A stretch of 36,358 nucleotides of DNA from Sorangium cellulosum (lineage in GTDB: Bacteria > Myxococcota_A > Polyangia > Polyangiales > Polyangiaceae), in assembly GCA_020720045.1 (NCBI GenBank), contig DYPH01000020.1:1-36358 (forward strand), read 5' to 3'. The notes under the pieces were generated by a model. That model ran no database searches. It saw only the letters and a program-made list of their open reading frames with translations, and was not told the DNA's origin. Position numbers and translations under genes: made by a program. Below, one piece after another: positions 1-36,358 of the stretch (position 1 is the stretch's first letter; every line of letters begins with the position of its first letter).

Positions 1-72
1 CGAACGGACGGTCCCTTGTCTCTGTGGGCCCGCCGTCTCTCGCGACGCCGCTCCCGGCAAATTCGCGGGCGG

Positions 73-522
73 TCACGAACGGACGGGCGCTTGTGGCACC
101 CGAAATACACGATTCCACGGGGGAAAACTCCAGGCCAAGAAGACGACGTTCCTCGAAACGAGGCGGAGCGGAACGTAGAAATCCCGGGAATGGGGTACGT
201 AGCGGAGCGCGAGGTCGAAGAGCAGTCCGGAAAGGAAGAGGCCGATCCCCTCCACGATCAGGTAGCCGGCAAATTGGCGCTTCGGGTCGCCGGTGCCGGC
301 GCGAAATACGAAGTGCCGATTGCCAAAAAAACCAAGAATACCGCCCACAAATAAGGCCGGAAGGTTCGCGTAGTGGGGGTCGACGTGGAGGGCGCTTACA
401 AGCACCGTCAGCGTCGCGACGTCGGCCGCCGTGGCTGCCCCACCGGCGAGCGCCGCACGCAAGACCTTGGATATTCGCCGCTTCCACGGGATCGAACCTG
501 GTTCCGAACCGCCTGCAATCAT
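73..522 (-). CDS. GtrA-family membrane protein
   Basis: Small polytopic inner-membrane protein of 149 residues with four predicted helices (about residues 22-45, 52-70, 84-107 and 116-136) and the GtrA-type signature around residues 62-73, where a glycine-rich helix runs into FGNRHFVF. Members of this family are linked to moving lipid-linked sugars or to cell-surface polysaccharide modification; the substrate cannot be told here. The reading frame stays open upstream to 756, but the ATG at 522 is preferred because AAGGGG lies about six bases upstream and the family starts close to the first helix. No glycosyltransferase is visible next to it; the gene lies at the window edge, so a partner may be just outside. 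It is divergent from the histidine kinase at 690, with an AT-rich intergenic region between them. Confidence 0.8.
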   Translation of the reverse strand: MIAGGSEPGSIPWKRRISKVLRAALAGGAATAADVATLTVLVSALHVDPHYANLPALFVGGILGFFGNRHFVFRAGTGDPKRQFAGYLIVEGIGLFLSGLLFDLALRYVPHSRDFYVPLRLVSRNVVFLAWSFPPWNRVFRVPQAPVRS

Positions 523-689
523 CGACGACCCCTTTTGGGATTCGCGGCCTCGCGACGCCCCCGCAACCGCCCGCCCACCCGATGTATTCCACCGACATCC
601 TCCGAACCGTTTCCGGGATGCCAGCTGTATAATATTGTTTTTATTGCAATATATACGTTCGCGTTTCTGCTTGCCCGTCGCAAAGACCT
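523..689. promoter_or_regulatory. AT-rich divergent promoter region
   Basis: This gap separates the divergent GtrA-like and histidine kinase genes. Positions 626-656 are strikingly AT-rich against the GC-rich surroundings and contain a perfect TATAAT at 628-633. An inverted repeat ATATTG/CAATAT (about 632-652) overlaps it and could be an operator. A TATAAT at 628 would give a leader of about 50 bases for the kinase start at 690. No good -35 box is seen at the right distance, so the promoter call is tentative. Confidence 0.4.
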
Positions 690-1838
690 GTGGCCCCATG
701 CCATACTTACCTCGGGAACGCCCCCACCACTTTCGTGACGAATCCCCCGCTCTCAAATCCCCTCGACGTACGAACCGTCGCCAGCGTGCTCGATGCCGTC
801 GAGCTCGGTGTGGTCGGTCTCGTCGGCGATACGGTCATTTACGCGAATGATCGCGCCCTGTTGTGGCTTGGCGAGGACGGGCAAATCGCTGCGACGAAGC
901 TCCGTGGATGGCTCGCCGACGCCCAAACGGACGCCCCCGAGGTCCCTCCGACGGAAGCGCCCGGCCGCCACTTTCGGGTCGGCGACCGTATCCTTGGTTT
1001 TTCCTGTTTTACGAATGAATCACAGGGTTTTGATGCCGAGCCGACCGAGTGGATTCTGCTCCGGGATATCACCGAGCGCCTGTGGCTTCGGCGCTCGACG
1101 GAATCGCTCGCCCAGGTGAACAACCTCGGATTCATGCTCGCGGGGATCACCCACGAGCTCGGGAATCCGATCAATGCGATCAAGATGGCCGCCTCCGTGT
1201 TGATCGAGCGAAGCGGCCAGCACACTGCCGAAGACCGTGAGGGCTACTTTCGCGAAATCTATGAAGCGGCTCGCCGCATGCAAGACATTGTTCGTCTCAT
1301 GCAGAGTTTCGTCCGCGCGGATGCTCTTCAAATCAGTGAGACCGATGTTCGCGCATCGTGTGTGGCATTCTGTTCGATCATGGACCTCGGCGGCCGCCGT
1401 GGAGTCGTCGTCCGATTTGCCGGCGAAGCTCGCCCCCCGGAAGCGCTCCTCGCCCGGGTCGACCCCGCCGCATTTCGGCAAATCTTGCTGAATTTATTCT
1501 CAAATGCCTTCGACGCCTTCGAGAAGAACCCCGCCCAGGGGTCGAGCGACCGCAGCGTCCCCAACCAAGTAACGCTCGATACCTGGAGCACGCCCGGGAG
1601 AGTCCACGTCTCCGTGACCGACAACGGCTGCGGAATGACGGAGTCCCAATTGGAACGACTGTTTGTTCCCTTCGCATCAACAAAATCTACCGGTACCGGC
1701 TTCGGACTTGTTATCGTGAAGAAGCTCGTAACGCTCATGGGTGGTACCATTGAGGTTTCCGCCAAACACCGGCATGGTACACGTATTGAGCTCGTCTTCC
1801 CTTCGGCCATGATTCGTCCCGACGAACGCAACGCATGA
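690..1838 (+). CDS. PAS-like sensor histidine kinase
   Basis: Cytoplasmic sensor kinase of 382 residues without membrane segments. Residues about 26-130 form a PAS-like sensing region. The phosphoacceptor box AGITHELGNPINAIK places the histidine at residue 155. The N box lies at 265-277 (Asn272), and the ATP-lid glycine motifs are DNGCGM at 311-316 and GTGFGL at 335-340, so all catalytic motifs are present. The stop overlaps the start of the next gene (ATGA at 1835-1838), so kinase and regulator are almost certainly made together and form a two-component pair. There is no clear ribosome site before ATG 690; an in-frame GTG at 735 is a possible alternative that would leave the PAS-like region intact. 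Confidence 0.9.
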   Translation: MAPCHTYLGNAPTTFVTNPPLSNPLDVRTVASVLDAVELGVVGLVGDTVIYANDRALLWLGEDGQIAATKLRGWLADAQTDAPEVPPTEAPGRHFRVGDRILGFSCFTNESQGFDAEPTEWILLRDITERLWLRRSTESLAQVNNLGFMLAGITHELGNPINAIKMAASVLIERSGQHTAEDREGYFREIYEAARRMQDIVRLMQSFVRADALQISETDVRASCVAFCSIMDLGGRRGVVVRFAGEARPPEALLARVDPAAFRQILLNLFSNAFDAFEKNPAQGSSDRSVPNQVTLDTWSTPGRVHVSVTDNGCGMTESQLERLFVPFASTKSTGTGFGLVIVKKLVTLMGGTIEVSAKHRHGTRIELVFPSAMIRPDERNA

Positions 1839-3103
1839 ACACGAACCTATCCGCACCCCCCTCCTCCGAAGCTCCGCGGCGCGTTCTCGTGGTGGACGAC
1901 GAGGCGCTTTTCCTCCGGAGCTTCGTGGAGCGACTCGCCGACGTCGGCGCCCACGAACGATTCGTCGTCCGCGCCGCGTCAAACGGCTACGACGCCCTCG
2001 CGATCCTCGACGCGGAACCGGTCGACGTCCTCGTGACCGACCTGAAAATGCCCGGAATGGACGGCTTTCAGCTCATCGCGGAGGTCCTCAACCGGAAGTT
2101 GCGCGTCCCCGTGATCGCGCTGACGGCAAGTCCTTCTGGCGAGTCGCTCCGCGCTCTCACCCGTTTGGGCGTTTTTTCGTTCCTCCCGAAGCCGGTCGAA
2201 TTCGCTGATGTTCTTCAGCTTGTGCGCGAAGAGCTCGCCGCCCGGAGCGCGCATATCGACGGCATCAACCTCGCCGCATTTCTTCAGCTCCTCGCGATGG
2301 AGAGGACGCACGGCATCGTCACGGTACGCACCGACGAAGTGATCGGTCGAATTCTTGTCTCCGACGGAAACCTGGTCGGCGCCGAAGTCGGCGATATGCA
2401 GGGGATCCCTGCGGCGTTCGCCCTGTTGGCCGCCGGACTTCCGACGATTGAGCTGCGCGAGCACGCGAGCCTCCCGCCTACGAGTCTCTGCCATCCTTTG
2501 ATGGAAATTGTGCTTGAAGCGGTTCGAAAGCAGGACGAGCTTCGACGTACGAAGGCGCCGCCTCCGATGGCGGGCTCTGACGAGCTCGTCTTCGATCTCC
2601 TGCCGAGCGGCCCCCCGCCGCCTTCCGCGAATATGCTGGTGGTCGGGCCGATGCCCCGCCAAACACCGCTCCCCGACGTGACTGAAATTCTCCAGGCAGA
2701 ACCCGTGCCTGCGGGCAAAATTGAGGAAAAATCAATGAATATCGATAAAGCAAACGTGGCGGTTGAAAAGCTTCAGGAATCTCTCGGAGCCGGCCTGATG
2801 GCCGCCGACATCTGGGTCGTCCAGGACGGCATGTCGATCGCGGGACACAACTCCCAGCCGGTCGCCACCGCGCTTTTCAATCGCATGACCAACATGCTCA
2901 ACGACACGCTTTCCGAGTCCGGCTTCCCCAGCCTCGCGAAGTACTACCTCCTCGACCTCGACACCGACAAGCTCGTCATTGTCCTCCCCTGCGGCGAAAT
3001 CCGCGCGGGTATCCTCGTCGATAAGAAGAAGGTTCAGCTCGGAATCATCATCAGCGTCGCTCTTCCGAAGTTCCTCGCGGGCCTCGAAGCAATCGTCGCC
3101 TGA
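1835..3103 (+). CDS. Response regulator: REC + DUF4388 (PATAN) + roadblock-like domain
   Basis: A 422-residue regulator. The receiver spans residues 15-135, with acidic pair Asp21/Asp22, phosphoacceptor Asp69 in VTDLKMPGMDG, Thr97 and Lys119, so it should be phosphorylated by the coupled kinase upstream. Residues about 142-235 match DUF4388/PATAN, a domain common in myxobacterial and cyanobacterial regulators. A Pro-rich linker (240-295) leads to a C-terminal roadblock/LC7-like domain (about 301-420), a fold that regulates small Ras-like GTPases. With mglBA 2 kb away, control of MglA or a similar GTPase is a reasonable inference. There is no DNA-binding domain. An internal ATG at 2735, exactly where the last domain begins, has a good ribosome site and might give the roadblock domain alone. 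Confidence 0.85.
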   Translation: MNTNLSAPPSSEAPRRVLVVDDEALFLRSFVERLADVGAHERFVVRAASNGYDALAILDAEPVDVLVTDLKMPGMDGFQLIAEVLNRKLRVPVIALTASPSGESLRALTRLGVFSFLPKPVEFADVLQLVREELAARSAHIDGINLAAFLQLLAMERTHGIVTVRTDEVIGRILVSDGNLVGAEVGDMQGIPAAFALLAAGLPTIELREHASLPPTSLCHPLMEIVLEAVRKQDELRRTKAPPPMAGSDELVFDLLPSGPPPPSANMLVVGPMPRQTPLPDVTEILQAEPVPAGKIEEKSMNIDKANVAVEKLQESLGAGLMAADIWVVQDGMSIAGHNSQPVATALFNRMTNMLNDTLSESGFPSLAKYYLLDLDTDKLVIVLPCGEIRAGILVDKKKVQLGIIISVALPKFLAGLEAIVA

Positions 3104-3113
3104 TTCCGACGAA

Positions 3114-3154
3114 TCAAACGAAGAAGCGACCCCCTGTGGGTCGCTTTCGTCGTT
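3114..3154. terminator. Intrinsic terminator, probably bidirectional
   Basis: A perfect 9-bp stem (AAGCGACCC at 3124-3132 with GGGTCGCTT at 3138-3146) and 5-base loop follows the REC-PATAN-roadblock gene. Flanking AAACGA/TCGTTT sequences extend the pairing. It sits between convergent transcription units, so it can serve the plus-strand operon and also the minus-strand gene ending at 3161. T-rich flanks are short on both sides. Confidence 0.7.
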
Positions 3155-3160
3155 TGTAGC

Positions 3161-3457
3161 TCAGTGGGGCGGGCGCCCGGCGCGCTCGTCGTCGTCGACC
3201 GAGTTCGCCAGTCCAGCGAGATCGCCGAGGCGCGCCGGGTGGTAGGGCGGGCGCGAGGTAAACGGGGCACGCGCGTCACCGCCGCGGGCCGCGACCAGGC
3301 GCGCACATGTTGCAAGGCATTGCTTTCCTTGGCAAAAACCTGTTCCAAACCCCGTGTAGCGCTTGACCGACTCCAGGTCGCGGTGGCCGCGCGCCATCGC
3401 CTCCTCCAGTTCGTGGAGGGTCACGTCTTCGCAACGGCAGACGAGCACTTTCGGCAT
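3161..3457 (-). CDS. Freestanding BFD-type [2Fe-2S] protein
   Basis: A 98-residue protein whose first 60 residues match the bacterioferritin-associated-ferredoxin-like [2Fe-2S] domain. The four expected cysteines are present as Cys7 and Cys9 (CRCED) and Cys42 and Cys47 (FCQGKQC). In other bacteria this domain is fused to, or encoded next to, FAD-dependent oxidoreductases such as amino-acid or opine dehydrogenases, where it carries electrons. No such enzyme lies nearby. The C-terminal 35 residues are low-complexity and Arg/Pro-rich. The start is nine bases after the stop of the metallo-beta-lactamase-fold gene, so the two probably form an operon. The redox partner is unknown. Confidence 0.8.
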
Positions 3458-3466
3458 GGACGAACT

Positions 3467-4303
3467 CTACGAAGGCTCGTCGTCAGATGCCAGCACCGAC
3501 CATTGCTCACGATCGTGGCTGGTCACGATGGAGATTCCATGGGTGACGCACGCATCTTCAAACGCGCCTAACGCATCGAGACCGGCTCGGTAGCCGGCGC
3601 GGTCGTGGGCTGTCAGTGCACCATACATGCTTGCGCGCCGCTTCCGGTACTCCCACGCCTGAAATGCCGCGTCGCCGACGTGAAGCAAGCGCCCGTCAAG
3701 GAGGGCGGCCGAGGACGACAGCGTGTGCCCTGGGAGGCCGACCAGGCGGACCCGACCGTCGCCATGCACATCGAAGCCGTCTCGAAGCGCATCGGCGGTC
3801 CCCGTCCAACGCTCCTTCGCGGTCCACGGAACGATGCGCGACCGCGCCCGTGCCAAATGCTCCCGATCTCTCGGATGGTATCCGGGATTCTTCCCCGCTC
3901 GAAACGCTTCATATTCGCGTTCTTCAACGACGAGTTCAGCGTTTGGAAAATCGGAAAAAGCGCCAATGTGATCGAGGTGCAAATGGGTCGCGATGATCGT
4001 CGTCACCTGGCTGGCCGCGATCCCAACTTCGGCGAGCTGCGCAACGATCGCGCGCGTCGTCCTGGGGGTCAGCCCCAGGATCGCCGCCTGGAGGACGCCA
4101 AGTTCCCGATAGGGATCGTCGCAGGTGGCGCTTGCGTAGCCGCAATCGACGAGGGTGACCGCCTCGCCGCGCCGAAGGACGGCGACGGTGGTCGTAATCG
4201 TTGTGCGGCTCCATAGGTCGTCCAGTGGACGCTCGGAGAAGGCAACCGCTGGAATTTCCAGGTGACCGCAGGTGAGCAGGAAAAGGTCGTTCTCGGGGCG
4301 CAA
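3467..4303 (-). CDS. Metallo-beta-lactamase-fold hydrolase
   Basis: A 278-residue MBL-fold enzyme resembling the N-acyl-homoserine-lactonase-like branch. The metal-binding motif THLHLDH gives His107, His109, Asp111 and His112. Further ligands are His193 (PGHT), Asp211 (GDA) and His263 (SHD), so a two-metal site looks complete. The substrate is not predictable. The frame is open far upstream, but that stretch overlaps the 40-residue gene at 4363-4485. The TTG at 4303 fits the family N-terminus (RPENDLFLLTCG). A GTG at 4366, overlapping the upstream stop as GTGA, is an alternative start; it would put an intrinsic terminator inside the coding sequence. Neither start has a good ribosome site. It is followed nine bases later by the [2Fe-2S] gene. 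Confidence 0.8.
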   Translation of the reverse strand: MRPENDLFLLTCGHLEIPAVAFSERPLDDLWSRTTITTTVAVLRRGEAVTLVDCGYASATCDDPYRELGVLQAAILGLTPRTTRAIVAQLAEVGIAASQVTTIIATHLHLDHIGAFSDFPNAELVVEEREYEAFRAGKNPGYHPRDREHLARARSRIVPWTAKERWTGTADALRDGFDVHGDGRVRLVGLPGHTLSSSAALLDGRLLHVGDAAFQAWEYRKRRASMYGALTAHDRAGYRAGLDALGAFEDACVTHGISIVTSHDREQWSVLASDDEPS

Positions 4304-4339
4304 AGAAAAAGCTCGATCGGTCCGAGGACGATCGAGCTT
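4300..4339 (-). terminator. Strong intrinsic terminator after the 40-residue gene
   Basis: On the minus strand a perfect 11-bp stem (AAGCTCGATCG with CGATCGAGCTT; plus-strand arms 4309-4319 and 4329-4339) with a 9-base loop is followed directly by TTTTTCTTT. It lies 24 bases after the stop of the small basic protein gene and right at, or inside, the 5' end of the MBL-fold gene. Confidence 0.85.
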
Positions 4340-4362
4340 CTTCTCCGAGAGCGGCGAAGCGC

Positions 4363-4485
4363 TCACTTGTTCGTCTGGTAGACGCGACCGCGGCGACCGC
4401 GATCCTTCGCCTTGAGCTTCGCGCGGTAACGGCTGCTGGTGTTGCGCTTCGACTTGCGCGGCTTCTTGGAGAGAACGAGGTACAT
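4363..4485 (-). CDS. 40-residue highly basic protein, unknown function
   Basis: A short gene that looks real. ATG 4485 is preceded by GGAGG at a spacing of five bases, and the stop is followed by a strong intrinsic terminator. The product, starting MYLVLSKKPRKSK, has about 15 Lys/Arg among 40 residues and no acidic stretch, cysteine or membrane segment, so binding to RNA, the ribosome or DNA is plausible. The composition recalls small ribosome-associated proteins, but I do not recognise a named family. It is the first gene on this strand, with about 450 bases upstream that hold a palindrome and no other gene. Confidence 0.7.
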   Translation of the reverse strand: MYLVLSKKPRKSKRNTSSRYRAKLKAKDRGRRGRVYQTNK

Positions 4486-4775
4486 GGTGGCCTCCGGTGG
4501 GCGAAAAAGTCGGGGCCGCGGACGGCCCGCGACCGCAGAAGGCGGCACGCGAGTACGGCACGCCCAAAAGGGAAACGCCGACCTAGCATGCGATCGGCGA
4601 TCGGATCAAACGGATCGCGATCCTCCAAGCAGGATCGGCGCTCGACGGGGGCGACCAGCTTCCTAAGGTCTCGCAGAAACGCAGATTTCGTCGTGTTCCC
4701 AAGGGCGTCGCGAGACGGCGGGGGGCCCGCTTCGCATGCTGCCCCGATGCGGATCGCGCCGAGCCTCGCCTTATC

Positions 4776-4790
4776 TGTGCATCATGCACA
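4776..4790. promoter_or_regulatory. Operator-like palindrome
   Basis: A perfect inverted repeat, TGTGCATCATGCACA, with 7-bp arms and one central base. It has no T-tract and is not a terminator. It lies in the gene-free stretch upstream of the 40-residue gene and downstream of mglA, and its half-site TGTGCA also appears in the palindrome TGTGCACA at 6275-6282 upstream of mglB. A dimeric regulator site is possible; the regulator is unknown. Confidence 0.35.
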
Positions 4791-4878
4791 TAGAGCGACG
4801 GTTCGGAACTCCGGTTTGCGCTGTCGTCGAGCCACCATTTCTCTGTTTGAGAAGCCGCCTCCACTGCAAACAGACAAA

Positions 4879-4917
4879 CGAAAAACACCACCTCCGAGGA
4901 GATGGTGTTTTCGTGAA
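4879..4917 (-). terminator. Intrinsic terminator of the mglBA operon
   Basis: Read on the minus strand, AAACACCATCTCC pairs with GGAGGTGGTGTTT (one wobble), with a very short loop, and is followed by TTTTCG. It begins about 15 bases after the mglA stop codon. The A/T-rich flanks on both sides could let it work in either direction. Confidence 0.8.
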
Positions 4918-4931
4918 AAGGAGAGGGGCGG

Positions 4932-5525
4932 TCAGCCGCTCTGGCTCTTCTTGAGCTCCGTCAGAACCAGCTTCGCGACCGCCTTGAGGGTGTCAAAGAC
5001 ACCGACGCCGGTACGCGCAACCCCTTCGAAGTCGGGGACTCCGGTCGGGTTGAGCATCGAACGGAGCTCCTCCACGGTGGCAACGTTCGGAAGGTCCCGC
5101 TTGTTGTACTGGATGACGTACGGGATCTTATCGAGGTTGTATCCCTGCTCGGCGAGGTTCGCCCGCAGGTTTTCCACCGACTCCAAGTTCGCTTCTGCAC
5201 GCTCGATCTGGGAGTCGGCCACGAAGACCACGCCATCGACCCCTTTGAGGATCAGCTTGCGTGAGGCATCGTAGAAGACCTGGCCAGGCACGGTGTAGAG
5301 GTGGAAACGGGTTTTAAAGCCCTTCACCTCGCCGAGCGAGAGCGGCAAGAAGTCGAAAAAAAGCGTACGCTCGGTCTCCGTCGCGAGGGAGATCATTTTC
5401 CCCTTCGCTTCCGGATTTGTACGCTCGTAAATATACTGAAGATTCGTAGTCTTCCCGCAGAGACCCGGCCCGTAATAGACGAGCTTGCAGTTGATCTCGC
5501 GCTGCATGATGTTGATGAAGCTCAT
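4932..5525 (-). CDS. mglA: Ras-like small GTPase MglA
   Basis: A 197-residue cytoplasmic GTPase closely matching Myxococcus xanthus MglA (about 195 residues). It has P-loop GPGLCGKTT at 19-27, the MglA-type switch II motif TVPGQ at 78-82 with Thr78 where most Ras proteins have Asp, and NKRD at 141-144 for guanine specificity. In M. xanthus, GTP-bound MglA marks the leading pole and drives gliding and type IV pilus polarity, and MglB stimulates its GTP hydrolysis. ATG 5525 is chosen because the protein then begins MSFIN as in M. xanthus and GAGG lies upstream; a TTG at 5558 would add 11 residues. It follows mglB by 61 bases and ends in a terminator. Confidence 0.95.
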
Positions 5526-5586
5526 GGCGGCCTCGCGGATCTCATCCGGGTTCGTCAATCACGAACGCGGTATGAGTCGAATCGGG

Positions 5587-6069
5587 TCAATCGTTGAAGA
5601 GGTTATCGATGTCTTCGTCGGTAATCTCCGCGAACGGAGAATCCGCGCCCGGATCCGACACCTTCTTCAAGAGATTCTCGAAGATATGATTGAGCTCTTC
5701 GCTCGCCTTCTTCACGCGGAGTCGCACAAGACCAAGGCTCGAGCGGGAGTCGAAGATCACCACGAGGATGATACGATTTCCCACGAGCTGGATGTGGATG
5801 TTCGCTTTTTCGCCTTCATGGAACTGAGTGGCGAATTCGTTCTCCTTGAGGAGCTTCGCCATTCCGCCCGTTGCGGCGATGTTACCGGCCGTGAGCGAAG
5901 CGAGGCTCGTGGTGTCGACGTTTTCAATGTCGCCACTTGCCGCGATCTGCTGCCCGTTCTTGTCGACGATGAAGACGACCTTGGCGTTCGCGTCACGAAC
6001 CAGGCGATCAACGACCGTCTGGATCTGATTGAACTCCTCTTCGTACATCACCATCTGCGGATTGACCAT
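5587..6069 (-). CDS. mglB: Roadblock/LC7 protein MglB
   Basis: A 160-residue roadblock protein with strong resemblance to M. xanthus MglB (159 residues): VMYEEEF near the start, DANAKVVFIVDKNGQ, TTSLASLTAGN, the FHEGEKANIHIQ stretch and the tail FAEITDEDIDNLF. MglB forms dimers and acts as the GTPase-activating protein for MglA, setting front-rear polarity. ATG 6069 has GGAGG seven bases upstream and gives the family N-terminus; the frame extends further upstream without homology. mglB precedes mglA as in M. xanthus, on the same strand, so they form one operon. Confidence 0.95.
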   Translation of the reverse strand: MVNPQMVMYEEEFNQIQTVVDRLVRDANAKVVFIVDKNGQQIAASGDIENVDTTSLASLTAGNIAATGGMAKLLKENEFATQFHEGEKANIHIQLVGNRIILVVIFDSRSSLGLVRLRVKKASEELNHIFENLLKKVSDPGADSPFAEITDEDIDNLFND

Positions 6070-6294
6070 CTCACTGCCTCCGAAGGGCGTTCGCTCTCGT
6101 GGAGCGCGCGCGATACTTGCAGACTGCACCGGAAGTCCGGTGTCTCGGCGCGCGGGATGTAGGTCCTTCGCGACCGAGCCGGAACTCGGGGCTCCGTCTT
6201 GGGAGCAACGTTGTATCCGACGCGTTCGGCGCGGTGCAAGCACGGGAATCCAGACGCCGAAAATGGGTCCGACATGTGCACACGCCGATGAAAT
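6070..6294 (-). promoter_or_regulatory. Upstream region of mglBA
   Basis: The 225 bases between the end of the frameshifted M20 gene and mglB hold no gene. They contain the ribosome site GGAGG and an 8-bp palindrome TGTGCACA at 6275-6282. A weak promoter-like pair (TTGCAC, then TACAAC after about 18 bases, minus strand) lies near 6190-6235. The mglBA promoter is expected here, but the box assignment is uncertain. Confidence 0.35.
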
Positions 6295-7684
6295 TTACAG
6301 GGTTTTCCCACCTGCAAATTCGGACACCACCTCGTAGAGGACCGTGAGACCCCACGCGAGCCCGTCCAAAGGGATGCGTTCGTCGCGGCCGTGGTACATC
6401 CGCGAGAACGAAAGATCGGCTGTTGGGTCGAAGCGAACCGGGGAAAATCCGTAGCTCTTCGTGCCGAGCGCCGCGTAGGCCTTCGCGTCGGTGAAGCCGA
6501 CCGTCAGATACGGCAGCGGGGTCGCCGTCGGATCGTGGCGCCGGAGGACCTTCCCGAGGTGGGCAAAGAGCGGCGTGTCGGTCGGCGTGACGATCGGATC
6601 GGCGCGGTGGAAGACCTCGAACTGGGCTTCTTCGCCAAGAACCACCCGAAGTTCTTTGAGAAATGCGGCCTCGGTCTGCCCCGGCAACGTACGTCCATCG
6701 ATGGCAACAGAGGCGCGGCCGGGGATGACGTTCACCTTGTTTCCCCCGTGCAAGATCGTCGGGCTCGCCGTGTTCGAGAGCATCGCCGCGAAGGCGTTCC
6801 GCTGCCCGTCGTCCTTCACCAGGTAGTCGAGGATGAGCCCAGCGACTTGCGGCGTCGTGAGGCGCCCGAGGACCTTCCCTTGGATCGGCGGGAGCTCTTT
6901 TGCGAGCCCGTCGACGAAGCCTCGAACGGCCTCGGTTGGATGCATCGGCAAACGCGTTTTTCCGAGCTTAGTCAGCGCTTTGGCAAGCTTGAGAACGGCC
7001 GAGTTCGGCTTCGGCATCGAGCCATGGCCAGGCTCTCCGGTGTATGTTGCACGTAACCAAACGCTCCCCTTTTCGGCGACCTGGATCGGGTAAAACGTCT
7101 TGCCGAAGAGGTTCAACGAAAAGCCGCCGACCTCGCCGAGCATGTATTCTGCACGAATCTTGTCTGGGTGTTCCTTGGCGAGCCAGAGCGACCCGCACGC
7201 ATCCCGCCTCTTCGTCGGCGACGCCGGCGAAGATCACGTGCCGCTTCAGCGGCACCCCGCGCTCTTTCAGCATCACCAGAACGGCAGCGCTCATCGCCGC
7301 CATATTCTTCATGTCGACGGCGCCACGCCCCCAAAGATACCCGTCTTGAACGCGCCCTTCGAAGGGGGGGACCCGCCATTGAGTTTCATCAGCTTCAACG
7401 ACGTCTAGGTGGGCGTTGAGCAGCAACGGCGGTAATTCGCCTGTCCCCTTGAGGCGCGCGATGACGTTCGTCCGTCCGGGAAAGCCTTCGAGAAGCTCAG
7501 ACTCAATGCCATGATCGGCAAAAAAATCGGCAAGACGCTGGGCCGCTTCTCGCTCGCCATCACTCTCGTCTTTTTCCGAAGGATCGAGGGGACTCCGGTT
7601 CACCGTCCGCAGACGGAGAAGGTCCTGAAGGAGGGAAGCGCAGCGGCGGGCGTCGGGTTCGAGGTCGGCAAGGTCGGCGATCAC
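6295..7684 (-). pseudogene. M20-family metallopeptidase, frameshifted
   Basis: Two overlapping frames together encode one M20/M25/M40-type peptidase of roughly 460 residues. The N-terminal part (about 7190-7684) carries NAHLDVVEA, the bridging Asp in RGAVDMKN and the catalytic pair in ADEEAG. The C-terminal part continues in another frame from about 7192 to 6295 with GSLWLAKEHP, the dimerisation domain (GEPGHGSMPKP) and a late His in HGRDE. The break is just after ADEEAG, near 7192-7204, and can be repaired by removing one base or adding two. No other defect is visible, so this is either a recent mutation or a sequence error. The GTG start at 7684 has AAAGGA seven bases upstream. Such enzymes remove amino acids from peptides or acylated amino acids. 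Confidence 0.8.
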
Positions 7685-7785
7685 CGCCGCATCCTTTCAG
7701 CGGTAAATTCCTGTGTTTCGGAAAAAAGTGCCCCCCCTCGACGAATTCACGCAACAAGCACCGCGTGCTGGTCGATAGGGGCGTC

Positions 7786-8982
7786 ATGAACACGCTCCGT
7801 CTCCTCGCTCCGTTCGTCGCCGCCGCCCTCCTACCGATCGCCGCCGGATGCACCGTCGAGGCCGATCTTTCCGCCGACCCGCCGACCGATTCGAGCCACG
7901 CGATCCCGTCGGTGTTCCTCCCCTATGTCGCTTCGAACATTGGCGATCTCGCGCTCGCCACCGCCCCGGCGATCTCGGTCACGCGCACCTGCAAAATCGG
8001 CGCAAAGACCGCCACGGAGATCCACAGCACCTGCGGCGCCGCTGCCGAAGGGGTCTCGAAAATCGTCCGCGTCGGCAATCGCGATGCCTTGGTCGTCCCG
8101 GTCGACGGACTGACCGTCGCCGCCGGCGCAACGCTCACCCTCGACGGCGACTACCCGATCATTTTCGTCGTCCGCGGAGCCGTTCAAATCGACGGCCGCG
8201 TCGACCTCTCCGCCTCTCGCATCAGCGGTTACGAGGGCCTCCTCGGGAGCGCCAACGGGCTCAATAAATTCAAAGAAAACAATGTTGACGGAGCGGGGCC
8301 TGCTTGCCGTTCCGGCTCGGAAGTCGGTGCCGGTGGAGGGAGTTTTTGTGGCGTCGGTGGTGGCTCGGAAGCGACCCGCGTCTACGGAACCGAAACGCTT
8401 ATCCCGCTTGTCCCCGGCGCACCCGGCGGCGCGGGCTACTCGGAGGGCGGCGCTGGCGGGGGCGCCCTCCAGATTTCCGCGGCGTCGATCGCGATCGGTC
8501 GCACCGGCATCATTGATGCGGGCGGTGGCTTCGCGGCCTTCATTGGCGGCGGCGGCGGCTCTGGCGGCGCAGTGCTTCTTGAGGGGGTAACCGTGCAACA
8601 TGCAGGTTTCTTGGCGGCCAACGGCGCGGGCGGCGGCGCGATGGACAGCCGGATCGCAGGTGCCGGTCATCCGGCGACCGGCAATGGAAGCCGCGCCAAA
8701 GGGGGCGCGACCGACCTTGGGAACAACGGGGGCGACGGCTCCTCCGCCGAGGATCCGAACGGCACCGCGGGCGTCTACGCTGCCGATGGACCGGGGCCGG
8801 ATCTCAAGAAAAATGCAGGTGGCGGCGGCGGCGGCGCCGGGCGCATTCGCATCAACACCCGTCTTGCCGCCGTCGGCGCGGCGACCGACCCATTCGGCTT
8901 CAGCGGCACGGGCGGCTTCTCCCCGAGCGCAGCGACCGGCTGCAGCACCCTCGGCGGCGTGCAAGAGCGCCTCGCCCCGTGA
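7786..8982 (+). CDS. Glycine-rich surface lipoprotein
   Basis: A 398-residue secreted protein with a lipoprotein signal: a hydrophobic stretch from residue 5 and Cys22 in PIAAGC. After a Ser/Pro/Asp-rich linker there is a segment with short repeating beta-strand patterns (about 65-150), then long glycine-rich runs such as IGGGGGSGGAVLLEG and GGGGGGAGRIRI, alternating with hydrophobic strands. This is typical of large glycine-rich surface proteins in Myxococcota and suggests a beta-helix-like or adhesive structure; no catalytic motif is seen. ATG 7786 has AGGGG four bases upstream. It is divergent from the M20 gene (101 bases apart) and only 25 bases ahead of the next gene. Confidence 0.75.
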   Translation: MNTLRLLAPFVAAALLPIAAGCTVEADLSADPPTDSSHAIPSVFLPYVASNIGDLALATAPAISVTRTCKIGAKTATEIHSTCGAAAEGVSKIVRVGNRDALVVPVDGLTVAAGATLTLDGDYPIIFVVRGAVQIDGRVDLSASRISGYEGLLGSANGLNKFKENNVDGAGPACRSGSEVGAGGGSFCGVGGGSEATRVYGTETLIPLVPGAPGGAGYSEGGAGGGALQISAASIAIGRTGIIDAGGGFAAFIGGGGGSGGAVLLEGVTVQHAGFLAANGAGGGAMDSRIAGAGHPATGNGSRAKGGATDLGNNGGDGSSAEDPNGTAGVYAADGPGPDLKKNAGGGGGGAGRIRINTRLAAVGAATDPFGFSGTGGFSPSAATGCSTLGGVQERLAP

Positions 8983-9007
8983 GCCTGAATCGTCCTAGCG
9001 TTGCCGG

Positions 9008-9889
9008 GTGACGTCCCCCACGCTGCCCGCCGCCGCCCTCTCTGCCTGGTCCGCCAGCGCCTCCCCGTCGAACGGTGGCGACGACGCGCCCCCTTCCATG
9101 GGGGCGTCGCTTTTTTGTGCAATATGCAGTGATTCCGCCCGGTTCGTTTCGAGCACCCAGCGCGTGACCGCAGAATCTGCAAGAGCACGCCCGTTCCGAC
9201 GCAGCAGCACTGGGGCCACCTGGGAACTCACCCCCGGTTCCGTCTACCTCGGCGTTGCGCTCCCGGCCGTCGCCAGTTTCGCAAGCGATGCGACGCCCGG
9301 CACCTTCCTCAATCGCATGGTCCGCCCCCTCCTCAAGGCGCTGGGCCCCTACGCGATGTACGGCGGTCGCGATTTCGTGACCCTCCGCACCGGCGCCCGC
9401 CGTGACGTCCGCTCCCCGATCGCAGGCATCGCCTTCGCCCACGACGCTGCAAGCGGACGCGCCCTCTTTGAGGCGGTTATCGGTACGGGCTCCCCCTTTG
9501 CAGGGGCCGGCCGCCGTTCCTTCCGCGGCGCCGTCCCCGCCGCCTACGCGGAGCACTCCGCCGGGGACCTCGTCGCACGCAGCGTGGCCGCCTACGGGCA
9601 ACCCAACCAAGCCATCGGCTGGAAATTAGAGGCAGAAGAGGCGCTGATTCAAAGCCCCTTTCATGCAACGACAGAGGCCGAGATCGGCGCCATCGGTGCG
9701 CTAGAAGAGGCGGGTCACACTGTTCTTGGCGGTGACCTCCAGGCCACTGGAGATGCGCTTCAGGCCTACGCCCGCGATCCGCGACCGGAGAATCTTGCAC
9801 CCTTTTACGACGGACGGGCCGCCATCCTCGGGTTGCCCGATCTCGCCGTACTTACGTCATTGATCGATTCCCTCAAACGACGGTTGTGA
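9008..9889 (+). CDS. Lipoate/biotin ligase-fold protein, putative
   Basis: A 293-residue protein resembling lipoate-protein ligase A/biotin ligase-fold enzymes. The best match is the stretch RPFRRSSTGATWELTPGS (residues about 61-78), which follows the pattern of the RR-x-x-G-G nucleotide/lipoyl loop, then YLGVALP and a long region with paired Gly-Arg and Ala-Phe-Ala-His motifs. The exact substrate is unknown, and the usual double glycine is Gly-Ala here, so activity may be altered. The GTG at 9008 lacks a clear ribosome site; a GTG at 9164 is an alternative, but it would cut off residues that fit the fold. A terminator-like hairpin lies inside codons 24-36. The 3' end overlaps the convergent HD-GYP gene by 17 bases. 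Confidence 0.55.
   Translation: MTSPTLPAAALSAWSASASPSNGGDDAPPSMGASLFCAICSDSARFVSSTQRVTAESARARPFRRSSTGATWELTPGSVYLGVALPAVASFASDATPGTFLNRMVRPLLKALGPYAMYGGRDFVTLRTGARRDVRSPIAGIAFAHDAASGRALFEAVIGTGSPFAGAGRRSFRGAVPAAYAEHSAGDLVARSVAAYGQPNQAIGWKLEAEEALIQSPFHATTEAEIGAIGALEEAGHTVLGGDLQATGDALQAYARDPRPENLAPFYDGRAAILGLPDLAVLTSLIDSLKRRL
9085..9117 (+). terminator. Intrinsic-terminator-like hairpin inside a coding start
   Basis: CGCCCCC (9087-9093) pairs perfectly with GGGGGCG (9100-9106) around a 6-base loop, followed within four bases by TTTTTT (9111-9116). It lies 100 bases after the lipoprotein stop and would end that transcript, yet it falls inside the reading frame of the ligase-like gene that starts at 9008. 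Confidence 0.6.
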
Positions 9890-11969
9890 TGATCTGGTGC
9901 ACTTCCGCTTCCCGGAAGATGCGCACCAGTTCGCCGTCGAGATGCCCGTCTTTGACGCCAAGTTCCAGGATATCCAGCGCCCGTACCAGCGGGACGGCTT
10001 TCTTGTAGGGGCGGTCGCTTGCCGTGAGTGCGTCGAAGACGTCGGCGATCGCCATCATCTTCGATTGTACCGGAATTTCCTCAGCATTTAGGCGGTTCGG
10101 GTAGCCGGTTCCGTTGACTCGCTCGTGATGGGCTCCAGCAATCAGCGGCACGCGTCGGAGTTGTTTCCCCCACGGAATCTGGGAAAGAAACTTGAACGTA
10201 TGCTCAACGTGGGAGCAGATCTCCGCGTATTCAGGTCCCGTCAAACTTCCACGTTTGATGGAAAGGGCTTCAAGCTCTTCCTGCTCGAGCAGCGGCCGGA
10301 GATTTCCTTGAAGATCGAAGTAGCTCTCCTTCGCAACTGCCTCGACGCGTGCGAAATCACCTGCCGCGAGGACCGTCGGTTCATTCGCCGAAAGGATCGC
10401 CTGGAAGCTGCTGCGTAGCTGTTCGCGACGCACTTCAAACTCGACGCCGATCGCAGCGATCTCTGCGGACTCAGCCCTCCGTTCCAAGAGGGCGATCTTC
10501 CGTTTGAGCATGTCGGTTTCGAGGCTTTGTTCCACGAACGCAAAGCGCCCCCGCACGAGCTCGAGCTGCTCGTCGTAGAGCTTCTTTGCCTTGACGAGGA
10601 CCTTTTCGCGAACGCCGATCTTTCCGAAGTCGTGGAGAAGACTTGCGTATTCGAGCTCGCGTAGGTCCCCCACGGTGAAGGCGAGGGCGGCAAAGGGGCC
10701 GTCACTGATCCCGTCGACGGTCTTGGCGAGGCCGACCGTGAGATCGGCGACGCGCCGCGAGTGGCCGCTCGTCGTCGGATCACGAGACTCGATCGCCTCC
10801 ACGCTTGCTGCGACGAAGCCCTCGAAAAGCTTACGAATTTCATCGTAGAGCAGCGCGTTTTCCAGGGAGATCCCTGCCTGGGCGGCGACGGTCGCCAGGA
10901 GCTCTTCGCTCCGCTGATCGAAGGCGACGACCTCGCGGCGCACCGTTTCGTCGTCGCGGAGTCGCACCTGCGGATCCCGCTTCTTGTTGATCAATTGAAT
11001 GACGCCGACGCACTCGTCTCGTTGCGAGACGAGTGGCACCGTCAGCATGCTTTTTGTGCGGTAGCCGCTCTTTTCGTCGATGCGGCGGTCGAAGCGGTAC
11101 GGGGCGCCGGCGGGGATTTCATAAACGTCGCGGATCGCAATCGCGCGACGTTCGAGGGCGACGGCGCCAGCGATGCTCGTCGCCGAGAGCGGCATCGTGA
11201 ATTCGCGGGAGTCGAACTGCACCGAATCGTTCTGCGACATCTTGAAGCGAAGGCGCTGAGACGCGCCGCCCTCGTCGCTCTCCAGCACGTACAAACTGCC
11301 GGCGTCAGCTCCGGTAACAAGCCGAGATTTTTCGAGAATGACCGCAAGGAGCTTGTCGACGTCCCGCGCGGTGGTCATCGCTCGGGCAATCTGGGCGAGC
11401 TCGTCGAGCTGGGAGCGATACTGCTCGATCGATGCCCCGCTGCTCGTCGCGTGACCACGGAGCTCAAGTGCTTCGAAGGCCCGCGTGATGGCAAGGGCCA
11501 GCTCGTCGTCGCCAGCCTCAGCATCGACGACGGCAGCGACGCCTAGCGCAAGAGCACGATCTACTGAAAAACGTTCGCGTTTCTGGTCGCTCCGGTTGGG
11601 GCGCGTCCCAAGAAGGATGAGTGTTGCACGCTTCTCCGCGAGTGCTTTCGTGTAGGGTGCAAATAGCTTCGGGTCTCTCTCCCACAAAGTTTGCTCGGCG
11701 AGCACCACCGTCAGTGCGTGATTTGCGCACGTGCGCACCACCTGCACGATGCCGGGAAACGGCGCATAAACGCTCTGCGCTTCTGAGGGGGAGCGTCGCA
11801 AACTGACCGGCACGGCATCGCTGCCCGAGTCGACCCGCGGAGGGCGCTCGCCAGCAAAAACCATGGTTGCCAGTCGTGTGGCGAGCTGTTCGGCCCGTTC
11901 GACAAGGCGCTGGGAGGAGGGGGGTACTTGGGGCTTCAACGGTTTTCCCGACTGCGTTTTCGCGGTCAC
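9873..11969 (-). CDS. GAF + HD-GYP-type phosphohydrolase
   Basis: A 698-residue cytoplasmic signalling protein. Residues about 45-170 look like a receiver-type alpha/beta fold without a phosphorylation site. A GAF domain follows (about 190-375; TVPL and GVIQLINK are typical). The C-terminal HD-GYP domain has LLHDFGKIG (His446-Asp447) and HHERVNGTGYP (614-624), so the metal site and the GYP loop for cyclic-di-GMP hydrolysis are present. Between them sits an extra, largely helical segment of about 110 residues not found in standard HD-GYP proteins. GTG 11969 (GGAGAA just upstream) is preferred; a GTG at 12023 would leave only two bases to the divergent pdxH start. The 3' end overlaps the convergent ligase-like gene. 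Confidence 0.85.
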   Translation of the reverse strand: MTAKTQSGKPLKPQVPPSSQRLVERAEQLATRLATMVFAGERPPRVDSGSDAVPVSLRRSPSEAQSVYAPFPGIVQVVRTCANHALTVVLAEQTLWERDPKLFAPYTKALAEKRATLILLGTRPNRSDQKRERFSVDRALALGVAAVVDAEAGDDELALAITRAFEALELRGHATSSGASIEQYRSQLDELAQIARAMTTARDVDKLLAVILEKSRLVTGADAGSLYVLESDEGGASQRLRFKMSQNDSVQFDSREFTMPLSATSIAGAVALERRAIAIRDVYEIPAGAPYRFDRRIDEKSGYRTKSMLTVPLVSQRDECVGVIQLINKKRDPQVRLRDDETVRREVVAFDQRSEELLATVAAQAGISLENALLYDEIRKLFEGFVAASVEAIESRDPTTSGHSRRVADLTVGLAKTVDGISDGPFAALAFTVGDLRELEYASLLHDFGKIGVREKVLVKAKKLYDEQLELVRGRFAFVEQSLETDMLKRKIALLERRAESAEIAAIGVEFEVRREQLRSSFQAILSANEPTVLAAGDFARVEAVAKESYFDLQGNLRPLLEQEELEALSIKRGSLTGPEYAEICSHVEHTFKFLSQIPWGKQLRRVPLIAGAHHERVNGTGYPNRLNAEEIPVQSKMMAIADVFDALTASDRPYKKAVPLVRALDILELGVKDGHLDGELVRIFREAEVHQIITTVV

Positions 11970-12025
11970 TTCTCCGACTGCCGAATTCGCTGGATGCGAG
12001 CGCGCGCGAGGAACATATCCCACCC

Positions 12026-12670
12026 ATGAACGACGTCACGTCTCTCCGGACCGATTACGCCAAAGGGGCTCTCGACGAGGCCGATGTCGCCGCTGCCCCC
12101 CACGAACAGCTCGCGCGCTGGGTCGATGAGGCGGTGGCCGCAAACGCCCCCGAACCGCACGCCATGGCGCTCACGACCGTCGCCGCCGACGGAAAGCCTT
12201 CCTCGCGCATCGTGCTCCTCCGGGGTCTCGATGCGGAAGGTATTGTATTTTATACAAACTATGAGAGCAGAAAGGGCGACGATCTCGCCGCGACCGGTTG
12301 CGCGGCGCTCCTCTTCTTTTGGCCGACGCTTGAGCGCCAGGTGCGTGTCGAAGGGGCAGTTTCCCGCGTCCCGACGGCGGTTTCTGAGGCCTACTTCCGA
12401 TCGCGGCCGCGGGAGAGCCGCATCGGCGCGTGGGCGTCGGCCCAGAGCCAGCCGCTTGCGAGCCGTGAGGAGCTCGCCCGGCGCTTTGACGAGGCTGACG
12501 CGCGCTACCCCGGTGACGACGTCCCGCTCCCCCCATTTTGGGGGGGGTACCGCGTCGTCCCCGAGCGTTTTGAGCTTTGGCAGGGGCGTCCGAGCCGCCT
12601 TCACGACCGCTTGGTCTATCAATTGAAGACGGCCGACGGCGCCTGGGACCTCCAGCGATTGATGCCGTGA
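12026..12670 (+). CDS. pdxH: Pyridoxamine/pyridoxine 5'-phosphate oxidase
   Basis: A 214-residue FMN enzyme that oxidises pyridoxamine or pyridoxine 5'-phosphate to pyridoxal 5'-phosphate in vitamin B6 synthesis and salvage. The family pattern is clear: LRTDYAKGALDEAD at the start, EPHAMALTT, SRIVLLRGLDAEGIVFYTNY for FMN and substrate binding, SRKGDDLA, VEGAVSRVP, YFRSRPRESRIGAWAS, FWGGYRVVPERFELWQG, and the end W-x-x-x-RL-x-P. Length is standard. GAGGA lies about 13 bases upstream of ATG 12026, slightly long. It is divergent from the HD-GYP gene. Confidence 0.95.
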   Translation: MNDVTSLRTDYAKGALDEADVAAAPHEQLARWVDEAVAANAPEPHAMALTTVAADGKPSSRIVLLRGLDAEGIVFYTNYESRKGDDLAATGCAALLFFWPTLERQVRVEGAVSRVPTAVSEAYFRSRPRESRIGAWASAQSQPLASREELARRFDEADARYPGDDVPLPPFWGGYRVVPERFELWQGRPSRLHDRLVYQLKTADGAWDLQRLMP

Positions 12671-12835
12671 ATCGGCAAAAAATTTAGGATTTTTCCACCC
12701 GACTGCTGCGATCGTCGCGAGAGCGCGGCCGCAAATCCTCGTCCGAATGCGGCGGCTTGATGCGTCAATTTGCGTCGTGGGAGCGGTCGGTTTCCGTCAC
12801 AGGAAGGTCACGTTGGGAAAAGCGCACAATCTCCT

Positions 12836-12863
12836 TTGACCGACGAGGTTTCGCAGTTTAAAC
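12836..12863 (+). promoter_or_regulatory. Candidate sigma-70-type promoter
   Basis: TTGACC at 12836-12841 and TTTAAA at 12857-12862 are separated by 15 bases (16 if read as TTAAAC), about 60 bases before the ATG at 12921. The boxes are close to consensus in a GC-rich region, but the spacing is short, so this is only a candidate. Confidence 0.35.
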
Positions 12864-12920
12864 GAGCGCCGCTTGGTGGTCTCGTGAAGGATTGCGAGAA
12901 GACCAACGGGAGGAATACGG

Positions 12921-13970
12921 ATGGCGGTTCAGGGTGCAAAGAAAGCGTCGCGCGGCCGGGAGAACCCCGTCGCTGGCCCTTCGTTCCGCGCCACTGAGCC
13001 GCAGGAGCCTCGCAAGTCTCGTCGTGAGCGCTCCGATGTCGTTGTCGCCGACTCGCGAACGCCCGATCAGGAGATCGTCCACGAAGGGGCGATCTCCTTT
13101 TTGATGCTCGCAAATCCGGTCGGCGCCGCCCGCGTGGTCGACCTCCGTGCGGGGGACGACCCCCGAAAGCGCACGCTCATTCTTCGCGAGGCGCTGAAGC
13201 TCCGCGCGACGAAGGTCTTCGCGCTCGTCGAGAGCACCGAGGCGGCCCAGTGGGAGGCGCTGGGCTTTCGCGAAGAGGGGACGATCCCTGGCTATTTTGG
13301 CCGCCCCGACGGCCGTCGTCGCAGTGTTCGCGGCGACCAGGAACACGCCGTCCTCCTCGGTTCGCCGGTCCGTCACCCCGCCGTACCGCCGGAGCCTCGG
13401 GTCGTCGTGATGAGCGAGGGGCGCGCGATCGAGCTCCCGCCGGAGCCGTCCGCTTCTCAAGATCGCGCCGACCGTGCGGCCAAAGTCGCCCTCCGCGAAC
13501 TCCGTGAACTTCCACTGTCTTCGCTGCCCGCGGTGACCGTCCACGAGATGGACGAGGCTGACGCTCGCCGCTCCTACGCGCTCGCCGCCCGCGCCGGGAC
13601 CGCCCTCACCGCGTTTGCGCCGCTCGTTCGCCGCGGAACGCGAAGCTATTTCGTCGCCCTTGGCCGCGCCGATTTCGCCGTCGTCGCAAGTCTCGAAGCG
13701 CGCGATGCCTACGGCAACGCCTTCCTTGAACTCCTCGAATCCCCAACGACGATGGAAGGGGTGCTCCTCACGATGGTCGCCGTCGACGAACTCGTCGAAC
13801 GCGCGCGAAGTGCAGGAGCTTTCACGGTTTTTGCCTTCTCCCCGAGTGACGATGAGGGCCTCGCGATGGCCTTCCTCCACGCTGGCTTCCAGCGTACCGG
13901 GCTCCTCAGCGACCAGTTCCGTATCGGTACCGCCGCGAAGGACGCCATCCTTTGGGTCTGCCGCCGCTGA
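12921..13970 (+). CDS. Tandem GNAT-like acyltransferase domain protein
   Basis: A 349-residue protein with two GNAT-like regions. The first (about residues 52-145) carries REALKLRATKVFALVE and ALGFREEGTIPGYFGRPDG, resembling the C-terminal half of beta-lysine acetyltransferase (AblB)-type proteins. The second (about 205-349) has FLHAGFQRTGLLSDQF and ends in a strand-rich segment. Neither shows a textbook acetyl-CoA loop (RxxGxG/A), so catalytic activity is uncertain. The first 40 residues are basic and low-complexity. ATG 12921 has GGGAGGAA five bases upstream. It ends two bases from the convergent DHH-type gene. No lysine aminomutase is nearby, so a role in beta-lysine synthesis is not supported. 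Confidence 0.6.
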   Translation: MAVQGAKKASRGRENPVAGPSFRATEPQEPRKSRRERSDVVVADSRTPDQEIVHEGAISFLMLANPVGAARVVDLRAGDDPRKRTLILREALKLRATKVFALVESTEAAQWEALGFREEGTIPGYFGRPDGRRRSVRGDQEHAVLLGSPVRHPAVPPEPRVVVMSEGRAIELPPEPSASQDRADRAAKVALRELRELPLSSLPAVTVHEMDEADARRSYALAARAGTALTAFAPLVRRGTRSYFVALGRADFAVVASLEARDAYGNAFLELLESPTTMEGVLLTMVAVDELVERARSAGAFTVFAFSPSDDEGLAMAFLHAGFQRTGLLSDQFRIGTAAKDAILWVCRR

Positions 13971-13972
13971 CC

Positions 13973-14917
13973 TCAGGCTTCGAAGCGGTAGCGCTCGTCG
14001 TGGGGGACGCGGAGAGCACGCAAGGCATCGTCGAGGCGCGCGATCGGCACGCTGACGACGGTCGGCATCCCGCCGGAAAGTCCAAGAAGTTCTAGGAAGT
14101 CGATGCCGCTGTCGAACGGGGCAGCGAGGGTCAGGGTGTCCTTGTCGATGACCGCTGCGATCGCTGCGCGATCCTGCCCGGCGAGGAGGAGGCCTGTCTT
14201 GTCGTAGCGGGGGGCGCCGGTCGGTACGCGCAGGAACGCAACGCTCCGCGCGACGCTCGCGGCTGGCAACGAGATACGCGTGTATCCTGCAGCAAGTTTG
14301 TCGGTCGCCGCTTCGAGAGCCTCCATCTCACGGGCCGCCTCATCGAGGATTGCCCAGAGGGCAGGATCGGGTGAGTCGCTCGTAAGTACTCGGATAATAA
14401 GCCCAAAAATGGAGGCGTCCCGGCTTCGTGCGCGGAGAGCGCGGTCGAGTCGGAGCCCCTTCGGGCCCGGCTTTCCGATGCGGGTGTCGATGGCGCGGGC
14501 GTCGTCGTCGGCCCCGGGATACGGCTCGCGGCCGCCGCGAATCCACTTGGCGGCGGAGACGAGACCATCGAAATCGCCGTGGCAGACGATGGTGTCGATG
14601 GCGCCGGTCGCCGCGACGAGTTCGGGCGTGATCATCTCTGGGCAGGCGCCATGCTGCTTTTTCGTCGCCAAGACGAACCGGGGATCTTCGGCGAAGGTCG
14701 CGTGAAGGCGGTGGTCGTGGTGGTCGACCCAGCGAGCCAGGCGGTCGCCCACGGCATCGATGAAAGGCTTCGTAATCTTTGCAAAACCGCCGCCGGACGC
14801 CTCGGACGCGAAGGCGATGTCAAGAACCACCACGCGCCCGGGAAGCTCGGAGGCCTTCGGCAGCTTGCGGGGCGTGGCGAAGGCAAGGTGGGGGAGCGAC
14901 ACAGCGGGGGTGACCAT
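13973..14917 (-). CDS. DHH-family phosphoesterase-like protein
   Basis: A 314-residue protein with the metal motifs of DHH phosphoesterases in an unusual arrangement. Asp33 is in VVLDIAFA, the DHH signature is WVDHHDHR (residues 63-70), and HGDFDG at 113-118 stands in for the DxDG motif that normally comes first. The rest is alpha-helical with a C-terminal segment (SLSGGMPTVVSVPIARL) that might play the DHHA1 substrate role. Nanorhibonuclease or cyclic-dinucleotide phosphodiesterase activity is known in the family, but the substrate here is unknown. ATG 14917 is chosen because the conserved part starts soon after it and upstream residues are Arg-rich noise; the ribosome site is weak (GGTGG). 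Confidence 0.6.
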   Translation of the reverse strand: MVTPAVSLPHLAFATPRKLPKASELPGRVVVLDIAFASEASGGGFAKITKPFIDAVGDRLARWVDHHDHRLHATFAEDPRFVLATKKQHGACPEMITPELVAATGAIDTIVCHGDFDGLVSAAKWIRGGREPYPGADDDARAIDTRIGKPGPKGLRLDRALRARSRDASIFGLIIRVLTSDSPDPALWAILDEAAREMEALEAATDKLAAGYTRISLPAASVARSVAFLRVPTGAPRYDKTGLLLAGQDRAAIAAVIDKDTLTLAAPFDSGIDFLELLGLSGGMPTVVSVPIARLDDALRALRVPHDERYRFEA

Positions 14918-15089
14918 GATACCACCGCTACTTAGCCCGTTCTCGGGCCGCCAGTGGCTTCTGGGGCACGCAAGCTTCGGTTTCGTGCGCTCCGCCGCGC
15001 GGGCCTCGCCCTCTCGCCGCGTCATCGAGTGCGGAGAAACGGGGACTGTTGAAGCCCAAAGCTAGCATTGCATCGAACGGAAAAGCCGA

Positions 15090-17417
15090 ATGAGCCAGAA
15101 AGTTCTCGTCATCGAAAGTGATGCGCCGTTCGCCGAAGAAGTTCGGAGTTCGCTGAGCGCCTTGGGCGTAGAAGTCACCGTCGTCGACGACGGAAGCGCC
15201 GGCCTCGCTGCGGCAGCGGCCGACATCCCTGCGCTCATTTTGCTGGCGGTCGAGCTTCCGAAGACGAACGGATTCTCGGTCTGCAATCGCTTGAAGAAGG
15301 ACGCGACTCTCAAGGATGTTCCGCTGATTATCCTATCGAGTGAGTCGAGTCCGGAGACATTTGAGCAGCACAAAAAGCTCAAAATGAGGGCCGAAGAATA
15401 CGTTCATAAGCCGATTTCTTTTGAAGAACTCTGGCCCGTTCTTTCCCAGTATATCGAAATCCCGATCGCGGAATCGCCGGTGGTCGGCCATTCGTTGCCG
15501 CCGGAGGCGGTCGATGATTCGGCGGTTGTCCTGGACGACGACGTGTCGGTCCAACTCCTTGCAAGTGATCCACCGCCGCCGCCGCCGCCCATCGACGTCG
15601 TGGATGTCGACACTGCCGGCCTCGATGACGCGTTTGACCGCGTTCGCCGGTTGACGGTAGCCCCGCCAAAAATTGACGAGTCGACGCCAGCACCTAACGA
15701 CGTCGTCGACGATTCGGAGGTCTCCGAGGAGGATGACGTCGCGACCTCCCCGCCTCCGCCGCCGACGGCGCTTCCTGCGGCGCCACCGTCAACGCCGCTG
15801 ATCCTGGTGCCGCCGCGTGTCGTCGAGGATGGGGCGAGCGCCGACGCCGTCCGCCGCGCCGAAGCCGACGCTGCCGACGCGCGAGCTGCGCTGGAAGCGG
15901 TGCGCAGCTCGCTCGCCACCGAAGAAAAGGCGGCCCGGGAACTCCGCGATCGCCTCGCCGCCGAAGAACGGGCTGCGAAGGAGCTCCGCGAGCGGCTCGC
16001 CGCCGAAGAGCGCCGCCGGACGGCCGCCCAGGAGGACGCCGAACGGGTGTCGCGCGAACTGGAGGAGCTTCGCTCGCGGCCGGTCAGCGTCGCCCCAAAG
16101 GCGGGCGTCTCCAGCAAAGACTTCCTCGACCTTCGCGAGACGCTCAACAAAAAAGACAAAGAGATTCTTGGTTTTCGTGAGGCGCTCGCCAAGAAAGACC
16201 GCGAGATCTTCGAAGCTCAAGACAAGCTCCTCGCCGAGGAACGGGCCCGCGCGGACTACGAAGAGCGGATGCTCGCGCGGGACCGTGAGACTGAGGAGCT
16301 GCGTGAGTCCCACGAGGCGAGCGAGGCGGCGCGAATCACGACGCTTTCTGAGCTCGATTCGTTGCGGGGAAAGTACACCGATACCGCGCGCGCCCTTGAT
16401 GCGCGCCTCGCCGAACTCACCGATCTTCAGCTCCGGCACGACGAAACGACCCGCGCCAGCACTGCCGAGCGTGAGAAAATGCTCGCCGATCACGAGGCGG
16501 CTCTCGCGAAGGTGACCGAGGAGACGACCCGCGCCAAAGAGGCGGCCCTCGCCGATCGCGAGGCGACACTCGCCAAGGAGCACGAGGCAAAGCTCGCTGC
16601 TCTCTATCGCGCGCAACAGGACGAACTCGCGAAAGCACGCGCAGCCAGCGAGGCGACGCTCGCGACAGCGACGATGGCCCAGGAAGCAGCGCTCGCCGCA
16701 GAAAAAGCGGCCCACGCGGAGGCGCTTGCGACGAAGACGCAGGCCCACGAAGCGGAGATCGCCGCCCAGAAACAGGCCCACGACGACGCAATTACGGCTC
16801 AGAAGAAGGCCCACGACGACGCGACGGCTGCCCAGACGCAGGCCCACGACGACGCAATTGCCGCTCAGACGCAGGCCCACGACGACGCGATGGCCGCCCA
16901 GAAGCAGGCCCACGACGACGCGACGGCCGCCCAGAAACAGGCCCACGACGACGCGACGGCCGCCCAGAAACAGGCCCACGACGACGCCGTTGCAGCCAAA
17001 AACACGGAAAACGCGGCGATCGAGGAGAGCCACGCGGCGGCTCTCGCGGCCCTTGCGGCCTCCGGTCAGGCGACGAAAGAGGCCCTCGAAGCGACGATCG
17101 CCGAACGCACCGCGGAAGGGGCCTCCTTGCGGGAGCAGCTCGCGGTTGTTGAGGCGAAAAGTGCTGCACTTGTTGCAGAAAAGACTCTTCTCGAAGAGAA
17201 GGTCGCCGCCTTGGAGGCGAAGCTTGCGACCGCCGAAGCCGAGCTCGCCGCAAACAAGGCGGCGCTGGTGGACGCGACGCGCACGAAGGACGCAGAAAAG
17301 GTACGTGCCGATACGGCGCAGGCGAAGTGGGAGGCCGACAAGGCGACCCTCGAGCGCGCGAAGGATGCCCTTGCCGATGTCCTTCTAAGGATTGAAGAAG
17401 TCGAAGCGCGGACCTGA
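15090..17417 (+). CDS. Pseudo-receiver + coiled-coil protein, FrzS/AglZ-like
   Basis: A 775-residue protein. Residues 1-120 form a receiver fold very like M. xanthus FrzS and AglZ (KVLVIESD, CNRLKKDATLKDVPLIILSS, KLKMRAEEYVHKP). Aligning LLAVELP with the usual LLDVMLP shows the phosphoacceptor Asp replaced by Ala53, although Lys107 remains, so it is a pseudo-receiver for protein contacts. A Pro-rich acidic linker (about 125-235) leads to a coiled coil to the C-terminus, rich in Glu, Ala, Arg and Lys. Residues 540-638 contain nine 11-residue repeats of the type QAHDDATAAQK. AglZ and FrzS act at cell poles with MglA in gliding and pilus motility. GGAA lies upstream of ATG 15090. It is divergent from the DHH-type gene. 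Confidence 0.85.
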   Translation: MSQKVLVIESDAPFAEEVRSSLSALGVEVTVVDDGSAGLAAAAADIPALILLAVELPKTNGFSVCNRLKKDATLKDVPLIILSSESSPETFEQHKKLKMRAEEYVHKPISFEELWPVLSQYIEIPIAESPVVGHSLPPEAVDDSAVVLDDDVSVQLLASDPPPPPPPIDVVDVDTAGLDDAFDRVRRLTVAPPKIDESTPAPNDVVDDSEVSEEDDVATSPPPPPTALPAAPPSTPLILVPPRVVEDGASADAVRRAEADAADARAALEAVRSSLATEEKAARELRDRLAAEERAAKELRERLAAEERRRTAAQEDAERVSRELEELRSRPVSVAPKAGVSSKDFLDLRETLNKKDKEILGFREALAKKDREIFEAQDKLLAEERARADYEERMLARDRETEELRESHEASEAARITTLSELDSLRGKYTDTARALDARLAELTDLQLRHDETTRASTAEREKMLADHEAALAKVTEETTRAKEAALADREATLAKEHEAKLAALYRAQQDELAKARAASEATLATATMAQEAALAAEKAAHAEALATKTQAHEAEIAAQKQAHDDAITAQKKAHDDATAAQTQAHDDAIAAQTQAHDDAMAAQKQAHDDATAAQKQAHDDATAAQKQAHDDAVAAKNTENAAIEESHAAALAALAASGQATKEALEATIAERTAEGASLREQLAVVEAKSAALVAEKTLLEEKVAALEAKLATAEAELAANKAALVDATRTKDAEKVRADTAQAKWEADKATLERAKDALADVLLRIEEVEART
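16707..17003 (+). repeat. 33-bp tandem repeats encoding 11-residue units
   Basis: Nine in-frame units of 33 bp, the first degenerate and the last eight (from 16740) strongly conserved, encode QAHDDA-x-AAQ-x repeats in the coiled coil of the FrzS/AglZ-like protein. Unit starts are at 16707, 16740, 16773, 16806, 16839, 16872, 16905, 16938 and 16971. Two neighbouring units (16938 and 16971) are almost identical at DNA level, pointing to recent expansion. Confidence 0.9.
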
Positions 17418-17423
17418 CCGGTA

Positions 17424-18755
17424 CTAGAGCGCGCGGGCGGCGAGCTGCTTCGCCTCTTCGCGCGCGCGGGCGAGTGCGCGCCCCTGATCGAGGCGGAGGT
17501 GCTCACCGTGGCGGACGACCTCTTCGCCGCGTACGAACACGTGGATGACGTCCCGCGCGGTCGCCGCGTAGACAAGCCGCGAGTGGACGTCGCCGCCGGG
17601 CTCGATGTGGGGGGCGTCGAGGCGAACGATGGCGAGATCGGCCTCGTAATTTGGCGCAATTCTTCCGATTTTGTCGTCGAGGCCGAGGGCGCGTGCGCCG
17701 TCGATGGTCGCGAGACGGAACGCCTGCTTGGCCGGCAGCGTGGTGGTGCCGCTGCGGACCTTCGCGAGGAGGGCGGCGTGGCGGAGCTCGACGAAGGGGT
17801 CGAGGTTGTTGTTGCAGGGGGCGCCATCGGCGCCGAGCGCCATCGGGACGCCGCGCGCGAGGAGGTCGTGGACGCGGGCGATCCCGGAGCCGAGCTTGAG
17901 GTTCGCGCTCGGGCAGTGGACGAAGCGCGTGCCGGCGGCCGCAGCGGCGTCGGCCTGGGCGTCGTCGAGCTGGACACCATGGGCCAAGAGTACGTTTTTC
18001 CCCCAGAAACCCCATTCTTGGAGGGCATCGACGTCGTCGCGGCCGAGGATCGCGCGGACCGCCTCGCGCTCGCCCGGGTGCTCGGCGGCGTGGCTGTGCA
18101 GGAGGGCGCCGTTCTCCTTGGCGCGCTCCGCGACACCGCGAAAGAGGCGCTCGGTACAGGAAAGGATGAACCGAGGCGCGTAGGCATACCCAAGGAGGCC
18201 GCCGGCGCCGCCGTGCCAACGCTTGTAGAGTGCATCTGATTCCGCAAGGCTCTCGTCGGTCGATTCGCGGAGCCCCGCCGGGACGTCGGCGCCGGCGTCC
18301 ATCATGGTTTTTCCAGAAAATCCGCGCATTTTTGCGCGTTCCATCGCTCCAAACACTTCGTCGTGGTGGCGGACTGTCCCCATGTCGAGGATCGTCGTCG
18401 TCCCCGCGCGCATCATCTCAAGGAGGCCGAGTTCTGCGCTCGCGGCGAGGCTCACCGGCGTGTGGGCCGCTTCGAAGGGCCAGATTCGTTCCTTCAGCCA
18501 GTCGAGCAGGGGGAGGTCGTCGGCCATGCCGCGGAAGAGGACCTGGCACAGGTGGACGTGGGCTTGGACGAAGCCGGGGATCACCGCGCAGCCCCGTGCA
18601 TCGACGACGCGGACGACGCCGCCGCCCGGAATTTCGCCGCCACGGGGCACGACCGCTTCGATGCGCCCCCCTTCGCCAAGGAGGAGATCGGCCTCGAGAA
18701 CGCTGTCAAGGTCGTCGTTGGTGACGATCGAACCGCCCGAAATCCAGGTCTTCAC
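17424..18755 (-). CDS. Amidohydrolase (TrzA/AtzB/MtaD-like deaminase)
   Basis: A 443-residue metal-dependent amidohydrolase of the subgroup with chlorotriazine hydrolases and methylthioadenosine/S-adenosylhomocysteine or guanine-type deaminases. Metal ligands are seen in AHVHL (residues about 65-69), HSHAAEH, LLAHGVQL and GADGAPCNNN. PGFVQAHVHLCQVLFRGMADDLPLLDWL is characteristic of the deaminase branch. The final 60 residues form the second half of the small beta domain (ADLAIVRLD). The exact substrate, probably a purine, nucleoside or other cyclic amine, cannot be assigned. The GTG start at 18755 has no strong ribosome site. It is convergent with the FrzS/AglZ-like gene (six-base gap) and divergent from the chemosensory operon. 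Confidence 0.85.
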   Translation of the reverse strand: MKTWISGGSIVTNDDLDSVLEADLLLGEGGRIEAVVPRGGEIPGGGVVRVVDARGCAVIPGFVQAHVHLCQVLFRGMADDLPLLDWLKERIWPFEAAHTPVSLAASAELGLLEMMRAGTTTILDMGTVRHHDEVFGAMERAKMRGFSGKTMMDAGADVPAGLRESTDESLAESDALYKRWHGGAGGLLGYAYAPRFILSCTERLFRGVAERAKENGALLHSHAAEHPGEREAVRAILGRDDVDALQEWGFWGKNVLLAHGVQLDDAQADAAAAAGTRFVHCPSANLKLGSGIARVHDLLARGVPMALGADGAPCNNNLDPFVELRHAALLAKVRSGTTTLPAKQAFRLATIDGARALGLDDKIGRIAPNYEADLAIVRLDAPHIEPGGDVHSRLVYAATARDVIHVFVRGEEVVRHGEHLRLDQGRALARAREEAKQLAARAL

Positions 18756-18861
18756 CAGGACGACGCTACACCGCGCCTACGTGCTTTCGGCGAGCGAATT
18801 CCCTCGTTCTGGGCGAAAGAAGCATTGCGCGTCGCGGCGTAGGCGAGGAAGAGTCGCTGCC

Positions 18862-19281
18862 ATGGCGACCGAGATTTGTGGAGCGATTCTCGACTTCGGC
18901 GGGAGTCGGCGCCCCGGGTTCCTGGAGGCGTCTGCGCTGGTTGCCGTCCTTGGGGAGCCGGTGATCGTCCCCTTTCCGAGCAGTACTGGAACTGTCGAAT
19001 GCACGCTCTTTGAAGGTGTAGCTCTCACGGTGTATCGCATCGGAACTGCAAAAACAGCTATTGTTATTGCGCCCGCTGGTGCCGATCCCCGAAGCCGGGT
19101 TGTGCTGCACGGGCTGACGGTACGCGCAGTCACACGTGGCGTTGCCGCCGACGACGGTACGATCGCTGTTGAGGGTGAAGTCTTCGAAAATATTCCAATT
19201 CATGAACTCCTGGAGGCGGCAGCTTCGAGCCTACTCCTGGCCCTCCCTGCGAGAGCGGGGAACGAAGGAACGCAAGCATGA
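18862..19281 (+). CDS. CheW-like adaptor
   Basis: A 139-residue cytoplasmic protein whose strand pattern fits a CheW domain: ALVAVLGEPVIVPFPSS, FEGVALTVYRIG, AIVIAPAG and VVLHGLTVRAVTRG. Similarity to standard CheW is weak, so the call rests on fold-like pattern and on the neighbours: the gene is the first of a chain with an MCP-like protein and a CheA. CheW normally bridges receptor and kinase. Its stop overlaps the next start (ATGA at 19278-19281). A long upstream extension of the frame runs through the amidohydrolase gene on the other strand and is not used. Confidence 0.65.
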   Translation: MATEICGAILDFGGSRRPGFLEASALVAVLGEPVIVPFPSSTGTVECTLFEGVALTVYRIGTAKTAIVIAPAGADPRSRVVLHGLTVRAVTRGVAADDGTIAVEGEVFENIPIHELLEAAASSLLLALPARAGNEGTQA

Positions 19282-20042
19282 GCCAGGAACGCACAGGGCT
19301 TTTTTCGCGATTTTTTGGGAAATCAGATCCGGGAGTCGCCGGGCGTGGCCCCATTGAGACAGTCTCTTTGTGGCGGGCTTTTGAGGCGATTCAAACCCAG
19401 GTTCGAAGCGTCCACGAAGGGAGTGGCGCCCTCGTGCCGAAGCTCGTCCGCCAAGCGAGCCTCGCCGAAGGGGCCATCGATCGCGTGCGCGCCGGGCGGA
19501 CGCGCAGTCGTGAGCTTCGCGAAGGGATTAGCCGCGTTTCTCAGGTACTCGAACGTATTGAAATTGTAGCACTTAATGCTTCTCTTGAGGCGGCGCGGCT
19601 CGGCGACTCTCGAGGCCTCCCGCTCACGCTGATCGCCGATGAAGTGAAGGGGCACGTCCTTCGTGGCCTCGCCGGTGTGGAGGATCTTGCTACCGCCGTC
19701 GATGAAACCGAACGGGAGCTTGGGCGCTGCGAAACCCAAATTGAGCTTGCAGGCACCGTCGCCGGTGAGGCCGGGCAACAGGCGGCCCGCATTCAGGATG
19801 GGGCGCGCATCGCCTTTGATGCCGTTGAGGACTTCGCCACGAAGCTGCGGGTCGCGACGGGGAGCGACGCGGAAACCAGCGAAGCGCTCGCCGCCGCCGT
19901 CGACCATGCGCGCTCCCTGGCCGATGCCCTCAGTAAGCTCGCCGGGCGCGTGCCTCGGGCGCTGCTTGTTGCGGCGCTCCGCCCGGTCCTCGAGCCGCTC
20001 TTCGGCCTTGTCGACGATGACGCTCGCGACGAGGGCGCTTGA
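19278..20042 (+). CDS. Soluble mini chemoreceptor (MCP signalling domain only)
   Basis: A 254-residue protein with no membrane segment or sensor domain. The MCP signalling hairpin is recognisable at residues 88-124: ALNASLEAARLGDSRGLPL then IADEVKG, matching the canonical ALNAAIEAARAGE-GRGFAVVADEV. The QTNLL residues just before it, which contact CheA/CheW and other receptors, are replaced by RIEIV. The rest is helical, as expected for a long antiparallel hairpin, but shorter than in full receptors. Like FrzCD in M. xanthus it must be cytoplasmic. No CheR or CheB is encoded nearby, so methylation may not apply. It overlaps the CheW-like gene by four bases and shares one base with the cheA start. 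Confidence 0.75.
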   Translation: MSQERTGLFSRFFGKSDPGVAGRGPIETVSLWRAFEAIQTQVRSVHEGSGALVPKLVRQASLAEGAIDRVRAGRTRSRELREGISRVSQVLERIEIVALNASLEAARLGDSRGLPLTLIADEVKGHVLRGLAGVEDLATAVDETERELGRCETQIELAGTVAGEAGQQAARIQDGARIAFDAVEDFATKLRVATGSDAETSEALAAAVDHARSLADALSKLAGRVPRALLVAALRPVLEPLFGLVDDDARDEGA

Positions 20043-22153
20043 TGGACCGCGAGCTTGTTGCGTTACTCATTAGTGAGATTGAAGGGCGTATTTCGTCTGT
20101 TGAATCGGCGCAAGAAGTTGATCGGCGGCGCACGCTTCGTCATGCGCTTCATGCCATCAAAGGGGCCGCGGGAATGGCGGGGGCGCGCGAGCTTGCCGCC
20201 CGTTGCGGCCGCCTCGAAGAGGAACTTGTTCCTCGATCCGCGCTAGCGGGCGAGGACGACGTTGATGGTGGGGACATTAGCGATTTTGAGGTAATTTCGG
20301 CCCTTCGCGACGCTCTTGCACGTCTGCGAAGTGGGGGCGTCTTCTCCCAGTGGCCGCGCCCCGAACCGGATCTTCGCGCCCGTGCCATCGATGCCGCCAT
20401 CGCGCCCCACTACACGGTTGAGGTGGGGGAACGGCTCGCTGCGATCGACGAACTTCTTCAGAAGCCTTCAAAGGAAGATTCTTACGACGACTACGATGCG
20501 CTCTTTCGCCACATTCACACGCTAAAAGGGGCGGCGAGTGCCGCCGGCGACGACCCGCTCGCTTGGTTCTGTCATGGGCTCGAAGATGCACTCTGCATGC
20601 TTCCGGCCACCCTCGAAGCGCCGCTCGTTTCGCCGGAGGCGCGGGCGCTCCTTGCCCGGTTTCGCCCAGTTCTTGCCGGTCTGGTCGCCGCGCCAAACGC
20701 CACCCTCGAAGCGCTCCGCGGGCGAGTCTCCGTCGCGCCCGGGGGTGCGGTTTCGCGGCCCCCGGAGCCGGCGGTGCCGCCGGGTGAGGGGACCGAATTT
20801 GCAGCCACTTCTCTCGCGCCGGATACGGTGCGGGTGTCGCTGGCTGCCCTTGAAAGTCTCTCCCAGACGCTCGCCTCCGTCGCCCGCGACCGGGACCGTG
20901 CCCTCCGTGCGGCCGCGACCGGCCTCGGTGCAGCCCGCCGTCTTCGGCAGCTTCGAGGCGAGCTTGCGGAGGCGCTCCGACTCATCGGGCCGCCACGACC
21001 GTGGGGGGCACCGGCTGCGGCGATTGAGCGCGTTCGCGTGGTCGCGGAGGCCCTCGGCCGGGCGTCGTCAACGATTGAAGCAGATGCATGGTACACGCGA
21101 ACCGCCGATGCCGACTTTCGTGCCCGCGTCGCGACCGGCTTGCGCACGCTCTCGGACCTTGAGCGCGTCCCCGCGAGCGGACTTTTCGCTCGCTTCCGGC
21201 AGACCGTCGACGCCGAGGCGCGCCGCATGGGGAAGCCGGTCCGCGTCCTCCTGACCGGTGGCGAAGAGCTGATTGAGCGCCGCCTCTTCGAAGCGCTCCA
21301 AGAATCTTTATTGCAACTTGCACGCAATGCCCTCGCCCACGGCGTCGAGACCGCGGAGGCGCGCGTCGCCGCTGGCAAGGACCCGACCTCGCTCATTCGC
21401 ATCGAAGCGGCGCGGCGCCCCGATGGCTCCGGGGAGCGGCTCGTCATCGCCGTCTCCGACGACGGCCCGGGCGTAAACGTCGATGCCCTCCGTGCGCGCG
21501 CTGAAGAGCTCGGTTACGAGGGGCCCTTCGACGACACGACCCGTCTCTTGCGGCTTCTTTTGCTGCCCGGCGTGTCGACTGTCGATGGCAGCGAGGGGGA
21601 GGCGTGGCTCGCCGGTCGGGGCGTCGGCCTCGATGTGGTGAACGCAACGGCGCGCGCGCTCGGCGGCGAACTCTTCTTGTCGACGGCGCGCGGGCGCGGT
21701 TTCCGGGTCGAAATTTCGGTCCCGACGGAGACGACCTTTCTCACGGCTCTTCTCGTGAAAAGTGCAGGATACACGTTTGCGATTCCCGCTGCGGCGGTCC
21801 TTGCCGTCCACCTGCCGGCAACAGTCGGCCTTCGAGCTCGGAACCTTTCGGAAATACTGGGTCTTTCTCCCCTCTCCGTCGCCCCTTCTGACGCGACGTC
21901 GCGGGCGCGTGTCCTCGATCTTGGAGCCGCCGGCGCTCGCGTGGGGGTCGCCGTCGATGCCGTACTCGGCGTGGAGAATGGCGGCGCTCGCCCCCTCGGC
22001 CACCGGCTCGCGGGCCAAGGGCCCTATGCGGCGGTCTTCCTCGGCGGCGCCGAACTCCCCTGGCCCGTGATCGACGTCGACGCCTTCCTCGTCCTCGCCA
22101 GTCGCCGCTCTCCGCGCCCACGCACCGAACCGCCTCCCGCATTCCCGCTATGA
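20042..22153 (+). CDS. cheA: CheA-type histidine kinase with two Hpt domains
   Basis: A 703-residue chemosensory kinase. Hpt1 has HALHAIKGAAG with phosphoacceptor His37. Hpt2 has HIHTLKGAAS with His159. The dimerisation region (about 260-390) is long and Arg/Ala-rich. The ATPase domain has N-box Asn429 in LARNALAHGVE, DDGPG at 473-477 and GRGVGLDVV at 525-533. The C-terminal CheW-like regulatory domain covers about 565-690. No receiver domain is attached, unlike FrzE, and no CheY or CheB gene follows. ATG 20042 is chosen because its first base is the last base of the previous stop (TGATG). The stop overlaps the next gene's ATG. Confidence 0.9.
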   Translation: MDRELVALLISEIEGRISSVESAQEVDRRRTLRHALHAIKGAAGMAGARELAARCGRLEEELVPRSALAGEDDVDGGDISDFEVISALRDALARLRSGGVFSQWPRPEPDLRARAIDAAIAPHYTVEVGERLAAIDELLQKPSKEDSYDDYDALFRHIHTLKGAASAAGDDPLAWFCHGLEDALCMLPATLEAPLVSPEARALLARFRPVLAGLVAAPNATLEALRGRVSVAPGGAVSRPPEPAVPPGEGTEFAATSLAPDTVRVSLAALESLSQTLASVARDRDRALRAAATGLGAARRLRQLRGELAEALRLIGPPRPWGAPAAAIERVRVVAEALGRASSTIEADAWYTRTADADFRARVATGLRTLSDLERVPASGLFARFRQTVDAEARRMGKPVRVLLTGGEELIERRLFEALQESLLQLARNALAHGVETAEARVAAGKDPTSLIRIEAARRPDGSGERLVIAVSDDGPGVNVDALRARAEELGYEGPFDDTTRLLRLLLLPGVSTVDGSEGEAWLAGRGVGLDVVNATARALGGELFLSTARGRGFRVEISVPTETTFLTALLVKSAGYTFAIPAAAVLAVHLPATVGLRARNLSEILGLSPLSVAPSDATSRARVLDLGAAGARVGVAVDAVLGVENGGARPLGHRLAGQGPYAAVFLGGAELPWPVIDVDAFLVLASRRSPRPRTEPPPAFPL

Positions 22154-22617
22154 TTCGTCGCGCTGTTGAAACAGATATTCCGGCCATTTCGGCGCTTCGA
22201 GATCGACTCTTTCCCGAAGATCAAACAGATTTTGCTCGGAAGATTTCCCTTTTTTCGACGCGCCTCTGGCTTGCCGAGTCCGACGGGAACCTTTGCGTCG
22301 GCTTCCTTTTGGCGTGGGTCGTTGTCGACGAAATACATCTTCATCTTCTCGGTGTTGCTGAAGAAATGCGCGGAAAAGGGGTCGCGCGTGGCCTCCTCGG
22401 GCCCTTTCTTGATCCTCACCTCGGCGATGGAATGCTCGCGTGTGCGCGACTGGAAGTTCGTCGTGACAACGAAGGGGCCCTCGCGCTGTACCGAAGCCTC
22501 GGCTTCCGCATTGTGAACACGCGAAAGCGCTATTACGCGGACGGCTGCGACGCCTTCGAGATGGCGCTCCCCTTCGAGGACGGGCGCCCGGCACCGCTCG
22601 CGAGCGACGACCCGTAA
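22150..22617 (+). CDS. GNAT N-acetyltransferase, RimI-like
   Basis: A 155-residue acetyltransferase. The acetyl-CoA loop is visible as EEMRGKGVARGLL (residues 71-83; RxxGxA pattern), and LEVRRDN-EGALALYRSLGF at 101-119 matches the RimI branch, which acetylates protein N-termini. The start ATG overlaps the cheA stop (ATGA at 22150-22153), so it is translated together with the chemosensory genes. Whether it modifies a Che protein or is only co-transcribed is unknown. Just after its stop lies the duplicated 54-bp element. Confidence 0.85.
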   Translation: MIRRAVETDIPAISALRDRLFPEDQTDFARKISLFSTRLWLAESDGNLCVGFLLAWVVVDEIHLHLLGVAEEMRGKGVARGLLGPFLDPHLGDGMLACARLEVRRDNEGALALYRSLGFRIVNTRKRYYADGCDAFEMALPFEDGRPAPLASDDP

Positions 22618-22619
22618 CG

Positions 22620-22734
22620 CGCGTCCGCCCGGAACCGCCAAAGGCGGTGAGGAAACGGCGCGCGGGACTGTAGCTATATGCGCGTCCGCCCGGAACCGCC
22701 AAAGGCGGTGAGGAAACGGCGCGCGGGACTGTAG
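22620..22734 (+). repeat. Perfect 54-bp direct duplication with conserved hairpins
   Basis: Copies at 22620-22673 and 22681-22734 are identical over 54 bases; the 7-bp spacers after them (CTATATG, TCCTAGG) differ. Each copy can fold into a compact RNA: GTCCGC pairs with GCGGGAC around a bulged G, CCG with CGG, then an internal loop GAA/TGAGGAAA, and an apical hairpin CCGCC-AAA-GGCGG. There is no T-tract, so it is not a standard terminator. It lies between the chemosensory operon and the TPR metallopeptidase gene and may be a repetitive extragenic element or a paired structured RNA in the leader of the latter. Confidence 0.85.
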
Positions 22735-22771
22735 TCCTAGGCGCGGCCAAGATCGGTCTAGAGTGCGCGCC

Positions 22772-25700
22772 ATGCGTCTTCGCACGGCCCTCGCCCCCTT
22801 CGCATCGCTCCTCTTTTCGCTCGCGGTGACGACCCCCGCTGCCGCCCGCCTCCCCGGCAGCGATGCCGGCGGAAAGGCACCGACGACCCCCGACGCTGGG
22901 AAGAAGCCGCCGAAAAGTGGCGAAAAAGAGGAAGAATCGCCCGTTGTTAGGGGGAAGACTCCCCTCGCGGAAGGGGCGCGGCTCGTCGAGGCGGGGCAGC
23001 TTACCGAGGCGGAAGAGATCCTCAACAAGCTCGGGGGCGGCGACAAACCGCGCGCCCAGCTCCTCCTCGCGCGCGGCCAATATTTGCGGGGAAACTACAC
23101 GAAAGCGAGAGAGCTCCTCGCGGGCGCGCGGAGTGGCGACGAGGCGACGAAGCTCGAAGCGCTTCTTATTGATGCAAAATTGCTCGCGATTGCCGGGAAG
23201 CGCGCAGAAGCGATCGCCCTCCTTGAGCCGAAGAAGGGGGTCGTCACCGGGGTGAAGCCGACCCGCGCCCAAGCGCCGCTCATCGCCGCAGCGCGTGCAT
23301 TGCGCATCCAATTGGGGGAACTCTACATCGACGTTGGCAAGCGGGGGGACGCCGACGAGCCGCTCCACGCCGTCATCGATGAGTATGAAGATCTCGATCC
23401 GAGCGACGTCGTCGGGCTGACCGACGTCGGCCGGGCGGCCCACCTGCTCCGGGCGATTCGTGATGCAAATCAAGCATATTCAGAGGCGGAGAAGGCCTCT
23501 CAAGGCGCCGGGGAGCGGCCCCCCGTCGAGCTCTTGCGGCGCCGCGGCTTGCTCTTCTTGGAGAAGTACGACGCCGGCCATGCGGAGGAGGTCCTCCGGG
23601 ACGCGAAGAAGCTCGCGCCGAAGCGGGCCGATCTTCTCGTCCTTGAAGCGCGGCTCGTGCTCGAGCAGGCGCTCGACTTTGATGGTGCCAATAAGCTCCT
23701 CAACGAGGCGATCGCACTCAACGACAAACTCCCGGAAATCTACGCGATTCGCGCCGGGATCAAACTCCGTGACATGGACATCGCCGGCGCCGACGGCGAC
23801 GTCGCGAAGGCGCTGAGCCTCGATCCCAATCACCTCGAAGCGCTCAGCGTGAAGGCGGCGATCCGCTTCCTGGACGACGACCTCAAGGGGTACGAAACGG
23901 CGAAGAAGGCGGTCTTTGCGAAGAACGGCGAGTACGCGGAATTCTTCGTAATCATGAACGAATTTGCCGAGTGGGAGCACCGCTACGGCGAGATCGTGAA
24001 GATGATGGCGGAGGGGGCCAAGATCGACCCTGACGACGGACGCGTCCTCGCGGCGTGGGGCCTCACCGCCATGCGTGACGGCGACGAAGACGGCGGCCTC
24101 GCGATCCTCGAGCAGGCCTTCAAGAAGGACAAGTACAACATCCGTGTGTATAATACACTGAATCAGTACGACAAGGTCATCAAGCGAGACTACGATCTTG
24201 CGAAGGCGGCCGACGGGAAGGGGATGTCGATCCGCTACCCGAAGGCGGAGCGGGCGCTCCTCGAGCGCTATGTCCCTCAATTTCTTGGGACAGCGTGGGC
24301 GAGCATGAAGGCGCGCTACGATTTCGTCCCCTCCCAGCCGATCCAGGTCGAACTCTACAGCGCCCGCGAGCACTTTGCCGTGCGCACATCGGGGCTCCCG
24401 AACATCGGCATTCAAGGCGTTTGTTTCGGAAAGACCGTCGCCGCGATGAGCCCGAAGAGCGAGCCCTTCAATTGGGGGAACGTCGTCTGGCACGAACTCG
24501 GACACGTCTTCGCCATTCAACTTTCGAAGAACCATGTGCCTCGCTGGTTTACCGAAGGTCTCTCCGAGTACGAGACGATCGCCAAGGAGCCGAGCTGGCA
24601 GCGCGAGCTGGATCCTCAGCTTTATTCAGCGATTAAGGCCAACCGGCTCCCCGGCGCCGTCGACATGAACCAGGCGTTTACCCACGCGGAGAGCGCGATG
24701 GACGTGACGGTCGCCTACTATGCGGCGAGCCAAATGATCCTGTTCTCCGTCGAAGAATGGGGAATGACTGGCATTCGAAAGGCGCTTGCCCTTTGGGGGG
24801 AAGGGAGGAAGACGCCGGAGGTCTTGAAGCTCGCTTTCGGAGCATCCCCCGAGGAGTACGATCGTCGTTTCCGCGCGTGGGCGCTCGGCCGGATGAAGCG
24901 CTACGACGCTCAATGGCTCTTTGATGAGCGACCGATGCCCCTCGAAAAGGCGAAAGCGGCCGCCGAGAAAGACCCAAAGAACGCGCGCCTCCAGGCCGAT
25001 TTCGCCTTCGCGTTGATCGCCGAGCGGAAGCTCGATGAAGGGAAGAAGGCGCTCGCTGCGGCGCTCGCCCTCGACCCGAAGCAGCGGGAAGCGCTCTATC
25101 TTTCAGCAAAAATCGCGCTCGGTGGGAAAAAGGTCGACGAGGCGAAGACGCTGCTCGCCAAGCTCGTCGACGCGGGGGGCGACGGCTACACGGCACGCAC
25201 CATGCTGGCCGACATCGCCGAGGCGACGAAGGACAAAGCCGCTTTCCGGCTCCATTCCGAGGCGGCTCATCGGTGGGATCCCGATCAAGTGGAGCCGCTG
25301 CAAGGGCTCTACGACCTTGCGACGTCCGAAAAGCGCGACGACGACCGCGTCACCATCCTTCGTGATCTCGTCCGTCTCGATCAGCATGACCCGCGCCCTT
25401 GGCGGAATTTGCTCAGCCTTCTCGTCGAGAAGAAGGCCTACGGCGAGGCGAGGAAGCTGGGCGAGCAGGCGGTCTTCGTCGCCGTCAATGACGGTAGAGT
25501 GCACGCATCTTATGCCAAAGCGCTCGAAGAGCTGGGGGACGCGCGCGGCGCGCTGTTCGAGTACGAGAGCGCCGCTCTCTGCGAAAACAAGCCGGAAGAC
25601 GAGGCGCGTATCCAGGACGCGTTCGCCGGACTCCTTGAAAAACAAGGAAAAAAGAGCGAGGCGGCCGCCCATCGCAAGGAGGCCGACGAGGCCCGAAAAG

Positions 25701-25840
25701 CGGTGAAGCCGGCCGGAAAGCCGGGCGCCGAGGGGGAAGATGAGGAGGACGAAGATGACCACGACCACGAGGTCCCCCACGGCCCGGCAAAACCGGGCGG
25801 CGAGAAGGGGCGCGAGGCGGCAAAGCCGAAGGGGAAGTAG
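22772..25840 (+). CDS. Secreted TPR protein with gluzincin metallopeptidase domain
   Basis: A 1022-residue exported protein. The N-terminal signal peptide (hydrophobic residues about 5-25, cleaved near AAA-RLP) is followed by a Lys/Pro-rich linker, then many tetratricopeptide-like helices (about 65-470). The central domain carries the zinc site HELGH (His574, Glu575, His578) followed by WFTEGLSEYE, giving the third ligand Glu595; this matches the peptidase MA family. More TPR-like helices follow to about 975. The last 45 residues are acidic and His-rich (EDEEDEDDHDHE) and then Lys/Gly-rich, possibly binding metal. ATG 22772 is chosen over a GTG at 22763; neither has a good ribosome site. Proteolysis of an envelope or extracellular target is likely. 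Confidence 0.85.
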   Translation: MRLRTALAPFASLLFSLAVTTPAAARLPGSDAGGKAPTTPDAGKKPPKSGEKEEESPVVRGKTPLAEGARLVEAGQLTEAEEILNKLGGGDKPRAQLLLARGQYLRGNYTKARELLAGARSGDEATKLEALLIDAKLLAIAGKRAEAIALLEPKKGVVTGVKPTRAQAPLIAAARALRIQLGELYIDVGKRGDADEPLHAVIDEYEDLDPSDVVGLTDVGRAAHLLRAIRDANQAYSEAEKASQGAGERPPVELLRRRGLLFLEKYDAGHAEEVLRDAKKLAPKRADLLVLEARLVLEQALDFDGANKLLNEAIALNDKLPEIYAIRAGIKLRDMDIAGADGDVAKALSLDPNHLEALSVKAAIRFLDDDLKGYETAKKAVFAKNGEYAEFFVIMNEFAEWEHRYGEIVKMMAEGAKIDPDDGRVLAAWGLTAMRDGDEDGGLAILEQAFKKDKYNIRVYNTLNQYDKVIKRDYDLAKAADGKGMSIRYPKAERALLERYVPQFLGTAWASMKARYDFVPSQPIQVELYSAREHFAVRTSGLPNIGIQGVCFGKTVAAMSPKSEPFNWGNVVWHELGHVFAIQLSKNHVPRWFTEGLSEYETIAKEPSWQRELDPQLYSAIKANRLPGAVDMNQAFTHAESAMDVTVAYYAASQMILFSVEEWGMTGIRKALALWGEGRKTPEVLKLAFGASPEEYDRRFRAWALGRMKRYDAQWLFDERPMPLEKAKAAAEKDPKNARLQADFAFALIAERKLDEGKKALAAALALDPKQREALYLSAKIALGGKKVDEAKTLLAKLVDAGGDGYTARTMLADIAEATKDKAAFRLHSEAAHRWDPDQVEPLQGLYDLATSEKRDDDRVTILRDLVRLDQHDPRPWRNLLSLLVEKKAYGEARKLGEQAVFVAVNDGRVHASYAKALEELGDARGALFEYESAALCENKPEDEARIQDAFAGLLEKQGKKSEAAAHRKEADEARKAVKPAGKPGAEGEDEEDEDDHDHEVPHGPAKPGGEKGREAAKPKGK

Positions 25841-25919
25841 TCGGCCACCGATTCAGGCTCTCGCGGCGAGACGGGAGTAGCGACCTTGCAAGCGCTTCGG
25901 CGCGAGGCTAAGGGGCGCC

Positions 25920-27068
25920 ATGGCCAAGGCTATCCCGCTCTCGCTCATCGAAAAGCTCCCGAAGACCGACCTCCACGTCCACCTGGACGGCTCTCTTCGC
26001 CTTTCGACGATTCTCGACCTCGCCCGCGCCGGTCGCATCGAGCTTCCGGCGACGGAGGCCGCGCCGCTCGCCGCCGCGATGAACCTCGGGAAGAACTGCG
26101 GGTCGCTTGTTGAGTACTTGAAGGCGTTCGACGTCACCCTCCGGGTGATGCAGACGGCGGGAGCGCTCACGCGCATCGCCTACGAGCTTGCTGAGGACGC
26201 CGCCCGCGAGAACGTCCGTTACATGGAAGTGCGTTACGCCCCGATGCTGCACACGCAGAAGGGGTTGAAGCTCACGACGATCATTGAAGCGGTCCTCGAA
26301 GGGCTCCGTGCCGCGCAGGACAAATTTGGCATTGAATCCCAGTTGATTCTCTGCGGAATTCGCAATGTATCGCCCCAGTCTTCCCTGGAAATGGCCGAGC
26401 TTGCCGTCGCCTACAAGGGGCGTGGCGTCGTCGGTTTTGACCTCGCCGGTGCCGAGTACGACAACCCGGCGAAGCATCACAAAGCGGCATTTCAGCTCGT
26501 CCGCGACAACAACATCAACGTGACGATCCACGCCGGTGAGGCCTACGGACCGGAGTCGATTGCCCAAGCAATTCATGTGTGTGGCGCCCATCGTATCGGT
26601 CACGGTTGCCGTTTGCGTGAGAACGGCGATCTCCTTCACTACGTGAACGATCACCGGATCACCCTCGAAGCGTGCCCGTCTTCAAACGTGCAAACGGGGG
26701 CCATCCGTGACCTGCAAAGCCACCCGATCAAGCTCTACAAAGCCCTCGGTTTGCGCGTGACGGTCAATACCGACAATCGCCTCGTAACAGATACGACGGT
26801 TTCGAAAGAGCTCTGGCTCTGTCACGACCAAATGGGCTTCTCGCTCGATGACATCAAGGGCATGATCATGTCTGGCTTCAAAGCGGCATTCTTGCCCTTC
26901 CATATGAAGCAGCAGTACCTTCGCAAGGTCAGCGAAGAGCTTGCGACCTTCAACGATGACGGGCTCCCTGAGCTCGCGCCGCCGGTCGTCGACAGCACGC
27001 CGGTGGGGGCGTCACGCCGAAAGAGCGTCGCGCCGGCGCCGCTGGCGAGCGAGCAGGGAGAGTCGTGA
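25920..27068 (+). CDS. add: Adenosine deaminase
   Basis: A 382-residue zinc enzyme of the adenosine/adenine deaminase family, converting adenosine to inosine in purine salvage. KTDLHVHLDGSLR (residues 15-27) provides two zinc histidines. HAGE (His204, catalytic Glu207), HRIGHG, ACPSSNVQTG and VTVNTDN complete the active site. The last motif has Asn where many family members have a second Asp, a known variant in related adenosine deaminases. The final 35 residues are a low-complexity tail. AAGGGG lies four bases before ATG 25920. Its stop overlaps the start of the HD-domain gene. A role on aminodeoxyfutalosine in menaquinone synthesis is a less likely alternative. Confidence 0.9.
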   Translation: MAKAIPLSLIEKLPKTDLHVHLDGSLRLSTILDLARAGRIELPATEAAPLAAAMNLGKNCGSLVEYLKAFDVTLRVMQTAGALTRIAYELAEDAARENVRYMEVRYAPMLHTQKGLKLTTIIEAVLEGLRAAQDKFGIESQLILCGIRNVSPQSSLEMAELAVAYKGRGVVGFDLAGAEYDNPAKHHKAAFQLVRDNNINVTIHAGEAYGPESIAQAIHVCGAHRIGHGCRLRENGDLLHYVNDHRITLEACPSSNVQTGAIRDLQSHPIKLYKALGLRVTVNTDNRLVTDTTVSKELWLCHDQMGFSLDDIKGMIMSGFKAAFLPFHMKQQYLRKVSEELATFNDDGLPELAPPVVDSTPVGASRRKSVAPAPLASEQGES

Positions 27069-28069
27069 ACCAGGCCCGTGACGAGGCGTGCGTCGCGACC
27101 TCCCCGGACGACCCGCCCGCCTCCCAGTCGGTACGAAACGCGCCGAGCCTCGATCGCGCCATGGATGCCCTCGAATGGGCTGCTGGCGTCGCCGAGTCGC
27201 GGGAGTTGCTTGCCGCCGACGGTTCGGCGCCGGTTTCCGTCGACGCCGACGATGTGAAGGCGGCGGCCAAGCTCGACCCGGCGGCGGTGCGCGCCCGCCT
27301 CGACCGCGTCATGATGGGGGCCGACCCGGAAGCGGGCCTCGACGCCCTCCTTGTGAGCGGGGCGCTTGTTGGAATTTTTCCGGAAGTTCATGCACTTGTC
27401 GGCTTTGGTGACGGGGAATTCCGCCACAAGGACGTCTGGAAGCACACCAAGCAGGTCGTCCGTCAGGCGGTCCCCCGGCTTGAGGTTCGCTGGGCGTCCC
27501 TCTTTCACGACATTGGCAAGGTCAAAACCCGATCCTTCACGCCGGATGGCAAGGTTCAATTCCTCGGCCACGCGGAAGTGGGGACTCGGATGTTTGACAA
27601 GCTGGACCGTCGGCTCGCCCTTTTCTCGCCGGAAGTGGCGTTGAAGGGGAGCGTACGGTTCCTCGTCCTCCACCATCTACGCGCCGCCCAGTACGACGCG
27701 AGTTGGACCGATGCGGCCGTTCGGCGCTTTGGGAAGGAAATGGGGGATCATCTTCAAGATCTCCTCGATCTATCCCGCGCTGACATCACCACGAAGCGCC
27801 CCGAGAAGAAGCGGCGTGGCCTCCTTCAAATCGAGGAGCTGGCCTGCCGCATTCAGACGATCGTCGACGCGGACGCCATCATCCCGCCGCTTCCGAGCGG
27901 AATCGGGGACGCCGTGATGGCCGCGTTTGGCATCCCACCTTCGCGGAAGATTGGGGAAATCAAGAAGGCGCTCGAAGCGGCGATCGAAGCTGGCGAGGTC
28001 CAGAGCCACCAGCCGACCGAGTACTACCTGGAGCTCCTTAGCGCCGATCGTGCTCGTTATGAGCTTTGA
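27065..28069 (+). CDS. HD-domain protein related to the C-terminal half of CCA-adding enzymes
   Basis: A 334-residue protein matching the RNA-binding and HD part of bacterial tRNA nucleotidyltransferase/poly(A) polymerase-type enzymes: GLDALLVSGALVGIFPEV, HKDVWKHTKQVV, SLFHDIGKVKTR, FLGHAEVGTRMFDKL, FLVLHHLRAAQY and LLDLSRADITTK. The HD metal residues are intact. The N-terminal nucleotidyltransferase domain, with its GxGS and DxD motifs, is absent and replaced by about 80 unrelated residues. It should therefore be a phosphohydrolase, perhaps acting on 2',3'-cyclic phosphates or nucleotides, not a CCA-adding enzyme. GTG 27065 overlaps the adenosine deaminase stop (GTGA), so the two are co-translated. 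Confidence 0.8.
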   Translation: MNQARDEACVATSPDDPPASQSVRNAPSLDRAMDALEWAAGVAESRELLAADGSAPVSVDADDVKAAAKLDPAAVRARLDRVMMGADPEAGLDALLVSGALVGIFPEVHALVGFGDGEFRHKDVWKHTKQVVRQAVPRLEVRWASLFHDIGKVKTRSFTPDGKVQFLGHAEVGTRMFDKLDRRLALFSPEVALKGSVRFLVLHHLRAAQYDASWTDAAVRRFGKEMGDHLQDLLDLSRADITTKRPEKKRRGLLQIEELACRIQTIVDADAIIPPLPSGIGDAVMAAFGIPPSRKIGEIKKALEAAIEAGEVQSHQPTEYYLELLSADRARYEL

Positions 28070-28081
28070 GCGAAGGTAAAC

Positions 28082-30073
28082 TCAGGGCTTTGAAGGGGCG
28101 CCCCCGGCATCCGGGGTGCGCCCTTTAATTGCGCGTATCGCGTCGTCGACGAGCGGCTCCTTGTGGAGGCAGGCGAGGTAGTCGGTCCCCTTTCCGAGAC
28201 CGAGAAAACCGCTCTTGCCGGTCGTTCGCACCGTCGTCATTTTCTCAAGGAACGGGAGCGCGCGCGCATCGCCGTCGTCTTTTGCGGCAATGACGAAGTC
28301 CTTGGTCTTGCAGGATACGCCCAGTTTTCGCAGATTGACGGCAATGCGGAGCGCGGGGGACATTTTCTCGTCGAAGGCGCCGGTGGCGAGCACGTTCCAG
28401 GCGGCGTTTGCGCCGGGCCCCTTCACCACGGAGAGCCGATAGACGAGGTCGAGGCCGGAAGGCGTCGGGTGGAGCGTGATAAACTGAACAAGATCGGCTG
28501 CATCCTGCGTCGATCCGATCGGTTCCAAGGCGGTCAGGAAGGATCCATCGCCCGCCAGGGATGCGGTTGCCGTCACCGCTTTTTCGGCGGCTTCGATCGC
28601 CCCTTTTCCATTTCCTGCACTCGCCTGGAGACTCGCGAGGAGCCGGTAGCCGCGACCAGCATCGCTGCTCGAGATTGGCTTCTTTTTCAATAGGGCAATC
28701 GCCCCCTTCGCGTCGCCGGTCTTTGCGAGTTCGGCAGCGGCGTCGACGTCTGCAAACGCGGGATCAACGACCGCGAGGGGAGCGGCATCGGCGCCACCCG
28801 CATCGACCATGTGCTGTTTTTTATGGGAAGATGAGGCGGTTAGCGCGAATACGAGGAGCGCCGCGAGGCCGGCGACGGGGATTCCGAGGAGCAGCGGCGA
28901 GAGCTTGGTTTGCCCATTGCGTGCCTTTAGCGCTGGGGAATCGGGATAGGAGAGGGCAGGGTCTTCCGCCACTCGCGCCACGACGGTTCGCGCCGACCCG
29001 AGGCCTTCCTGGAAGGAGAGAGAAGGCTCGGAGCCACGGGGCAGCGGAACTTCCCGCGTTTGATCGACGAGGATCCCCGGATCGGCGAGGAGATCATCGA
29101 AGACGGCCAGCACCGCCGCCGCCGAATCGGGGCGTGCGCTCGGCGCCTTCTCCAGGCAACCGTCAATCAGCGTGACGAGGGGCGCGGGGAGCACGCGGTC
29201 GGGGGCCTGATAGGCGATCGACGGCGCCTTTGTCGTCACGTGCATTCCGAGGAGCAGCGCTTTATTTTCCGCCTCAAAGGGCCTTTTTCCGGCCAGCATT
29301 TCGTGAAGCAGGATGCCGAGGGCGTAGAGATCGGCCCGAGCATCGATCTCTTCGCCGAGGGCTTGCTCGGGGGCCATGTACTCGGGAGTGCCGTAAATCA
29401 TGCCGGCGCGCGTGAGCGGCTGCGCCTTGGCGCTCTTCGGCCCCGCGTCAAAAGCGGGGTCCCCGACGGGAACTTTCGCAATTCCAAAATCGAGGACTTT
29501 TACGAAGTCACGGTCGCCATCCTTTTCGACGAGCATGACGTTGTCCGGTTTGAGATCCCGGTGCACGATCCCGAGGCCGTGAGCGCGGACGAGCGCGAGC
29601 ACGATCTGCCGCGCTACATGGACCACCTGCCGGAGCGAGAGGCGCTGACCACGACGCGAAAGGCCGTCGATGCGCTCCGTCAGGCTTTCGCCATCAATGA
29701 ACTCAAGGACGAGATAAAACCCGCCTTCGGGGAGCTTTCCAAAGTCGGTTGCGGCGGCGACGTTTGGGTGGTCGATGTTCGCCGCGGCCATCGCCTCACG
29801 CTCGAAGCGCGCAACGACCTCCGGGATGCGCCCCATCTCCGGGTGCAGCATTTTTACTGCGACCCGCTTCTTCATGTGGACGTGAACCCCCTGGTACACG
29901 GCCCCCATGCCCCCCTCTCCGAGGAAACGCTCGAGAAGGTAGCGCTCGCCTAGGATTGTCCCCTCGCGGGCGGAAAAACCGCCGGATCCGAGATTTGATT
30001 CCGCCGGCGAATTTGGGGCAGGCGTCGCCGAAGATTCGTTTGTACGCGGCGGGGGCGTCTGGTCCGTCGTCAT
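28082..30073 (-). CDS. PknB-type Ser/Thr protein kinase with one TM segment
   Basis: A 663-residue transmembrane kinase. After about 40 low-complexity residues, the kinase domain (45-330) shows GEGGMGAVY (52-60), VAVKML with Lys74, HRDLKPDN (171-178), DFG (195-197) and TPEYMAPEQ, so all catalytic elements are present. A linker leads to one membrane helix at about 391-413, and a C-terminal extracytoplasmic domain of about 240 residues has TPR-like or Sel1-like helical repeats near 445-500. The topology fits an envelope sensor kinase of the kind abundant in Myxococcota. ATG 30073 overlaps the stop of the upstream gene, linking the two. The target proteins are unknown. Confidence 0.9.
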   Translation of the reverse strand: MTTDQTPPPRTNESSATPAPNSPAESNLGSGGFSAREGTILGERYLLERFLGEGGMGAVYQGVHVHMKKRVAVKMLHPEMGRIPEVVARFEREAMAAANIDHPNVAAATDFGKLPEGGFYLVLEFIDGESLTERIDGLSRRGQRLSLRQVVHVARQIVLALVRAHGLGIVHRDLKPDNVMLVEKDGDRDFVKVLDFGIAKVPVGDPAFDAGPKSAKAQPLTRAGMIYGTPEYMAPEQALGEEIDARADLYALGILLHEMLAGKRPFEAENKALLLGMHVTTKAPSIAYQAPDRVLPAPLVTLIDGCLEKAPSARPDSAAAVLAVFDDLLADPGILVDQTREVPLPRGSEPSLSFQEGLGSARTVVARVAEDPALSYPDSPALKARNGQTKLSPLLLGIPVAGLAALLVFALTASSSHKKQHMVDAGGADAAPLAVVDPAFADVDAAAELAKTGDAKGAIALLKKKPISSSDAGRGYRLLASLQASAGNGKGAIEAAEKAVTATASLAGDGSFLTALEPIGSTQDAADLVQFITLHPTPSGLDLVYRLSVVKGPGANAAWNVLATGAFDEKMSPALRIAVNLRKLGVSCKTKDFVIAAKDDGDARALPFLEKMTTVRTTGKSGFLGLGKGTDYLACLHKEPLVDDAIRAIKGRTPDAGGAPSKP
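28093..28128 (+). terminator. Possible terminator of the add operon
   Basis: AAGGGGCGCCCCCGG can pair with CCGGGGTGCGCCCTT, with one bulge on each side, around the loop CAT, followed by TTTAATT on the plus strand. It lies 24 bases past the HD-domain gene stop and inside the 3' end of the convergent kinase gene. The T-tract is short, so efficiency is doubtful. Confidence 0.45.
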
Positions 30074-30747
30074 AGTTCGGCGTGGATCCCTACGGTGAGA
30101 AACGGCAGGAGGACATCACGGCTCGGCGTCGCTCCGCGGGCCTGTTCGGCGGCCGTCCCCTCGAAGCGCTCTCCTGTATTGTACACAGAGATGCGCGTCC
30201 CTAGACCGAAGGTGAGTTCGTAGGGTTTTCGTAGTTTGTACGCGAGGTTAATTGCGACAGGAATCTCGAGAGACCCGCCCGTACGCCCGTCGCGGTGGCC
30301 GTAGCCGACCGCCCAACCGACCCCCGTCGTGATGGAAGGGCGAAACGGGCCGAGCATCACCGGCACGATGCCACGGGCACGGATGCCGCCCGCGACTGTG
30401 GAGACCCAGTCCCGGTTGGCGCCCCCCTGGTTGTTGGCGTCCCAGGCGAACCACACCCCTGCACGGACGAGTGGCAAAAGTGCAAGATCTCCAGCAACTT
30501 GAACGACCGGGCCGAAGCGCCTCGTCTCCCCGGCGCGGTCGCCGGTGCCGTTCGTCGCGAAGCGGTGTGCGACGCCGGCCTCGGCTTCCACATCGGCATG
30601 AAGTTGCGCTGCGGCCAGCCGCGGAAACGCCACCACGAGAAGCGCACCCAAGCAGGCGGCACGGAAGGGACGGCTCTCCAAACCCGCGGAACAAAGCGTC
30701 CGTCCGCAAAGCGGAAGACGGCGCGGAGGTCTCGGCAAGCGCGTCAT
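30070..30747 (-). CDS. Exported beta-strand-rich protein, probably outer membrane
   Basis: A 225-residue protein with a signal sequence (hydrophobic residues about 28-44, cleavage after AAA near residue 46). The mature part has alternating strands, with aromatic and glycine residues (GVWFAWDANNQGG, ITTGVGWAVGYGHRDG, YELTFGLGTRISVY, LPFLTVGIHAEL) and a C-terminal strand as in small outer-membrane beta-barrels. No named family is recognised. The ATG at 30747 is used, but the long basic leader before the signal suggests that a TTG at 30681 could be the true start. Its stop overlaps the kinase ATG, so the pair is translationally coupled and may act together at the envelope. Confidence 0.6.
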   Translation of the reverse strand: MTRLPRPPRRLPLCGRTLCSAGLESRPFRAACLGALLVVAFPRLAAAQLHADVEAEAGVAHRFATNGTGDRAGETRRFGPVVQVAGDLALLPLVRAGVWFAWDANNQGGANRDWVSTVAGGIRARGIVPVMLGPFRPSITTGVGWAVGYGHRDGRTGGSLEIPVAINLAYKLRKPYELTFGLGTRISVYNTGERFEGTAAEQARGATPSRDVLLPFLTVGIHAEL

Positions 30748-30834
30748 ACAACCCGGCAACCTACCCCGGTATTCACGGATTTTGCGGGAGATTCGTCGCC
30801 TCGCTCGCGCTTCTCGCAGCTATGTTCGCCGACG

Positions 30835-33129
30835 ATGAAGTCGGACCCTGAAGCGGAGACTCGCCGGAACGGTCGCCCATCTCCGGTCGCGCTCCCCGCC
30901 CGAGGATTGGCGCTCGCGACGGCGCTCCTGCTCGCGGGGGGGGCTGCTGCAACGCAGCTCGCCCTTTCGCCGCCGTGGCTCGGGTTGACGCTGGAGCGTC
31001 ACCCTGGCGCTGCGGTGATCGCTGCGGCGGTCGGGCCGTCGTCGAAAATCCCGGTCGGTACGACTTTGGTTGCCGTCGGTGGCGCCCCTCTGGATGAAAA
31101 CGACCTCATCGAAGAGCCCGACTATTTCGACACCTACCCGGAGATGGCCGCTTTCTTCGGGCGCCAATCCGACCTTGCCCGCGCCCTCGCGCAGCCGAAG
31201 GTGCGATTGACGATTCGCGACAATAAAGGTGATTTATTTTATGAAGTTACGCCTGTTCGTCGGCCGCTAGCAAGCCTGCCTGCCCTCTTCTGGTTTCCGC
31301 TCGTTTCCGGCCTCGTTGCCGCAATTCTCGGCCTCTGGGTCGCTGCGCTGCGCCCGCCGCCATCGAGCCGCAAAGGGGCGGGCCGCACCTCGAACAATCA
31401 CGCCGGGGCGATCCTTTTCGCGGCACTTGGACTCTGCATTCCCGTCTTCACGATCCCGGCGGCGATCTACGGCACGCGCGAGCTTGCGTTCTCTGGTGGG
31501 GTCTTTCGCGTGCTTTCGAGCATCAACCACATCGGGGCGCTCTCCTTCGGGATCTTTCTTCTTCTGCTATTTCTCAGCTTCCCGCGCCCAATTCTTTCTC
31601 TCAAAGCGCGCCTTGTCGTCCCGGCAATTTTCGTCCCTTGGATCCTCGCAGATGCTCTTCGAATTGCACCCAATCAGAGCTGGGGATCGCGAATTCCTAC
31701 CATGCTGGAGATGCTTGGTGCGATCGTCGCAGCGGTCGTCGCTTGGATCGTTGCAAAGAAGGATCCCGCTGCCCGCGCGACGCTCCGTTGGTTCGGTGTT
31801 TCGGTCCTACTCGGGGCATCGCTCTTCGTGTTTTCGACGGTCGGGACTTCGTTTCTTGGAGGAATTCCAGAACTTCCGCAGGGGTACGCCTTCGGGTTTT
31901 TTCTGTTGATGTTCGTCGGACTCGCGATCGGCGTCCGCCGTCATGCCCTCTTTGAACTCAACACGTGGTCTTACCGTATTCTCTTTGGAGTCGTCGGTGC
32001 GATCGCGCTCGTCGCCCTCGATGCACTGCTCGCGCTGCTGCTACCGCGCAACCGTGTCGTCGCCTCCTCGGCGTCGCTCCTTGCTGTCGGTCTTGTCTAC
32101 TTTCCGGTTCGAAATTGGCTGTGGGGTCGCATTGTGCGTCAGAAGACCATCGATGCCGATGCGCTCTTTCGCGATCTGTTGGCGGTTACGTTTGCGGCGA
32201 CGAGCATGGAGGTCGCAGAGCGATGGCAGGGGCTTCTGCGGAAGACTTTTGACGCCGAAACCCAAGTGATTCGTGAAGAAGAAGCGCCCGAAGAAGCCTC
32301 TGACCGGGTCCTCCTTGTCGACGAAGGGACGGCTCTCGTGCTCCCGCCTCTCGGAAATTCTCAAATTATTTCAGCGCTCTATCTTCGCTACCCGTGGAAG
32401 GGGAGTGGCCTCTTTGGCGAAGAGCATCGGGCTCTGGTGGAGGCGGCGTGGCGCTTTCTTGGGCACGCCCTCGCGGCCCGCGACTCCTTCGCGCGCGGCG
32501 CCCGTGAGGAGCGTGCACGCATTGCGGCCGACCTTCATGACGATGTCGGTGCCCGTCTGCTCACAAGTCTCCATGACGACAACCTCACCGAGACGCGCGC
32601 GACGGTGCGTACCGCCATTGGAGAAATGCGCGGAATCGTGAATGAACTCGTCGGAAAAACCCAGAGTCTTTCGACCCTCGAGGCCGACCTCCGCCACGAG
32701 ACCTTCACCCGTCTGGAGGCAGCAGGCCTATCGGTCAGATGGCCTATCTCTTTAAACACACTTGGGAATAGTTCGGATCCCGAGGGGGAGCCTCACGTCT
32801 CCTACCAGTTCTCGCGTCACCTCACGTCGATGCTGCGCGAAGCCCTTTCAAATGTGATTCGCCATGCGCGGGCGACGTCCGCCGAGGTGACTTGGTCCCC
32901 GGCGGACGGGCAGCTCGTTGTTGCCGTTGCCGACGACGGCCGCGGTCTCCCCGGCGGCGAGGCATCCACGTCGACGGTCGGCGGAAACGGCGTCGCAGGC
33001 CTTCGCCGCCGCGCTTCGCTCCTTGGGGGGGCGGTGACGATTCGCCCTCGCGCCGGCGCCGGGGAAGCAGGTACCATCGTAGAAATTGTGCTCCCCCTCG
33101 CGACCGTCCGCCACCGTTCTGAAGTTTAA
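30835..33129 (+). CDS. Multi-TM sensor histidine kinase with PDZ-like sensor, NarL/LiaS type
   Basis: A 764-residue membrane kinase. One N-terminal helix (about 24-44) is followed by a periplasmic PDZ-like segment (about 50-145; PPWLGLTLERH, VPVGTTLVAVGGAPLDENDL). Then come about nine hydrophobic helices between 150 and 415. A coiled linker leads to the HisKA_3 box ERARIAADLHDDVGARLL with phosphoacceptor His568, then N-box LREALSNVIRHA, DDGRG, and GNGVAGLRRRA. This kinase class pairs with LuxR-type regulators, and one starts three bases after its stop. ATG 30835 is chosen because the first helix follows directly; no good ribosome site is visible. The PDZ-like domain suggests sensing of peptides or envelope stress, by inference. 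Confidence 0.85.
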   Translation: MKSDPEAETRRNGRPSPVALPARGLALATALLLAGGAAATQLALSPPWLGLTLERHPGAAVIAAAVGPSSKIPVGTTLVAVGGAPLDENDLIEEPDYFDTYPEMAAFFGRQSDLARALAQPKVRLTIRDNKGDLFYEVTPVRRPLASLPALFWFPLVSGLVAAILGLWVAALRPPPSSRKGAGRTSNNHAGAILFAALGLCIPVFTIPAAIYGTRELAFSGGVFRVLSSINHIGALSFGIFLLLLFLSFPRPILSLKARLVVPAIFVPWILADALRIAPNQSWGSRIPTMLEMLGAIVAAVVAWIVAKKDPAARATLRWFGVSVLLGASLFVFSTVGTSFLGGIPELPQGYAFGFFLLMFVGLAIGVRRHALFELNTWSYRILFGVVGAIALVALDALLALLLPRNRVVASSASLLAVGLVYFPVRNWLWGRIVRQKTIDADALFRDLLAVTFAATSMEVAERWQGLLRKTFDAETQVIREEEAPEEASDRVLLVDEGTALVLPPLGNSQIISALYLRYPWKGSGLFGEEHRALVEAAWRFLGHALAARDSFARGAREERARIAADLHDDVGARLLTSLHDDNLTETRATVRTAIGEMRGIVNELVGKTQSLSTLEADLRHETFTRLEAAGLSVRWPISLNTLGNSSDPEGEPHVSYQFSRHLTSMLREALSNVIRHARATSAEVTWSPADGQLVVAVADDGRGLPGGEASTSTVGGNGVAGLRRRASLLGGAVTIRPRAGAGEAGTIVEIVLPLATVRHRSEV

Positions 33130-33132
33130 ACC

Positions 33133-33813
33133 ATGAGCCGTTTTCGACGTGCCTTGCTGGTCGAGGACCACCTGGCAACGCGCCAAAATCTTCGTCGCCT
33201 CGTCGAAAAGGCCTTTGAAGGTGTCGTCGTCGACGAGGCTGAGGACCTTGCGAGTGGTAGGCAGGCGGTGCTCAACGTCCGCTACGACCTGGCCCTCGTC
33301 GACCTACGGTTTCCCGACGGTTCCGGCTTCGATCTCCTCCGAACGCTTCGCGAATTTCAACCGGATGTGCTGGCGATCGTGGCGACGATCTACGACGATG
33401 ATGACCACCTTTTCTCGGCCATCGCCGCCGGTGCCGATGGCTATCTTCTGAAGGAGCAATCGCCCGATCTCCTCCTCGCTCATTTGCGAAATCTTTCCGA
33501 GGGCGTACCTGCTCTCTCCCCCGCCGTTGCGCGAAAGATGCTCGCGTATTTCCGAAGGACGCCCGTCTCCGAGCCGCCCCCGTCGATGCGCGAGATACTT
33601 GGCACGGGGGCGCAATCACCGCCGCTCCTTTCCCCACGGGAGACGGACGTTCTTTCGCTCATTGGGCGCGGCCTGCGGGGCGGCGAGGTGGCACAAATGC
33701 TGGCAATTACGGAGAATACCGTCGCCGGCTATGTGAAAGATATTTACCGAAAGTTGAACATCTCGTCACGCGCCGAGGCGGCTCTGGAGGCCCGTCGACG
33801 CGGGCTCGTTTGA
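33133..33813 (+). CDS. LuxR/NarL-family response regulator
   Basis: A 226-residue DNA-binding regulator. The receiver spans residues 1-125 with the acidic pair in VEDH (11-12), phosphoacceptor Asp57 in LVDLRFPDG, Thr89 region IVATIYDDD and Lys107 in YLLKEQ. The C-terminal LuxR-type helix-turn-helix (about 162-226) has LLSPRETDVLSLIGRGLRGGEVAQML and ENTVAGYVKDIYRKLN, the typical pattern. It is three bases after the kinase gene, so it is the cognate regulator. The four-lipoprotein array begins 140 bases downstream on the same strand and is a candidate target, though this is inference. Confidence 0.92.
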   Translation: MSRFRRALLVEDHLATRQNLRRLVEKAFEGVVVDEAEDLASGRQAVLNVRYDLALVDLRFPDGSGFDLLRTLREFQPDVLAIVATIYDDDDHLFSAIAAGADGYLLKEQSPDLLLAHLRNLSEGVPALSPAVARKMLAYFRRTPVSEPPPSMREILGTGAQSPPLLSPRETDVLSLIGRGLRGGEVAQMLAITENTVAGYVKDIYRKLNISSRAEAALEARRRGLV

Positions 33814-33953
33814 TCGGGCAAAGTGCTTCTGTCCCCCCTGAATCGGGGGTGGTGGTCGTCGCCCAGGTGGGTTTTTCTCCGCGATCGCTCAGCGCGTGCT
33901 GAGCCGCCCATCTGGGCGAACCGTCGAAGAGATCCCCGGGGAGATCGTAGATC
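33814..33953 (+). promoter_or_regulatory. Hairpin-rich leader of the lipoprotein array
   Basis: This 140-base gap contains several perfect hairpins: CCCCC/GGGGG (33834-33838 with 33845-33849), GCTCAGC/GCTGAGC (33887-33893 with 33898-33904) and CGCCC/GGGCG (33905-33909 with 33914-33918). Just before the start, ATCCCC can pair with GGGGA, masking the ribosome site GGGGAGA. A T5 run at 33872-33876 follows a weak stem. This could be an attenuating leader or simply a terminator plus structured 5' UTR. Confidence 0.45.
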
Positions 33954-34190
33954 ATGAATCCACTGAAAATTCGCCGCGCGCTCGGTGCGATGGCGCTGCT
34001 GGTGCCGCTCGCGACGGCGACCGGATGCACGCCAGCACCGAAGCTAGTGTCTCACGTCACCGGCGCTCGCGATCAGATGAAGTTTCTCGTCGTACAGGGC
34101 GGAAATCAAGAAGTCGTGAAGTGCCAAGTCAATCCGGATGGCTCGCTGGCTCAATGCCGAAAGCTCGCCGTAATCCTTCAGGATGAGTGA
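33954..34190 (+). CDS. Small lipoprotein 1 of the four-gene array
   Basis: A 78-residue predicted lipoprotein with a basic start, hydrophobic stretch and lipid-attachment Cys25 (ATATGC). The short mature part has a central segment KFLVVQGGNQEV and the two-cysteine motif CQVNPDG-x4-C (Cys57, Cys68), which recurs in variant form in the three following proteins. The likely location is the outer membrane. GGGGAGA lies about 14 bases before the ATG and may be partly masked by pairing. No named family is recognised. The next gene starts ten bases after the stop. Confidence 0.75.
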   Translation: MNPLKIRRALGAMALLVPLATATGCTPAPKLVSHVTGARDQMKFLVVQGGNQEVVKCQVNPDGSLAQCRKLAVILQDE

Positions 34191-34200
34191 GAGGAATATT

Positions 34201-34497
34201 ATGAATATCCGCAAGCTCGCTCTCCTCGGAACGTTCGTTCTTGGGCTCGCCACCTCCGGCTGCGTTACCCGCCGAATCATTGTTTTTCAAGACAATGCGA
34301 AGGCGCCGCTCACCGCGATGGAAGTTCAGAAGACTCAGAACTTTCTGTTCTACGCGCGTATTACCCACCAGTTTTACGTTTGTACGGACACCGACAAGGT
34401 CCTCGATTGCACGCTCGCTTGCAGTGCGCCGGGCGACGACTTGTCCTGCCCGCAGGCGACTGTGGACGGCAACAGTGTCTCCACCAATTACCGCTGA
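34201..34497 (+). CDS. Small lipoprotein 2 of the four-gene array
   Basis: A 98-residue predicted lipoprotein with Cys21 in LATSGC as the lipid-attachment site. The mature part has QNFLFYARITHQFYVC, then Cys61, Cys70, Cys74 and Cys83, suggesting two disulfides in the periplasm or at the cell surface. The pattern L-F-x-Y-x-I before the first cysteine also appears in protein 3. ATG 34201 is preferred over an upstream in-frame start at 34183 because GAGGAA lies five bases before it and the lipoprotein signal follows directly. Function unknown. Confidence 0.8.
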   Translation: MNIRKLALLGTFVLGLATSGCVTRRIIVFQDNAKAPLTAMEVQKTQNFLFYARITHQFYVCTDTDKVLDCTLACSAPGDDLSCPQATVDGNSVSTNYR

Positions 34498-34512
34498 ACG
34501 AAGAGGAGCATC

Positions 34513-34794
34513 ATGAAACGTATTTCGCTCGCGCTTCTCGCCGCCGCGGCGTCCACATCGATCGCGTGTGGCCCCCCGCCCAAGGTTCTCGTTCACCAAG
34601 AGTTCTTCCCGCCGGCCCTCGGCGAAGACAAAATCGCGCAAGAGAGCATGCAGTTAAGCGGTCAAAGCACCGACAAACAGCGTCTCTTCAACTACTCGAT
34701 CCGCATCTGCGACGTGAACCCGCAAGGGGTCGCAAAGCCGACGTGCAAAGAGACGCTGATCCTCGAAAACGTCAGTCCGAAGACCATCTACTGA
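34513..34794 (+). CDS. Small lipoprotein 3 of the four-gene array
   Basis: A 93-residue predicted lipoprotein with attachment Cys19 in STSIAC. The mature part includes KQRLFNYSIRICDVNPQG and a second cysteine at 78 (Cys66-x11-Cys78), the same C-x-V-N-P core as protein 1. It has no membrane segment after the signal and no enzyme motif. GAGGAG lies four bases before ATG 34513, and the gene follows the previous stop by 15 bases, so it is part of the same operon. Function unknown. Confidence 0.8.
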   Translation: MKRISLALLAAAASTSIACGPPPKVLVHQEFFPPALGEDKIAQESMQLSGQSTDKQRLFNYSIRICDVNPQGVAKPTCKETLILENVSPKTIY

Positions 34795-34802
34795 GGCACG
34801 CC

Positions 34803-35066
34803 ATGAAAAAGATCGCATTTGCGCTTTTCGCGCTGGCTGCACTCTCGGGATGCAGCGTCACTTCGACCTACCGGACCGCCGGCGGCTGGCGAAAGAACGC
34901 CGACGGAAAGCCGGTCCTCTATCAGACCTATCTCCAGGCAACTTGTGGCTATTTCGGCTGCTCGGACGAGGACTCGCACATGAAGCGGTGCACCCTCAAT
35001 CCGGACAACACGATGGTCTGCGTCGCCGACCCGGAAGCCGATCGGATTCTCAAAAAAGAGAATTGA
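34803..35066 (+). CDS. Small lipoprotein 4 of the four-gene array
   Basis: An 87-residue predicted lipoprotein with attachment Cys17 in ALSGC. It has Cys48 and Cys53 (CGYFGC) and the core motif RCTLNPDNTMVC (Cys63, Cys73), again C-x-L-N-P as in proteins 1 and 3. GAGG lies five bases before ATG 34803, which follows the previous stop by eight bases. The longer open frame that begins at 34380 runs through proteins 2 and 3 in another phase and is not used. A strong terminator closes the operon. Function unknown. Confidence 0.8.
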   Translation: MKKIAFALFALAALSGCSVTSTYRTAGGWRKNADGKPVLYQTYLQATCGYFGCSDEDSHMKRCTLNPDNTMVCVADPEADRILKKEN

Positions 35067-35095
35067 TTCGTCACTGATCGACGGGGGAGAAGGAG

Positions 35096-35130
35096 AGGGG
35101 CAAGATCGCGCGGCGATCGGGCCCCTTTTT
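35096..35130 (+). terminator. Strong intrinsic terminator of the lipoprotein array
   Basis: GGGGC (35097-35101) pairs with GCCCC (35121-35125), enclosing GATCGC/GCGATC (35104-35109 with 35113-35118) and loop GCG, with small symmetric internal loops, followed by TTTTT (35126-35130). It lies 30 bases after the stop of lipoprotein 4. Confidence 0.88.
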
Positions 35131-35160
35131 CATGGGTTTTCCAATTGACCATGCGCTCGC

Positions 35161-35298
35161 CACTGCCCATCGATCCACGGCGAACCGGTTAGCGCGCTTG
35201 CGCCGCCGATGGGCGCTTGCCAACCGGCTCTCGATTCGCTTGGGTGCGCGCCAGCACGCGCGCGCCATCGCGGCCGCGCCCACCTCAGGAGACTGCAC
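35161..35298 (+). promoter_or_regulatory. Highly structured leader before the SCP2-like gene
   Basis: GCCCATCG (35165-35172) pairs with CGATGGGC (35207-35214), enclosing a GCGC-rich inner hairpin. CCGGTT (35186-35191) inside the loop can pair with AACCGG (35222-35227) outside it, which would form a pseudoknot or an alternative fold. A further GCGCG-type hairpin lies near 35248-35270, just before the ribosome site AGGAG. It could be a structured 5' UTR; no known riboswitch class is recognised. Confidence 0.35.
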
Positions 35299-35727
35299 AT
35301 GGCTTTCGACTTCCCTTCCGCCGCCTGGACCGACGCCTACAAAGACGCCATCAACGCCAACGCGAATTACAAAGTCGCCGGGAAAGATTGGACTCACGGC
35401 GCTGTCGCGATGGTCGTGAAGGCAGAGCCCTCGGTCGGCATCGCCGAAGATCTCGGAATGATTCTCGATGTGCACGCCGGCGAGTGCCGCGGCTGTCGTC
35501 TTGTGGGCGCCTCGGAGGCCCAGGACGCGCCGTTCGTTGTCCAGGCGAGCTACGCCCAGTGGAAGGCGGTCATCAAGCGTGAGATCGACCCGACGAAGGC
35601 GCTCATGCAGGGGAAGCTGAAGCTCGTAAAGGGGCACATGCCGACGATGGTCAAGTACGTCCAGAGCTCCAAGGAGCTCGTCGAGAGCACCAGCCGCGTG
35701 CCGACGCGCTTCCCCGACGAGGGCTGA
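35299..35727 (+). CDS. SCP2 sterol-binding-domain protein
   Basis: A 142-residue cytoplasmic protein with an SCP2-like lipid-binding fold. Typical elements are FPSAAWTDAYKDAINANANYK at the start, a central sheet (AVAMVVKAEPSVGIAEDLGMILDV), VVQASYAQWKAVIKREIDPTKALMQGKLKLVKG and the C-terminal helix KYVQSSKELVES. Family members bind or carry hydrophobic molecules such as sterols, fatty acyl-CoA or alkanes; the ligand is unknown. ATG 35299 has AGGAG eight bases upstream; an upstream in-frame start at 35209 falls in structured non-coding sequence. A hairpin follows the stop. Confidence 0.85.
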   Translation: MAFDFPSAAWTDAYKDAINANANYKVAGKDWTHGAVAMVVKAEPSVGIAEDLGMILDVHAGECRGCRLVGASEAQDAPFVVQASYAQWKAVIKREIDPTKALMQGKLKLVKGHMPTMVKYVQSSKELVESTSRVPTRFPDEG

Positions 35728-35749
35728 CGCAACCGGAGCGTCGGTCGAC

Positions 35750-35783
35750 GGCAGGCGGCTCGCGAAAGCGGGCCGTTGCCTAT
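35750..35783 (+). terminator. Hairpin after the SCP2-like gene, possible terminator
   Basis: CGGCTCGC (35756-35763) pairs with GCGGGCCG (35768-35775, one wobble) around a GAAA tetraloop, with GGCA/TGCC extending the stem (35750-35753 and 35777-35780). It is followed only by TATTTG, so the T-tract is weak. It lies 22 bases after the stop codon. Confidence 0.5.
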
Positions 35784-35831
35784 TTGAGGCATTGATTTGG
35801 GAGCGGAAAAGCGGTCAGTATCCCGCGGCAT

Positions 35832-36358
35832 ATGGCTCAACATCCCACCCCCCTCGTGCTTGTGGCCGACGACGAGCCGGCGATGCGCGAGCTCGTCGAG
35901 CTCCACCTCCGACGCATGGCCGAGCCGCGCGTCGACGTGATCAGCGCAGAAGATGGCGAAGAGGCGTGGAAGCTCGCCCGCGAGCGCCTCCCCGATCTCG
36001 TGGTCCTCGACGTGATGATGCCGGGCATGAGCGGCTGGGAAGTTTGTCAGAAAATTCGGCAAGATGTCGCAGCGTTCGCCCACACGGGCGTGCTGATGCT
36101 CACCGGCATTGGCGAGACGGTCAACGCCCTCACGAGCCCCCTCTACGGCGCCGACGGCTACATCGACAAGCCCTTCGATCCCGAACTTTTTCAGGAAAAA
36201 GTCCGCGATACGCTCGAGAAGCGCGCGATCCTCCGTGAGGCGGTCGACCGCCCGAGCACTCTCCACTTGGAGAGCGCTCCGACGAAGAAGCTCGTAAAGA
36301 AGCCGGCCCCTGCGGCGAAGGCTCCGGCAGCAAAGGCTCCGGCAGCAAAGGCTCCGGC
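35832..36358 (+). CDS. Response regulator, cut by the window end
   Basis: The first 175 residues of a regulator whose end lies outside the window. The receiver has Asp13/Asp14 (VADDEP), phosphoacceptor Asp60 in VLDVMMPGMSGWEV, Thr91 and Lys113 (YIDKPFD), so it should be phosphorylated normally. After residue 145 the sequence turns into a Lys/Pro/Ala linker with AAKAP repeats encoded by 15-bp tandem DNA repeats at the very edge. An output domain may follow, or it may be a single-domain regulator with a basic tail. No kinase is adjacent in the window. ATG 35832 has no clear ribosome site. Confidence 0.85.
   Translation, partial: MAQHPTPLVLVADDEPAMRELVELHLRRMAEPRVDVISAEDGEEAWKLARERLPDLVVLDVMMPGMSGWEVCQKIRQDVAAFAHTGVLMLTGIGETVNALTSPLYGADGYIDKPFDPELFQEKVRDTLEKRAILREAVDRPSTLHLESAPTKKLVKKPAPAAKAPAAKAPAAKAP

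Follow-up and report, generated by a model that had tools for sequence, protein, structure and literature searches.

The window analysed here, a stretch of 36,358 nucleotides from Sorangium cellulosum (contig DYPH01000020.1), carries on its forward strand four consecutive genes for small lipoproteins of 78-98 residues, as a sequence-only reading had proposed and as the open reading frames at 33954-35066 and the reading of their lipoboxes bear out. LP1 (33954-34190, +) encodes 78 aa, with the mature part starting at Cys25 and the core CQVNPDGSLAQC; LP2 (34201-34497, +) encodes 98 aa, mature from Cys21 and with four further cysteines; LP3 (34513-34794, +) encodes 93 aa, mature from Cys19, with a cysteine pair at 66/78 and a predicted four-strand meander; and LP4 (34803-35066, +) encodes 87 aa, mature from Cys17, with the core CTLNPDNTMVC and a second cysteine pair, which according to the alignment is present in a part of the LP4 family only. 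The spacers LP1-LP2, LP2-LP3 and LP3-LP4 measure 10, 15 and 8 bases. Purine-rich ribosome sites were seen for LP2 (AGAGGA), LP3 (AGAGGAG) and LP4 (GAGG), with a weaker one for LP1, in line with the proposal of a separate site per gene. An N-terminal signal peptide with lipobox cysteine, the hallmark of bacterial lipoproteins, was identified by reading in all four and recurs in the aligned relatives; the Pfam model LPAM_1 scored above cut-off for LP4 alone. The genome holds a single copy each of LP1, LP2, LP3 and LP4, hereafter the quartet.

Upstream of the array lie a sensor histidine kinase gene (30790-33129, +, start approximate), the product of which has several membrane spans by reading, and a gene for a LuxR-type response regulator (33133-33813, +), a possible regulator of the quartet, which ends 140 bases before LP1; the HisKA_3/HATPase_c and Response_reg + GerE domains confirmed the earlier assignment of this pair. 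The intergenic leader between regulator and LP1 (33814-33953, +) is modestly structured, with a fold z of -1.78 and 11 of 200 shuffles as good, and blastn did not find it ahead of LP1 in nine other quartet loci (six of them Polyangium-type); the structured leader previously ascribed to the array is thus weak and unshared with these nine. Its strong terminator fared better: an intrinsic-terminator-like hairpin with T run (35092-35130, +) follows LP4, and the fold of 35067-35140 reached -31.1 kcal/mol with a z of -2.37 and 4 of 200 shuffles as good, though a mechanical terminator scanner did not list it. A gene for an SCP-2-domain protein lies downstream of the array. The six Polyangium-type loci L021-L026 have a common upstream stretch, AAAACGTTGACATGGACGTAAAAGTTGGC, with a TTGACA box and two differences in L025; blastn did not find this stretch in the leader of the window.

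Relatives of the quartet were collected by sequence searches, and a total of 44 loci was read, which are not 44 independent cases because they include six close Polyangium-type quartets and the near-identical pair L063/L089. The genes are arranged as LP1-LP2-LP3-LP4, on one strand and in fixed order, in 41 of the 44; two loci (L072, L096) break off after LP2 because the contig ends there, and one is a broken remnant. In L076 and L077, the ORF lying between LP2 and LP4 was called as LP3 on reading and not by profile, and for L097 the automatic table had put LP3 in the LP4 ORF although this locus has a separate LP3 ORF. An LP4 search of an order sample of 144 genomes matched 18 at E ≤ 0.01, of which 12 have verified quartets; the other six (E 0.001-0.01) were dropped, as their loci of 2-3 kb gave no match to any of the LP1-LP4 profiles. 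Among 377 genomes sampled from the window's phylum, the LP1, LP2 and LP3 profiles matched 29, 26 and 25 genomes, one of the last weakly, with 24 genomes common to LP1 and LP2 and 24 common to LP1 and LP3. The LP1-positive genomes yielded 31 loci, 29 complete and two cut (L072, L096). Quartets or quartet starts were present in 24 of the 26 LP2-positive genomes; two LP2-only matches (G412, G416) had no quartet on reading and were dropped. In five genomes with an LP1 but no LP2 match (G154, G162, G170, G203, G224), LP2 was found by reading directly behind LP1, so that their missing match is explained by the reach of the LP2 profile.

Scanning genome contigs with LP3 returned 13 loci, all with the quartet and nine already found by other searches; hosts include Polyangium fumosum DSM 14668 and other Polyangium. 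A second group of 195 genomes, which we take to be another phylum because of its size against the 377 genomes that the window's phylum gave, themselves drawn from a larger group, contained LP1 matches in eight genomes; the quartet was present in three of three genomes of one class, and the loci L107, L108 and L109 are also complete. Apart from weak matches, of which G440 (LP3 phylum search) and G524 (second group) lie outside the loci read, the quartet was recovered whichever of LP1, LP2, LP3 or LP4 served as bait. It is patchy in occurrence and all-or-none in the loci read, and its order is the same in very distant myxobacteria. With LP4 as query, tblastn gave no match in plasmids, and one LP3 pattern had no match in viral contigs. 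At L110 (3773-4379), a locus of the second genome group, a quartet remnant has disrupted LP1 and LP2, with LP3 and LP4 not found there, due to decay or an assembly error.

The genes flanking the quartet vary between loci, which defines the quartet itself as the unit and supports the earlier view of the array as self-contained. Among 41 flanking proteins no Pfam family occurred more than three times, the most frequent being PDZ (L028, L087 and one more protein). An acyl-CoA dehydrogenase gene lies directly upstream in L028 (2841-3992), L069 (2590-3843) and L073 (4766-6004) and about 2 kb from the quartet in L071; it was rejected as a part of the unit, as it belongs to a large family and was seen beside no other quartet.

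The link to the kinase/LuxR pair, proposed on the basis of adjacency in the window, found some support. In L109, of the second genome group, close relatives of both adjoin the quartet and face it (kinase 45% identical over 720 aa, regulator 52%), and the regulator there is the best match of the window's regulator in genome G521. In L087, a HisKA_3/HATPase_c kinase and a LuxR regulator lie on the other side of the quartet in opposite orientation; the regulator of this locus shares 33% identity with that of the window, and the L087 kinase, too far from the window's for a direct search to match, has a match (6e-7) in the kinase of the sister genome of the window. These two loci overturned a previous judgement, based on tblastn against 11 order-level loci without a match outside the window, that the link was absent. 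On the other side, 38 of 41 loci searched had no relative of the window's kinase or regulator, a soft absence, as the fetched stretches are of unequal length and some stop close to the quartet; L088, a relative of L087, has no such pair within 12 kb; and G088 and G062 have kinase and regulator but no quartet in the fetched stretch or in the LP1 search. The sensor part of the kinase is rare and was found by single-sequence search in 4 of 377 genomes, namely the window's, G092, G088 and G062. Absence of the quartet in G092, of the window's genus, is uninformative because the contig stops at the kinase end and the assembly has no close regulator match. Between window and L109, LP2 is 34% identical and LP1, LP3 and LP4 gave no match; with the quartet far more diverged than the kinase, a recent joint transfer is rejected. 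In our view the link probably exists in some lineages and is dispensable in most. Between the presumed membrane spans 1 and 2, the window kinase has a domain (30955-31299) without Pfam match; at the equivalent place in the L087 kinase a PDZ match, weak and below cut-off, was obtained, and Pfam revealed no PDZ in the window kinase.

Three of the four lipoproteins had been described as sharing a two-cysteine N-P motif, and the other as having a related cysteine pair. The three N-P motifs with the cysteine spacings then quoted are present in the window (CQVNPDGSLAQC, CDVNPQGVAKPTC and CTLNPDNTMVC), but N-P is mostly absent from the relatives (LP1 2/30, LP2 0/27, LP3 1/26, LP4 6/29), in which it is the spaced cysteine pair that is conserved: C-x10-C in 27/30 LP1, C-x8-C in 27/27 LP2, C-x9 to x11-C in 26/26 LP3 and C-x9-C in 27/29 LP4. 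These sets take in the LP4 portions of the three fused proteins and exclude four rows missed by the lipobox pattern (LP2 of L028, L064 and L072; LP3 of L029). An Asp occurs in the turn between the cysteines in 23/30 LP1, 18/27 LP2, 5/26 LP3 and 24/29 LP4. What marks the family is the near-fixed cysteine spacing, which in all but LP3 is often accompanied by an Asp in the turn.

Kinship among the four was assessed by profile comparison. With signal peptides included, hhalign gave 94.8% for LP1-LP3, 93.3% for LP3-LP4 and 73% over 45 columns for LP1-LP4, and aligned scarcely anything beyond the signal for LP1-LP2, LP2-LP3 and LP2-LP4; likewise with the signal peptide included, the LP1 profile matches an LP4 (G167, E 4e-6) and the LP1 of the window matches an LP4 directly (L060, E 5e-5). 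For the mature domains of LP1, LP3 and LP4, hhalign probabilities were 11-42% only; the real scores of LP1-LP3, LP1-LP4 and LP3-LP4 were each reached by 0 of 120 column-shuffled controls, and with the cysteine columns fixed and a wider alignment by 1, 0 and 0 of 120, respectively. By these profile scores LP1, LP3 and LP4 are shown to be homologous without the signal peptide. The mature LP2 profile stayed at noise, with 67, 32 and 9 of 120 controls reaching its score against LP1, LP3 and LP4, and 47, 20 and 15 of 120 with cysteine columns fixed. Of the divergent tandem duplication of a paired-cysteine hairpin protein envisaged by the sequence-only reading, the part concerning LP1, LP3 and LP4 thus stood, while that concerning LP2 found no backing at the profile level.

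Structure prediction was run on single proteins with AlphaFold2 for LP3 (11 sequences; best pLDDT 86, five models 79-86) and LP2 (12 sequences; best pLDDT 72, five models 42-72). The predicted strands are 6-14, 21-33, 39-50 and 56-69 in LP3, and 2-11, 17-27, 32-44 and 47-52 plus two short later ones in LP2. Both models show the same four-strand order with the cysteine pair across the last hairpin; the predicted LP2 fold is consistent with a shared origin and too generic as proof of it. The predicted strands had no significant one-sided hydrophobic pattern, so that the sequence gives no sign of burial against a partner.

That the proteins belong to no recognised family was borne out by a Pfam/NCBIfam scan of 94 members at E ≤ 0.01, in which no Pfam family was hit by more than one member and no NCBIfam family by more than two. 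For LP1-LP4 of the window, there was no Pfam match beyond the lipobox model and no NCBIfam match above cut-off. In PHROGs only LP4 had matches, all weak (E 0.069 or worse), and hmmsearch against the PDB with the LP2 and LP3 profiles gave 0 matches at E ≤ 1. The YgdI/YgdR family (NF033216) resembles the quartet in comprising small lipoproteins and weakly matches residues 4-38 of LP4; this match, however, covers the lipobox plus a short stretch, with 19 bits against a cut-off of 42, and 2 of the 94 members match at E ≤ 0.01 (best E 0.0009). Membership was rejected, and to our knowledge a quartet is not a feature of this family. Foldseek with the LP2 and LP3 models found no match at E ≤ 0.001. 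The best VIA matches (best Z = 5.1 and 5.8), which include NTF2-like, Pur-alpha and other sheets, are below the level that would mean more than a common arrangement, and were treated as a common shape; some of the best chains (Z 4.0-5.8) we take to be beta-propellers. Both predicted structures do form a four-strand antiparallel meander like that of a beta-propeller blade, a very common shape. Multi-lipoprotein envelope complexes as such are familiar; the novelty lies in the protein families and in the quartet, and the literature searched, at the level of titles and abstract openings, showed nothing naming it.

With regard to the cellular place, M. xanthus lipoproteins of the inner membrane are marked by Lys at +2 and those of the extracellular matrix by Ala at +7, according to an excerpt of PMC3222651. 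Among the 112 mature rows used, 0 have Lys +2 and 2 have Ala +7; counted in are three LP4 halves of fusion proteins, which lack their own lipobox, and a few rows in which the first mature residue is uncertain. By this rule, which comes from another species, we infer that the four lipoproteins would reside in the outer membrane.

In L065 (4915-5433), L070 (3413-3955) and L075 (1214-1762), LP3 and LP4 form a single protein with one lipid anchor, which would suggest contact between the two. Two genomes have two quartets each, one fused and one unfused: G265 (L070, L098) and G304 (L075, L077). A tree of the joined cores mostly tracks host families (f28, perhaps Bradymonadales-like; f32; f38 with f48; f1), the exceptions being L063/L089 and the cut L072, and thereby points to an old, mostly vertical descent with much loss. 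The L063/L089 quartet groups with f38/f48, yet G109 is assigned to f1, the family of the window; a transfer is possible.

From this conservation we consider it an evenly balanced proposition that the four are subunits of one outer-membrane lipoprotein complex. The four genes would form one transcription unit for a single hetero-oligomeric complex tethered to the outer membrane through four lipid tails; the mature subunits, of about 55-80 residues each, would be four-strand antiparallel meanders, each with its last hairpin pinned by a presumed disulfide; three subunits, probably all four, would stem from an old tandem duplication and have then taken fixed, non-interchangeable places in the complex; and in some lineages the neighbouring membrane sensor kinase and LuxR-type regulator would control the quartet. 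A complex fits the fixed order, the all-or-none presence, the LP3-LP4 fusions, the single copy in the window's genome and the changing neighbours better than four loosely related proteins do. As to its role, our guess, held with less than even confidence, is a structural or sensing collar or body at the periplasmic face of the outer membrane. With its order kept across two large genome groups, the quartet must have a selected function. If the proposal is true, bacteria noted for complex surface behaviour would possess a new envelope complex, in some of them perhaps served by a sensor system of its own, and since the quartet is small enough for reconstitution in E. coli, the question is directly testable.

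Co-occurrence of the four also fits proteins that serve one process without touching. Thus it is possible, though rather unlikely, that they are independent lipoproteins co-transcribed in one envelope-stress or nutrient response and held together by shared two-component switching: such an operon would be of an ordinary kind, and the window, L109 and L087 each have a sensor kinase/LuxR pair next to the quartet, but the order is kept even though 38 of 41 loci searched are without a relative of the window's pair, and the fusions suggest that LP3 and LP4 touch. HisKA_3 kinase and GerE regulator, the make-up of NarL/LuxR-type two-component systems, are found in the pairs of the window and L087, with the L109 kinase likewise; for these systems, titles and abstract openings in the literature searched yielded no pairing of such a kinase with this quartet. 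More doubtful is a function as surface or secreted lipoproteins for cell-cell contact in adhesion, kin recognition or predation, which the patchy distribution, the long acidic LP2 tails in several f28 members and the presence of Polyangium among the nameable hosts would suit; the cores, however, are short with well-kept invariant cysteines, Ala at +7, which marks matrix lipoproteins in M. xanthus, appears in just the two rows of 112, and the tree mostly follows the host families. That four unrelated small lipoproteins became neighbours by chance and are alike through signal peptides and cysteine pairs is barely credible: hhalign with signals aligns little else for LP1-LP2, LP2-LP3 and LP2-LP4, but the quartet is kept in 41 of 44 loci, and mature LP1, LP3 and LP4 beat cysteine-fixed shuffles, bar 1 in 120 for LP1-LP3.

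One elaboration of the complex appears highly unlikely as a whole: four different single 'blades', one from each gene, would assemble 1:1:1:1 as a ring or propeller-like body tethered to the membrane, the completeness of which the neighbouring kinase would read via an outward PDZ-like domain binding free C-terminal tails (LP2 N-x-R, LP3 S/T-x-Y). It draws on the meander in both modelled subunits, one gene per place in fixed order, the LP3-LP4 fusions, the weak PDZ match in L087 and the tails, N-x-R ending 15/27 LP2 rows and S/T-x-Y 14/26 LP3 rows. Against it, the PDZ is below cut-off in L087 and unseen in the window kinase, and families f28 and f32 are without these tails. Homo-oligomeric beta-propellers assemble from building blocks of one to six blades, according to an excerpt of PMC6805158; the likeness is that of sub-domain four-strand units made whole by assembly, but the propellers described there consist of identical WD40 blade copies, whereas the quartet comprises four different lipoproteins and its ring is hypothetical.

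Elsewhere in the window, the gene at 4935-5558 (-) encodes what we take to be an MglA-type gliding GTPase look-alike, with no Pfam match at E ≤ 1e-5. An adenosine deaminase (25920-27065, +) and a BFD-like [2Fe-2S] protein (3164-3457, -) are ordinary.
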